Assembly (NCBI RefSeq): GCF_000011185.1
Contig: NC_002689.2
Location: forward strand, 124,001 to 188,000
Direction of reading: 5' to 3'
Length of the DNA stretch: 64,000 nucleotides
DNA from: Thermoplasma volcanium GSS1
GTDB lineage: Archaea; Thermoplasmatota; Thermoplasmata; Thermoplasmatales; Thermoplasmataceae
The translations under genes were made by a program, and so were the position numbers. The notes beneath the pieces are model-generated. The model worked only from the letters and a program-made list of their open reading frames with translations. It was not told the origin of the DNA and did not search any database. Numbering within the stretch: the stretch's first letter is position 1; each line of letters starts with the position of its first letter. This document shows, piece by piece, positions 1 to 64,000 of this stretch.

Positions 1-1
1 C

Positions 2-526
2 AGGATATATGCAAACAATTCTAATACACTTCTGGTCGCTGTATGCGAAGTTCCTATACTTACTTCGCATATATATGAAATATCAAATGCACTTATGAGC
101 TGGCTTGAAGAAATTGGGGCCAGCGAAATAGCGGTTATAGAGGGGAGTCCCGTATCCGGCATTCCTGAAGACAGAAATGTCTATTCAGTAGCAGAAAAAA
201 GAAGGCTTGACAAGTTAAAGAAAGTAGGCATACCTGCAGCTGAATCAGCTTTGATTGCCGGAATGGGCGGTGGAATGCTAAACGAGTGCCTTGTGAGGAG
301 AATGTCAGGCATATCCTTTATAACGCCAACCTCAGCTGACATTCCAGATCCTGGAGCTGTTCTAAGCGTGGTTAACGCCCTGAACAAGGTTTACAACCTT
401 AATATAGAGACTGATCTGCTTGAGCAACAGGTAAAGGAACTCAACGACCAGATAAAGAAGATAGAGGAGCAATACAAGGAGCTTCAAAACAGACAAAAAC
501 AGGAACCACAGTCGATGTATGGATGA
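2..526 (+). CDS. PAC2-family proteasome assembly chaperone-like protein (5' end outside window)
   Basis: The frame is open from the window edge, so the N-terminus is missing; about 174 residues are visible. Family marks of archaeal PAC2 proteins can be seen: a glycine-rich turn near codon 86 (IAGMGGGM), the Pro-Asp-Pro stretch (DIPDPGA) followed by a helix (VVNALNKVYNL), and a C-terminal coiled coil rich in Glu, Lys and Gln. PAC2 proteins are related to eukaryotic proteasome assembly chaperones; the role in archaea is inferred. The stop overlaps the start of the following ubiquitin-like gene, so the two are probably co-transcribed. Family assignment is good, exact function is not known. Confidence 0.8.
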   Translation, partial: RIYANNSNTLLVAVCEVPILTSHIYEISNALMSWLEEIGASEIAVIEGSPVSGIPEDRNVYSVAEKRRLDKLKKVGIPAAESALIAGMGGGMLNECLVRRMSGISFITPTSADIPDPGAVLSVVNALNKVYNLNIETDLLEQQVKELNDQIKKIEEQYKELQNRQKQEPQSMYG

Positions 527-725
527 TAATATGATAACGGTTAAAGGGCACATAAAGAAAAGCGTTGAAATCGATAGAGAAATGAGCGTGGGGGATATAC
601 TTAAGGATCTTGGGCTCCCAGAGGAAGAATACGTTGTAATAGTTAATGGGAAGCCTGTATTGGCCGATCACACTGTCAAGAAGGACGACGATGTTGTCAT
701 ATTAGAGGTCTTTTCAGGCGGATAA
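519..725 (+). CDS. MoaD/ThiS/SAMP-type ubiquitin-like protein with C-terminal Gly-Gly
   Basis: A 68-residue beta-grasp protein ending in Ser-Gly-Gly, the tail that E1-like enzymes adenylate in MoaD, ThiS and archaeal small modifiers (SAMP/Urm1). The motif IVNGKPV in the middle is typical of ThiS/MoaD-like folds. It could serve sulfur transfer (molybdopterin, thiamine, tRNA thiolation), protein tagging, or both. The ATG at 519 overlaps the stop of the upstream PAC2 gene by 8 nt; an ATG at 531 is an alternative start. Its last codons overlap the 3' end of the convergent CCA gene by 12 nt. Being next to a proteasome-chaperone-like gene makes a protein-tagging role worth considering. Confidence 0.82.
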   Translation: MDDNMITVKGHIKKSVEIDREMSVGDILKDLGLPEEEYVVIVNGKPVLADHTVKKDDDVVILEVFSGG

Positions 726-2027
726 AGAGTTAAGGCCGCCAAAGGCTTCCTCAGAAAAGAATCGATCGAGTACTCGTATCCTTCCTTTTATTTCTTCAAA
801 CTTCTGGACTTTTATGGTATTCTTTAACTTATCGAGATTTTTTCCTATGGAATACTTGCTTATGTTTGATAATACAATTTCCTCCGGCGTTTTTCTCTCC
901 TCGACAGTATCAACGTAGAGCCTGTTCCCTACCAGGTAAGGGCCCCTAGATCTTTCACGTGTTAGCCATTTTTTTATGAAATCAATGGAATTAGAAGTAT
1001 CGGCGGGAGGCCCAACGTGGATCCTGATAGAATCACTAATGAACTTTCTTGTTTCAATCAATACGTATATCCTATCAGCTACATCTATTGCGCTTCCAAC
1101 AGGCTCCATGTTGTATTCTTCCATTAATCTTAAGAGTGCAAGCTTAAATTTGTAGATCTGCGGGTACAAAACATCATCTGTTAGGTCTGGCTTTTCTATT
1201 GAATATATCCTTATGCATGTCCCCCTATCATGGTATTTAGGCTTGATCGGTTTCCTCTCAAGATCAAAAAAACTTTCTGAAGGATTATCGAGAAACATCT
1301 TGGAAGCGATCCTCATCCTTGAAAGGCTCTCAAGGCTAACGGCTGATGCAACATTTCTATCAGGATCTACAGGATCTATGAGAACCATTGGATCTTCGAA
1401 CCTTTCATCATCGTCTATCTTAAGGCGGCCTCTCGTAGTTGAGAATAGCCTAAGCACGTTTTCGAAGTTACCGTATCTTATAATCAGCAGCTCACACAGA
1501 TAACCAGAAAAACCATAGGTACGGGCCTCTGCTCCGTAGACACCGACAGACTTCATGAACACCTTCAACAGCCTTACCTGATCCTTGGAAGCGCCGTCAA
1601 GCTTCTCATTCACATAACGCGTGTGCAAGAGCGTGCGGTCAACAGCACTTATCTTCTTTTGCCCAAATTCCATTTTAAAACAAGGTACAACATCGATCTT
1701 TATTCCATCAATTTCTCCAGATACGTAGGGATGTTCTGCATATTTCTCCTTTCCATTGGGTAGAAGATCGTGGCCGATGGAAAGCCCTAGTTTCTCCATG
1801 ATTTTTTCTTCATAGTCCCTATCAAATGCTATGAACAGGTCAAGGTCCCCGTCCTTCAGGTTGGTACCTTTCGCGTATGAACCAACTAAAACTGGATCGG
1901 CCCTAATATTCTTATGTCTGCATATTTCTGAAGCACGCGTAGTAAGGTACTCTGATATGCTCTTGAGCTTTTGGAGCTCTTGCTCATCTGGCCTGTACCT
2001 GTTAAGTATGGCGGAATAATCGATCAT
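714..2027 (-). CDS. cca: CCA-adding tRNA nucleotidyltransferase (archaeal class I)
   Basis: This enzyme adds or repairs the 3' CCA end of tRNAs with CTP and ATP. At 437 residues it matches the archaeal class I size. The nucleotidyltransferase signature is intact: Gly49-Ser50, then Asp61 and Asp63 in DGDLDLF, with the third carboxylate Asp112 in KIDVVPCF. Neither tRNA gene in this window encodes CCA, so the enzyme is needed. It is preceded by NAC with an ATGA stop/start overlap, implying a two-gene operon. The 3' end overlaps the convergent ubiquitin-like gene. Confidence 0.95.
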   Translation of the reverse strand: MIDYSAILNRYRPDEQELQKLKSISEYLTTRASEICRHKNIRADPVLVGSYAKGTNLKDGDLDLFIAFDRDYEEKIMEKLGLSIGHDLLPNGKEKYAEHPYVSGEIDGIKIDVVPCFKMEFGQKKISAVDRTLLHTRYVNEKLDGASKDQVRLLKVFMKSVGVYGAEARTYGFSGYLCELLIIRYGNFENVLRLFSTTRGRLKIDDDERFEDPMVLIDPVDPDRNVASAVSLESLSRMRIASKMFLDNPSESFFDLERKPIKPKYHDRGTCIRIYSIEKPDLTDDVLYPQIYKFKLALLRLMEEYNMEPVGSAIDVADRIYVLIETRKFISDSIRIHVGPPADTSNSIDFIKKWLTRERSRGPYLVGNRLYVDTVEERKTPEEIVLSNISKYSIGKNLDKLKNTIKVQKFEEIKGRIRVLDRFFSEEAFGGLNSLSA

Positions 2028-2383
2028 TTCTGAGTGAGGTTCAGTATTGCCTGCGCAGGCTCACCGGATGCAGCTTTGAGAGCTTCAATAGCCTTTTCTC
2101 TTGCTACACCTGTTTGATCCATTACAAGCTTTATGTCATCTTCAGGAAACGTTTCTTCCTTCTTTCCCTCTTGCTTTTTTGGAGTTTCTCTGAAATCTCC
2201 CACAACCTGGAATGTCTTAACTCCCTGTGCTTCAATCATCGTTACCTGGGCATTCTCAATGACATAATCTTTTTCCTTGCCTACGAATATAACTTTCTTT
2301 ACATCATCCATTTCCGTGGATTTTATCCCCATCTGCGCCATTAAGCGGCGCATCTCCCTTGAGTTCATCCTTCCAGGTATCAT
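2024..2383 (-). CDS. nac: Nascent polypeptide-associated complex protein (archaeal NAC)
   Basis: 119 residues. An N-terminal segment with Asn-Ser-Arg-Glu-Met-Arg-Arg leads into the NAC beta-barrel (KVIFVGKEKDYVIENAQV), followed by a charged linker and a C-terminal UBA domain with the helix VMDQTGVAREKAIEAL. Archaeal NAC is a homodimer that binds emerging chains at the ribosome exit. It overlaps the downstream CCA gene by 4 nt (ATGA), so translation is probably coupled. A start at the second Met, four residues on, is possible. Confidence 0.93.
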   Translation of the reverse strand: MIPGRMNSREMRRLMAQMGIKSTEMDDVKKVIFVGKEKDYVIENAQVTMIEAQGVKTFQVVGDFRETPKKQEGKKEETFPEDDIKLVMDQTGVAREKAIEALKAASGEPAQAILNLTQK

Positions 2384-2534
2384 TCCCTAACTGATCTTTG
2401 TGTAGTAAATAAAGTTGATTATGCAAACGCAGATTAAGATGTAGTTCATAGCCAACTTTGCTTTTGCAAATTAGACGCTCAAACACACGATGAGAGGGCT
2501 TTAACAGTTAAGATAAAACATTAATATAATATTG

Positions 2535-2852
2535 TGATATGTTATGAAGCGATAAAGTTGGATTCAAGGGAGACCTCATCTGAGTGTCCTGTATGTGGTG
2601 GTAATGTAAAGCACCCAAATTGGAATATATGTATGTGTGAAAAACTGTGATCTGGACTACGATGTGGAAAGATTAGCTTCACTTTCTATTTCCCTTCGTA
2701 GTCTTGATCTGTGCGGATATCCGTTACTCGTAAGTGCTGTAACCTCTTTATCATCCATGATGGATGGATACCTGTACAGCATGAATCGACCTGAGATTCC
2801 TGGAGCAGGTTCTACTGAGATGGCATACGTTCCGAAAAAATGTGGTGCGTAA
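2535..2852 (+). pseudogene. Remnant of IS200/IS605-family TnpB (C-terminal zinc ribbon)
   Basis: The readable protein is the C-terminal zinc ribbon of an OrfB/TnpB protein: CPVCGG followed by KHPNWN, then CEKL and a stop at 2647-2649. The homology continues in another frame with NCDLDYDVERLASLSISLR and LCGYPLLVSA, as in archaeal TnpB. Upstream RuvC portions are absent and no TnpA is present. It is a truncated, frameshifted relic in an otherwise gene-poor 650-nt gap between NAC and the ferredoxin gene. 2853-3035 holds nothing recognisable beyond A/T-rich sequence. Confidence 0.8.
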
Positions 2853-3035
2853 CATTGCAAAACTTTTTGAGAACGGCTGAAGGTCCAATATTTTTAGTAT
2901 AAGTGTAATACGTGGTCCAGCACTACTATATAATCTAAAAGAAATTTATGCAAAACTTAGTTTTTTAAAAATCGTTGTGGACGGCTTTTAAGTATGTTAA
3001 ACACATGATATAATAAATAAAAACAAGAATTTTAT

Positions 3036-3473
3036 TTACGGTGTTATTTTTATGGCTCTTACAGGGCAAACGCTTTCGCATGCCATGCAGAATATGCAGT
3101 CCGATTCACGTACAGGATCGCATTTGTCTGTCCTGTACTTGTTCCATTCGTCGCTGCCCTTCTCGACCTTCTTGTCGTTTCCAGTTCCACTCTTTCCAGG
3201 GTTCAAATTCCATTCGTAAAGGTTTACAGGGCATACATCCATGCAGGCCCCATCCGCTATGCAGCAGTCCCAATCTACTGCAACGTGCGTACCATGTATA
3301 CCCAGCTTGGTTGGATATGGCTTTCCGTCAGCATCCATCCTCTGCATACCCTCTGCCCTAACATCGTGATTATTGTGCTGGCCAGTTATTGGGTAATCCT
3401 TGTCGTTTTCAAGGAAGTGCTCATCTATAGGCTTGGGCTTAAAGTCTAGTTCCTCCAATTTAACCAAATACAC
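3036..3473 (-). CDS. zfx: Zinc-containing dicluster ferredoxin
   Basis: 145 residues, the soluble electron carrier for 2-oxoacid:ferredoxin oxidoreductases in Thermoplasma and Sulfolobus. An N-terminal extension holds histidines at 33, 36, 60 and 63 that are candidates for the structural zinc site. Cluster motif 1 (Cys71-x5-Cys77-x3-Cys81-Pro) lacks the usual middle cysteine, which suits a [3Fe-4S] centre. Motif 2 (Cys126, 129, 132, 136-Pro) is a complete [4Fe-4S] site. A lysine/glycine-rich insertion separates the two. Single gene; the upstream region 3474-3680 is A/T-rich and shared with divergent nob1. Confidence 0.93.
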   Translation of the reverse strand: MYLVKLEELDFKPKPIDEHFLENDKDYPITGQHNNHDVRAEGMQRMDADGKPYPTKLGIHGTHVAVDWDCCIADGACMDVCPVNLYEWNLNPGKSGTGNDKKVEKGSDEWNKYRTDKCDPVRESDCIFCMACESVCPVRAIKITP

Positions 3474-3680
3474 TCACCAAGGAGATATTTTATATTTTTA
3501 TTTAAACTATACGCAACCAAATTCTGTAAAAACGTTATAGTACGATAGTGAATGAGTGTCTACTATTTTATTCTGATCAGATAATTTTTAATTTGAAAAA
3601 GCGAATCAAAGGGATATTTTTTTAAGGAATGATGATCTTGTAAAAAACGTTTTATAGCAATTAAAAATATGTTTTCCTAA

Positions 3681-4172
3681 ATGAAGTACGTACTTGACAC
3701 TTCGGCCATCATATCGAGGAATATCAACCTGCTTGATGGCGACCTTCTATTTCCTTCAAGTGTAATAGGTGAGATTAGAAAGGGCAAGTTGAAATATATG
3801 CTCGATGCGCTTTTTCCCATGATAAGGATAGTTGATCCAGACCAGTATTATGTTAGGAGCGTAGAGGATGCTGCCCATAAAACCGGCGATCTTATGAACT
3901 TAAGCGGAACTGACATAGAGGTTATAGCTGTGGCCATGCAGTATGGTGCCACAATTGTAACGGATGATTATTCAATACAGAATGTTGCATCTGCGTTGAA
4001 GATAGCGTTCATGAACGCTAACATAAAGAGTATAAGCAAACAGATAAGCTGGGTGTATAGATGCACAGGCTGCAAAAAGATATTCCATGAGCCCGTCAAA
4101 GTATGTGATATATGTGGGCATAATGTCAAACGGCATTATGATAAGAAGAGATCCGCTGTAAAGAAAATTTAG
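3681..4172 (+). CDS. nob1: Nob1-like rRNA-maturation endonuclease (PIN + zinc ribbon)
   Basis: 163 residues. The PIN domain carries the acidic set Asp6 (VLDTSAI), Glu31 (GEIRKGK), Asp78 (GTDIEVIA) and Asp95/96 (IVTDDYS). A C-terminal zinc ribbon has Cys128, 131, 142 and 145. This architecture is that of Nob1, which cuts the 3' end of pre-16S rRNA. It has its own promoter region divergent from the ferredoxin gene; no operon partner is evident. Confidence 0.92.
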   Translation: MKYVLDTSAIISRNINLLDGDLLFPSSVIGEIRKGKLKYMLDALFPMIRIVDPDQYYVRSVEDAAHKTGDLMNLSGTDIEVIAVAMQYGATIVTDDYSIQNVASALKIAFMNANIKSISKQISWVYRCTGCKKIFHEPVKVCDICGHNVKRHYDKKRSAVKKI

Positions 4173-4374
4173 TGCTGATAGCCAACATATTATCTTTTCA
4201 CCTTTTATGAAATAATTTGTGGTTTCAAAGGCGGTAGCTGCAAATGCTATAGGCATAAATTTTCTGGCCACAAAAGTATCCAAACCATTAATATTAATTT
4301 ATATTGATAATTATAAATCTTAGCAGAAAAGAACGAGGTATGAAGTTACTAGGCCAACAGAAAAAGCCGGTTAA

Positions 4375-4764
4375 TCAATCATCTTGTACCTTGTTTTTTA
4401 TCACGTCATTGATTATTTTTTCCATTATCCCTTCAACCTTCTCAGGGATATCTTTTATGTTGTAAGGACGGAATTTTTCAATTGCGGACTCTCTCATCAT
4501 CCAGGTTTTCCCTTCCGATACGTATACGAATATTCGGAGTGGCGGCACTATGCCTGCCAAGATATTCTGGTCAAATACCGACTTAGCATATACTGGGTTA
4601 AATATCTCGAAGATGTGCTGAGGTTCGATTGATATCCCAGCGTTTTTGAGGTTCTGTTGTGGATCTATTTCCGTAACGATCTTCATTCCATTTTTCTCTA
4701 TAGAATTTTTAAGCTGAGAAAGAGTTTCGGAATAACCAACAGGGCTTTCATACTTCAAATCCAT
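4375..4764 (-). CDS. DUF302-family protein
   Basis: 129 residues matching the DUF302 layout: an N-terminal strand/helix (VGYSETLSQLKNSIEKNG), then Glu-Ile-Asp-Pro-Gln-Gln, and the core segment HIFEIFNPVYAKSVFDQN. These proteins are common in Thermoplasma and Sulfolobus and lack a proven reaction. No signal peptide or membrane segment. It stands alone between nob1 and the acyl-CoA synthetase. Confidence 0.75.
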   Translation of the reverse strand: MDLKYESPVGYSETLSQLKNSIEKNGMKIVTEIDPQQNLKNAGISIEPQHIFEIFNPVYAKSVFDQNILAGIVPPLRIFVYVSEGKTWMMRESAIEKFRPYNIKDIPEKVEGIMEKIINDVIKNKVQDD

Positions 4765-4942
4765 AAAGCACGATATGCAAATCAGTATTTAACAAGTTAG
4801 TATCTATATTTTAAAAAATAATCATATTACAGTATGCCTCGCAAAATTATATTTTTTAGTGTGAAAAGGAAATATCTTATAATTTGATTATATAAATATT
4901 TAGTAATAGTTAAGCATAACAGAAAAATGTTATATATGTGAT

Positions 4943-6538
4943 ATGGAATATTCTATCATGGGCTATAACTTCGTGAGAGATGTTATTGAGAGAAACGACA
5001 AGAGAAAGACTGCAGTAATAATGTCAGATGAAAATCTTAGCTCAAAAAATGAGACCTATGGAACACTGTTGAAAGAATCTTACAAACTAAGCAATTTTAT
5101 GCGTCAACTAAGGCTGAAGGCAGGAAATCGCATCCTTATAATGATGGAGAACTCCCTTGATCTATACCATGTTGTTACTGCATCTATAGCTGCAGGGATG
5201 GTGTATGCACCCACAGCTCCGATACTCCCAGATGATCAGATAAAATACAGGGTAGAGCAACTCAAGGCTAAAGCTATATTCGTGGATGCTGGAACCCATC
5301 AAAAAGCAGAGCAATTCGGTGACATCGTAGTTAACATGAGTGATGAAGGTACAAGGGTAGAGATATCTAAAATGGATGACACTTTTAATGATTTTGAAAC
5401 AGAAATAGACGGCGAGCATGCGGTTTTCTTCACCTCTGGAACTGAAGGTATGCCAAAGATGGTGCTACATACGAACCGCTATCCAGAAGGCCATAGAACA
5501 ACAGTCAAATGGCTTGATTTGAACAGAGATGATGTGCATTGGAACATAAGCAGTCCAGGCTGGGCCAAATGGGGATGGTCTTCCTATTATTCTCCATTTA
5601 TTGCCGGTTCGGCAGTTTTTGGCATGAGCTACAGGAGGTTCGATCCAGAACGTGCTTTAGACGCTATGTCAAAGTTTCAGATAACTAGCGTATGCGCACC
5701 ACCTACAGTATGGAGGATGTTCCTTCAGCACGATGTTGGATCTAGGGCGCTCTACCTGAAGAAGGCGGCCTCCGCAGGAGAACCGCTCAATCCTGAGGTT
5801 ATCGAAAGATTTGAAAAATACACAGGCGTTAAGATAAAGGACGGTTACGGCCAGACTGAATCGACTTTGATGGTGGGCAATTTGACAGGCATGAAGGTGA
5901 AACCAGGTTCGATGGGAAAATCGTTAGAGCCGTACGATATACGTATTGTTGACGAAAATGGAAATGAACTAGGCGTAAATAGAACAGGTTTTATAGCTGT
6001 GAAAGCAGAAAAAAGGCCAGAGGGGCTTTTCAGTGCATATATTAATGATAAAAAGCTTACACACGACAGGTTTAAGAATGGCTACTATTACACAGGCGAT
6101 ACGGGATATCGAGATGAAGATGGGTACATATGGTTCGTTTCCAGGTCAGATGACGTAATTAAGGCATCGGATTACAGGATTGGGCCTTTTGAAGTGGAAT
6201 CGGCTCTGTTAAGGCATCCTGCTGTAGTAGAATCAGCAGTTGTTGGCTCACCCGACGATATCCGCGGCGATATTGTTAAAGCATATGTTGTTCTAAAGAA
6301 AGGATATGAGCCGAGTTACGAACTTGCCAGAGAATTAAGTATGCTCGTAAGAAATACAATAGGTCCACACGCTAGACCAAAGAGGATAGAATTCGTTGAA
6401 GATCTCCCTAAGACTATAAGCGGAAAAATAATAAGGAAACAGCTCAGGCAGATGGAAATAGACAGGTATATGAAAATGAAAAATGGGATTAATTTAAACA
6501 CTAGTAACAAAGAATTCAACATAGAAAGGATCGAATGA
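4943..6538 (+). CDS. Acyl-/acetyl-CoA synthetase (ANL superfamily, AMP-forming)
   Basis: 531 residues. The ATP loop is at residues 164-172 (TSGTEGMPK), the adenylate-binding motif is YGQTEST, the hinge region has YYTGDTGY, and the C-terminal catalytic lysine lies in PKTISGKIIRK. These are the marks of a working AMP-forming CoA ligase; chain length of the acid cannot be read from sequence, though the WxxSPGWAKWGWSS segment resembles medium-chain synthetases. Monocistronic, followed by the phosphate-type transporter. Confidence 0.88.
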   Translation: MEYSIMGYNFVRDVIERNDKRKTAVIMSDENLSSKNETYGTLLKESYKLSNFMRQLRLKAGNRILIMMENSLDLYHVVTASIAAGMVYAPTAPILPDDQIKYRVEQLKAKAIFVDAGTHQKAEQFGDIVVNMSDEGTRVEISKMDDTFNDFETEIDGEHAVFFTSGTEGMPKMVLHTNRYPEGHRTTVKWLDLNRDDVHWNISSPGWAKWGWSSYYSPFIAGSAVFGMSYRRFDPERALDAMSKFQITSVCAPPTVWRMFLQHDVGSRALYLKKAASAGEPLNPEVIERFEKYTGVKIKDGYGQTESTLMVGNLTGMKVKPGSMGKSLEPYDIRIVDENGNELGVNRTGFIAVKAEKRPEGLFSAYINDKKLTHDRFKNGYYYTGDTGYRDEDGYIWFVSRSDDVIKASDYRIGPFEVESALLRHPAVVESAVVGSPDDIRGDIVKAYVVLKKGYEPSYELARELSMLVRNTIGPHARPKRIEFVEDLPKTISGKIIRKQLRQMEIDRYMKMKNGINLNTSNKEFNIERIE

Positions 6539-6804
6539 TCCTTAATGGATGAGATAAGCCTTTTCTTTATTTTTTATATTTGGAATCTGAATTTCCAGGG
6601 AAAACTATTATCAATCATATAATTAAGATAAATTTATGGAGATATCCATTTATTATCTTAGTACTACCACAGGTTAAACAAAGGTTAGAATCTTATTTAT
6701 TGCATTTGATTATCTATAACATATATAGACAATATATACATATATACACAACAATATATTATTTGTATAATGTTTATCTTAAATTCAATAATCTCTCCTT
6801 CGAT

Positions 6805-8220
6805 ATGACCACTGAATCAAAACCGGAGTTGATAGAATCCATAAATGATGCCAAAACAAGTGGGTTCCATTACAAGACATGGATTGTGTCAGGTCTAGGT
6901 TTCTTTACGGATGCCTATGACCTGTTCATAATAGGGGTTGTAACGAGCATACTTGTTCTATCAGGCTGGAACAAGTTTACAACACTTCAGTCATCGCTAC
7001 TTGATTCCACAGCCCTTTTGTCTGCTGTAATTGGAGCATTGATATTTGGAAGGCTAATAGACAAGCTCGGGAGAAAGACGGTGTATGGCCTCGAACTCAT
7101 AATACTTATAGTAGGTGCACTTGGAAGTGCGTTCCTGACACCGTTAAATGGTGTATATGTATTGATTATCTGGAGGTTCATACTGGGTATCGGAATAGGA
7201 GGGGACTATGCAACTAGTTCAACAATAATGGCTGAATACTCTAATACGGCCCACAGGGGAAAACTCGTCGGAATGGTGTTTTCGATGCAGTCCCTGGGGC
7301 TTCTTGCCGGGCCGTTGATAACTCTCGGTTTGTTATATTCAGGCATGAGCCTTTCACTCGTCTGGAAGCTTCTCCTAGCATTTGGTGCCATACCAGCCCT
7401 CATAGTCGTGTATTTCAGAAGAAAAATGCCTGAGACGCCAAGGTACCTACTCAGAGTCAAAGGAGATGCTGAGGCAGCCGTCAAGAACTGGGAGAAATAT
7501 ACTGGCATAGAAGCGTCTGCAGATGCTCAAGCTGAAGTCATAAAGAAATCCTGGACGCAGATAATTAAACAAAAGGAGTTTCTAATTACCCTTGTTGGAA
7601 CAGCAGGGGCATGGTTCCTAATGGATTGGGCTCTTTACGGTAATTCCATAATGTCTAGTTCTATGCTTGGAGTTCTTGTCCCCTCATCTGTGACTGGTCT
7701 GGATCATCTGATAAGGACAACAATATATTCTGCGATGATTTTTGGATTTGCGGCATTCCCCGGATACTGGCTCGCAACTTTCACAATAGACCGTATTGGG
7801 AGGAAAACTATACAGTCCATAGGTTTTGCAGCAATGGCACTTTCATTTGGAATACTTGGTGTCTTTCATCAGCTTCTTTCTCCGTCGTATATTGTTCAGT
7901 TCCTATTACTGTATGGTATGAGCTATTTCTTCATAAACTTCGGGCCAAATGTAACTACATTCATATACCCACCTGAAGTGTTTCCTACAAAGGTTAGGGG
8001 GCTAGGAGCAGGCGCTTCAGCAGCTGGTGGAAAAATAGGGGCCTTCGTCGGAACATTCCTTAATGCAATTATATTACGTTCTTCAATAGGTGAATCTGGT
8101 CTCTTCATGATACTAGCATTGCTGGCAGCTTTTGGCTTGATCATAACACTGGTTCTGCTTCCAGAGCCTAAGAAACTTGACCTAGATGAGTCTTCTGGAG
8201 AGAAGGCACTTCTTGTTTGA
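6805..8220 (+). CDS. MFS transporter, phosphate permease (PHS)-like
   Basis: 471 residues from the ATG at 6805. The open frame extends upstream to 6580, but that part is A/T-rich, lacks family similarity and is better read as promoter DNA. The first membrane segment carries GFFTDAYDLFIIG, the hallmark of the Pho84-like phosphate:H+ symporters, followed by GRLIDKLGRKT and a second GRIGRK-like loop. About 12 membrane segments. Likely imports phosphate or another anion; substrate is inferred from family only. Confidence 0.85.
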   Translation: MTTESKPELIESINDAKTSGFHYKTWIVSGLGFFTDAYDLFIIGVVTSILVLSGWNKFTTLQSSLLDSTALLSAVIGALIFGRLIDKLGRKTVYGLELIILIVGALGSAFLTPLNGVYVLIIWRFILGIGIGGDYATSSTIMAEYSNTAHRGKLVGMVFSMQSLGLLAGPLITLGLLYSGMSLSLVWKLLLAFGAIPALIVVYFRRKMPETPRYLLRVKGDAEAAVKNWEKYTGIEASADAQAEVIKKSWTQIIKQKEFLITLVGTAGAWFLMDWALYGNSIMSSSMLGVLVPSSVTGLDHLIRTTIYSAMIFGFAAFPGYWLATFTIDRIGRKTIQSIGFAAMALSFGILGVFHQLLSPSYIVQFLLLYGMSYFFINFGPNVTTFIYPPEVFPTKVRGLGAGASAAGGKIGAFVGTFLNAIILRSSIGESGLFMILALLAAFGLIITLVLLPEPKKLDLDESSGEKALLV

Positions 8221-8513
8221 AAATATTAAGGTGTAAGATATAAAACAACATTCAAAAAATTTATTTTTCTAAGCTTTATAATTTTTTATTCACAAAAATA
8301 TTGTTTTTTATCTAATCAATTATTAAATCAATATTTATCGCTTTTGTCGCGTCTAAAATCTTGCGTATAATATACTGCTCGTAAGAACTTAACAATTCAA
8401 TTCTGTATTTCTTAATTTTTAGATAAATTGAAATAAAAATTTGATGCTTAAATAGAAACGAACAATATTTACCTTAAATCCAAATGCATGCATTATAATG
8501 ATAGAGGCGTCTT

Positions 8514-8669
8514 ATGTCGATCTCTTTGGTTGCGAAATTTAGGATCATCTGTACTGATGGAGAAAAATTACTGATTTTAGCCGAAAATATTATTATACAA
8601 TTTCTTAATTTTACAACGCAATCCAAAAAGTATCTAGAGTGCGGAGATCTTGGTGTTAAAAATGATTGA
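8514..8669 (+). CDS. Possible small ORF upstream of type III methyltransferase
   Basis: An open frame of 51 codons from ATG 8514 whose stop overlaps the ATG (8662) of the methyltransferase, as in translational coupling. The product (begins MSISLVAKFRI) is not recognised. It may be a leader gene or chance. The rest of 8221-8513 is very A/T-rich and shows no gene. Confidence 0.25.
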   Translation: MSISLVAKFRIICTDGEKLLILAENIIIQFLNFTTQSKKYLECGDLGVKND

Positions 8670-10727
8670 ATTCAGTGAAAATAGTCATAGAAAATCTTTG
8701 ATTGAAGAGTTGCCAAGAATAGTGGAAAGAGGCGAGAAAGAGGCCCAAAAAATTCTTGACGGTCTTTCAAAATCGCAAAGAATAACGCTGCAAACAAATG
8801 AACTGGTTCTTCCCACAAAAGCAATTGGAGAATTAAATAAATTCTATGGTCAAACTATTAAAACAGAGAATAACAATGAATTTCTCAATAGGCTTATTTA
8901 TGGTGACAATTTGCTTGCAATGCAAGCATTCCTGGCTGGAGACCCTGAAACTGGACTGCCTTCTATGCGTGGAAAAATAGATCTGATTTACATTGATCCA
9001 CCATTTGACAGTAAAGCGAATTATAGAACGAAAATACATCTGCCAACTGCTGACGTGGAACAAATGCCTTCTGTAATTGAACAGTTTGCTTACTCTGACA
9101 CCTGGAAAGATGGAACGAAGTCGTACTTGGAGATGATAGTTCCGAGGTTAGTTCTTATGAAAGAGCTCTTAAGTGAAAAAGGATCCATTTACGTTCACAT
9201 TGACTGGCACGTTGGGCACTATGTTAAAGTCATTATGGATGAGATTTTTGGGAGGGAGAATTTTGTAAACGAGATCGTATGGAAAAAGACAAACAGCCCA
9301 AAAGCCCAATCTAAAGGTTTTGGCACTCAACATGATGTCTTATATATTTACAGAAAGACTCCGCAATTTATATTTAATCAGATCAAGAAGGAACCGGACG
9401 AAGATTACCTAAAATCGTATGTATATGATGATAATGACGGCAGAGGGCCTTATCAAACAGTTGCCTTGGTTGCAGGAGGTATACAGAGGAGTGAAAACAG
9501 AAAAATTTTCGAATTCCATGGTGTAAGGGCTCCTTGGCTCTATTCATTGGAGAACTTGGAAAGATTCTGGTCCGATGGTAGAATATTCAAGACAAAGACG
9601 GGGTACAGGCTAAAAGTTTATCTAAAGGATATAGCGCTCCGCTTGTATCTGATATATGGGTTGACAAGGAAGTAGGTCCATTGCAGGGCCAGTCTTCAGA
9701 AAACTTAGGATACGTGACTCAAAAACCAGAGGCTCTCTTAAAAAGGATAATAGAGGCATCTTCGCTGCCGGATTCTATAGTTGCTGATTTTTTTGCAGGC
9801 TCTGGGACATTGGGGGCAGTTGCGGAAAAACTTGGAAGAAAATGGATCATGTGCGATGTGGGGAAACCTGCTTGTATGATCATGAGAAAACGGCTAAGCG
9901 ATCTAAACGCAAGGCCATTCCTCTACCAATCTATAGGTGACTATCAAAAGGAGCAATTCAAGAGGTCACAATTTAGACGTATTGGCGACCTTGCCCATGT
10001 TGTCATAAAACTTTATGGGGCAATACCTTTCCCTATGCAGGATGGCATTCCAAACAATTTGGGTTACATAAAACAGAGCAAAACTCTTGTATATGTGGAT
10101 TCCCCCGCAAGAATAACTGGTTATTCTACTTTGAAGGGAGCCCAGAAACTAAGAAGATCTGTTATGGGCAGGTGGGAAAAAATAGTTGTATTAGGATGGA
10201 ACTTCGACAACGACATCGGTAGAATCATCGAAAGCCTTAACGACGATAAATTGGAGGTCCTGGTTATACCACCAGACCTGCTTGAAAAACTAAGAAACAA
10301 AGAAGATTGTGACGATCTAATTAAAAATGGAAAGGTAAAATTCTCGTCTCTGCGGTATCTCAGTGTGAAGCCCATAAGAAGGAAAACGGTTGACGAAGCC
10401 CAAGAAGAGCTGGAAATTGAACTTGAGAATTATGTCTTGCTTTCCCCCGACGCTTTGCCTCTGGACAAAGATGATAAGGAAAAACTTGAGAAAGTGATAG
10501 AAGAAGACCCGCTTAGCCTCATCGAATACTGGAGTATTGATCCTGATTACGACGGCGAAGTGTTTAGAAGTAAATGGCAGGATTACAGAGAAAATCATCG
10601 GAATAGTTTTAAGGTCAATAGAAAGGTAAAACTCCTTGTGCCAAGAACTGGCAAAAAGAGAAGGGTGTGCGTAAGGGCTGTTGATGTACTGGGGTTTGAA
10701 AGTATGGCAATTCAGGATGTAAGATAA
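8662..10727 (+). pseudogene. mod: Type III restriction-modification DNA methyltransferase (Mod), frameshifted
   Basis: Beta-class adenine-N6 methyltransferase of type III systems. The first part holds motif IV (YIDPPFDSK); the second part, in the -1 frame, holds motif I (DFFAGSGTLG) after LGYVTQKPEALL, the order expected for Mod. The break is near 9624: the upstream frame runs to a stop at 9673-9675, while the homology continues as GYSAPLVSDIWVD in the other frame. No homopolymer sits there, so phase variation is unlikely; a point deletion or a sequencing error are the simple readings. A TTG at 8650 is a possible earlier start. Confidence 0.85.
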
Positions 10728-11030
10728 TGGTTAACTTAAAGTCTCTTTGTAGAATGGATGCCGCATTGAAACTTGAAAAGGAGTTAAACGAAGAAGTCAA
10801 TTCATGAAGGGAATCAGTAGAATTCATGAAAATGGCAGCTACTGATACATGCGAACTTCTTAACTTCTGGGACGCTAAAGGAATATTTGCAAAAGAGAAG
10901 GAATTCAATTTCCGTCAAGGGCAACGGCAAACCCCTGAATACTATCCATGTGGGGCTTAAAGGCTACTATTGTTGAGGCCAGAAAGCGTTCATGACCTTG
11001 TTTCAAAACACGTATGTTTTCACCTTAGCA
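10727..11030 (+). pseudogene. res: Remnant of type III restriction subunit (Res)
   Basis: An ATG overlapping the Mod stop by one base starts a frame with an in-frame stop at 10805-10807. Beyond it the reading resembles the N-terminus of type III Res: ELLNFWDAKGIFAKEKEFNF, then in a shifted frame LNTIHVGLK. The helicase motifs that should follow are absent; DNA up to the tRNA-Phe gene (11031-11330) shows nothing coding. The nuclease/helicase gene is therefore deleted. Confidence 0.72.
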
Positions 11031-11330
11031 CGCATAGTGATTTTTGTTTCTTGAAATACGCCATCGCCAATCCATGACTTTCCTAAAAAAGTCAAAGAAA
11101 GGCGCTTTAGTATATTTCCAGCCATTCCGGTAAACTTTGTGTATTTGCCTAGTTTTTTAATGATCAAGTTAGTTAAACAGGTCTAATGGCCTTGACAGAC
11201 AGGAAATGAAGTTTAAAACCAATAGTAAGTACCAGAAGAGATCTGATTTTAACGGATCCTCTAGAGCTATCTTGATAAATTCATCAAAAATCCACAACAG
11301 TATGAGAATAATGCTGAATTTATGAATATA

Positions 11331-11403
11331 TGCCGTGGGCCGGGATCGAACCAGCGACCTCCAGATCTTCAGTCTGGCGCTCTCCCAACTGAGCTACCAC
11401 GGC
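11331..11403 (-). tRNA. tRNA-Phe (GAA)
   Basis: On the minus strand a full cloverleaf is seen: acceptor stem GCCGTGG/CCACGGC, D arm with AGCTCAGTTGGGAGAGC, anticodon stem CCAGA/TCTGG with loop CTGAAGA (anticodon GAA), T arm GCTGG-TTCGATC-CCGGC, discriminator A. No intron and no encoded CCA. Confidence 0.95.
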
Positions 11404-11482
11404 TTACAGCGTTATTGCTAAATTTTATAAAAAGGTTGGCTTGCAAAGAATGAAATGGAAGTAATTAGTTCATTAAGCATAT

Positions 11483-12991
11483 CTATTTTGGATTGATTGA
11501 TCCGATTGATTCTTTTCCGAGAAGCTCCCTTATTATTTTTCCAGACTGGCTTCTAGGTATTTTTTTCACCATAACATACCTGAATGGCCTTATTTCCAAT
11601 GGAAGAATCTCTTTGCAGGTACGTGCAAATTTTACAGCATCGGATCTATCGCTCGAAGCTATGAACGCCTCTAGCCTATAGGACGATCTTGTTTTGTAAA
11701 GGCCGACTGCTAAGTCTGTCTTATTCCACACTTTGCCGATAATCCCCTCTATTATTTCTGGAGAAACAACGCTACCAAACACGGTTTCTGAAGCTTTTGC
11801 TAGGTATAGGTGGCCTGATTCGTCTATGTGTCCTAGATCACCTGTACTCAGAGATCCTCCTTCATCTGTCTTGTCTACAATCCTGTTTGACTTAATCTTG
11901 ACTAGCCCATTTTCCCCAACAGGTAGTGGCTTTCCACTTCTATCACTAATACTAACTGTGCAATCTGGCAGAGCAACTCCGACTGAATCAAAATCATTTT
12001 TCATTAGTTCCTGCATACATACAAGTCCGGTCGCAGCTGAAATATCGTATCCAATCTTTATGTCTTTTCCGTACTTAACGAAGAAATCCTTGAGAAACTC
12101 AGGTCTGATGTATTCGCCAATAGAAAACAGGTAACGTATAGTTTTAGGCATTTCTACATTTTTTAAAAGCATCTCCTCGTATAGGTAAGTATTCCCCACA
12201 AGCATTGATGACTCAGCTTTTTCAATAGCCTTAATAGTCTTCTCCACTTCGTAAAACTCAGGCATTAAAGTAAGGGTTCGTCCAGAAAAAAGAGGTATTA
12301 GAGAAAAAATGAGAGAAGAAATGTGGTTTAAAGACGAATATACCGCAACATCTTTTCTATAACCTTCTAGAAACTGCTGTAAAGAATTAGCTGCCTCATA
12401 GATAAAGCTGCTCGGATATGTATAAACAGAATCCCCTCTAAAAGTATGCCTCTTGAGTACTCCGTCATTCTCAGGCAGTTCTTCTCTGTTTACTTTGTCG
12501 AATATCATGTCTGAAAATTTTAATATGCCTCTCTTCGCAAGGAACTTCTTAAAACAGGCCCTGTCATTTTTAAAGTATGGATCTATGGATGACCCGTACG
12601 GTCCAAGATCCTCCTCACGCACAACTATGGCACGATCAGGAAAAGGATCTAGCCTGCATAGCGAGGAGGCATTTCCTATTATGGTTTTTATCCCATACTT
12701 AGAAGGGTTCTCATACTGATTCAGTATGAAGGCTGGAAGTCCAAGCCTATTTAGTGCAAGTATCGATATGAGGATCTGTGGTGAATTCCGAAGCATTATT
12801 CCGACATCGCCATCAACATCGAGGCTCTTAAGGTTAAACGCAAACGAATCTACCATAGAAATTAGCGCGCTATAAGTTATTGGCTTTCCAAGATAGTATA
12901 TTGCTACCTGACTGCTATTCTTTTCTGCGATCTGATAGAGATAACGATAGAGCGTATTCTCCTGCTTAACTTCGGCTTCACCCATTCCCAT
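11483..12991 (-). CDS. Degenerate ANL-superfamily (AMP-binding) protein
   Basis: 502 residues with the overall plan of an acyl-CoA synthetase: N-terminal segment TYSALISMVDSFAFNLK, a hinge aspartate in STGDLGHIDESGHLYLA, and a C-terminal IPRSQSGKIIRELL with the catalytic lysine. The phosphate-binding loop expected around residue 190 (Ser/Thr-Gly-rich) is replaced by TYPSSFIYEAA, and the adenylate motif YGxTE reads GYDISAATG. It may be a non-adenylating paralogue or have another substrate. Lies next to tRNA-Phe and codirectional with the NAD(P)HX repair gene. Confidence 0.7.
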   Translation of the reverse strand: MGMGEAEVKQENTLYRYLYQIAEKNSSQVAIYYLGKPITYSALISMVDSFAFNLKSLDVDGDVGIMLRNSPQILISILALNRLGLPAFILNQYENPSKYGIKTIIGNASSLCRLDPFPDRAIVVREEDLGPYGSSIDPYFKNDRACFKKFLAKRGILKFSDMIFDKVNREELPENDGVLKRHTFRGDSVYTYPSSFIYEAANSLQQFLEGYRKDVAVYSSLNHISSLIFSLIPLFSGRTLTLMPEFYEVEKTIKAIEKAESSMLVGNTYLYEEMLLKNVEMPKTIRYLFSIGEYIRPEFLKDFFVKYGKDIKIGYDISAATGLVCMQELMKNDFDSVGVALPDCTVSISDRSGKPLPVGENGLVKIKSNRIVDKTDEGGSLSTGDLGHIDESGHLYLAKASETVFGSVVSPEIIEGIIGKVWNKTDLAVGLYKTRSSYRLEAFIASSDRSDAVKFARTCKEILPLEIRPFRYVMVKKIPRSQSGKIIRELLGKESIGSINPK

Positions 12992-13050
12992 TCATATCCA
13001 TGCTCTAGTATTAAATTTTTTTTACCTAATGCCTCGTTGCAAATATACGC

Positions 13051-14433
13051 TTACCTAACATAACTGGCCATAACAGAAGGGATTTCATCTATCATGTCCG
13101 TAATTTTATAGAATAAGCCCTTCTTGTCATAAGCCAGCTCACCGATCCTCTTGTTTAAGTAGGTGCCCATTAGACATGACCTCATCGGGTCTATCCCCTT
13201 TGATATGAAAGATGATATCAACCCAGCTAGGAGATCTCCTGTTCCTCCCATGGTCATTCTGGCATTGCCTCCCTTGGCATAATGGACCTCTTTTCCGTCG
13301 GTAATGATATCTACCTTTCCTTTCAGGACTATTATTATGCCTTTTTCTTTTGCAAATTCTACTGCGTTTTCTTCGTTTGGTTCAGTACCTGTAAGCTTTC
13401 TGAACTCGTTCTTGTGAGGAGTGACAACTATCTTCTTTCCTTTAATTATCGACAGGTGTTTTGACAGTAATGTAATGCCGTCCGCATCTATTACAATTGG
13501 TACTGCAGATCCATTGACTAGCCTCTTCAGTGCTATTTCTGCCTCATGGGATGTACCAAGGCCAGGTCCGATCAATAGGGCACTATTCCTCCAAACCTCT
13601 TCATAGCTTGCTTGCCTTTTATAATCGAATAGCCTCACTATTATGCCTGGGTCGTAGGACGATACTATTTCATAATTCTTATTCGTGACGTATATTCGCA
13701 CTAGGTCAAGGCCAAGATTCTCTGCTGCTAGTGCTGCTATGACTGAAGAACCATGGTATTCCCAGCCTGCAACTATGCCGAGTGTACCATTCATCCCCTT
13801 GTGCGAATCTGGATCAGGTCGTGGATAATATATTAGATCCCCAGGGCCCGCATACTTTCTCACATCATCAGGTATACCAATATCTGCCACGATTATTTCT
13901 CCACTATTTTCCTTGTTCATACCATATTTTAGGGATGTGAACGTAACTGTTATATCTGGCCTTACCGCACAGTTTGTCCCAAGGCCTGATGGTACATCAA
14001 CAGAAACGATCTTTTTGCCGGAGGCATTTATCTTCTCTATCGTACTTTTATAAGGTTCCTTTGGCTCACCAGATATTCCTACCCCAAAGATGCCATCTAT
14101 GATTATGTCTGCAGCCAGGCATTCGTCAATGTGAGAGGCATCTACTACGTTTCCGCCATATTCCTGCAACGCTTTTTTGGCTAGTTCGCTCTTCAGCCCG
14201 TTTACCAATAGTACGGTAACTTCGAATTTTGTGCGGAGCAATTCAGCCGCGACTATGGCGTCGCCTGCGTTATTTCCTGTACCACATACTACGCATACCT
14301 TCTGTCCACTTGCGAAATTTTTTTCGATCACCTTGGCAACAGAAGATCCTGCGTTCTTCATAAGTGGATACGTGCTCCCGTAGAGGTATTCGTAGTTAAG
14401 ATCATCATGGCGCATATCATCGTAATAACCCAT
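13051..14433 (-). CDS. nnr: Bifunctional NAD(P)H-hydrate epimerase / ADP-dependent dehydratase
   Basis: 460 residues from the ATG at 14433; the open frame runs 31 codons further but those are not family-like and would reach the divergent neighbour. N-terminal YjeF/epimerase domain: KVCVVCGTGNNAGDAIVAAELL and IDGIFGVGISGEP, then VDVPSGLG. C-terminal ribokinase-like dehydratase domain: GPGLGTSHEAE, VIDADGITLL, VTPHKNEFRKLTG and the catalytic GGTGDLLAG loop. It repairs damaged NADH/NADPH hydrates. It has its own promoter, divergent from the aldo/keto reductase. Confidence 0.93.
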   Translation of the reverse strand: MGYYDDMRHDDLNYEYLYGSTYPLMKNAGSSVAKVIEKNFASGQKVCVVCGTGNNAGDAIVAAELLRTKFEVTVLLVNGLKSELAKKALQEYGGNVVDASHIDECLAADIIIDGIFGVGISGEPKEPYKSTIEKINASGKKIVSVDVPSGLGTNCAVRPDITVTFTSLKYGMNKENSGEIIVADIGIPDDVRKYAGPGDLIYYPRPDPDSHKGMNGTLGIVAGWEYHGSSVIAALAAENLGLDLVRIYVTNKNYEIVSSYDPGIIVRLFDYKRQASYEEVWRNSALLIGPGLGTSHEAEIALKRLVNGSAVPIVIDADGITLLSKHLSIIKGKKIVVTPHKNEFRKLTGTEPNEENAVEFAKEKGIIIVLKGKVDIITDGKEVHYAKGGNARMTMGGTGDLLAGLISSFISKGIDPMRSCLMGTYLNKRIGELAYDKKGLFYKITDMIDEIPSVMASYVR

Positions 14434-14527
14434 ACCTAAACATGACAACTTAAAAGAAATAGTTAAGCTAAATATTTTCTGCATTCGATTCAAAAGTGTG
14501 AAATAGCATGTATATATAATCAACATT

Positions 14528-15547
14528 ATGAAGTACGTAAGGTATGGGTCTACAGCCTCATTTGTATCTGTGCTTTCCTTTGGTGCTATGACATTTGGAG
14601 AAAGAAATAGATGGAAATTGGGCGGTGTAACGCAGGAGCTCTCCGATCGAATGGTAAAAAGGGCTTACGATGCCGGCATAAATCTCTTTGATACGGCCGA
14701 TGTTTACGACGATGGAGATTCAGAGGTCATGCTTGGCAGATCCCTAAAACCATACAGGGACAGTGTAATGATAGCAACCAAGGTCAGGGGAAAGATCGGT
14801 CAAGGAGTTAATTCAAGCGGCCTGTCAAGGCACCATATGCACATTGCAATAAAGAAGAGCCTTGAAAGGCTTGGTACGGAATGGATCGACATATACCAAT
14901 ACCACGGCTGGGATGTTTACGGAAATTTTGAGGAATTCCTTGAGACTATGGAATCTTTTGTGGAACAGGGCCTAGTCATATATCCAGCAGTTTCGAACTT
15001 CACTGCTTGGCAGATCTCTGTTCTACAGACAATGGCGATAGAAAGAGGCTATGCGAGGTACGAAAGTGCACAGATGAACTACAGCTTGCTAAACAGGGAT
15101 GTAGAATATGAGGTGCTTCCTTTTATGAAGTACAGTGGGATGACTCTGCTTTCATGGAGCCCACTCCATGGCGGTGTGCTTGCTGGAAAATACAAGAAGG
15201 GCGAGAAGCCAGCCACAGGGACAAGGATGGGTAATCGTGGCTTCTTCTTCCCGTATTTTGACGAAGATCATGGATGGGACGTAGTGGAGGAAGTTAAGAA
15301 GGTGGCCCAAGAACAGGGCTGCAAGCCGTCGCAAGTTGCCCTTGCTTGGATTATATCGAAGTCGCACGTAGCTATACTGGGAGCTAGAAGCATGGAACAA
15401 CTCGAAGAAAACCTTGGTTCGCTTGATGTGCAACTCACTAAAGAGCAGATGGATCGCCTCGATAATGTATCCAAAAACAGGGAAATTTATCCGAACTGGA
15501 TGGTCGAAAGGCAAAATCATGAAAGAGACTTCGAAATAATTAATTAA
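14528..15547 (+). CDS. Aldo/keto reductase
   Basis: 339-residue NADPH-binding TIM barrel. Visible family marks: FGAMTFG, the Asp/Tyr motif FDTADVYDDGDSE, the catalytic lysine in IATKVRGK, the histidine in YQYHGWD, and the C-terminal cofactor segment AILGARSMEQLEENLG. Closest in look to the Kv-beta/YajO-type aldo/keto reductases. Substrate cannot be told. Divergent from nnr with about 95 nt between. Confidence 0.9.
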   Translation: MKYVRYGSTASFVSVLSFGAMTFGERNRWKLGGVTQELSDRMVKRAYDAGINLFDTADVYDDGDSEVMLGRSLKPYRDSVMIATKVRGKIGQGVNSSGLSRHHMHIAIKKSLERLGTEWIDIYQYHGWDVYGNFEEFLETMESFVEQGLVIYPAVSNFTAWQISVLQTMAIERGYARYESAQMNYSLLNRDVEYEVLPFMKYSGMTLLSWSPLHGGVLAGKYKKGEKPATGTRMGNRGFFFPYFDEDHGWDVVEEVKKVAQEQGCKPSQVALAWIISKSHVAILGARSMEQLEENLGSLDVQLTKEQMDRLDNVSKNREIYPNWMVERQNHERDFEIIN

Positions 15548-15648
15548 TATCTACTCGTTTTATTCTCAAATTTCGGAAGTTTAGATGTTTAAACGAATTT
15601 CTTGTTTAAAGTTCCTAATCCTTTTATAAAAAAAGAATATACGAATAT

Positions 15649-15918
15649 ATGAAGGAATATGAGACCGAAACCAAAGGGGGAAAGGTGGAGGCAAGGGTTT
15701 TCATTGATTCAGGCAAATTTGTAATATACGGATACGAAGAAGACGGAAAAATGGAGAAAAAATACAGGCTCGTTCTAAAAGGAGAAAAAGAGAACAGGTC
15801 TTTTTTTATAATACCTACGGGAAATAAGAGAAATTTAGCTATTGATGCAGATTTCGAAAGTGAAGTGTATGTACTGAAAGATGGTAAATCTGTAAAGGTT
15901 TCTGACCTATTCGACTAA
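15649..15918 (+). CDS. Small conserved-looking protein of unknown function
   Basis: 89 residues, soluble, rich in Lys and Glu, predicted mostly beta (VEARVFIDSGKFVIYGYEED, YRLVLKGEK, FFIIPTG). No recognised domain. A TTTTATAAAA box centred about 25 nt before the ATG supports the start as a leaderless gene. It sits 52 nt before the HMG-CoA synthase gene, which has its own box. Confidence 0.65.
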   Translation: MKEYETETKGGKVEARVFIDSGKFVIYGYEEDGKMEKKYRLVLKGEKENRSFFIIPTGNKRNLAIDADFESEVYVLKDGKSVKVSDLFD

Positions 15919-15970
15919 CGTCGAATTGAACTTCGCCAATTTTTAAATACCCCTACACATTCCATGTTTT

Positions 15971-17026
15971 ATGTCAGGGATAGTGACCTACGGTTCTTAC
16001 ATACCCAGGTACAGGATAAAACCTGATGAGATAGCAAGGGTATGGGGAGAGAACCCTGAGAGAATAAAAAACGGTATTTTTATACTAAGTAAATCTGTTC
16101 CGGCTCCAGATGAGGACGTGGCTACAATATCTGTTGAAGCCGCTAGGAATGCCCTCAAGAGAAAAAAAATTAACCCAAAGGAGATAGGTGCCATTTACGT
16201 CGGTTCTGAATCGCACCCATATGCAGTTAAGCCAACTGCTACCATAGTTGGATCGGCCATCGGTGTAGATTTTTCACTCTTTGCTGCGGATTATGAGTTT
16301 GCCTGCAAGGCAGGTACCGCTGGCATGCAGAATGTGAAGGCAATGGTCGACGCTGGAATGATCAAGTATGGACTTGCAATAGGAGCTGACACTTCACAGG
16401 GCGCCCCAGGTGATGCACTAGAATATTCAGCCTCAGCAGGCGGTAGTGCCTTCATAATAGGCAAGGATGATGTTATTGCTGAGATTAACTCTACTTTGTC
16501 TGTTGCTTCCGATACGCCAGATTTCTGGAGGAGGGAAGGTCAGCCGTACCCGAGCCATGGAGAGCGATTTACGGGAGAGCCTGCATACTTCAGGCACGTG
16601 GTGAATGCAGCCAAGATGATGATGGAACGAATGGAGACACAACCAAAGGATTACGATTACGTTGTATTCCACCAGCCAAACGGTAAGTTTCCGACTAGGG
16701 CAGCAAAGCTTCTTGGTTTTGAGGAGAAACAGTACAAGGACGGTTTAATAACTCCTTATATTGGAAACACATACTCCGGATCGATGATGACAGGCCTTTC
16801 ATCAATACTTGATGTCTCAAAGCCAGGCGATCATATACTTGCTGTTTCATTTGGATCCGGCGCCGGTTCAGACGCATTCGATATTACGGTAACGGATCGC
16901 ATAGAGGAAATGGATAGGAATAAGGCTCCTACTATTAAGAAAATGCTTGAAAAAATTAAATGGGTTGACTACGCTATATATGCCAAGTATAAGAAAAAGA
17001 TAGTTCTAGGTGATGGAATTGAGTAA
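15971..17026 (+). CDS. Hydroxymethylglutaryl-CoA synthase
   Basis: 351 residues, archaeal type. Condenses acetyl-CoA with acetoacetyl-CoA to HMG-CoA at the start of the mevalonate pathway. Catalytic Cys112 lies in [11 protein letters not shown]; Glu80 sits in YVGSESHPY; the later His is in [19 protein letters not shown] box about 26 nt upstream fits a leaderless start. The stop overlaps the start of the thiolase-like gene, and the DUF35 gene follows, the three-gene set known to form a thiolase/HMGCS/DUF35 complex in archaea. Confidence 0.93.
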
Positions 17027-18182
17027 TGACGTTTATATTATCGGTGCAGGTGAAACAAAATTCGGCGAACTATGGGATAAGTCCCTTAGGGATCTGGCTG
17101 TAGAAGCCGGCCTTGAGGCCATAAAAGACGCAAATATATACTCTAAAGACTTGCAGATGCTCTACGCCAGCAATAGTCTGGCCGGAACAATAAATGAACA
17201 GTCTAACATTGCTGCACTTGCAGCTGACTTTTCCGGTATTGCAGAGAACCATGTTCCTGCTGTAAGGGTTGAAGCTTCTACTGCATCTGGCGGTGCGGCT
17301 GTCAGGGAAGCTTATCTCGCCATTAAGTCCGGAGAGTACGATGTGGTAATGGTGGGCGGTGTCGAGAAAATGACAGATATATACGGAACAGAGATAATCG
17401 ATGTACAGTCCTCGATATTGGATCGAGAATGGGAAAGCTTCAATGGTGCCACACCAGCAGCCATGGCGGCAATAGCAGCACGCAGGTACATGCATGACTT
17501 TAATGTTGAAAGAGAGGCCATATCCATGGTCGCTGTTAACGATCACGCTAATGCATCGCTGAATCCTGATGCTCAATACAGGAATAAGATAACTGTAGAT
17601 CAGGTATTAAACAGCGATCCTGTTGCTGAGCCACTTAACGTATTCGATTGTTCCCCGATTACCGACGGTGCTTCAGCAATAATATTGGCATCTGAAGGCT
17701 TTGTCAAGAAAAACAGGATTGATGGCGTAAGAATATTAAGCTCTGCTATGGCAGAGGACTACCTAGCACTTCATAGCAGGAAATCTATCTACACTCTGGA
17801 ATCAACAAAGATCGCCACAGAAGAAGCACTTAAGAAGGCAGGAATAAAGAGGGAAGACGTATCATTTTTAGAGTTAAACGATTCCTACAGTATATATGGA
17901 CTGCTTGAACTTGAAGACATGGGTTTTGCAGAAAAGGGTAAGGCAAAGGATCTGGTTTACGACGACATAAAGCTGAACGGAAGGCTCCCTGTTAATCCGT
18001 CTGGTGGCCTTAAAGCTAAAGGCAATCCTCTGGGGGCTACAGGTGTTTCTCAATTTTTTGAAGCATACTTACAGCTCAAAGGGAAGGCAGGGCAGAGGCA
18101 GGTAAAGGATGCAAGGTATGCGCTGCTCCACAATATGGCTGGAACTGGAGCAACTTCTGTTGTACATGTTGTAGGTGAGTGA
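17010..18182 (+). CDS. Thiolase-fold protein of the HMG-CoA synthase operon; catalytic residues replaced
   Basis: 390 residues from GTG 17010 (an ATG follows at 17013), of the SCP2/archaeal thiolase group whose members make acetoacetyl-CoA for HMG-CoA synthase. The fold motifs are clear, but the expected nucleophile in the Ala-Cys-Ala-Ser-Gly motif is Thr91 (EASTASGG), the His of the EVHD motif is Asn290 (ELNDSYS), and the His of GHPxGATG is Asn339 (GNPLGATG). By family rules this should not be a standard thiolase. The operon position, overlapping HMGCS upstream and DUF35 downstream, points to a structural or altered role in that complex. Confidence 0.85.
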
Positions 18183-18586
18183 AGATGGGACAGCTTTCTA
18201 GATTTTGGAGAGAGAGTGAGCACAGGTACAGGCTGCTTGGATCAAAGTGTGGCAACTGTGGAACGGTATATTTTCCTCCAAGGGAGGTTTGCCCGACATG
18301 CCATAGGGACTCAATAGGAAAAATGAAGGACATAGAGCTGTCTGGAGACGGCGTCATAGAATCATTTACCGTAGTGCATGAAGCTCCGCCTCGTTTTTCA
18401 AGGCAGAGGCCATACATACTTGCACTTATAAAGACTGAGGAAGGGCCGATGTTGACCGGCCAAATAGTAGATGCAGATCCAGACGAAGTAGAAATAGGAA
18501 AGAAAGTGCACGCGGTGTTCAGGAGAATGGGCGAGGACGGAGAGAGCGGAGTAATAGTTTACGGATATAAGTTTGTTCTGGACTAA
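18179..18586 (+). CDS. DUF35 zinc-ribbon/OB-fold acyl-CoA-binding protein
   Basis: 135 residues. N-terminal rubredoxin-like zinc ribbon with CGNC and CPTCHR, then an OB-fold ([27 protein letters not shown]). In the known archaeal complex it bridges thiolase and HMG-CoA synthase and helps bind CoA so the intermediate is channelled. Starts with an ATGA overlap on the thiolase-like gene; its 3' end overlaps the convergent RNase HII gene by 4 nt. Confidence 0.92.
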
Positions 18587-19242
18587 AACAGCTTCTTCTG
18601 CCCAGATTCGACGTCTTCTTTTATTTTTTTATAAGTCTCCCAATGTATCCTTGCAACGCTTCTAAGATCTAATCCCTGTTGCATCGCCTTCCTGAGGAAA
18701 TCTATAGTTCTTGGGTCTGATGGATATCCGGATCCAAAAAAGCCGTATTTTTCAGCTATTTTATCTATCTCTCGATCCCTTATGACCTTAGAGACGATGG
18801 AGGCTGCGGATACAGCCGGGTAAATTGAATCAGCCTTATGCTTGCATACAACTTCTTTTCCGCTTTTTTCGCGAATATATTTTTCTGCCCTCTCTTCTAT
18901 AACATCGAAGCAGTCTATGTAAACGATACCTTCAGCTTTGCTTAGCAATTCAAGTATGTAATTCTCTTCTATCTTGTTTAGGCTTTCACTGGCCATATCT
19001 TTGTTCAATGTTTCAGGTGATACAACAACGTATGAATATGCGCAATTTTTAGTTATTTTGTCAAAAAGGTACTCCCTTCGTTTCCTCGACAGCATTTTTG
19101 AATCTTTAACGCCTATCTCTCTTAGGTATTCTTCTTTGCAGCAGACTATCGATATAACCATGGGGCCGATTACTGGCCCACGCCCGGCTTCGTCTATGCC
19201 GCACTGAACTTCTTCATGCATAAAGGCACTCCAGTTCACCAT
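18583..19242 (-). CDS. rnhB: Ribonuclease HII
   Basis: Cleaves the RNA strand of RNA/DNA hybrids and single ribonucleotides. Signature [14 protein letters not shown] gives the first Asp-Glu pair; the other acidic residues lie in YIDCFDV and [17 protein letters not shown]. 219 residues from the ATG at 19242; the ATG at 19221 (seven codons on, [13 protein letters not shown]) is an equally good start, about 34 nt after a TTTTAAAAT box. Convergent with the DUF35 gene, divergent from tRNA-Ala. Confidence 0.93.
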
Positions 19243-19285
19243 AGCATCGATAATTTTAAAACCATGGTGAAATTCACAATACGCA

Positions 19286-19357
19286 GGGCCGGTAGATCAG
19301 CGGTAGATCGCCTGCTTTGCAAGCAGGAGGCCTCGGGTTCAAACCCCGACCGGTCCA
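19286..19357 (+). tRNA. tRNA-Ala (UGC)
   Basis: Full cloverleaf: acceptor GGGCCGG/CCGGTCC including the G3-U70 wobble pair that identifies tRNA-Ala, D arm GATC-AGCGGTA-GATC, anticodon stem CCTGC/GCAGG with loop TTTGCAA (anticodon TGC), T arm TCGGG-TTCAAAC-CCCGA, discriminator A. No intron, no encoded CCA. Its 3' end is repeated at 20574-20592, marking it as an integration target. Confidence 0.96.
19339..19357 (+). repeat. Attachment-site-like direct repeat, left copy (within tRNA-Ala)
   Basis: The 19-nt end of the tRNA-Ala gene (T-loop to discriminator) recurs at 20574-20592 with one mismatch (18/19). This is the usual shape of an integrase attachment site, with the intact tRNA on one side. 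Confidence 0.75.
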
Positions 19358-19427
19358 CTAGTTGATTCTGGCAATAAAACTAAAGTCAACTCTGCCTGTC
19401 AAGACTTATCAGATTACATAAGAATTG

Positions 19428-19434
19428 TATATAA
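19428..19434 (+). promoter_or_regulatory. TATA box of the Panacea-like/PIN pair
   Basis: TATATAA centred 24 nt before the ATG at 19455, the spacing of a leaderless archaeal promoter. It decides the start: earlier in-frame codons would lie inside the box. Confidence 0.6.
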
Positions 19435-19454
19435 CTATGAAATATTCTCTTTGT

Positions 19455-19985
19455 ATGGTTTCAAGAAGCGATTTGCTGCTCTCTTTCATCTATGCGTGGG
19501 GAAAGTCAAAGAAGAACAATGAACCAATCCCATCAGTTACACATCTACAGAAAGAGATTTTCCTCCTCTGCAGAAGAACTCCGTTCGCAGAAATGAAAGA
19601 TGTCTATCACTTCGAACCTCTCTGGTATGGCCCATTTTCCAAGGAACTTTCCGGAGATCTAACTGATTTCCAATCAAGAGGAGTAATCTCATTTGATGAG
19701 ATAAGACTTACCAACAAAGGATTTAAAATCGCTGCTTCAGTTTGGGATCACTTAACTGATTTTGAGAAACAGCAAATATTTGACGTCAAGTCAACCTTCA
19801 ATTATATGAGTCTAACAGAATTGCTTGATACGGTGTATTCCAGGTACCCAAGATTCACTAAGAGATCGGCCCTTAAGAAAGAGGTGGTCGATAAGTATTT
19901 CGCTGATTTTCTCCAGGAAAATAAAATAACTGAAGAAGATGTAGTTTCTGCCGTCAATATGGCTAAGAAGGCATTGAGACAATAA
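19455..19985 (+). CDS. Panacea/DUF4065 (YwgA-like) protein, putative antitoxin
   Basis: 176 residues from the promoter-supported ATG. The motif HLQKEIFLL followed by HFEPLWYGPFSKELSGDL and LTNKGFKIAA is the helical Panacea/SocA-YwgA pattern (LQKLxYL ... YGP...). In bacteria Panacea proteins neutralise many unrelated toxins encoded beside them. Here the partner starts one base after the stop (TAA then ATG) and is a PIN nuclease. The antitoxin role is inferred from family and context. Located in a tRNA-bounded island. Confidence 0.65.
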   Translation: MVSRSDLLLSFIYAWGKSKKNNEPIPSVTHLQKEIFLLCRRTPFAEMKDVYHFEPLWYGPFSKELSGDLTDFQSRGVISFDEIRLTNKGFKIAASVWDHLTDFEKQQIFDVKSTFNYMSLTELLDTVYSRYPRFTKRSALKKEVVDKYFADFLQENKITEEDVVSAVNMAKKALRQ

Positions 19986-20477
19986 ATGCGGCTCATAATC
20001 GACACCAATGTTGTATTAGCATATCTGATATCTGGGTCCGCCCGTTCCTCAAATGCGAAGGTGTGCAGGAGAGTAGTAAATGGCTTGGATAAGGCATTTA
20101 CTTGTGATATACTCTACGGTGAGTTGAAAAGACTTCTTGATTTAGACCCAGATCTGATCGAGAAGATTTCAATTATTGGAAAGAAGGAAGGAGATGTATT
20201 TCGTGCCTTATATAATGCTAAAACTGAGTACTTGAACTCAAGACTCGACCCTTACGTTATGCAGCTGAATTTCGTAAAAACAGAGAATCTTGCAATAGAT
20301 CCTGTAGCAATAAAAGATATTGGAAACGATTGGTACATGATTTCGATAGCCAAATCTGTCAGCATCGACTACATTGTTACTTGGAATACTCAGGACGTTC
20401 TCAAGTATGCTGACAGAAACGGCATAGACGTAAACAGAATATTAGAGCCCCCAAAATACTTAGAATTAATAAAATGA
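19986..20477 (+). CDS. PIN-domain ribonuclease, putative toxin
   Basis: 163 residues. PIN acidic residues are in place: Asp6 (LIIDTNVVLAYL), Glu46 (YGELKRL), Asp115 (GNDWYMISIA) and the end-of-fold motif VTWNTQDVL. PIN toxins cut tRNA, rRNA or mRNA. It begins directly after the Panacea-like gene and would be co-translated. The usual archaeal partner is VapB; none is here. Ends about 96 nt before the right-hand tRNA repeat. Confidence 0.78.
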   Translation: MRLIIDTNVVLAYLISGSARSSNAKVCRRVVNGLDKAFTCDILYGELKRLLDLDPDLIEKISIIGKKEGDVFRALYNAKTEYLNSRLDPYVMQLNFVKTENLAIDPVAIKDIGNDWYMISIAKSVSIDYIVTWNTQDVLKYADRNGIDVNRILEPPKYLELIK

Positions 20478-20573
20478 AAGACAATATCTTCGAAGAATGT
20501 CTCGAAATGTCGTTTTTTGCTGAGTATGTCAACTCTGTTTTTGTGAGGATTTAGTATTCCCTTAAAACTTTAA

Positions 20574-20592
20574 TCAAATCCCGACCGGTCCA
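20574..20592 (+). repeat. Attachment-site-like direct repeat, right copy
   Basis: Repeats the last 19 nt of tRNA-Ala (one mismatch, T for C at the seventh position of the repeat). Together with 19339-19357 it frames a 1.2-kb segment carrying only the Panacea-like/PIN pair. An integrase pseudogene begins about 75 nt to the right. Confidence 0.75.
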
Positions 20593-20666
20593 TAATCTAT
20601 TAATCGAATACCTTTCATGCGAGTATTCGACATGTTCTCATGACCACGCAGCCGAAACATCCTTAA

Positions 20667-21305
20667 CTGCTTCTAGACGATTATGTACGAATATGGTTTG
20701 AAAACCTCAGATCAAAATCTGTTTTGGCAGCAGCTTGGGCATTAAGGAATCTGAGGCACTACTGTAAGCTTACCCGTACTGATCCGAAGGGAATCCTGAA
20801 TAGAGCCAGAGCCAACGAGAAGGATTTCAGGTACGAATTAACAGACTTTGTCAGGAAAATGGAGAAAGAAGGTAAGGCAGGGTCATACATAGCTAGATTC
20901 AAGAAGGTTATTCTTTCATGGTTAAAGTTTAACGGTATCGGTTTGTAGTTAACTGTTAACATATCCGGGTAGAACGAAACACCGGCAATCGTTAACGAGA
21001 GAGTTCCAAGCAAGGAGGAGTTGGCAAGGATTCTCAGGAAGGCAACTTCAAGAGGCAGGGTTGCCATAGCAATCATGGCATTCTCCGGACTCCGACCGGA
21101 ATCTCTGGGCGATTATGAGGGCACGGACTGTCTCAGAATTGGTGATCTAAAGGAAGTGAAATTGTCCGACGAAATCCAGTTTGACAAGATACCGGCAAAA
21201 GTGATGGTGAAGAGCAAGCTGAGCAAGTCAAGACAACAGTATTTCGGATTCATTGGAGAGGAAGGCGCAACCTACATCAAGGAGTATCTTGAGGAGCGGG
21301 GCCTT
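20667..21305 (+). pseudogene. Tyrosine recombinase/integrase pseudogene (N-terminal and core parts)
   Basis: The frame reads an N-terminal SAM-like domain (YVRIWFENLRSK, AWALRNLRHYCK, FKKVILSWLKFNGI), then two in-frame stops near 20946 and 20970, then the core entry VPSKEELARILRKA and MAFSGLRPESLG, where the Arg of SGLRPE is the first catalytic arginine. The His-x-x-Arg and Tyr boxes are missing because the sequence switches at about 21290-21305 into a pantothenate kinase fragment. It is probably the relic of the enzyme that used the adjacent tRNA-Ala site. Confidence 0.75.
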
Positions 21306-21840
21306 ATGAACAGGAAGGGCTTTCCGGAGAGTTACGACCTGAAGGCACTGATAAAATTCCCGTACGAACTCAAGTCAGGTAAAGAGAATATTGACATTCC
21401 TCAGTATTCCCATATTATATATGACATAGTTCCAGGCAAGTTCAAGACAGTGGAAAATCCAGATGTACTGATCCTTGAGGGTCTTAATGTCCTTCAGACC
21501 AGGCGGACTGATACAATCCCACCAGCCAGCGAATTGCTGGTTTCTGACTTTCTTGATTTTTCAATTTAATGTGGATGCCATTGAGAAGGACATCATGAAA
21601 TGATATATCGACAGATTCCTCATCTTCAGGGAAACTGCGTTCATGGATGAAAGGTCATTCTTCCGGGAATTCGGAGGCCTAGGCATTGAAGATGCTGTCA
21701 GGACGGCAGGCAACATCTGGGACGAGATAAATGGCCCGAATCTCGTCCAGAACATCTAGCCTTCAAAGTTTCATGCCCACCTGATACTGAACAAGGAAAG
21801 CGACCATTATGTCAGGGAAGTATACATGAGAAAAATTTAG
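21303..21840 (+). pseudogene. coaA: C-terminal fragment of bacterial-type pantothenate kinase (CoaA)
   Basis: Reads clearly as type I CoaA: GLMNRKGFPESYDLKALIKF, PQYSHIIYDIVPGKF, PDVLILEGLNVLQ and VSDFLDFSI. An extra base near 21566 causes a frameshift, after which YIDRFLIFRETAF, GNIWDEINGPNLVQNI and AHLILNKESDHYV continue with in-frame stops (TGA near 21600, TAG near 21758). The P-loop half is absent. Thermoplasmatales lack the archaeal pantoate kinase and Picrophilus has a CoaA homologue, so this is probably a broken copy of such a gene fused to integrase sequence. Confidence 0.85.
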
Positions 21841-21845
21841 AATTC

Positions 21846-23036
21846 TCAGGCAGTAGCCTTTTTCCTGATTTCCCTGAACTTTGTTGGAATATACAGGAAT
21901 CCAAGCGAGATAAGCACGAGGACTGCAAGTATCATCGAAGTCCTGAGCATGGAATTGTAATCCAGAGTCAGTGTAACCAACACTCCACCGGTGATTCCAC
22001 CAGCAAACTGGCCCAAGAACTGCATTGTGTTGTAAATTCCTATATTCGCACCGTAACTCTCCTTCTTGGACAGCTTGGACACCAGTGGCGTAAATACGAT
22101 TTCGTAGATTGAAAATCCTGCAAAGAATATAATGGTGCCAATGAAGAACCAGTCTCTGTTTCCCGTTGCAACTGGCTCCAGGAAAACAAATGGCGTACTG
22201 ACCAGCATGAGGATCAGGGCTATTATCGAGAACAGGGTAGTCTTGCCCCGGTCAGCAAAGCTGGAAGATGCCACTGCTATGATTCCGCCTATTACAACCG
22301 ACCAAAAAAGCAGGAGCTCATATCCGTGTGATCCGTATGCCCGTGTTCCATAGAGGGGGAGGTAATAAAAGAACACAATCATGTAAAGTGATACCAGGAA
22401 ACCCACCACTCCAACAAGGACGGTCTTTGGTTCTATCCTGCCCGCCTTCTTCCTCTCCTCCGCTCTGTATTCTGGCTTGTGGTACTTTATGGCGGTCATG
22501 GGTATTATCGAGATTATTCCCAGCAGCGCTGAAATGAGGAAAAGCGTGTCTGCGCCTAGCCTTGCAGAAATCAGCGGTCCGAGCACAATTCCAATCATGA
22601 AGGCAAAACCGATTGGGATTCCGAGGAGTGCCATTGCGAGGTTCCTCCTTTCTGGCGGGACACTTTCCTGGACCATCGCCATTCCTGATGAGGTGACTGC
22701 ACCAGAACCTGCAACCAGCCTCCCGACTATAAGGCCAAATATGTTTACTGGGTGCCAGGCTATTAAATTTCCCACGATATAGGGTATCATTCCCAGGATG
22801 ATGACATTCTTTCTCCCGAACCTGTCTGATATAATTCCAAATGGGGCCTGGAAAAGGGCCATTGTGAGCCCATATGCGCCAAATGCTATTCCGATGAGGA
22901 TTGGAGAATTCGAGAACAGCTTTCCATAAAGCGTGAAGACAGGGACAACAAGGAAAATTCCAAACATCCTGAGAACTTCAATAACGGCTACTGCGCCAAT
23001 CATCCGTTTCTGGTTCCTGTCAAATGACCTCATCAT
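21846..23036 (-). CDS. MFS transporter, drug/metabolite efflux-like
   Basis: 396 residues with about 12 hydrophobic segments. Motif A is seen after segment 2 (GIISDRFGRKNVI), and the first half has GRLVAGSGAVTSSGMAMVQE as in drug:H+ antiporters. A charged loop divides the halves. Substrate unknown. Codon use and G+C content are visibly higher than in core genes here, matching the neighbouring mobile remnants, which suggests it came in with them. Its 3' end is 5 nt from the CoaA fragment. Confidence 0.83.
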   Translation of the reverse strand: MMRSFDRNQKRMIGAVAVIEVLRMFGIFLVVPVFTLYGKLFSNSPILIGIAFGAYGLTMALFQAPFGIISDRFGRKNVIILGMIPYIVGNLIAWHPVNIFGLIVGRLVAGSGAVTSSGMAMVQESVPPERRNLAMALLGIPIGFAFMIGIVLGPLISARLGADTLFLISALLGIISIIPMTAIKYHKPEYRAEERKKAGRIEPKTVLVGVVGFLVSLYMIVFFYYLPLYGTRAYGSHGYELLLFWSVVIGGIIAVASSSFADRGKTTLFSIIALILMLVSTPFVFLEPVATGNRDWFFIGTIIFFAGFSIYEIVFTPLVSKLSKKESYGANIGIYNTMQFLGQFAGGITGGVLVTLTLDYNSMLRTSMILAVLVLISLGFLYIPTKFREIRKKATA

Positions 23037-23167
23037 CTTGAGTTACAGTATCCTTCAGATGTGTATTCTATTAAAATTTTTAGCTCTCTTTGCTCTGTTG
23101 AACAAATCCCTTACTATCAGCCATCCTCCCATGAACCTCCCATGAATCATGAATTACTTCACTTTTT

Positions 23168-23614
23168 TCATCCTAACCTTCTTCCTGAATCCGGATCGCC
23201 GTACTTCATGATCCTGTACGACCTCGCATTGTTTGTCTTCAATCCTGTACCATCTGTGCCGAGATCTGCATATCTCAGGTCTGAAATATCTAGTGTAGGT
23301 TTCATGTCATGGATGCGGTGCCATACGGTGGTGTAATAACCGTATTGTGGTATTTTTTTCATGTCAGCAAGGGATCTTGCCATTCCTTCAAGTGCACGAT
23401 AATCCAGGAACTGTTTCCACATCATCATGAATTTCATGAACGATTCCGGGAATAGATAGGGTGAACCACGTTTTCCCCTGTTCATGTTTGTCACTTCCTG
23501 ATCCCACTGCTGTACGAAATCAAGATTGAAGAGGAATGTGCTCCTGATCACCAGCTCTTCATTGTACCCAGGCCAGTTCCTTCCGTCTTTGAAATGTTTT
23601 CCCCATCTAGACAT
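23168..23614 (-). pseudogene. N-terminal fragment of an IS5-like transposase
   Basis: 148 residues, the start of a DDE transposase: NWPGYNEELVIRSTFLFN, PESFMKFMMMWKQFLDYRALEG, and YADLGTDGTGLKTNN with the first catalytic Asp. It stops just after this block, so the other two catalytic residues are lost. 23037-23167 contains no rest of the gene. An inverted repeat lies just upstream of the start. Confidence 0.75.
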
Positions 23615-23629
23615 TTTACTTCTCTGTTA

Positions 23630-23653
23630 AATACGGTGTTATACCACCGTATT
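23630..23653. repeat. 9-bp inverted repeat upstream of IS5-like fragment
   Basis: AATACGGTG and CACCGTATT form a perfect 9-bp stem with a 6-nt loop, 16 nt before the transposase start. A related imperfect copy (ATACGGT...ACCGTATTGTGG) occurs inside the gene at about 23323-23350. Could be a terminal, operator or transcript hairpin. Confidence 0.5.
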
Positions 23654-23693
23654 GTGGAAAGAAAGCATTTAAAATATTTTGTGTTGTTCTTTC

Positions 23694-23974
23694 ATGGAAA
23701 CAACAGTACTTGTCAGGATACACGCACCGTACAGGAACAGCATGAAGAAACGGAAGAGCAGGGGAGCTCAATCTTCAGGAAACTATATGGTTACGACATG
23801 CACTCGAACTATAATCAATACAATAAGCGCAAGAAAGGGTTGCTTGAGGAGATACCATCCATCAGGTACGAGAAAGGCATGATAATGATAAGGGAGACAG
23901 ACTTTGAAAAAGTGAAGAGTCTGATCGACTCTAGGACAAAAATAGTCATTCATCTCCCTCATCATCTTTCTTGA
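23694..23974 (+). pseudogene. Frameshifted small ORF of unknown function in IS cluster
   Basis: The start ATG reads METTVLVRIHAPYRNSMKKR; the remaining protein-like sequence lies in another frame (FRKLYGYDMHSNYNQYNKRK, EEIPSIRYEKGMIMIRE, FEKVKSLIDSRTKIVIH). One frameshift near 23760 would join them to about 90 residues. No family recognised. It ends convergent on, and overlapping by about 29 nt, the DUF2080 gene. Confidence 0.4.
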
Positions 23975-24155
23975 TGATCAGACACACCCTCTTTCCCAGA
24001 TATTCCTTAGGACAATCAACTTTGGCACCGGATCCAAACTTTGTAACAGTACGTTCCATGTAAGCCTCTATGTTGTGCGCTGTGATCTCGTTTGCCTCCT
24101 TCACCTTAACCTTCTTTACAAATGTATATATACAGTATATATTATACTTTGTCAT
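23946..24155 (-). CDS. DUF2080-type transposon-associated small protein
   Basis: 69 residues. The C-terminal half VTKFGSGAKVDCPKEYLGKRVCLII matches the AbrB-like DUF2080 proteins encoded beside archaeal transposases. It is divergent from the transposase pseudogene that starts 10 nt away; an A/T-rich TATATA-containing stretch (24125-24145) lies within its own first codons, so the real start may be further in. Confidence 0.65.
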   Translation of the reverse strand: MTKYNIYCIYTFVKKVKVKEANEITAHNIEAYMERTVTKFGSGAKVDCPKEYLGKRVCLIIKKDDEGDE

Positions 24156-24165
24156 TCAACAATCC

Positions 24166-25119
24166 ATGTATGAGGAATTCAGGGATAACATAAACTCCCT
24201 CATTGAGGAGTACAGGGAGAAGTTATCCATTCCTCATGTCATGGACTGAAAGGAGTACGAGAAAAAATACAGATCCAGGCTGACCGCAGCCTCCAGGGAA
24301 CTGCGATCACTGTTGCTGGAGGCATCATCCCGTATACGGGAGGATGAATTTGGTAGACCGTCAGTCATACATGAAGTTGACAGGGCACAGATCATACTGT
24401 CAAAAGAGATGTTCGACCTGAGCAACCGCAAGGCTGCCTATCTCATGCCCCTCATGGGCATGGAATATGAGGTGTCCTATAAAACAGTCGAAAGGATCTA
24501 TTCAGATGATGTTGTGCCAATGATAATGCACAACCACTTCGTACTCTCAGTGAAAAAGAGGGGCATTGATATATCGAACGCATGCAGGGACAGAACCGGT
24601 TATTCGCTGACAGTTTCAGACCACCACAGATCTGTGAGGGAGAAGCTGGGAGAATCTGTGAAGCATGGAAAATACAGGTATTCATTTGCCATCATGGATC
24701 TGAAGACACGCATGTACATAGGATACGCATCCTTTGTGAGATCGGAGAGTGATGCTTACCAGAAAGCTTCGAGGATTATCTCTGACCTCGGGATACAGAT
24801 AAATTCAGTGAGGCTTAACAAGTAATATTCAGGGCAGAGCATACTGGGTGATTTCTCAGATAACACAAGGATATTCATCATTCCAAAGAAGAATTCACGC
24901 ATTCACGGTAAAAAAAGATGGAGGGACATAATTGCCTCATTCATGAGCGATCCCATGGAGTTCCTCAAGGAATACTTCAAACGCAACAACTCTGAGGCAG
25001 GTTTCTCCTCAGACAAGCGAGCCACAGGACGGAGGATATTCCAAAGGCGCAACGACAGGATTGAGACATCGATATTCATAAAGGGACTCTGGCACAACCT
25101 GATGTTCATGAATGGATAA
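24166..25119 (+). pseudogene. Transposase pseudogene (archaeal ISNCY-like), two nonsense codons
   Basis: A single frame of 317 codons broken only by TGA at 24247 and TAA at 24823. Readable parts: EEFRDNINSLIEEYREKL, REDEFGRPSVIHEVDR, SFAIMDLKTRMYIGYASF (a DDE-like Asp), and NRIETSIFIKGLWHNLMFMNG-like end. The presence of a DUF2080 partner suggests an archaeal ISNCY-type element; the family name is tentative. The lack of frameshifts suggests recent inactivation. Confidence 0.7.
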
Positions 25120-25207
25120 GACTAATTATGTCCCAGAGTCGGGAATGTACTGAGGATGCTTATAAGGTAATTCAATGTTGCAAATAATAAGCTGAAAAGG
25201 TGTAAAC

Positions 25208-25603
25208 ATGAGATATCAGAACATCTATAAGTCCATTCTTTTCTACGTTGTTGGTTTAGCACTTCTATATCTGTCAATATTTTTATCTAACATCCTAAAG
25301 TACAATGGGCATTTCATATCCGCATTGCCAATTGTTTTACCATTAGTCTTTTCTGCGGCTTCTATTGGTGTTGCAGTTATTCTAATAATGGAGAAAGATT
25401 CTCCTTGGTTTTTTAGAACCGGGATTATGAGTTTAGTTATTGGAATCACTTTATTTTTGTTCGGCATTCTAACATTCTACTTAGGTGTGGAGTCCCTAGT
25501 GTGGGCAGGTTCGGTTGTAATTGGAATATTGTTCATTATCGCTGCCATGGTGAGATTAATAATTCAAGGTGGTTTAAGTACATACAGAAAAATCAGGAAG
25601 TAG
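25208..25603 (+). CDS. Small four-helix membrane protein, unknown function
   Basis: 131 residues with four hydrophobic segments at about 10-30, 37-60, 68-90 and 95-120, ending in a basic tail. A GGTG site lies 4-8 nt before the ATG. No family recognised. First gene of a strongly A/T-rich stretch after the transposase relic. Confidence 0.6.
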   Translation: MRYQNIYKSILFYVVGLALLYLSIFLSNILKYNGHFISALPIVLPLVFSAASIGVAVILIMEKDSPWFFRTGIMSLVIGITLFLFGILTFYLGVESLVWAGSVVIGILFIIAAMVRLIIQGGLSTYRKIRK

Positions 25604-25831
25604 AAATTTTTTAAAATAGGCCTTTGGGATTATATATATCCTGTTTCGGTTGTTGTTATGTTAACTATTTTTCATCTGCTTGAAGTATTTGTAATTTTTA
25701 AGCAAGCTTAATGAACATTGCTTGAGTTGTATACCTGATTTTTATGATGTAGATGTTATTTATCATATAATTGGTACATCTATACACATATAAGATCTAG
25801 AAATACAAATATTTAATTATAAGAATATTAT

Positions 25832-26464
25832 ATGATCGTTATGGACGTAAATCAAGCTATAGAAATTGCCAAAAATGAAATACAGTCTAGATTTAATGTT
25901 ACTGACGTTATTATAAAATCTTCTGCTTTAAGAAATGGTATATGGCAAATCAAAACTTCTTTTATTTTAAATAACGAACAAAAATATTATGTTATAAATA
26001 TAAATAATGATACATCTGAAATAATAGACATGCACGAGGCCAAAATGGTCGAAGGAAATGCAGGAAGCTCGAGAACACTAGTGACAGTAGCTTACGCTAT
26101 TTCAATTCTCAGTGTTATAGCCTATATTATATCGATTGCAATAATTAGTTTAGATGGTATTGCCTCAACTCACATGTATAGCTCATATGGAGGTCAGGGA
26201 ATAGGATATACCAATGTGGCCACAGGCGCACTTGTTGGTCTTATATCAATTCTAGTCTTTCTTATAATATTCTTAGTGATAGACATATATATAGTAGTTA
26301 GAATAAGTAAAATCCGTTCATATATTATCAATGGAGATTATGAATCAGCATATCAAAAAAATAGCGTTGGGTTTGGAGTAGTGGCATTAATATTTGGAGG
26401 GCTGTTAACTGGAATTTTATTGTTGATAGCCCGTGGTGACTTAGAAAGGGCCGCCAATAGTTAA
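25832..26464 (+). CDS. Membrane protein with N-terminal soluble domain, unknown function
   Basis: 210 residues. The first 75 residues look like a PepSY/YpeB-type alpha-beta domain (AIEIAKNEIQSRFNVTDVII, YYVININNDTSEIIDM); then three membrane segments at about 85-110, 130-158 and 185-202. No signal peptide. Function unknown. A/T-rich codon use unlike core genes. The DNA between the two membrane genes (25604-25831) is A/T-rich with no ORF. Confidence 0.6.
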   Translation: MIVMDVNQAIEIAKNEIQSRFNVTDVIIKSSALRNGIWQIKTSFILNNEQKYYVININNDTSEIIDMHEAKMVEGNAGSSRTLVTVAYAISILSVIAYIISIAIISLDGIASTHMYSSYGGQGIGYTNVATGALVGLISILVFLIIFLVIDIYIVVRISKIRSYIINGDYESAYQKNSVGFGVVALIFGGLLTGILLLIARGDLERAANS

Positions 26465-27123
26465 TAAAATATCTTATGTTATTTTGAATGATATTCAATA
26501 TTAATATATAAAAGGAATTTGCAAAATATTTTTAATTGAATTTAGACATTATTCTAAAAGAGTTTAGTTTTTCTTATGTTTTATAACCCAGCAATTTTCA
26601 TCGTCTATCTTATTTTTAGCAATTTAATTTTCGATGCAACGATTAAATTATACGCAATAGTTTTCAGCATTATTGCGGTGCCAAAAGATTAATTCCTTGC
26701 TCTTAACATTTTCTCTGTTTCATTATCTTAAGTACTCTGAATGTTGATTATATACAAAGTCATGGAATATAGCAACAAATATTTGTAAAGTATATCAATG
26801 CCCATGTTATTATTATTGGTAATCTTCCAAAAGGATATATCTCCTTCAATTCCTATCATTTGGTGATTTCAATTCTAAGTTCACAGAATAAATTACGTTA
26901 TTGGCTAACACCATTCAATAATTATTGAAAAGAATTGTAAAACATAATCACTGCAAATTATTTATTTTTCTTTTAGAAGTTAGAAAAAATTCTGAGATGT
27001 GTGAATCGATAATTTTAAAAATTGTTGCCGTTATTGTCATAATACTGAGATAGATCTTCAACTAATTTATGATAACTTACCCGATATTAACGTTTAAGAA
27101 CAGATAGTAATCCCGTATATGAT
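26465..27123. other. A/T-rich gene-free stretch
   Basis: 659 nt with no supported ORF, no tRNA and no clear repeat. Near its right end TTTAAGAA lies about 30 nt before the ATG at 27124 and may be a TATA-like box. Confidence 0.5.
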
Positions 27124-27309
27124 ATGGAGAAACCAAATTATTTTAAATATTACCTCTCAAAAAGATCGTTACGACTTAAAGTTGAAGATTTTGCTGGTGA
27201 TATTTTGCATTTTCTTTTCTCCAATATTGACCCTAGAAATAAAAATGATTCTTTACCGAAATACGAGGTTACAGCACATATCATCACAAGAAATGATCTT
27301 TGGCTATAA
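27124..27309 (+). CDS. Small ORF of unknown function
   Basis: 61 residues, charged, no domain recognised (begins MEKPNYFKYYLSKRS). It is in the same frame as the following ORF, separated by a TAA and ten bases, so it could be a separate small gene or the N-terminal part of a larger broken gene. Confidence 0.4.
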   Translation: MEKPNYFKYYLSKRSLRLKVEDFAGDILHFLFSNIDPRNKNDSLPKYEVTAHIITRNDLWL

Positions 27310-27318
27310 GAAACAGTA

Positions 27319-28070
27319 ATGCCAACAAGGAATTTTATAGATCATTATATTATAATAGATTCTTATACAGGTCCATTTGAAAAATATGCACAAACTATTG
27401 CTGAGAAATTTCTATCTGACAAAGTTGAGTATTATCACAAGGATGTAGATGCGAAAACGGCTCGTATTATGGCGCACAAAAAACAGACTCTCGTCTTATA
27501 TTCCATCTCGATGGAGATATGATCGCGTGCGATACACCCCCATACAAAATGCAAGATTTTATTAATTATGTTAGAACTCTTCCAAAAAATAAATATTATG
27601 ATATTTACTTTCCTCTTCTGTTCATAGACACCGAACTTGATAGGATCCAAGAATCAGTGTATGGAATGGAAGATTGGATTTACTCCTTCAGCAAGGATCT
27701 GAAGTGGGTACCAAGAAGGACAGACTGCCCAGCAACTCCATTGTATTATAAGAAAATTGTTGTTAGTACACCTTATATGGTTCACCTCAACAGGCTTTTC
27801 GATAAAGAAAAAATGATTCTCAAGCAAGCAAGTTGGGAGTGGATGAAGCCAGAGATTAGAAAAAAATATGGATCTATCGAGAATTTCATAAAGGAAAGAC
27901 GTAATGATTTTAAGACAGATTTTGGAGAACATAATACCTTATATTACGATGAGTCAAAATTCTGTAAGTTGCCTCGTGTTCTCGAGAGATTTCGTGGAAT
28001 GAAGAGCGAAGATATAATCAAGCAAAAGACCTACGAAATTAATAACGGTATATTCCCTGATTTATTATAG
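27319..28070 (+). pseudogene. GT-A glycosyltransferase-like gene, interrupted by a frameshift
   Basis: The first 60 codons (FIDHYIIIDSYTGPFEKYAQ) run to a stop at 27520. The protein-like reading moves to the -1 frame at an A6 run (27479-27484) and gives RLIFHLDGDMIACDTPP, where Asp-Gly-Asp looks like the nucleotide-sugar/metal motif of GT-A enzymes, then 180 more residues (WVPRRTDCPATPLYYKK, MVHLNRLFDKEKMI). Joined length about 250. Family assignment is by motif only. Slippage on the A6 run could restore the full protein. Confidence 0.5.
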
Positions 28071-28243
28071 ACATAATCAAGCTATTACTTATCATTGAAA
28101 TGATATCTAAAGGAAAAGCAGAAGGCAAATTAAGCAATATTACATCGATTTTGTTAAAAAATTAAAATTATCGTTTAAAGTTCCTTAATAACTGGATTGA
28201 TGGACTTACAGAATAAGTAAAAATGGTGAAGATCTGACATACA

Positions 28244-29692
28244 CTACGCAGTTACGAATTCTTCTATCACCTCACCTGAGGGCGCCTTTGTGACTAAGCT
28301 CACTAAAATAGTTACAACTGTGTCAGCGAACAGACCGACTAACCCTGGATAGATAATATGGGAATATGATGATAGCGGCAGGAAAAACACCGCATTGACT
28401 ATTAGACCGGTAATTATGCCAGATATGACACCAACTGCGGTAACTTTTCTCCATGTTATACCCATTACAATACCTGGGAAGAATAGGGTTATACCACTGT
28501 AGCCCAAAAGCAAAAGGTTAACGAACAGTGCAGGAAATTCAATTGCGAAGAGCAGTGCAACACCTGTTATTATCGCCACAAATACTTGAGCGATGAATTT
28601 AACGGAAGAATCACTTGCTTTCTTATTTATTAGATCTTTATATAAATTTTTAGATATTATCGTGGAACTTGCTATTAGGAGAACCGACGCCGGAACCATT
28701 GATCCGAGTGTTATGGCGCCTGCCACTACACCATTCCACCAAGATGGAAACGAAGCTCTAGCAACAATCAAGAAGGCGTCATCTGCATTGGATAGATGTG
28801 GATTGTACAATAGTGCAGCGAATCCCATAAAAACTGTTATCACCAGCAGTACATTATAAACAGGTAAAAATACAGCGTTTTTCTTCAATACGTTATCATT
28901 CTTTGCTGATATATAGCTTTGGAAGGAATGCGGCCACATAAAGAAGCCGAGCGCGCTCATCAGAACAACAGAAACAAACCAGCTTAGGCCAAGTTCACTA
29001 TGCCCAGGAAAATACAGATATTCTGAATAATTGGTGACCATCCTATGCATCATGTTGTTTAGGTCACCGAATTGTACTGCTGGAATAACTATTAGGGCGC
29101 TAAATATGACTATCAGGGCAAGGCCGTCTTTAAAGAAGGCGGTGAAAGTAGCCGATCGAAGGCCATTCATAATAACGTATCCTGCTGTTAATACAAATGT
29201 AATTATCATTACATATGCCGGCATTATAACATTATACCCCATCACTTCCAAGATATCGGTTATTGCCGATACCTGAAGTTCTAAGTATGGTACCATAAAT
29301 ACTACTCCGACCACAGCAACTATGGTGGCAAGTAGAGTGCTTTGATACCTTTCCTTAAAGAAATCTGGCTGTGTCATTATGTTCTTCTTCTTTGAGATTC
29401 TCCAAATCTTTGGCAATATAAAATAAGAAGTAAGGTAGGCAAGTACACCATAAGAAAGTGCGTAGTATGCAGGAGCTCCAAATGCGTAAGCGTATCCAGG
29501 AACGCCAAGGAATGTAAAGGCAGTGTATATCTCACCTGCAAGCAGGAACCATATGAGCAGGGCCCCTATATTTCTGCCACCGACGGCCCACTGCTCTAGC
29601 GAGACGTTTTTGCTTCTTGCAAGAAATCCTATAACAGCAGCGATAACTATTACGACAAAAGATATCGTAAGTACTTCAACACCCACGCTCAT
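28244..29692 (-). CDS. Sodium:solute symporter family permease
   Basis: 482 residues, about 13 membrane segments, SSS family. Marks: RSKNVSLEQWAVGGRNIG near the N-terminus, FTFLGVPGYAYAFG, and the central GFFMWPHSFQSYISAKN. Substrates in this family include sugars, amino acids, pantothenate and organic acids; not decidable here. The gene for a two-helix DUF3311 protein ends one base before its start, so they form an operon. Confidence 0.87.
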   Translation of the reverse strand: MSVGVEVLTISFVVIVIAAVIGFLARSKNVSLEQWAVGGRNIGALLIWFLLAGEIYTAFTFLGVPGYAYAFGAPAYYALSYGVLAYLTSYFILPKIWRISKKKNIMTQPDFFKERYQSTLLATIVAVVGVVFMVPYLELQVSAITDILEVMGYNVIMPAYVMIITFVLTAGYVIMNGLRSATFTAFFKDGLALIVIFSALIVIPAVQFGDLNNMMHRMVTNYSEYLYFPGHSELGLSWFVSVVLMSALGFFMWPHSFQSYISAKNDNVLKKNAVFLPVYNVLLVITVFMGFAALLYNPHLSNADDAFLIVARASFPSWWNGVVAGAITLGSMVPASVLLIASSTIISKNLYKDLINKKASDSSVKFIAQVFVAIITGVALLFAIEFPALFVNLLLLGYSGITLFFPGIVMGITWRKVTAVGVISGIITGLIVNAVFFLPLSSYSHIIYPGLVGLFADTVVTILVSLVTKAPSGEVIEEFVTA

Positions 29693-29693
29693 C

Positions 29694-29909
29694 TTAATTC
29701 ACCCTCCTGTCTTCCCTATATATCATGTACGTTACGATTGGTGTTAGAAAGAACCAGATGAAGAGCCAAAACATTATTAGCGGCATGTCAAGCACTAGTA
29801 TATGAATAGAATTCAACAGAGGAGCTATCACAAGTATGGCTATATACGGTATGAGCAGAAGCAGAAATTTTTTGTACTTGCTGTTCACATATGTGATATA
29901 TATTAGCAT
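29694..29909 (-). CDS. DUF3311-type small membrane protein, symporter partner
   Basis: 71 residues with two hydrophobic helices (LLLLIPYIAILVIAPLLN; LIMFWLFIWFFLTPIVTYMIY) and a basic end, as in DUF3311 proteins, which are regularly encoded just before SSS transporters. Probably an accessory subunit. A start at a later in-frame codon is possible. The upstream stretch 29910-30234 has no gene. Confidence 0.75.
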   Translation of the reverse strand: MLIYITYVNSKYKKFLLLLIPYIAILVIAPLLNSIHILVLDMPLIMFWLFIWFFLTPIVTYMIYREDRRVN

Positions 29910-30234
29910 GTATTAAAGCTTTGCTAGATATTATCAGTGATGCTATTATATTCTCCAGGGTAGTATTATTTTTCCGAGACTTTTTAAATAACTTTGACAA
30001 AAATTTAATATTTTCAACATTTATTTTAATGTTTCTTACCTTTAGTATAACATCAAAACCATAGGAATTATGATCATCGTAGAGGCATAATCGGAAAGTT
30101 GTTACAAAGAAATATCCTGAGCATTCTAATGTAAGTGACATAAAAAATTAGCATAGTTTCAATAATCGAAAAGGATACACCTAAAGGATAACTTACTTAA
30201 AATATATATAATTAAAATAAAAATATATATTATT

Positions 30235-33200
30235 TTATAGGCCCTGCCCTATCAGATAAGTTGCCGAATAGTAGTTAGATAAGTCAATCGATAGGTTGTA
30301 GGCATTGATTGACCCGATTCCGACAAAGTCGTTCCAGCCCTGACCAAGATAGCCATTTCCTACCATACCTGGGTAAGGCTGGACGTAGTTTATCTGGTAG
30401 TAAGCTTGTGCACCAAAGAGATTGCTGTATCCTAGCTCGTAAAGGGCAGGCTGTACCCATCCGAGGTATCCAAATGTACCAAAGTTGTTCATATATCCTT
30501 GCTCTATATCAGCAAATATGCCTGCCGATATTGGTGTTGCAAAACTGGTTCCGCCAGCAACGCCAAAGAAGTTCTTGTATGCGAAAACCATCTTTGCAGC
30601 GGGCATTGCTATGTCAGGTTGTCCTCTGTTCGTAAAGGTGGATGGCACTACTATCATTTCGGCGCTTTGATAGACTGGCCTAGCAAAGAAGAAGCTATTG
30701 CCACCTCCAGATCCTACAGGCCCTCCATACCATGAATACTCTGGCTGGTACCACCCATACTGCCCTATTATAGCACCTTTGCTGTTGAGTATGGGATAAA
30801 CTCCCCCCACCGACACTATGTATTGGGAGGCCATTACAGTCAAGTAGAATATGCTGTGGCTGTCAGCAGAGCCTAGGAATATGGTTGTGCCCTCAGCGGC
30901 TGCTTGAAGCCCTATGAGATCGTATATCTTTGCAAATCCACTGTCGTGGTGGAACTGCAGTTCAGCCCAGCTGCCGGATATTACCTGCGGATGCACTACA
31001 TTCAACATATAGTATAGCTCTATGTTCACTGCATTATCCCCTATCCCTGTAAGGTTGAAAGGCTGCATCACATCGTATATTGTTGAGTTTGGAGCCATTG
31101 CACCAGACCACTCAACGTCTAAATCCGCTTCGACACCCTCAGGATATGGGTTTAAGCCATTGGGAGTAAGATTGACAAACTTAACCGTGGGATGGTGTAT
31201 TCCGTACTGATTCCAGAAGTTATCTATGGCTGATATGTTAGCTGATTCTCCGACGCCGAGTATCCCTATCTTTATCCCGGCACCTGTTAGGCCTGATTCT
31301 TCAAGTGCCGATACACCATAGAAGTTGGCAAGGTTTATAGGCGTTAAGAGATCCTTCGATCCATTAAGGTTAAGCCCACTCAGCTTGACTGTGGATACCT
31401 CAGTCTTTAGTTCGTGCTTGTTAACGGTTGATAGCAAAGCATCCGATGAATAACTGAGGCCATATACGTGCATTATTACACCCTTAAATTCTATGGGTAT
31501 GTATGGATTGGCCGTGTTCGTCATGAATACTGCACCGTCACCGCCCGGGTATGTGAACATGTACTCAAATAGCATCGTACCGAAGGCGTGCTCGAACATA
31601 CTAACATTTCCCTGCAGGACTATTACTAATGGCGCATACCAGTAAGACCATACCTTGAAGCCAAGTTTTTCGTAATAATTCTCAATTGAGTTTATCACGC
31701 TTGAAGATGGGTAATACATCGACTCAAATTGTGATGGTGACAGGTAATGCCTAAACTCAGGGCTGTTTGGTGAATTGACCTGTGATACAAATTGTTCTAA
31801 TGCCTGTATGTGAGTGAAGTTTAGGTAAAGGGTTACGTTTATCACCGTTGATTGGTTCGCAGGCCCCAGGTTAAGTAAGTAGGGTGAGAAATAAGGTGAT
31901 GTCATAAGGTACGGAGTGTTGCCGTTTAAAAGAACTGATTTTGGAGGAGCGAGGTCGAGAACGTTCAATGGCTCGTAATCACCACCGTACTCTATCATAC
32001 CGTTGTTGTTGTAAGGTATAGTCCCATTGAAGTTGTACCAGTAGTTTCCGCCCTGATACTTGCCGCCTATTATGCTACCGCTCAACTTGAAACCGTCTAC
32101 GATCCTCACGTAGTTTACCGGTTCCTTGCTTATGTTCCAAATGTTTGTGTATACAGCAGGATTGCCGGTATATATACTCGTCGATGGGCTTATCGCAGTA
32201 AGCTGCGTTGCAAAGAAGTTGTTGTATATGGTGTTATTGGATGAGTACACAGCCAAACCTAGCGCTTCTCCCCATAAGTTCCATGCTGCGTATAAGCTTG
32301 GATTAGCTATTAACGGCGAGTTGAAGAAATAGTTGCCCCAGACAGTATTATTGGAACCTCCAAATATCAAGAGTGAGGAATCCATAGAAAGGAAGTAGTT
32401 TGATGCTATTAGTGAATCTGAAGTGTTCCAGAGTATTATGTTTGCAAGCGGGAATCCTGAATCATCTGTAAAGAACCATCCTGTAATTTCACTTTGCCTT
32501 ACAACGACATGGGATGAATTGTATATCCAGTAACCAAGATAATTGTACGGCAATATGCCTTCAAACTCTGCGTAAGCTAAATCAGAGCCCTGGTATATGA
32601 TCTGGAACATAGGCATGTCTGATCCAACTACATAGCTACTAGTGCCAAGAAGCATGACACCTGCAAACTGCGGGAACGAATAGTCATTGATCTGGCCGAA
32701 GAGTGGACTTATGTAGCCGTACTCATTGTTGTAAAGTACATATGGATCTTTTGCTGTACCAGCGCCGGACATTGATATATTAGCCAGCTGTGCATTGTTC
32801 ATTGCGAATAATGGCGTATATACCCCAGCGGACATATCTACCGGCAGAACGAAGCTGTTCATTCCGTTGAGTATCTGTGCCTGAGGTGAGTGATCACTCA
32901 GAAGGGCAAGCGCAGCATATTGCCCCTCAGGAAGCCAGAAGTTGTATGTGCCGGACTGGGTGAGCGGAACGTATCCATTCTGGCTATAGTTGATAACATT
33001 TCCAGGGCTTACAAACAAGAATGCGTTGCTCGGCGAAACTGATCCCTGGAATTGTTCCATCTCGGTTGTTGCGGATACATTCCACATTCCATATAACAGT
33101 GATGGGCCAGGAGTCAATATAGCTTGGTCGTTGCTGTTCCAGGCCACTGCCACCCCAATTGAAGTTTCCCCGGTGTCAGTACCGAAATCGAAGGCTGATG

Positions 33201-34287
33201 GGACATTAACATAATCCATCTGCGGTGACGCAGGTCCATTGGGCGGAGGTGGTGGAGGCGGAGGAGTAACTCGGCTTTGCCCAGCGGGTATGTATTTGAG
33301 GGACATAGTTCCGTTTATGCCCATTATTGTAGTCGTGGATCCACCTCCAGGCCCGCCGATCATTATTTCAGCATCGTATAGTAATCCCAAAGGCGTAAGC
33401 TGCGTGCCGCTGACCCTAAAGTAGGAGTAAGGTGCTTTGTATGCTGGCGGCATTCCATAAGTGGAATTGAAGGTTACACGATCATATGTGCCTTCTGCAC
33501 CTATCTGCGGTATAGAATAGTTGAAGTAGACTACATTGTTTCCATTGATCTCGGATGTATTTAGATAAAGGGTAAGAGTGAACGGCGTAGGTAAATAGTA
33601 AGTTGGGCCTATAGCTATATGCACTCCTGGATACGGCAAAACTTGCCCTGTGGAATTTAGTATGGTATTCGGCGTCATGACAGCTGTTGGGCTGCTGAAG
33701 TTCCATATGTTATCTATAAATTCAAGTTCGTGTGTTCGGACGGAGTAGAATGCAACATTCTGTGTCCAGTATGTATAGTTAGATGTTCCAAGTATTGTAG
33801 TATTGTCAAGCACTGTGTTAAGTTGTATCGATATTGAGTTTGGGCCATCATTGGCCAAGTTGAAAACGCTTAGGTTGGTTAAGTTTACGGTTGCAGAAAA
33901 GCTATAAGCGTAATAGTTGCTTCCCATAAGCTGCCCGTTTTTGTTTTCAAGCCCGAAGAAACCTATTCCCATAGGTGCAGGAGATTGCGTGTATAGCAGC
34001 TCAACAACACCATTATCCATAACGAACCTATGCACCTTTGCAGGAAGGTAGAGGTAGTTGTTTATCTGCTTCTTCATTGGCTGAGGCGTAACCTTTATGC
34101 TGCTTGTTGTTGCTGGTGCTTGGTTTACAGGCGAAGTGCTCTTTACGCTAGAAGTCTTAGGAACGATCGCCGTATTTACTGGTGTATGGGCGAAGTTTAT
34201 GCCCATAAACCCTACTACGGATACGATCACTACGAGTATCGTAATGATCATAATTCTCTTGGATAACATAGAAAATACATGAAACAC
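30235..34287 (-). CDS. Secreted thermopsin-like / beta-helix / sedolisin (S53) fusion protease
   Basis: 1350 residues. N-terminal signal anchor (about 10-30), then a Ser/Thr/Pro-rich spacer. Residues about 75-480 match thermopsin (peptidase A5): APMGIGFFGLENKNG, ISIQLNTVLDN, FIDNIWNFSSP, and after a run of eight prolines DFGTDTGETSIGVAVAW. About 560-770 is a NosD-type right-handed beta-helix with Asn-Asn-Thr repeats. Then a pro-kumamolisin domain (EFRHYLSPSQFESMY) and a sedolisin catalytic domain with Glu1053/Asp1057 and Ser1248 in GTSFATP; the end (GQGWNDFVGIGSINA) resembles the calcium site. Acid-active extracellular protein digestion is the likely role. Confidence 0.88.
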   Translation of the reverse strand: MFHVFSMLSKRIMIITILVVIVSVVGFMGINFAHTPVNTAIVPKTSSVKSTSPVNQAPATTSSIKVTPQPMKKQINNYLYLPAKVHRFVMDNGVVELLYTQSPAPMGIGFFGLENKNGQLMGSNYYAYSFSATVNLTNLSVFNLANDGPNSISIQLNTVLDNTTILGTSNYTYWTQNVAFYSVRTHELEFIDNIWNFSSPTAVMTPNTILNSTGQVLPYPGVHIAIGPTYYLPTPFTLTLYLNTSEINGNNVVYFNYSIPQIGAEGTYDRVTFNSTYGMPPAYKAPYSYFRVSGTQLTPLGLLYDAEIMIGGPGGGSTTTIMGINGTMSLKYIPAGQSRVTPPPPPPPPNGPASPQMDYVNVPSAFDFGTDTGETSIGVAVAWNSNDQAILTPGPSLLYGMWNVSATTEMEQFQGSVSPSNAFLFVSPGNVINYSQNGYVPLTQSGTYNFWLPEGQYAALALLSDHSPQAQILNGMNSFVLPVDMSAGVYTPLFAMNNAQLANISMSGAGTAKDPYVLYNNEYGYISPLFGQINDYSFPQFAGVMLLGTSSYVVGSDMPMFQIIYQGSDLAYAEFEGILPYNYLGYWIYNSSHVVVRQSEITGWFFTDDSGFPLANIILWNTSDSLIASNYFLSMDSSLLIFGGSNNTVWGNYFFNSPLIANPSLYAAWNLWGEALGLAVYSSNNTIYNNFFATQLTAISPSTSIYTGNPAVYTNIWNISKEPVNYVRIVDGFKLSGSIIGGKYQGGNYWYNFNGTIPYNNNGMIEYGGDYEPLNVLDLAPPKSVLLNGNTPYLMTSPYFSPYLLNLGPANQSTVINVTLYLNFTHIQALEQFVSQVNSPNSPEFRHYLSPSQFESMYYPSSSVINSIENYYEKLGFKVWSYWYAPLVIVLQGNVSMFEHAFGTMLFEYMFTYPGGDGAVFMTNTANPYIPIEFKGVIMHVYGLSYSSDALLSTVNKHELKTEVSTVKLSGLNLNGSKDLLTPINLANFYGVSALEESGLTGAGIKIGILGVGESANISAIDNFWNQYGIHHPTVKFVNLTPNGLNPYPEGVEADLDVEWSGAMAPNSTIYDVMQPFNLTGIGDNAVNIELYYMLNVVHPQVISGSWAELQFHHDSGFAKIYDLIGLQAAAEGTTIFLGSADSHSIFYLTVMASQYIVSVGGVYPILNSKGAIIGQYGWYQPEYSWYGGPVGSGGGNSFFFARPVYQSAEMIVVPSTFTNRGQPDIAMPAAKMVFAYKNFFGVAGGTSFATPISAGIFADIEQGYMNNFGTFGYLGWVQPALYELGYSNLFGAQAYYQINYVQPYPGMVGNGYLGQGWNDFVGIGSINAYNLSIDLSNYYSATYLIGQGL

Positions 34288-34467
34288 CTCTTTTTAAATA
34301 CATATGAAAAAATGATACTTATTTTCAACCGCCATTTACTGTTAAAAAGCCAATAAATGGTGTTCTGTCAATCAAGGTGTATCTATGGTAACTATATCTT
34401 AGCCATATGATGTTTTATCCATTAAATGTAAAACGTTTTTAATATAAGCTTATCTTAAAGTTAATAA

Positions 34468-35187
34468 ATGGAGTGCATTCATTTCGAACAAGTTAGCAAA
34501 TACTATGGGAAAAAGAGAGCCATTGACGGCCTTACATTCAGATTGGATTGTGGTGAGAGTATGGCCCTAATCGGCCCTAACGGTGCTGGAAAGAGCACAA
34601 CTCTTAAGATCCTTGCCGGTATATTAAAGCCGGATTCAGGCAGCGTTTCGATATCTGGCTACGATCCATCTACTAATGATGCTAGGAAAATAGTGGGCTA
34701 TCTGCCAGAGGACGCTGCTCCCTACTTTACTCTTTCCGTAAGGGAGAATCTGGAATATATAGGTGCATTGAGAGGAGTTCAGAATCTGAATTCTCGGATG
34801 GATTTCCTCATGGAATTGCTTGGACTAGGTAACTATAGGAATGTAAAGGTTTCAGCGCTGTCTAGGGGTAACAGGCAGAAGTTAGCTATTGCTCTTGTGT
34901 TGATACACGATCCAAAGGTTCTCTTGCTTGACGAACCGCTCAATTACCTTGATATACCATCGCAGGAGGCTATAACCAAATACTTCCACAGCCTCAAGGC
35001 TACATTCCTCGTTTCAACGCACATCATGTCCATAGCCGAGCGTTTCACATCCAGAATCCTCATAATAAATAACGGGCGGAAGGTGTGGGAGGGCGATATT
35101 CAGCAGATAAAGGACCAGAGCAACAGGAGCAATGTTTCAGTTGAGGATCTTATAACCAGGATTATGGGTGGGCAACTTGAACTTTAG
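34468..35187 (+). CDS. ABC transporter ATP-binding protein
   Basis: 239 residues. Walker A GPNGAGKST, signature replaced by LSRGNRQKLAIAL, Walker B VLLLDEPLNYLD, switch His in FLVSTHIMS. Typical of ATPases of two-gene export systems or antibiotic/heme-type ABC systems. Overlaps the permease gene by 20 nt. Confidence 0.92.
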   Translation: MECIHFEQVSKYYGKKRAIDGLTFRLDCGESMALIGPNGAGKSTTLKILAGILKPDSGSVSISGYDPSTNDARKIVGYLPEDAAPYFTLSVRENLEYIGALRGVQNLNSRMDFLMELLGLGNYRNVKVSALSRGNRQKLAIALVLIHDPKVLLLDEPLNYLDIPSQEAITKYFHSLKATFLVSTHIMSIAERFTSRILIINNGRKVWEGDIQQIKDQSNRSNVSVEDLITRIMGGQLEL

Positions 35188-36586
35188 GCTCATCAGGTTT
35201 GTGATAAAAACAAGGTTCACAACTCCTATGCTTGTATTCTACATATTCTTAATTATTCTTCTCTTATACGATTCCTACTTGTCGTATACTTCCAATCTTG
35301 TTCTAAGAGCAAATAGCATTTACTTAGACGGCATAATATCTCTGGTAATCTTCATAATCTCAATTTCCGGTAGCGTTATGCTTAAAAAGTCTGATGTAGA
35401 CTTCCTGTTTCAGCTGCCAGTTAAGCGGTCTGACCTAGGGATAGCTCTTCTCTTCTCATCGTTGCTTAGTTTTTCTATAACTCCAATATTCCTAGGGTTC
35501 CTTGTTTTAACAGTCATGAGCGGCTATTCCATATTCATAGGCATACTGGATATTTTTCTCCAAGTATTTCTGGCTGTGGAGATAGGGTTCTTAATAAGGA
35601 ATTTCAATTTTAGGAAACGTGCAATTATATCTGCGATTCTTGCCATATGGTTTCTTCTTCCCGGCCTATCATACTTTGACTTGGCACCAACTATAACATA
35701 CAGCGGGTATCCGTTTGTCGGTACAATCGTGCTAATAGCTTTACTCGTTCCCATATCTTATTTGGCCATCTCGCGCGCAGGAAACGCAACCTATTTATTC
35801 AGTTCATCTTTCGTGGAAAAAATGGGCGAAGTAAGCCATGGTATATCATTCTATGGACTCTCACCAAAATCGGCAGTCAGAAAAAGATACTTCATGATCT
35901 CTGGTTCGTCAGGGGTAATGAGGGTCGGCGCAGCCGCTAGATCCTATACCTCGAGAGGAGGAATACGTTCATTTTTTATTGTATCCGTTGTAATTGCGAT
36001 CCTATACGGCATCCTAATTTACTTTATTCCCAAAAGTATGTATCTATTCGTAGTTCCTTATGTTGTATTATATGGAGTCTTTATAATCCCAACTGCTAGA
36101 AGTTATGGATCTGTTTCATCAGAGAGAGTATGGCTCGCCTTTATGTCCATGCCACCTCACATCTATCTCAGGAATGCGTCTCTTGCTAGATCCTTTTCTC
36201 AGCTACTTCTATCAGTTCCATTCTTCGCAGCGAACATTTTGCTATTTATCATTTTAAAGGCGAATATATTCCTAGCGGCCTCATCTTATTTTGTGCTTAT
36301 TTCTCCTGCCATATCTATAATATCCTTCTTTATGTCTGCATATATTAACCCAATGCAGATAATTGATATAGGAGAGATATCATATTCCTATAGGAATTCG
36401 CTATCTTCATTACTGACAATGTTGATCTTGTTGGCGATCTCAGCCCCTGCTATCATAGGCCTCTTTACACCTATATTTTCTGTTTATTACGTTGTAGGTA
36501 TTTGGATACCATCCGCTATAATACTTTATCTTCCGCGCACTGGATCTGCCATAATGAAACGTATGGTTGAAAGGAACTTCGTCTAA
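35168..36586 (+). CDS. ABC transporter membrane subunit
   Basis: 472 residues from a GTG inside the end of the ATPase gene. Ten or more hydrophobic segments; N-terminal half has the ABC-2-like DFLFQLPVKRSDLG (coupling region). No substrate information. Translationally coupled to the ATPase. Confidence 0.82.
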   Translation: MGNLNFRLIRFVIKTRFTTPMLVFYIFLIILLLYDSYLSYTSNLVLRANSIYLDGIISLVIFIISISGSVMLKKSDVDFLFQLPVKRSDLGIALLFSSLLSFSITPIFLGFLVLTVMSGYSIFIGILDIFLQVFLAVEIGFLIRNFNFRKRAIISAILAIWFLLPGLSYFDLAPTITYSGYPFVGTIVLIALLVPISYLAISRAGNATYLFSSSFVEKMGEVSHGISFYGLSPKSAVRKRYFMISGSSGVMRVGAAARSYTSRGGIRSFFIVSVVIAILYGILIYFIPKSMYLFVVPYVVLYGVFIIPTARSYGSVSSERVWLAFMSMPPHIYLRNASLARSFSQLLLSVPFFAANILLFIILKANIFLAASSYFVLISPAISIISFFMSAYINPMQIIDIGEISYSYRNSLSSLLTMLILLAISAPAIIGLFTPIFSVYYVVGIWIPSAIILYLPRTGSAIMKRMVERNFV

Positions 36587-36656
36587 ACATCCCTTAATGG
36601 GTAAAAGTTGATTCGTGGAAAAATAATTTACTTATACAGAATTATTATTATGGTGC

Positions 36657-37955
36657 ATGGGGAGCCGGGATCTTGGTGTAGGATCCAGTATAATGCAGTC
36701 AATAGGCGGATCCGGTCCTATGCTTAATATCGTAGGCGTATTTGCCATAATTGCAAGTTTTTCTTCAATTAACCTCGTCTACATTGTAATTGGTGCGTTC
36801 ATCATATCGTTAGTAAACATATATATGCCATACAGAGCATCAAAGATCATAAGGTCAAATGGCGGCTATTACACTTTAAATGGCATCTTTATGGGCAAAA
36901 GGACTGGCCTTTTTGTATCTATACTCTACTTAATATACGGCTTCGCTGCTTTTCCATCAATTACCATTTTTACGGTATCGATACTTTACTACCTCTCGGG
37001 AAGCTTAACCATGTCGGTAGTAGCAGCAGACGCAATTGCAGCATCAATAGCATTTGTTACAATGGGCGGAACATATGTTTCCGCTAAAGTCCTTAAGATC
37101 CTTGGCGCACTGGAAATAATGTTTATTGTTTTGTTAGATGTAAGCATGATATCCCATGGATCCGGAGTAATATCTCCATATGCCCTATCTTCGGCAACTA
37201 CGCCTAATTTTTGGTATGGGATTATGTTCGGGCTTCTTATGTTTTCTGGACTTGGATCTTCACTCTTCATATCAGAAAATACAAAAAACAGCAAAGTTTC
37301 TGTGTCAAGGGGAATAGCAATAGCGTATGCAGTATCTGGATCTTTGATGGTAGTTACTGCATTAGCAATAGAGAGATTCCTTGGCAACAATATATCTTAT
37401 TACTCATCGAATCCGTTCTACATTATTGGAAGCGTTAAAAGCGTGCTTGGTTCGTATTTCTATATATTTTTCCTATTCTTCTCAGTTTCCAGTGCCTTCA
37501 ACCTTGCGGTCGCCTACTTAAATGCATTCAGCAACTCTGCTGTAAAGATGGGAGAAGATGGTATTATAGCGCCCCTTTCTAGGAGGAAGGTATTAGCCAT
37601 ATCGCTTGCATTGGATATAGTCGCATCGAGCGTATTCCCAATACTATTTGGTCCATTTGTGGCCTTCGTAACAATTACGGGCCTCGTTTCAGCTTCGTAC
37701 CTCACAGTTCACCTTATATCTAATGTATCACTTTATAAACATATATCAGCTTCAAGAGAGGTGATCGGAAAGATAATGCTCATTGCTTCATCCTTTACTG
37801 TTCTCGTTACATTAGCATATTCTATCTTAGCTGATATCTACACGTCTATGCTTGTCGATATATTCTTTGCCATTGCCCTTCTGGTAGCAATTTATTCCGT
37901 TTTTTATATTCTACGTTCAAGCAGATATACATCTATCATATTCCATTATGAGTAG
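36657..37955 (+). CDS. Amino acid permease-like transporter (APC superfamily)
   Basis: 432 residues, about 12 membrane segments. The first segment has Gly-rich GVGSSIMQSIGGSGPM, as in APC helix 1. Follows the ABC genes by 70 nt and overlaps the next gene by one base (TAG/GTG). Likely amino-acid or amine uptake; consistent with peptide-based growth. Confidence 0.75.
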   Translation: MGSRDLGVGSSIMQSIGGSGPMLNIVGVFAIIASFSSINLVYIVIGAFIISLVNIYMPYRASKIIRSNGGYYTLNGIFMGKRTGLFVSILYLIYGFAAFPSITIFTVSILYYLSGSLTMSVVAADAIAASIAFVTMGGTYVSAKVLKILGALEIMFIVLLDVSMISHGSGVISPYALSSATTPNFWYGIMFGLLMFSGLGSSLFISENTKNSKVSVSRGIAIAYAVSGSLMVVTALAIERFLGNNISYYSSNPFYIIGSVKSVLGSYFYIFFLFFSVSSAFNLAVAYLNAFSNSAVKMGEDGIIAPLSRRKVLAISLALDIVASSVFPILFGPFVAFVTITGLVSASYLTVHLISNVSLYKHISASREVIGKIMLIASSFTVLVTLAYSILADIYTSMLVDIFFAIALLVAIYSVFYILRSSRYTSIIFHYE

Positions 37956-38980
37956 TGGTCTACGTGGAGGATATAATATTTGGGAAAAGATCGAACGTAT
38001 TTGATGTTAATCCAGAAAATACTGTATTTGTGCTAATCGCTGGAACAAGCGAAGTTTCAACTGTCCCAGGGATAACATCTGCTGGGGCGACGCCAGAGCT
38101 GACAAGGCTGACGCCAGCAATAGACTCGGAGATAATAGGCGAAGGCAAATGCCTTAGCAGCAAAGACCCACCTATGACACCTGAGGGCATTCCTACTCCT
38201 GCAATAGTAACTAAAGCGATATTGTCGTTGACGAACATTCGCTATATCATTGTGAACGGCGGATTCTATGCCAAGCCTAAGACACCTTTCATAGAAACTG
38301 GATTGAAGCCATCAAACAACCCGGCTGTGAAGACAGCGATAGAGGATCTTGACGCTGCTATACATGCGGGCGAACATATAGGCAGGTTGCTGGATGGGGT
38401 CTTTGAGAACATCATTCTTGCTGAAAGCGTACCTGGCGGTACAACAACCGCATATGCTGTTCTAAAGGCGATAGGCATAAATGCCAAAACAAGTAGCTCC
38501 ATGAAGGAAGATCCGTTTTCTATAAAAGAAAAGATAGCTGAAATGAGCTTTAGGAGAAAGCTAGAAAAATCGCCACTTGGTGCAGTTAAGGAGTACGGGG
38601 ACAATATGATGGCAGTATCGCTAGGCATATCTTCCTCTGTTAAAAGATCAAAGATAATATTCGGTGGAGGAACGCAGATGGCCACAGTTATGTATCTGGA
38701 TAGGCTCATCAATGGAATGAGAGACAGATATATCTCAACAACCGGCTGGGTGTACTATCACAGGACTGAATTATTCTCTGATCTCGGGTTGAGTGACTAT
38801 TTAGCTGTCTCAGCCATGGACTTCTCTGGAATGAAACATCCTGGCCTTAGGTACTATCAGTATGGCCACGTCAGAGAAGGCACTGGAATGGGTGCCGCAT
38901 TTCTCCTTGCAAGGTTAATGAACTTTGAAGCAGAGGCAATATATAAAAGCGTAGATGATTTCTACGAACAATTCATTTAA
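37955..38980 (+). CDS. CobT-like / UPF0284 phosphoribosyltransferase-family protein
   Basis: 341 residues from GTG. Marks of the archaeal CobT-related family: GTSEVSTVPGITSAGATPELT, AESVPGGTTTAYAVLKA and FGGGTQMATVMYLD. In bacteria CobT activates the lower base of cobamides; the archaeal family is thought to act in cobamide assembly or salvage. No other cobamide genes are nearby. Starts on the last base of the permease stop codon. Confidence 0.82.
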   Translation: MVYVEDIIFGKRSNVFDVNPENTVFVLIAGTSEVSTVPGITSAGATPELTRLTPAIDSEIIGEGKCLSSKDPPMTPEGIPTPAIVTKAILSLTNIRYIIVNGGFYAKPKTPFIETGLKPSNNPAVKTAIEDLDAAIHAGEHIGRLLDGVFENIILAESVPGGTTTAYAVLKAIGINAKTSSSMKEDPFSIKEKIAEMSFRRKLEKSPLGAVKEYGDNMMAVSLGISSSVKRSKIIFGGGTQMATVMYLDRLINGMRDRYISTTGWVYYHRTELFSDLGLSDYLAVSAMDFSGMKHPGLRYYQYGHVREGTGMGAAFLLARLMNFEAEAIYKSVDDFYEQFI

Positions 38981-38981
38981 T

Positions 38982-40004
38982 TTATTGTGCCAACGATAGG
39001 TACGTATTTATCGCATCTTTATTTTCCCTAACGTCATGCACTCTGATTATCGATACTCTGTTGTTTGCAAGGTATATACTAGTACCGATGGTTCCTGGCA
39101 GCCTGCCCTCAACGGCCTGGCCTGTTATTGTCCCGATAAACGTTTTCCTCGAAGTTCCTACGAGCAGGGGCATACCGATGTGAAAGCTTTTGATATTCCT
39201 CAATATTTCAATATTGCCTTTCAGATCTTTTGCAAAACCTATCCCAGGATCGCTTATTATTCTTCCAAAAGCGACATCATTAGCCAGTAGGTTGTTTGCT
39301 CGATCTAGCAAGAAACCTATGACGTCAACTATAACATCATCATAGTTTGTAAAGTTCTGCATGTCTTGTGGAGATCCCCTCATGTGCATGACAACACAGT
39401 ATAGGCTTGAATCCTTCGCTAGATCTATCATCTCCTTGTTGGTAAAGCCTGATATATCATTTATGTAGTTTATTTCATACTTTACAAGATTTTTTATTAC
39501 GGAAGGATGCCTAGAATCTATAGACACAGGTATGTCTGAATAATCCCTTATTATTTTTATGACCGGCAGCAGCCTCTCATATTCTTTTGTAGGATCCACA
39601 GGCTTGCTTCCAGGCCTTGTGCTTTCTGCACCTACATCAACAATATCTGGCTTCTCGTCTATGATCTTGAAAATAAGGTCTTCGTTTCCCAGTACGCGGC
39701 TTCCAGAATAAAATGAGTCTGGAGTTGCGTTTATTATGCCCATGATCTTTGGTTTTATGGGTTTTTCATCCAGCCCAGCAAAAATTCTTTCCGCTGCCTG
39801 ATCTTCGTAACTAGGGAATACTGAATAATACCGCATTAGATCCTTTAGGGCAGACTGATCTAGCTTTACTATATACTTTTTTATTCCGTTTTCCAGTATA
39901 GTCTGGTGTTCCACAGGCGGCTCTCTCTCAGATATGACCTCGAAAAGGTATTTGCCATCCTCCTGCTTGTATGCACCCCTTCTCGGTATTATGAGGCCGT
40001 CCAT
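38982..40004 (-). CDS. folP: Dihydropteroate synthase
   Basis: 340 residues. An N-terminal extension of about 100 residues precedes the TIM barrel with IMGIINATPDSFYSGSR, the DVGAESTRPGSKPV loop, ISIDSRHP-like SIDSRHPSV, YINDISGF and DPGIGFAKD. These are the pterin and p-aminobenzoate sites. Converges on the CobT-like gene with no spacing; HisRS lies 53 nt upstream on the same strand. Confidence 0.9.
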   Translation of the reverse strand: MDGLIIPRRGAYKQEDGKYLFEVISEREPPVEHQTILENGIKKYIVKLDQSALKDLMRYYSVFPSYEDQAAERIFAGLDEKPIKPKIMGIINATPDSFYSGSRVLGNEDLIFKIIDEKPDIVDVGAESTRPGSKPVDPTKEYERLLPVIKIIRDYSDIPVSIDSRHPSVIKNLVKYEINYINDISGFTNKEMIDLAKDSSLYCVVMHMRGSPQDMQNFTNYDDVIVDVIGFLLDRANNLLANDVAFGRIISDPGIGFAKDLKGNIEILRNIKSFHIGMPLLVGTSRKTFIGTITGQAVEGRLPGTIGTSIYLANNRVSIIRVHDVRENKDAINTYLSLAQ

Positions 40005-40057
40005 GGTTTAGGTTATTAATAATGAATATATGATTTTAGCTGAGCAACGGCCTAGCC

Positions 40058-41338
40058 TCAATAGCTTGTGCTCTTTTCAAGGAATGGAACTAAATCGCCT
40101 AGTGTTACAATTTCCTGTTCTCCAGTCGAGAGATCTCTTACTGTCACGCTGTTGTTTTCAAGGTCCCTCTCTCCAGCTATCACAGCGTATTCACATCCTT
40201 CATAAGAAGCGTATTTCAGCTGGGATGAAAGCGACCTATCCATTATCTCTGCAGATACAATGAACCCTGACGATCTTAACATCTTTGAAATTGAAGCAAT
40301 CCTCTCCGCTTTCACTGTTCCAACCCTGCATACATATACACTTTTCTTGGCATGTGGTGCCTTCACACCCTTGCTCTTAAGGAGCAGCGATATAACGGCA
40401 TCGCCCATCCCAAATCCAACTGCAGGTATGTCTTGTTCTGAAAATAGCTTTGCAAGATTGTCATATCTTCCACCCCCTAGAATGGCTCTAAATTGTCCGC
40501 TTTTATCATAGGCTTCAAATACCAGGCCGGTATAGTACGATAAGCCCCTCACGATAGAAAAGTCATACTTTACAGATTTCACTCCGTATTCTTTTAGAAT
40601 ATCTATTGTGCGGATGAGCCTCTCAGCCGCCTTAGAAACCTTCCCGCTGCCAAATAGGCCAGATATGCCCCCTGGTTCAGATGCTTCTGAGCACATCCTA
40701 TATATTGTGTTTGAATTTTCCTCGGAGAGACCGACCGACATAAGATCATCTACGAAAGTTTCCTTGCTTACCTTGTGAAACCTATCTACAATAGAGAAAA
40801 CCGTATATGGATCGGCAATTCCCATGCCGTTCAATATGTCTTCCATCATAATCCTGCTGTTAACTCTTATTTCGTACGCTCCGGACAGACCGAGCCCGTC
40901 CAGTATGCCAGATGCAAGGGAGATTATCTCAGCGTCAGCTTCCTCATTGCTTGGGCCGAAAATATCTGCGTTGAACTGATAGTGCTCCCTGAATCTCCCT
41001 GCTTGAGGCTCTTCGTACCTCCATACTTTTGGAAAGCTATACCATCTTACTGGCTTTGCTATATCCTTTCTGGAGGTAAGCATCCTTACCGTAGATGGGG
41101 TGGCTTCTGGTATAAGAGTTACCTCTCTTCCACCTCTATCTGTAAACGAATAAGTCTGATTCAATAATTCTTCTCCTGACTTTATCCTATAAAGATCGAT
41201 GTATTCAAGGCTTGGAAAATCGATCCTTTTAAATCCATACGATTCGGCTACTGAGGATGCTGTTTCGAATATGAATTTTTCAATCTCCATATCTTCAGGG
41301 TAAAAGTCCCTAAACCCCTTTATCCTTTCTATCTGCAC
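40058..41338 (-). CDS. hisS: Histidyl-tRNA synthetase
   Basis: 426 residues, class II. N-terminal [11 protein letters not shown], motif 2 region [23 protein letters not shown], histidine motifs [18 protein letters not shown] and [12 protein letters not shown], motif 3 GFGMGDAVI, and an anticodon-binding C-terminal domain ([10 protein letters not shown]...). Codirectional with folP. Confidence 0.96.
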
Positions 41339-41727
41339 AGGAAAACACCACTGTGTTGTGAAATTACAGGAGTATTTATAGATTATGAGAGGTAAAATTT
41401 AAATCTTTATGTATAGGAGGCAAACTGAGAAAAATAAAGGCAATAGAAGTTAAATAACGATCCAGCATTTGAAATGTGAAGTAAATATCCTAAACAGTTT
41501 TGGATCTTTAACTAGGTCTATACGTAAATCTTAGTCTAAAAAATACGCTATTGCAGAATGAAAATGTTGAAAGCGAAAAAATTGAAAAACAGAATACGCA
41601 TATCTTATTCTGATAGGAAAGGTAACCCGGAAACTTCTGTCTGGCAATATCTTATTTGGTTGTATCTACAAAGCCTATAGTCCTAGACGGCAGAAGCAAT
41701 AGGCAAACTTTAACAGAAATTGTGGCC
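41339..41727. other. Gene-free stretch between hisS and the AAA+ gene
   Basis: 389 nt without a supported ORF or tRNA. The part next to hisS is its promoter region. I see no repeat or transposon trace here; a small RNA cannot be excluded by eye. Confidence 0.4.
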
Positions 41728-43215
41728 TTATTCGTAGGATCTGTCGTCCATATTGGCATAGTTATACGTGGAATCTCTCTGTGAACCAGTTGTTTCCGAA
41801 GAGTAAGCTGCGGCCATGCTTCCGTACTCTTTCATAATCTTCTCCTCAACAGGTACGTATAGTTTTATTGCTTCTTCCACATCTTCCTTATCTATGAGCT
41901 TGTTTCCCTTGAATACGGCAATGTCTCCGGCAGCCCTTATTAGCCCACCAAGTTCACGCAGGCGGAGTGTTAGTTCATTGTTTTTTCTGTCTATAAGCTT
42001 TGCCCTCTTTCTGCCTTCCTCTATTATCAACTGCGCTGCATCCATTGTCATGTGCGGTATCTTCCCGTCCATGTTTATTTCCTGGGCAATAAACTGGAGA
42101 TACTTCATCCTATTCTCTTCAGTATCCTTCATCGTTGTTTTCATCAGTATTTCGTAACCGTTCCCAACTATCCTCGACCTTAGTGGACTGAGTATGTAAG
42201 GCAGATCGTTAATGTTGCAGGCTGCAACAAGAATAAAGTCGGCTGGTACTTTATCAACCCTTACGCTGGCCCCTGCACTCTGTGGGTTTCTGCCTGTGAT
42301 CGGAAAGACCTTCTCCTGCATAGCAGTGAGTATGTATCTCTGAAGGTTGCCTAGGTGAGTTATCTCATCAATAAATAGGACACCTTCATGCGCTTCATGA
42401 ACAGCACCAGCAATTACTCTTTCATAGGGAAGGGTGCCAAGCTGCGGATGGCCGCCATATGGATCATGTCGCACATCGCCAAGCAGCTCCGTTTCGCTTG
42501 CTCCTGTAGCAAGAACAAAAGGATTTCTGTCTATTGGAACTATTGTTTTGCTTGGGCTCTTCTTCTCTAAACGCCTTCTTCTCTCCAAAGTTTTTTCGTC
42601 TAAAACTCTTATCTTGTCGTTGTACCTTTCGTATACCACTATCTCGTCGTGGTCCCCATTTCTTCTCGTCAAGGTGACCTTGTCAACATTGTTTTGTACG
42701 CCAAAAGCGGCCCCTATAACGTTAAATACATCTCCGAATGGGCCCTGGGTTCCTATTTGGGCTTTTGGAGAATTACAGTTTGGACAAACCATTTCTGTAG
42801 GCGAAGAGTAGAACCCGCATTTGCTGCATCTGTATCCAAGCCTTTCAGCTACGCTTGTAGGCGCATCTTTAGGATCTATCAATGTGCCAGACGTAGAGCT
42901 TTCTTCCTCCCTTTCCAGCATGACCTCTTCTCTTGTTTTTATTTCGACGAAAGGCCTCTCAGGATACTGTGGGTTATGTACAACTCTAATCTCTTCATTT
43001 GGCCTGCCTATGTAAAATGAAAGGGCCTGAGCGATCATGGATTTTCCAACACCTGGCGGACCAACAAGAAGCAGATGCCTTCTCTGCCTTGCCGCTACAC
43101 TTGCTATTCTTACAGCTTCATCCTGACCGATAACCCTATCAAGTGGGTTATTCGGGATCTTTATATACGATGTATCCGGATATTCTTCAAAAAAATTCAC
43201 GTAGACCGATCCCAT
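41728..43215 (-). CDS. Lon/Mg-chelatase-like AAA+ ATPase with inserted zinc ribbon, no protease domain
   Basis: 495 residues. Walker A GPPGVGKS at 52-59, a zinc ribbon between the Walker motifs (Cys130, 133, 144, 147), then Walker B VLFIDEITHLG and arginine-rich sensor regions (LSPLRSRIVGNGYEI). Sequence style is archaeal Lon, but the Ser-Lys protease domain is absent and no membrane segments are seen. The C-terminal end is Tyr/Ser-rich. Its start overlaps the end of dnaG by 19 nt, so the two are co-expressed. Role unknown; a nucleic-acid or proteostasis function is possible. Confidence 0.78.
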   Translation of the reverse strand: MGSVYVNFFEEYPDTSYIKIPNNPLDRVIGQDEAVRIASVAARQRRHLLLVGPPGVGKSMIAQALSFYIGRPNEEIRVVHNPQYPERPFVEIKTREEVMLEREEESSTSGTLIDPKDAPTSVAERLGYRCSKCGFYSSPTEMVCPNCNSPKAQIGTQGPFGDVFNVIGAAFGVQNNVDKVTLTRRNGDHDEIVVYERYNDKIRVLDEKTLERRRRLEKKSPSKTIVPIDRNPFVLATGASETELLGDVRHDPYGGHPQLGTLPYERVIAGAVHEAHEGVLFIDEITHLGNLQRYILTAMQEKVFPITGRNPQSAGASVRVDKVPADFILVAACNINDLPYILSPLRSRIVGNGYEILMKTTMKDTEENRMKYLQFIAQEINMDGKIPHMTMDAAQLIIEEGRKRAKLIDRKNNELTLRLRELGGLIRAAGDIAVFKGNKLIDKEDVEEAIKLYVPVEEKIMKEYGSMAAAYSSETTGSQRDSTYNYANMDDRSYE

Positions 43216-44489
43216 GCTATCACGTTTATGTCAACGGGTTTCTTTGTTATGTGCCCAAGTTTTAGCCCGTATATATTCTTTATCCCAGCATTGTACGCTA
43301 CATCGATCAACCTTTGTGATATAATACCGCCGGTAACAATGGTATTTCCTTGGGGATCCTGAATAATCCTGTCAACAGCCTCAGCTACTGGAAATGAAGC
43401 GATTCGTTGTCCGTTCGAATCGTATATTTCGGTTGTCTTTAACTGTGAGAGCGCTTCTATCCTCCTGGAAACATCGTGTGGATTTAATAAGTCTAAGTAT
43501 CCTTCCTTTGGGACGGATACCTGCTGAGTTACTTCTCCCTGTTCCAGTACTTCATTCTTTTCAGCTTCAGGTTCTTCTAATACCTCTTTCTTCTGTTCGC
43601 TGTTATGGTTTGTAAATACCAGGTTATTCCTCTGAGAATATTCTTTGAGTTCATCGTTCATTCCATGCATAGACAGGTACTGATCTATTGGTGTCTTGTA
43701 TCTTAACGCTTTTACTATCTGTTTATACGTGAGCTCTTCTACCTCCGTGCCCGGAGGCGCCCTTGCGACAAAATCAACCTCAGCTACTTGTAGCATCTCT
43801 TTCAGTATTAGATCTCCTCCCCTATCTCCGTCCAGGAAAACGGTCACTGTCCTCTCCTTTGAAAGCTTTTTCACAGTTTCTGGTATGTTAGTACCCTGCA
43901 CTGCTATCGTATTCTTTATTCCATACTTAAGCAGGTTTAAGACATCATTCCTGCCTTCGACGACTATTATCGAATCAGAATCATTTATTGCTGGACCCGC
44001 AGGAAGCTTTTCTTCGCCGTAAGATATTATCTCAGATTTTTCTACTTCCTCCCTTACACTTTTTACCAAGCTTTCACTGAGATCGTCGCCCTTGCTGTTC
44101 ATATCTTGATATATCTTTTTCGCTCTTTCTATTATCTTCTGTCTCTTCTGAACCCTGACGTCTTCCACATTTGCAATTTCAACTTTTGCTTTGCATGGGC
44201 CTATCCTATCTATAGTTTCAAGCGCGGCTGCCAAAATAGCTGTTTCAACCTGATCCAAACCAGATGGTATAAGTGCATAGCCTTCAGTCCTACCTTTTTT
44301 GCTATCGATCTCAACTTCAATTCTCCCTATTTTGCCACTTTTTTGGAGATCCCTTAGATCGAGATCATCACCGAGCAAACCTTCGGTTTGACCAAATATT
44401 GCACCAACAACGTCTGGTTTTTCAACCACCCCATCCGTGTATATTTTCGCTTTGATCATGTATTTTGTTAAATTTGGATCTACGTTCAT
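43197..44489 (-). CDS. dnaG: Archaeal DnaG-like primase
   Basis: 430 residues from the ATG at 44489, which has a GGTGAT Shine-Dalgarno just before it (44498-44503); the frame extends 14 codons further without support. Central Toprim domain: Glu178 in VVEGRNDV, Asp220/Asp222 in FLDGDRGGD. Archaeal DnaG associates with the RNA exosome and degradosome-like activity. Acidic linker before a C-terminal domain. Overlaps the AAA+ gene. The gap 44490-44807 holds only promoter DNA for dnaG and the divergent nuclease gene. Confidence 0.94.
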   Translation of the reverse strand: MNVDPNLTKYMIKAKIYTDGVVEKPDVVGAIFGQTEGLLGDDLDLRDLQKSGKIGRIEVEIDSKKGRTEGYALIPSGLDQVETAILAAALETIDRIGPCKAKVEIANVEDVRVQKRQKIIERAKKIYQDMNSKGDDLSESLVKSVREEVEKSEIISYGEEKLPAGPAINDSDSIIVVEGRNDVLNLLKYGIKNTIAVQGTNIPETVKKLSKERTVTVFLDGDRGGDLILKEMLQVAEVDFVARAPPGTEVEELTYKQIVKALRYKTPIDQYLSMHGMNDELKEYSQRNNLVFTNHNSEQKKEVLEEPEAEKNEVLEQGEVTQQVSVPKEGYLDLLNPHDVSRRIEALSQLKTTEIYDSNGQRIASFPVAEAVDRIIQDPQGNTIVTGGIISQRLIDVAYNAGIKNIYGLKLGHITKKPVDINVIAWDRST

Positions 44490-44807
44490 CCATATCACCT
44501 TTTTTAATGATAATGATATTAACATTACCACCTAATACAGGCATCAATCTACCAATGCGTATATGCTATATAATGTATTCTATCAACGAATTGAACGCTT
44601 GTCGATTCCTGAGCTCTTTCGATATCGACCAATTTATAGTTACTAGATGGACCAAAAAAGCTATCCAAATTTCGTTTTTCGGAAGCACAGATTTGATCGA
44701 TTTTATGATACTATTGAACAGGTGATCTGCGTCAGGCGAAATTACGCAATGAGCTTATGATGGTCAGATATTTATATATCGAATGAATAGCAATCTTAAG
44801 ATTATTT

Positions 44808-45833
44808 ATGATCAGATTTGGTATTGCCGGTATACCCCTGACAAGTAAAGGGAGGACATTTATAGATTCAGTTGAAGAAACACACAATCTTGGCCTCAAT
44901 GCACTAGAGGTGCAGCTCCTTAGGGTTAATGTCCAAGAAAACTCTGCAGAAGAGTTTGCAGGCCTTCGTCCTAGGGATGTAGAAGATTCAATAATCATCG
45001 ATGTAATGAGGCAAGACGAAGAAGGGAACTATGTTAGTGTAGGTATAAACACAGAGATAGAGGAAGACGACATCGTAAGGGAACTTTTCTGGAACATGGC
45101 TAGAAACTATGATGATCTCGAAACTGGCGGCCAACTGGCTAGGGAGTTGGATATAACATTGTCTATGCACGCGCCATATTATATGGACATGATTGCAGGT
45201 AACGATGTAGCAGATAAGTCAATAAACCATCTCAGGTGGGCTTTGATACTTGGAAAATATATGGGGGCTAAGAGAGTAATCACACACTCTGGATTCTATC
45301 ACGGCCAGAAAAAAGACGCGGTAAAAAAATTTGCCGAAGTTTACGCCGATCTGGTTAACGAATTTCCGCCTGATGCCGGCTATCCTTACATTGGAGTCGA
45401 GACTTCGGGTAAACAGGAAGTTTTCGGTACCGTTAAAGAGGTTACAGACCTTGCCAAGAAGGTAAATATAGAGCCTATTCTGAATTTTGCACACGTTCAC
45501 GCTATTACTGGGGGATCACTTATGGAGATAAAGGATTTCGAAAGCATCATAAACGAATTCAAGAAGTATGCAAAGTATGACCTATACACGGAGTTTTCTG
45601 GGGTTGAATTTGAGGGAAACGAAGAAAAAAGGCTTACTGCCATAAAACATGGGACGCTTAAATTTGAGACACTGTCCGAGTATCTTATAGACTATCCTGA
45701 CGACATGACAATTATCTCGTCTTCTCCGCTTCTTGAACATGATGCGCAATACATGCAGATAATTTACATAAGGTCTTACTTTAAGAAGATGCAGAGAAGG
45801 CATCTTGCTGAAAAACCTGTTTCAGGTGAATGA
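44808..45833 (+). CDS. Endonuclease IV-like AP endonuclease family protein
   Basis: 341-residue xylose-isomerase-like TIM barrel. Metal ligands appear in LSMHAPYYMD, RVITHSGFYHGQ, GVETSGK, NFAHVHAITGG and YTEFSGVEF. Related to Nfo, which cuts abasic DNA; DNA repair is likely but the N-terminal 50-110 insertion is unusual, so activity is not certain. Followed with overlap by a small gene. Confidence 0.82.
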   Translation: MIRFGIAGIPLTSKGRTFIDSVEETHNLGLNALEVQLLRVNVQENSAEEFAGLRPRDVEDSIIIDVMRQDEEGNYVSVGINTEIEEDDIVRELFWNMARNYDDLETGGQLARELDITLSMHAPYYMDMIAGNDVADKSINHLRWALILGKYMGAKRVITHSGFYHGQKKDAVKKFAEVYADLVNEFPPDAGYPYIGVETSGKQEVFGTVKEVTDLAKKVNIEPILNFAHVHAITGGSLMEIKDFESIINEFKKYAKYDLYTEFSGVEFEGNEEKRLTAIKHGTLKFETLSEYLIDYPDDMTIISSSPLLEHDAQYMQIIYIRSYFKKMQRRHLAEKPVSGE

Positions 45834-46125
45834 AGTGAGGGATTATCCTGTTAAAAAGGGGATAGCAAATACTCTAGAAAGCATCGCGGATCTGCTGTCT
45901 GGAATGGGCTATCAATTTAGCATAGAAGGCGATATTATCGTAACATCACTACCAGGCATATCGCGTATTGAGATAAAACCAGAAAAGAGGAAGCTTCTTG
46001 TTAACACCTCAGACTACAGCGATGGCGTAGACAAGCTGCAAATAATAAAGAACTACAATGATCTTATAGAGAAGCTTACAGGGTATAGCGCCAAGGAAAG
46101 AAAAAAAATGATGACAAAAGATTGA
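45826..46125 (+). CDS. Conserved-looking small protein next to endonuclease IV-like gene
   Basis: 99 residues from a GTG at 45826 overlapping the upstream stop; TTG 45805 and GTG 45835 are alternatives. Alpha/beta pattern (VKKGIANTLESIADLLSGMG, IDGDIIVTSLPG-like, ISRIEIKPEKRKLLVNTSD), basic tail. No family recognised. Coupled to the nuclease gene. Confidence 0.6.
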   Translation: MNEVRDYPVKKGIANTLESIADLLSGMGYQFSIEGDIIVTSLPGISRIEIKPEKRKLLVNTSDYSDGVDKLQIIKNYNDLIEKLTGYSAKERKKMMTKD

Positions 46126-46161
46126 TTAATTATTAAATTCGCAGCAGTAAATATTGAATTT

Positions 46162-46662
46162 TTATGGCATGAAGAACTGTAGTAATACAGCAAGACCCAT
46201 TATAGCCAGTATAAGCCCGAGAGTTATGAATGAAGCAACGTGTGTTATCTTCCTTATCCTCTTCATCTCATCGTATTTTTTCTCCTCGGCAAGTCTCATT
46301 ATAAGTTTACCGTGATAGATATTGTTCGCGTACATCAAAACTATCATTATCCATACTACTATTACCTTTGCCAGTAGGATTTTTCCGCCAATAGTTGTTG
46401 TTAGGAGACCGAAGTTTCCGTGTATGTATTCATAGCCAAGGTAGCCTCCTGATACTACAAGTATAGCAATAGTGGCATCTGTCCACCATCCAAAGTACCT
46501 CCCGATTATCCCTACTATCTTTGTTCTCATTGATTCGTCTTTTGTCATCTTATAAGATGCAGGCCAAACTATGAACCATATGAAGAAAGAACCGCCGATA
46601 AACATAATCGATGCAAAGACGTGTATTATTAACACAGCCATAATGAGGTCAAGCGAACTCAT
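46162..46662 (-). CDS. Four-helix membrane protein, CopD/DUF2269-like
   Basis: 166 residues from the ATG at 46662; the open frame further upstream to 46776 lacks family character. Four hydrophobic helices; the first has HVFASIMFIGGSFFIWFIVWPA, typical of CopD-like and related heme/copper membrane proteins, with later His residues (NNIYHGKL, KITHVASF). Function uncertain. Confidence 0.65.
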   Translation of the reverse strand: MSSLDLIMAVLIIHVFASIMFIGGSFFIWFIVWPASYKMTKDESMRTKIVGIIGRYFGWWTDATIAILVVSGGYLGYEYIHGNFGLLTTTIGGKILLAKVIVVWIMIVLMYANNIYHGKLIMRLAEEKKYDEMKRIRKITHVASFITLGLILAIMGLAVLLQFFMP

Positions 46663-46950
46663 GTCGTTATATCGGGGGTGGGTATAAATTAGTAGCGATT
46701 CAGCCACGAATTTCGTTTTTATAGCAAGACAATATGATAAGTATATATCAATGTCAGACTTATAGCATATTATCAATGATTATAATTCATTGAATATGGA
46801 ATAAGTTACAGCCACCATAATATGTGAATTTACATAAATATGGATAACTTTGAGTTTTCATGCAATATTAATTCAATGATCATTTTATTTTATTATTCTT
46901 ATTTTGGCTGACATAATCTAATCCGAGGTTTATTAAAAACAAGATAGAAA

Positions 46951-46960
46951 TATTTTAATA
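46951..46960 (+). promoter_or_regulatory. TATA box for HTa gene
   Basis: TATTTTAATA centred about 38 nt before the HTa ATG; a Shine-Dalgarno AGGTGA follows at 46982-46987, 6 nt before the start. The short leader with a strong ribosome site fits high expression. The rest of 46663-46950 has no gene. Confidence 0.6.
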
Positions 46961-46993
46961 CAACGAAGCGTATTAGTATTAAGGTGAACCAAA

Positions 46994-47266
46994 ATGGTTG
47001 GAATTAGTGAACTTTCTAAAGATGTTGCCAAGAAGGCAAACACAACCCAAAAGGTTGCCAGGACAGTCATAAAATCGTTCCTGGATGAAATCGTTGCTCA
47101 GGCCAACGGCGGTCAGAAGATAAACCTGGCTGGCTTTGGGATATTCGAGAGGAGAACACAAGGCCCGAGGAAAGCAAGAAACCCTCAGACGAAGAAGGTT
47201 ATAGAAGTACCATCCAAGAAGAAGTTCGTCTTCAGGGCATCTAGCAAGATAAAGTACCAACAATAA
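46994..47266 (+). CDS. hta: HTa, bacterial HU-like chromatin protein
   Basis: 90-residue HU/IHF-fold protein: GISELSKDVAKKANTT, the dimer core NLAGFGIFERR, the DNA-binding arm GPRKARNPQTKKVIEVPSKK, and the KFVFRASSKIK end. HTa packages Thermoplasma DNA into protected particles in place of histones and was acquired from bacteria. Own promoter and strong ribosome-binding site; monocistronic. Confidence 0.96.
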   Translation: MVGISELSKDVAKKANTTQKVARTVIKSFLDEIVAQANGGQKINLAGFGIFERRTQGPRKARNPQTKKVIEVPSKKKFVFRASSKIKYQQ

Positions 47267-47419
47267 AATTCTTATCTTAATCCTTAACTCTCTATTTTTT
47301 ACGTTATAGATCACATTATCGATATTCACGAATGCTTGTGAGAGTACTTGTTTTAGCTGATTTATTACCATATCTGGTAACAATTATGTTTATATGTATA
47401 TTACGTATATATACACTAT

Positions 47420-48799
47420 ATGGATAATATTCCAGACTGGGTATTGAGGCAGAAGAGAAAGGGTATTGAGATCAGGAGGTTCGGTGATCGTTATTATGCA
47501 TATGAGGTGACAAGCAAATATGATAAGGAACTGAAGAGGGCAAGGAAGGTCACAGGAAAATATCTGGGCGTCGTTACAAAGGATGGCATAGTAAAGAAGG
47601 GAGAAATCACAGGCATAAAAGGTGACTATGAATACGGCAACATTGCCCTTCTCTATGGAATAGCTGAGAGGACAGTCATCCCCGTCCTAAGGGAGATATA
47701 TCCCACAATGTGGAAACGCATCATATCCTATGTCATTCTGAGGAACATACAGCCACTGCCAATGAAATCCGTTCATTACCTGTATGAGAAGACATACCTG
47801 CCAAGAATCATGGACGAGAGCATGTCGCCTGATTCGCTGTCAAGGATGCTCTCCTCACTGCCTGAGGACCAGAGCATCCGTGTCATGAAGAAACTCACTG
47901 AAAAGGGTGAGTATGTCCTCATGGATTCCACTGCAATATTCTCCAGATCAGAGAACATGTCATTCCTGGAACTTGGACATAACTCAAAGGGCATGCATCT
48001 TCCCCAGATCAACGTGATGATGCTGTTCTCATCCACCAGGACAATGCCTACCTTTGTTAGAATTCTTCCAGGATCAATAAGGGATGCATCCGCCATGTCA
48101 AAGACCATTGACATGGCAGGTGTTGATCGGTGTGTAATAGTGGCGGATAAGGGATTCTTCTCTGCAATCAACGTTAAGAAATTGAAGAGGAGGCACCTGA
48201 GCTACATCATTCCACTGAGAAGAAACTCATCACTCATACCTGAACCTGAACACTTCATGGGTGTGTTCAGCTATGACGGTAAACCTGTAAAATACTGGAA
48301 ACGTGAAAATGATGTGTACATATTCGAGGATCCTGTTCTGCGATCTGAGGAGGAGAAGGACTTTCTTCTCAGAATTGAAGAGAATAAAAGGAGCAGAAAG
48401 CAGTATGATGAGAACGAGATCAATTTTGGAAAGCTTTACCTTCTTTCGGATCTAAATGAGGAACCTGAGAGAATATATCGCCTGTATAAACAGAGAGAAT
48501 ATGTGGAATACGCATTCAATGTGTACAAGAATGATCTAGAGGCGGATAGATCATACCTCAGGGATGACCACATGCTTTTCACATACATGTTCCTCAATCT
48601 TCTGTCGCTTTATCTACACTTCCAGATTCTCAACATGATAGATGGAAAATACAGCGTGAAGGATATCCTACTCATACTCTCCAGGATAAAGATGTACCGG
48701 ACGGAGAAGGGGGAGATCATGAGCGAGATACCAAAAAAAGCCAATGATCTGGTATCAACTCTGAATATAGATCTCGACCTATTACGTAAAAAGGCGTGA
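47420..48799 (+). mobile_element. Insertion sequence with intact IS4/IS1634-like transposase
   Basis: 459-residue DDE transposase, uninterrupted. Asp169 (VLMDSTAIF), Asp243 (VIVADKGFFSAINVKKL) and Glu363 in the Tyr-x-x-x-Glu block (YKQREYVEYAF) make a full catalytic set. No clear terminal inverted repeats were found by eye, so element ends are undefined; the given span is the gene. It lies between hta and the end of the rpsL-rpsG operon. G+C-richer than neighbours. Confidence 0.85.
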
Positions 48800-48868
48800 G
48801 TTAAGGCTTAATTTTTAATATTTGGCAGTTTTACAATTTTTTCTAAAATAAAACACAAAAAATGTAAT

Positions 48869-49429
48869 TTATCTTGCTGACTGTGCGACTCTTTCTATCT
48901 CTTCTTTCTTGCTTATTGCAAACGAAGACGCATCGTTCTTTGCAGCAAGCATGATTTCATCAGCAAGGCAATTAACAATCGACTTTTTGCTCTTGAAAGA
49001 GGCATTTGTAGCTCCAGTTGCAATGTTACGGAGTGCTTCATCGACTCTCCTTGATGGAGACACATCCACTGATTTAGGTACTGCAATACCGCCGTACTTC
49101 AGCCTTGTAACCTCTTCACGTGGGCCTGCGTTTTCTATAGCATTTATTAGTATCTGGAGTGGATTTTGTTTTGTCTTATCTGCAATGATATCAAAGGCAT
49201 CCTTGGTTATCTTATAAGCGCTGTACTTCTTGCCTGTCCATTTTTCTGTCCTCATGAGTTTATTTATGAGCCTCTCCACAACATTCATATTTATTTTCCC
49301 AGCATAGTAGGAGGAAAACCTGCCTCCAGTATGTAGGTTTAGAGCTGATTTGACATTTATGTATTTCACCATTCCTGGATCGTGTACTTCGACAGAGTTA
49401 ACATCATACTTGTCAAATAGCAACAGCAT
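48869..49429 (-). CDS. rpsG: 30S ribosomal protein S7
   Basis: 186 residues of archaeal uS7: [37 protein letters not shown], and the end [17 protein letters not shown]. Binds 16S rRNA head. Follows rpsL by 2 nt. The translation-factor genes that often follow are not here; the intact IS is next to its 3' end. Confidence 0.96.
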
Positions 49430-49431
49430 GT

Positions 49432-49860
49432 TTACCTCACCGTCTTCTCCTTTCTTCCTTTAACGAGCTCTTTCAGGGAAATGCCGTTAACAGCGACTAC
49501 TTTATAACGCACTCCAGGTATATCTCCCTTACTTCTTCCCATCCTTCCACCAATTCCTTCAACTGTAACTTCGTCATGTTCGTCAATATAGTTTATTGCA
49601 CCATCACCTACAGCAAATGCTGTTATTTGCCTACCATTTTTTATAAGCTGCACCTTAACGCACTTTCTTATAGCGGAGTTAGGCTGCTTTGCCTCAATAC
49701 CAACCTTTTCAATTGCTATGCCTTTCGCTTGTGGAGCGCCCTCTAGTGGATCGCTTTTCCTCTTCAGTTGAAGTACTCTTCTTTTATAATCTCTATCAGA
49801 CCAGCGAAATTTCTTCCTATTTTCAAGCAGCTTCCTGCCAGCGTTCAATCCATTTCCCAT
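49432..49860 (-). CDS. rpsL: 30S ribosomal protein S12
   Basis: 142 residues of archaeal/eukaryotic uS12: [57 protein letters not shown]. Decoding-site protein. GGTGAT ribosome site just before the ATG. First gene of the rpsL-rpsG operon. Confidence 0.97.
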
Positions 49861-49922
49861 AATATCACCGTGCAGTGATGAATACGTTACCTTTAGTAAT
49901 AGTGTGTGCTGTATTTTCTGTC

Positions 49923-49931
49923 TATATATAA
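49923..49931 (-). promoter_or_regulatory. TATA box of rpsL-rpsG operon
   Basis: TTATATATA on the minus strand, about 65 nt before the rpsL ATG, implying a leader of about 40 nt that contains the GGTGAT site. The remaining DNA 49932-50127 is A/T-rich without a gene. Confidence 0.5.
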
Positions 49932-50127
49932 CACTTGTGTATTGTATCTTGCGTTTGCTTCACATCCTCTACTAAGGTAATGAAAGGATCTTTCCTCTGT
50001 CAGATATTTACCCGTAATTCTATTTATATGCTCGAATCTTCAAATTTTAAATTTCAAGTTGTTTACACTTATATTAGTATTAACAGAACTAGGCAACACC
50101 ATCAAATTTAATATTTTCTGTATCCTT

Positions 50128-50268
50128 TTATAATAGAACGAAATTATTCTCGCTTACAACGGAAAAGGCAATAATCCATTCTCTAAAAACAGAAGTCTTC
50201 AGTTCCTTATCGATATCTTTACTCGAATGGTAATAGTTCAGTGCTTTTAAGTTCATCAGAATACGCAT
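50128..50268 (-). CDS. Possible 46-codon ORF
   Basis: Open frame starting MRILMNLKALNYYHSSKD and reading as a plausible protein to TTA-TAA. It is divergent from the small ORF at 50315. No family recognised; may be a fragment of a lost gene. Confidence 0.25.
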   Translation of the reverse strand: MRILMNLKALNYYHSSKDIDKELKTSVFREWIIAFSVVSENNFVLL

Positions 50269-50314
50269 TTCAAACTGAAAGATCCTTGCATAATAAATGC
50301 ATTATAATATTATA

Positions 50315-50443
50315 ATGAATAAAAGACCTGCCAGAGACCCTGATGGTCAGAGGATAATAGACGAACTCACAAGGGAAAAGAAAGAGCAGGAGAAGGTAAT
50401 TGATAAACTGCAGAAAGAGAAGAAAACTGCCATTCAGGCCTAA
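50315..50443 (+). CDS. Possible 42-residue coiled-coil protein
   Basis: Starts MNKRPARDPDGQRIID and continues with a Lys/Glu/Gln heptad-like helix. Preceded by A/T-rich ATTATAATATTATA. It could be the N-terminal end of a transposase or a free small protein; not recognised. Codon use is G+C-richer than the flanks, in line with an IS trace. Confidence 0.35.
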   Translation: MNKRPARDPDGQRIIDELTREKKEQEKVIDKLQKEKKTAIQA

Positions 50444-50518
50444 TCTGGTATAACTTCAGATGGCTGAATTCTTACCTTGAATGAAAATAAAGTTATTTAA
50501 TGAAGTGATATCGTTTAT

Positions 50519-51535
50519 ATGCCCGAAGTCAAAGATGGTATAATAGATAGAAAAATGCAGGGGGAATTTGTAAGCAGCTTCATAAGACAGCTTAAATTTC
50601 ACCGTGAAGATTTTAAGAATATAGGTTATATTGGTGGCTTTACCTCACTTATTGATATGGGCAATTTTGCTTTAAGCTTTAACAATGATGGAGTAGGTAC
50701 TAAAACAATGATAGCGGAACAAGCTAACAAATATGATACTCTAGGTATAGATTGCGTAGCCATGAACGTCAACGATGCAATTACTGTAGGATCAGAGCCC
50801 ATAGCTATGGTTGATTATCTTGCTGTAAGAGATCTCAATGAAGATATCGCCAAACAGCTTGGCAATGGCTTCAACGTAGGCGCCCAGATCGCAAATATAT
50901 CAATTGTTGGCGGTGAGACAGCCGTTGTTCCAGAAATAGTAAACCATATAGATGTTTCTGGTGCCGTGATAGGTATTGTGCAGAAGAACCAGATAATAAC
51001 TGGAGCCAACATAAAAGAAGGTGACGTAATCATTGGACTTGGTAGCAGCGGTCTCCACTCAAACGGATTTACCACGGTTAGAAAGATAATATCAGACAAT
51101 GAAATAAATCTCTTCGATAATTTTCCAGGCGAATCCAAAAAGACCTATGAGGTGTTGCTGGAACCGACCAGAATATACGTGCGGGAGATACTTGATGTAA
51201 TGGGCATAATACAAATAAAAGGAATGGCGAACATAACTGGTGGTGGCTTCAAGAATATTACTAGGATGAAAGATATGAAGTATGTTATAGACGATCCCAT
51301 GGAACCTCAGAACGTCTTTGTAAGGCTTATGGAATTGGGGAATCTTAACTATAAACAAATGTATGAGATATTTAATATGGGTACGGGATTTGTCGTTGTA
51401 ATAGGCGAGGACGACAAGATAGATTTTATAAACACGCTTAAAAACAGGGTCCCGTTAAAGGTAATCGGCCACGTTGAAAATGGGACCGGAGTAGAAATAC
51501 CAAAATATTCTGTATCCCTCATGGGATACTATTGA
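50519..51535 (+). CDS. purM: Phosphoribosylformylglycinamidine cyclo-ligase (AIR synthetase)
   Basis: 338 residues. Purine step 5: FGAM to AIR with ATP. Seen: FNNDGVGTKTMIAEQ, IDCVAMNVNDAITVGSEPI, VGGETAVVPEI, GLGSSGLHSNGFTTVR, ITGGGFKNITRM. Own promoter. Converges on the ABC ATPase gene with zero spacing. purN lies 5 kb further on. Confidence 0.94.
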   Translation: MPEVKDGIIDRKMQGEFVSSFIRQLKFHREDFKNIGYIGGFTSLIDMGNFALSFNNDGVGTKTMIAEQANKYDTLGIDCVAMNVNDAITVGSEPIAMVDYLAVRDLNEDIAKQLGNGFNVGAQIANISIVGGETAVVPEIVNHIDVSGAVIGIVQKNQIITGANIKEGDVIIGLGSSGLHSNGFTTVRKIISDNEINLFDNFPGESKKTYEVLLEPTRIYVREILDVMGIIQIKGMANITGGGFKNITRMKDMKYVIDDPMEPQNVFVRLMELGNLNYKQMYEIFNMGTGFVVVIGEDDKIDFINTLKNRVPLKVIGHVENGTGVEIPKYSVSLMGYY

Positions 51536-52453
51536 TTACTTTGATTCGGACAGAATAGAAATGTAGGCCTGTTCTAGTTCTGATCCTGCTGATTCATAGC
51601 TTATTACAGGTGCAATATCAACCAATTTCTTCAATATGTCTGCTCTTCTTTCATTTGATCCGTCGTATGATATTACTAGGGAATTTTCGCCAGATTTTTC
51701 GGCGTCTATTCCAGCCTTCTTTATTTTAGCTATAATATCGTCTGTGATTGGCTGAAGTGTCTCCGCTATCAGTTTTTTGGATCTGAACTGGTTGGATAAG
51801 TTTGATACTTTGTCTGTGGCTAATATTTTTCCATGGTTTATGAATATAACATCATCGCAGACCTCAGAAACTTCCGAAAGAAGATGAGAACTCATCAATA
51901 TTAGCTTATCCTTTTTATAGGCTTTAATTAAGTCCCTGATTATCTTCATCTCAAATGGATCAAGCCCGCTGGTCGGCTCGTCAAGTAGAAGTATTTCTGG
52001 ATCCGGCATCAACGCAGCTGCTATCACGACTCTCTGTCTTTGTCCTTTTGAAAGATCTCCTATTTTTGAGTCTAGCGGTGGCAGCTTGAGTATATCTGCG
52101 TATTCGTCTATGCTTTTCTTTGCTTCTCTATGGTCGATCTTCCGTATATCTGCGACGAACATAAGCGAATCCATTATCGTGAAGTATGGGAATGGCGATG
52201 GCGACTCTATGACTGAGCCTGTAACCGCAAAGGCTTTTACAGGTTCTTTGTTTACGTTTATTCCATTTATCAAAGCAACGCCAGTAGAGGGCTTTATTAG
52301 ATTCGTTAGTATCTTTAAAGTAGTGGTTTTTCCCGCACCGTTGGGGCCCAAATACCCTATTGCTCCTTCGCCATCATACTTAAACGATACACCATCTAAG
52401 GCCCTAAACTTTCCATAATACTTCGATACGTCTTTGATCTCTATGCTTGGCAT
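51536..52453 (-). CDS. ABC transporter ATP-binding protein
   Basis: 305 residues. Walker A GPNGAGKTT, signature LSKGQRQRVVIAA, Walker B ILLLDEPTSGLDP, switch His in LMSSHLLSE; an extra C-terminal domain of about 80 residues as in ABC-2 export ATPases. Sits 4 nt after the permease gene, same operon. Confidence 0.93.
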   Translation of the reverse strand: MPSIEIKDVSKYYGKFRALDGVSFKYDGEGAIGYLGPNGAGKTTTLKILTNLIKPSTGVALINGINVNKEPVKAFAVTGSVIESPSPFPYFTIMDSLMFVADIRKIDHREAKKSIDEYADILKLPPLDSKIGDLSKGQRQRVVIAAALMPDPEILLLDEPTSGLDPFEMKIIRDLIKAYKKDKLILMSSHLLSEVSEVCDDVIFINHGKILATDKVSNLSNQFRSKKLIAETLQPITDDIIAKIKKAGIDAEKSGENSLVISYDGSNERRADILKKLVDIAPVISYESAGSELEQAYISILSESK

Positions 52454-52457
52454 CTCT

Positions 52458-53285
52458 CTACCCCTTTATCTCTTTGTACGTAAATACAGCTGCAGATATC
52501 AGCAGGAATATCACAATGTATCCCAGCATTATGTAGATGGATTCAAGAAGTGTGGGATTAAAAGTGTAAAAGGATATCCTTCCGACGTGAGTAACCGCAT
52601 ACGTTGTGTATTTCTTTTCAAATACTAGGTATAGTATCTGGCCTGCATACGTCACAAACATCCAAGGGTTTACTCCAGCGAGTCCGGACAGTATTCCTTG
52701 AATTGCAGGATATATAATGATCAAAAATATGATCGACATAACAAGGCCTATTGTTGGAGTCCTGAAGATTGCACTGAAGAGGCTAGAAAAGGAGAGAAGA
52801 GCTAGCATATAAAGAAGCGCCAGTGCAAAGGAAATTCCAGTTATGTCTGTTATATTACCGTAAAGATACAACGACATCGCCATACCACCAATGTATACAA
52901 TCAATACCATAACTGCAGAAGCAAGAAATGCTGAAGTATATCTACCAATGTATAAAACGGATCTCCGTATTGGTTGCACAAGAGTGTAGTAAGCAGTGTT
53001 TGTTCCGAGATCCATTGAAACAAGATCACCTCCAAAAAAGGCTGCTATGACGGCGAAAAATGTTATTAAATCACTTGAAAGAAAGCCATTAAAGAAAATA
53101 GCGGAATTTTCTGTCTTCAAAGTTGTGTATTTGTAGTGTAAATCCAGCATTATCAGTGCCGCAGTTATAACTATTGTAAGAATGAGAAGCCCTATGAACC
53201 GCTTGCTTCTTATGTAATATGTAAATTGGTATTTCGAACTGATAGCGTATGAATAAATATCGTTAGCCGCTGAAACAGTTTCCAT
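52458..53285 (-). CDS. ABC-2 type transporter membrane subunit
   Basis: 275 residues, six hydrophobic segments. N-terminal RSKRFIGLLILTIVITAALIM and the coupling-loop FFGGDLVSMDLGTNTAYYTLVQPIRRS are typical of ABC-2 permeases. First gene of the pair; substrate unknown. Confidence 0.87.
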   Translation of the reverse strand: METVSAANDIYSYAISSKYQFTYYIRSKRFIGLLILTIVITAALIMLDLHYKYTTLKTENSAIFFNGFLSSDLITFFAVIAAFFGGDLVSMDLGTNTAYYTLVQPIRRSVLYIGRYTSAFLASAVMVLIVYIGGMAMSLYLYGNITDITGISFALALLYMLALLSFSSLFSAIFRTPTIGLVMSIIFLIIIYPAIQGILSGLAGVNPWMFVTYAGQILYLVFEKKYTTYAVTHVGRISFYTFNPTLLESIYIMLGYIVIFLLISAAVFTYKEIKG

Positions 53286-53411
53286 CTAAGATTAATTCCT
53301 AGGAGATATAAATAATATTTGCTTTTTATAATCAAACTTGAATGAATAAAATATACGAATATAGATATAAAAATTTAAAATAGTTAAAATAGAAAAAACG
53401 GTTAACTAATT

Positions 53412-54020
53412 ATGAAAATTAACGATGCCGTTGAGAGGATTGACGGTGTTGTTGCAAATTGCTATAGCCTGAAGATTGGAGACGTAACAGTTCTTGTTGA
53501 CTCCGGAACTAGATCTGGAGGCAAAAAAATAATCGATTATTACGAACGATCAGGAGGAAAGCCAGACGTGGTTGTTATAACGCACCATCACGCCGATCAT
53601 ATAGGCGGTTTATCGGAGATAGTAGAAAGGTTTCACCCAAAAGTGTATGTTCCAGATCTAGAGCTTAAAATAGTGAGTGGCGAAGAAAAGCCCCCAGCCC
53701 CGAAGTCATTTATAGGGAGAATAATTGCCAGGTCGTTGAAATTCAATCCAGTTAAAGCGATAGTTCCAGCTTCGAAGCTTGATGTCCCTGGAATTGAAGT
53801 TATGGCAACTCCTGGCCATACCATTGGGAGCACCTCATATATACTAGACGATTTTAAGCTTATTTTCAGCGGTGATGCAGCAGTTGAATCTGGAGGCAAA
53901 CTCGTAATAAATAAGACGTTTACTTATGAAATAAATGGAGCAGAAAGATCTCTTGAAACTATAGCATCGATGAAAGGCCATACAGTACTACCTGGACATG
54001 GAAATCCTGTTAAAATTTGA
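53412..54020 (+). CDS. Metallo-beta-lactamase-fold hydrolase
   Basis: 202 residues. Metal motif TxHHxDH in ITHHHADHIGG, then ATPGHTIGSTSY, FSGDAAVESGG and LPGHGNP. A two-metal hydrolase of glyoxalase II/lactonase type; given the gluconate dehydratase next door a sugar-lactonase role is possible but unproven. Own promoter. Confidence 0.86.
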   Translation: MKINDAVERIDGVVANCYSLKIGDVTVLVDSGTRSGGKKIIDYYERSGGKPDVVVITHHHADHIGGLSEIVERFHPKVYVPDLELKIVSGEEKPPAPKSFIGRIIARSLKFNPVKAIVPASKLDVPGIEVMATPGHTIGSTSYILDDFKLIFSGDAAVESGGKLVINKTFTYEINGAERSLETIASMKGHTVLPGHGNPVKI

Positions 54021-54078
54021 TTTTATGTTAATAATATTAATTCGATATTCTTAAAAGAGAAGATACGTTATCCTAAGT

Positions 54079-55275
54079 ATGAATTCTGCAATAAAGGACA
54101 TTGAAATAATAGAGATGGGAGAAAAGCTTAGAGAGACATCATCCCCATGGAGTTCTACTATTCTGCTGGTCAAACTAACAAGTGCAGACGGCCTTGTAGG
54201 TTATGGTGAAGCCCCGACCACACTGATGACTTTGCCTGTCCTTGAGAGCATGAAGGAGGTTGCAAGGGTCTTTAAAGGAAAAGACTTCTTCAACGTAGAA
54301 CAAAACGTTTTTGATTTTTATAGAAACTCGTTTTATCTTCCTGTATCGATGGAAGCAACTTCGGCCTTAAGTGCCTTTGAAATAGCCTCATGGGATCTAA
54401 TCGGAAAAGAGTTAGGGACACCAGTCTACAAGCTAATAGGTGGTGAGGTAAACCACAATATTAGGGCATATGCCAACGGATGGTACAATGACTGCGTTAC
54501 TCCGGATGACTTTGTTAAGAAGGCTAAGGAAGTAGTAAAGATGGGATTCACTGCAATGAAATTCGATCCGTTTGGAGACAACTATGATACGATAACAAAC
54601 GAGGGGATCGAAAATGCGAGAAACATAGTGGGCGCCCTTAGAAGCGAGTTTGGAGAAAAGGTCGATCTTCTTATAGAGTATCACGGCAGATTTTCCAAAA
54701 TCGCTGCAATAAAAGCAGGAATGGCATTAGAGGAATTTAAGCCATATTTCTATGAAGAACCGCTCCATCCAGATCTGGATCATGACCTGCTTGATCTGAA
54801 ACAATACTATAAGGTACCAATTGCGCTAGGTGAACGCGTTCTTAACAAGAAGATATTTGCTAGGTTCATATCCCAGAAACTTGTAGATATTATACAACCG
54901 GACCTTACAAACTCTGGCGGAATACTTGAAGCAAAGAAAATAGCTGCCATAGCTGACGGATTTGGCATACCCATTGCTCCACACAATGCATTCGGTCCGA
55001 TACAGACTGCCGCAACTTTGAATGTTGATACAACACTCACTAACTTTGCAATACAGGAGAGCTTTGAGATGTTCTGGCCAGACTGGAAAAAGAATCTGAT
55101 GGCGTCAGGATATAAACTAGAAAACGGCTATTTCAGATTAACAGGGGATGCAGGAATAGGCAAAGTAAATGAAAGCATAGTTGAAAAATACCAGGTATCT
55201 GGAATGGAGCCGTTCGATGACAAAGAACCCCCATGGGTTGTATCTGGTACCTTCAAACACTACCAACAAAAATAA
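54079..55275 (+). CDS. gnaD: Gluconate dehydratase (enolase superfamily)
   Basis: 398 residues. Converts D-gluconate to 2-keto-3-deoxygluconate in the non-phosphorylative Entner-Doudoroff pathway of thermoacidophiles. Strongly like the Sulfolobus enzyme: YANGWYNDCVTPDDF, MGFTAMKFDPFGDNYD, LIEYHGRF, YEEPLHPDL, GERVLNKK, IIQPDLTNSGG, APHNAFGPIQ. Metal ligands lie in IEYH, EEP and GER; His in APHNAFG is catalytic. Monocistronic. Confidence 0.92.
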   Translation: MNSAIKDIEIIEMGEKLRETSSPWSSTILLVKLTSADGLVGYGEAPTTLMTLPVLESMKEVARVFKGKDFFNVEQNVFDFYRNSFYLPVSMEATSALSAFEIASWDLIGKELGTPVYKLIGGEVNHNIRAYANGWYNDCVTPDDFVKKAKEVVKMGFTAMKFDPFGDNYDTITNEGIENARNIVGALRSEFGEKVDLLIEYHGRFSKIAAIKAGMALEEFKPYFYEEPLHPDLDHDLLDLKQYYKVPIALGERVLNKKIFARFISQKLVDIIQPDLTNSGGILEAKKIAAIADGFGIPIAPHNAFGPIQTAATLNVDTTLTNFAIQESFEMFWPDWKKNLMASGYKLENGYFRLTGDAGIGKVNESIVEKYQVSGMEPFDDKEPPWVVSGTFKHYQQK

Positions 55276-55305
55276 TATTTATAGAAGTTTCTGCTAAATT
55301 TTTAT

Positions 55306-56022
55306 ATGCAGGCTGAAGGGGAGAAGAGTGATAAAATCTCGAAGATCTCCACTGGCATACCCAGAGTTGACGAACTCCTGTATGGAGGATTCGATGGAAG
55401 AGACAACATAGTTGTCTCCGGTAATAATTTTTCACAGAAAAGAAGCTTTATTTATAACTTCATAAAAAGTTCTGCCAATAGTGGGATGAAAGTCATTATC
55501 ATAAATGTAGATGGATCATCCGAATCATTACTCGCAGATCTTGCAAGGAGAGGTACAGACTTAGAGAATATCATACTTTTAGACGGATTTTCTAAAAACT
55601 TTCAAGAAAAGGTCCCTCCTAATGCAGAGGTAATTGATGATCCATCGAATGTGTCTTCTGTCCTGAAGCAATACATGCTAAGAGCCCAGAAGGAAAAGGA
55701 TTTCATATTCGTCTTTCTGTCTGCCACTCCTTACCTTATGGACTTCAATGACCAGAATAGAAAATTCTTCGTCCAGCTTGTACACTGGAACAGAAAGAAT
55801 TCTTTGCTCTCTACTTATGTATTGGATGACTTTGTTGGGCAAACTACTGCTGAGTGGTTCGCTTATATGATGGATTTCTCATTGTACTTTAAAAACGACG
55901 GTGACTACGATTACATGCGTGTTCTCTCCCTTAAGCCTGTGAGAACAAAGGACTGGATAAGGATATATAAGGACAGCGATGTATTCACGCTCGGTTCGTT
56001 CAACGTTGAGAGGATTAGATAG
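55306..56022 (+). CDS. KaiC/RadA-like protein lacking Walker A
   Basis: 238 residues. Starts like KaiC-family ATPases (STGIPRVDELLYGGFDGRDNIVVSG) but the P-loop reads GNNFSQKRS instead of Gly-x-x-Gly-x-Gly-Lys-Thr. The Walker B-like strand (FIFVFLSATPYL) lacks the Asp. Probably does not hydrolyse ATP; may be a regulatory or structural paralogue. Follows the gluconate dehydratase by 30 nt. Confidence 0.75.
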   Translation: MQAEGEKSDKISKISTGIPRVDELLYGGFDGRDNIVVSGNNFSQKRSFIYNFIKSSANSGMKVIIINVDGSSESLLADLARRGTDLENIILLDGFSKNFQEKVPPNAEVIDDPSNVSSVLKQYMLRAQKEKDFIFVFLSATPYLMDFNDQNRKFFVQLVHWNRKNSLLSTYVLDDFVGQTTAEWFAYMMDFSLYFKNDGDYDYMRVLSLKPVRTKDWIRIYKDSDVFTLGSFNVERIR

Positions 56023-56079
56023 CGTTAATACACGATTTATATTGAATAACTTTTAATACCTAATCATTATTAGTTACGT

Positions 56080-56289
56080 ATGGCAAGACTTGTTCTACAC
56101 ACAAGGGATCATCCATACGTAGTCAAAGTGGGTGATAGGGAGGTGCACATCTGTGGATGCGGGCTTTCATCTCATAAGCCCTATTGCGACGGAACTCACA
56201 AGATAACCACAGACGAAGGCGAAAAGATTTACATCTATGATGCTGATAAGAAGAGAGAAGAGTTCCATTCCTTCTACGACAACGACTGA
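56080..56289 (+). CDS. CDGSH iron-sulfur domain protein
   Basis: 69 residues. Ligands are seen in HICGCGLSSHKPYCDGTH: Cys-x-Cys, Cys and His, the 3-Cys/1-His [2Fe-2S] site of mitoNEET-type proteins. Soluble, no membrane anchor. TTAATACC-like box about 25 nt before ATG. Redox or Fe-S transfer role inferred. Confidence 0.93.
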   Translation: MARLVLHTRDHPYVVKVGDREVHICGCGLSSHKPYCDGTHKITTDEGEKIYIYDADKKREEFHSFYDND

Positions 56290-56389
56290 GACCACTCAGC
56301 CTGCCCGTCTTTCATCATTTTGTCAGAAAGATGGTTTATCATCACAGTGATCTCTTGTAAGGTATTCGTATACACTTTAAAGTTATTTT

Positions 56390-56992
56390 CTACATATTTA
56401 AGATCACTCTTTTACCTTCAATTTTGTAATGTCCGTTTGAAAGCAGAGAGATAGCCTCTACGATCGCAGAGTGTTCTATACCGTGTATTTTTTCTTCAAG
56501 ACTCTGGGCATCATCTACGTCTTCGACTGAGACACAGCGCTGCAGGATTATCGGGCCACCGTCAACTTCATCCGTAACGAAGTGAACCGTGCATCCAGAA
56601 TATTTCATCCCGCTCTTTATAACTGCTTCGTGTACCTTACGGCCATAAAATCCGTGGCCCCCGAAGCACGGCAGGAGTGAAGGATGCGTATTTATTATCC
56701 TGTATCTGAACTCGTCGGTGATCTCTTTACCTATAATGCTTAGAAAGCCGGCCAAAACAAAAAAATCGCATTTCGACGATCTCATCTCTTCCTTTAAGTC
56801 CCTCTGGAAATATTCGCCGCGTTTTAGTATTCTATAGGGTATGTTATTGTCCTCTGCCCTCTTTATAGCCAAGCACTCTCTATCAGCTATTACTTTTGAT
56901 ATCTCAACATCTATCTTCTTATTTTTAACAGCATCTATAATTGCCTGGAGGGTCGTCCCATTTCCAGACACCATCACGCATATCTTGGTCAT
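56390..56992 (-). CDS. purN: Phosphoribosylglycinamide formyltransferase
   Basis: 200 residues. VSGNGTTLQAIIDA binds phosphate; INTHPSLLP has the catalytic Asn-x-His and VTDEVDGGPII the Asp. Transfers formyl from 10-formyl-THF to GAR in purine synthesis. Single gene on the minus strand. Confidence 0.93.
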   Translation of the reverse strand: MTKICVMVSGNGTTLQAIIDAVKNKKIDVEISKVIADRECLAIKRAEDNNIPYRILKRGEYFQRDLKEEMRSSKCDFFVLAGFLSIIGKEITDEFRYRIINTHPSLLPCFGGHGFYGRKVHEAVIKSGMKYSGCTVHFVTDEVDGGPIILQRCVSVEDVDDAQSLEEKIHGIEHSAIVEAISLLSNGHYKIEGKRVILNM

Positions 56993-57067
56993 AGGAGAAA
57001 CATATGTCGAGGTCGTATTATATTTTAGGTGTAGGGCAACCCTGCACCTTTATTACCTTCAATGATG

Positions 57068-57448
57068 CTATTGCTTAACTCGGGAATAACTTTTGAGTTC
57101 GAACTCTGTCCCGTCAGGCAGCCTGAAGTGTTGCCAGCATGATCCGTCGGAACCACATTCTAAGCTGTCTATGTCGCTAACGCCAATATTGTTTAGCCTT
57201 TTTATTCCTGACGGAATATCGTCTACAAGGAAACCTGCCACTTCCCTATTGCAGGCATTATCTGATCCGCTGGCTCCATTCTTCACTTCGAATTCGTCGC
57301 CGTTGGGAAGGACAAAAAGGGCGCTTTCTCTATCAAACTCTGAGGGTTCTATTCCAAAGAAGCTCTTGAACAGATCCACGGCTTTCAAATAATCACTCTC
57401 GCCAGTTCTTACTTCATATCCCAGCCATCCGATTCCAGTTACTTTCAT
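57068..57448 (-). CDS. Glyoxalase/bleomycin-resistance (VOC) fold protein
   Basis: 126 residues. Beta-alpha-beta-beta-beta pattern with WLGYEVRTGESDYLKAVDLFKSFFG and ending WQHFRLPDGTEFELKSY. A single VOC module; likely metal-binding dimer. Substrate unknown. Confidence 0.7.
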   Translation of the reverse strand: MKVTGIGWLGYEVRTGESDYLKAVDLFKSFFGIEPSEFDRESALFVLPNGDEFEVKNGASGSDNACNREVAGFLVDDIPSGIKRLNNIGVSDIDSLECGSDGSCWQHFRLPDGTEFELKSYSRVKQ

Positions 57449-57530
57449 AGTTAATCATAATTTTCATATTAATAGAATTACCAGTTTATAAAATTTATAA
57501 ACATTTCAGAGTTGTAAGATCAGGATTTAG

Positions 57531-64000: not shown

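Follow-up and report, generated by a model that had tools for sequence, protein, structure and literature searches.

The tyrosine recombinases of archaeal integrative elements have been reviewed (PMC8371274), and Picrophilus torridus has yielded a characterised type I pantothenate kinase (CoaA; Takagi 2010, cited in PMC6650551). Thermoplasmatales lack both PoK and PPS, and in view of the Picrophilus enzyme a bacterial-type pathway has been considered possible (PMC6650551). In Thermoplasma volcanium GSS1 (one contig, 1,584,804 bp), both types of gene meet in a single reading frame: at positions 20640-21840 of the window (the whole 64,000-nucleotide stretch of DNA that was analysed), an integrase runs into a pantothenate kinase. 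The fusion is far beyond chance, and the integrase/CoaA chimera is real. When compared with the CoaA family (TIGR00554), the C-terminal half preserved in the relic agrees in sequence and order; the relic is, however, without the P-loop half and carries a frameshift and two stops, so that it cannot be an enzyme. On the recombinase side the nearest model is NCBIfam XerA_Arch, which an intact paralogue from the same genome matches only weakly, under the cut-off (E=5.8e-10); this paralogue lies directly after a tRNA-Ala gene with its att at the tRNA 3' end. In 'suicidal' integrases the gene is split by integration. Here, in contrast, the att site lies outside the gene, and the relic was cut by deletion and carries three stops. 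Degraded element remnants at tRNA genes likewise show duplicated att sites, tandem ends, a broken integrase and insertion-sequence debris, and what sets the window case apart from them is the in-frame join to a metabolic gene. It is a dead scar, of a kind already known.

The integrase half occupies 20640-21299 on the plus strand and corresponds to codons 1-220 of 429, the catalytic C-terminal half being missing in the alignment with the paralogue. In translated alignment, these 220 residues are 83.6% identical (E=1e-117) to the intact 429-aa paralogue (C1:1,567,752-1,569,041, equivalent to L003:1753-3042, minus strand). At the DNA level identity is 81%; the coding match is gap-free up to the joint and the similarity continues upstream of the integrase start, through the att site. 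That the gene is an integrase, as the initial annotation had it, is supported at the sequence level by the paralogue's matches to NF040815 (E=5.8e-10) and phrog_1 (E=1.2e-7), and no match to this integrase was found in the viral, phage and plasmid collections. The extent given there needs correction: the gene starts at the ATG at 20640 and not at 20667, and three stops in the integrase part (TAA at 20664, TAG at 20946 and TAG at 20970) had been overlooked. Of the catalytic residues looked for (Arg I, box II Arg, His and the nucleophilic Tyr), the relic retains only the Arg I box (SGLRPES), with PYVLR, GH and Y lying beyond the joint, whereas the paralogue, judged by eye, has all motifs in place (R-box, PYVLR, GH...Y).

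The second half, at 21288-21840 on the plus strand, is the C-terminal ~56% of a type I pantothenate kinase (codons ~143-325), as identified by profile and alignment, with the P-loop part deleted. It matches TIGR00554 panK_bact at model positions 115-221 (E=1.6e-37), which bears out the similarity to CoaA that had been proposed for this half, as well as PF00485 (E=1e-5). Over 179 residues it is 76% identical to the intact CoaA of a genome from another genus of the same family (G031), with which it forms one clade in the tree (support 100/98); a profile built from intact CoaA proteins of family genomes hits CoaA proteins of solved structure (E<=5e-119). A full-length CoaA would have the P-loop GSVAVGKS and an open frame, and the relic has neither: the N-terminal ~142 codons are absent from the window and from the rest of the genome, and a frameshift of +1 nt at ~21564-21570 is followed by TGA at 21601 and TAG at 21757, just as initially described, ahead of the native stop (TAG at 21838). 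Differences by codon position (1/2/3) amount to 31/10/90 between the integrase relic and its paralogue and to 30/21/108 (17/9/51 + 13/12/57) between the CoaA relic and its intact relative. As they fall mostly at third positions in both halves, each was a functional gene over the greater part of its own history. The many lesions on both sides also make sequencing error an unlikely cause.

Where exactly do the two genes meet? An open frame extends from 20973 to 21566, and the change from integrase to CoaA takes place at 21288-21299, in CTTGAGGAGCGG (Leu-Glu-Glu-Arg, plus strand); it is within this stretch that the alignment with the integrase paralogue stops and the alignment with CoaA starts. 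The continuous frame that had been noticed initially is thereby borne out, with the joint now at 21288-21299 instead of about 21290-21305, and so is the remark that the join is plausible in both proteins, Leu-Glu-Glu-Arg being compatible with either parent. Integrase codon ~217-220 is fused in frame to coaA codon ~143-146, which removes the CoaA P-loop along with the integrase box II Arg, His and Tyr (PYVLR, GH and Tyr motifs). At the joint the integrase paralogue reads CTTGATGAGAGA and the coaA of G031 reads CTTGAGGAAAGA, so that these parent proxies are identical at 10 of 12 nucleotides. Among 20,000 random position pairings between the two genes, an equally good local match was found in 0.035% (any frame) to 0.075% (in frame). 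Note that the proxies are 81% (integrase) and 71% (coaA) identical to the relic and that the true parents are gone, which makes this figure supportive rather than exact. The parents are thus more alike at the joint than expected (p about 0.0004-0.0008), which fits deletion at microhomology, and illegitimate recombination of this kind, as suggested in the initial annotation, is the best-supported mechanism.

The surroundings of the fusion point to a succession of integrative elements. Gene order agrees with that of another genus member (G001, 1,564,906 bp) and of other members of the genus up to tRNA-Ala(TGC) at 19286-19358 (plus strand) and then breaks; this tRNA gene, the last point of synteny with G001, is the likely original integration target. 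An 18-bp sequence from its 3' end is directly repeated, att copy 1 being CAAACCCCGACCGGTCCA at 19340-19357 and att copy 2 CAAATCCCGACCGGTCCA at 20575-20592, both on the plus strand (two matches in the window against 0.01 expected). Copy 2 is preceded by a right-end signature, TATTCCCTTAAAACTTTAAT at 20555-20574 (plus strand), that also occurs beside the far att of a 32-kb element described below, and it is followed by integrase-end sequence, so that from 20555 onwards the right end, the att and the left end follow each other without a gap. This is a tandem layout, in which the remnant of one element, with a PIN-domain pair, is followed by the left end of a second, copy 2 marking the junction. 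No third att copy was found in the window on the far side of coaA and its neighbour with up to 3 mismatches allowed, and these genes could be either cargo or flank. A DDE transposase fragment (23168-23614, minus strand; PF13737, E=1.9e-12) borders the block.

Between the two att copies (19425-20477) lies a two-gene unit, on the plus strand, consisting of an ORF that resembles PADLOC PDC-M19A (19425-19985) and a PIN_3-domain ORF (19986-20477; PF13470, E=2.6e-6) as its possible toxin partner; the unit may be a toxin-antitoxin pair. Elsewhere in the genome, an apparently intact integrative element of ~32 kb (G000:C1:1,537,158-1,569,107; L003, L076 and L077) sits after tRNA-Ala(CGC). It carries the same att as the window relic, and its genes include an integrase, a ParA-like ATPase, a serine resolvase and AAA ATPases. 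Inside it is the C-terminal fragment of a second integrase, covering residues 328-429 (68% aa identity; L077:16310-16612, minus strand). An extra att-like copy is found at G000:C1:1,535,626-1,535,642, 1.5 kb past the far att, and the similar end sequence upstream of this copy is suggestive of tandem integration at the 32-kb element too.

The coaA relic has kept its neighbour. A distance of 5 bp separates its stop from the end of an intact, convergent MFS transporter gene (21846-23036, minus strand), and the same tail-to-tail pair is intact in G031 (C25). Because the truncated coaA still stands beside the MFS neighbour that it has in the other genus, it was cut by deletion and was not acquired as an isolated piece. 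The same mobile element is also present in G031 (L213), where it follows the 3' half of a tRNA-Ala gene; its integrase is 87% identical, and its other genes reach 75-81%. The intact coaA-MFS pair of G031 (L200:5283-11672) was judged by eye to adjoin a tRNA-Ile island that contains two integrase-like ORFs. Over the roughly 0.44 Mb of G031 covered by these comparisons, those core orthologues that could be compared with our genome are 27-67% identical, whereas the MFS protein (73%) and, in spite of its decay, the CoaA relic (76%) lie above that range. The MFS gene has a GC3 of 0.54, the top value among long ORFs of the window (mean 0.41, sd 0.05), while GC3 is ordinary in the G031 copies of coaA and MFS, so that the donor may have been a genome other than G031.

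These observations can be combined into a history that we consider very probable as a whole: the locus would be a decayed scar, in which a deletion-made integrase/coaA fusion lies in the remnants of tandem elements, next to what would be a horizontally acquired coaA-MFS pair, and in which loss of coaA was tolerated. By horizontal transfer, the pair would have come from, or together with, a lineage related to G031, where the same element is present. A deletion at microhomology (CTTGAkGArmG) would then have joined integrase to coaA, an illegitimate event that we infer was not catalysed by the integrase. Loss of coaA would have been tolerated because the host presumably makes 4'-phosphopantothenate in another way.

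The likeliest competing explanation concerns the horizontal step. Imagine that the ancestor of the genus had coaA and MFS here or nearby, and that the pair was cut at this locus and lost in the other four species. Such vertical descent would replace horizontal arrival only and leave the deletion scar as it is. coaA occurs in most other genera of the family, and homologues of the two ABC transporter genes flanking coaA in G031 lie at window positions 34468-36586, 13 kb away (55% and 29% aa identity). The CoaA protein is, moreover, conserved, and 66-67% is reached by some of the core orthologues too. Yet MFS and CoaA are both closer to G031 than core genes are, no MFS match was found in G001 or G003 at E<=1e-60, and the MFS clade is scattered, comprising G011 and two copies in G031. 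(An HMG-CoA synthase tree has 11 rows, with G031 absent.) As far as sequence comparison can tell, we therefore regard the vertical account as rather unlikely and horizontal arrival of the pair as the likelier course.

Deletion at microhomology has also to be set against a direct role of the integrase. Integrase and att are both at the spot, and the joint might have been made by a faulty site-specific reaction between att and some site within coaA. However, the joint interrupts the integrase gene itself, at a distance of ~700 bp from the att core, and apart from the two att-like matches described above the window has none, at coaA or elsewhere. Integrase action therefore seems very unlikely, and the integrase was probably a bystander to the fusion. 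The earlier idea that a mobile integrase itself captured a coaA copy is not supported either, given this distance and given that the joint itself removes the integrase's own catalytic residues. Least credible of all is a functional fusion protein. One might point to the 182-aa ORF at 21021-21569, whose 182 codons stay open across the joint, but both the CoaA P-loop and the integrase box II Arg, His and Tyr are absent, lesions flank the joint on both sides, and no homologue was found in viral contigs, while the plasmid matches are CoaA genes. The same fusion was not found in either collection. Lacking the CoaA P-loop and the integrase Tyr, the fused ORF is not expected to have activity. Overall, the initial observation is confirmed and was, if anything, slightly understated, while its interpretation is partly supported.

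Part of that interpretation was that Thermoplasmatales depend on CoaA. For Thermoplasma this does not hold: intact CoaA proteins are absent from all five genus members (G000-G004) when searched with the family profile, and the relic is the only copy in our genome, where searches by Pfam PRK, protein and family profile returned no second or intact coaA. The absence of intact CoaA from this genome and from four other members of the genus implies that the copy at the fusion was dispensable. A weak P-loop match at C1:790142 (E=0.008) was judged by eye to be a MeaB/ArgK-type GTPase beside a methylmalonyl-CoA mutase-like gene. Archaeal PPS (PF02006), the search for which also served as a proxy for pantoate kinase, and CoaX (PF03309) were likewise not found in the five genus members, nor was a Fumble-type PanK (PF03630), a soft negative in that no control scored above the cut-off. 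CoaBC (PF04127), by contrast, is present in 5/5. Outside the genus, one other genome (G017, 96% complete) gave no CoaA match.

The fusion itself is ordinary genome debris with an unusually readable history. The interesting part is what is missing from five Thermoplasma members, namely the vitamin B5 kinase with which coenzyme A synthesis begins. CoaBC uses 4'-phosphopantothenate; the five genus members keep CoaBC, and no known enzyme making 4'-phosphopantothenate turned up in these searches. We give about even chances to the view that Thermoplasma has replaced all known pantothenate kinases by an enzyme still to be identified, or obtains 4'-phosphopantothenate by synthesis or import in some unknown way, in which case the dead coaA would be the scar of a superfluous copy. 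A general statement on CoA synthesis in Thermoplasmatales thereby becomes a specific task, to find the kinase that is missing.
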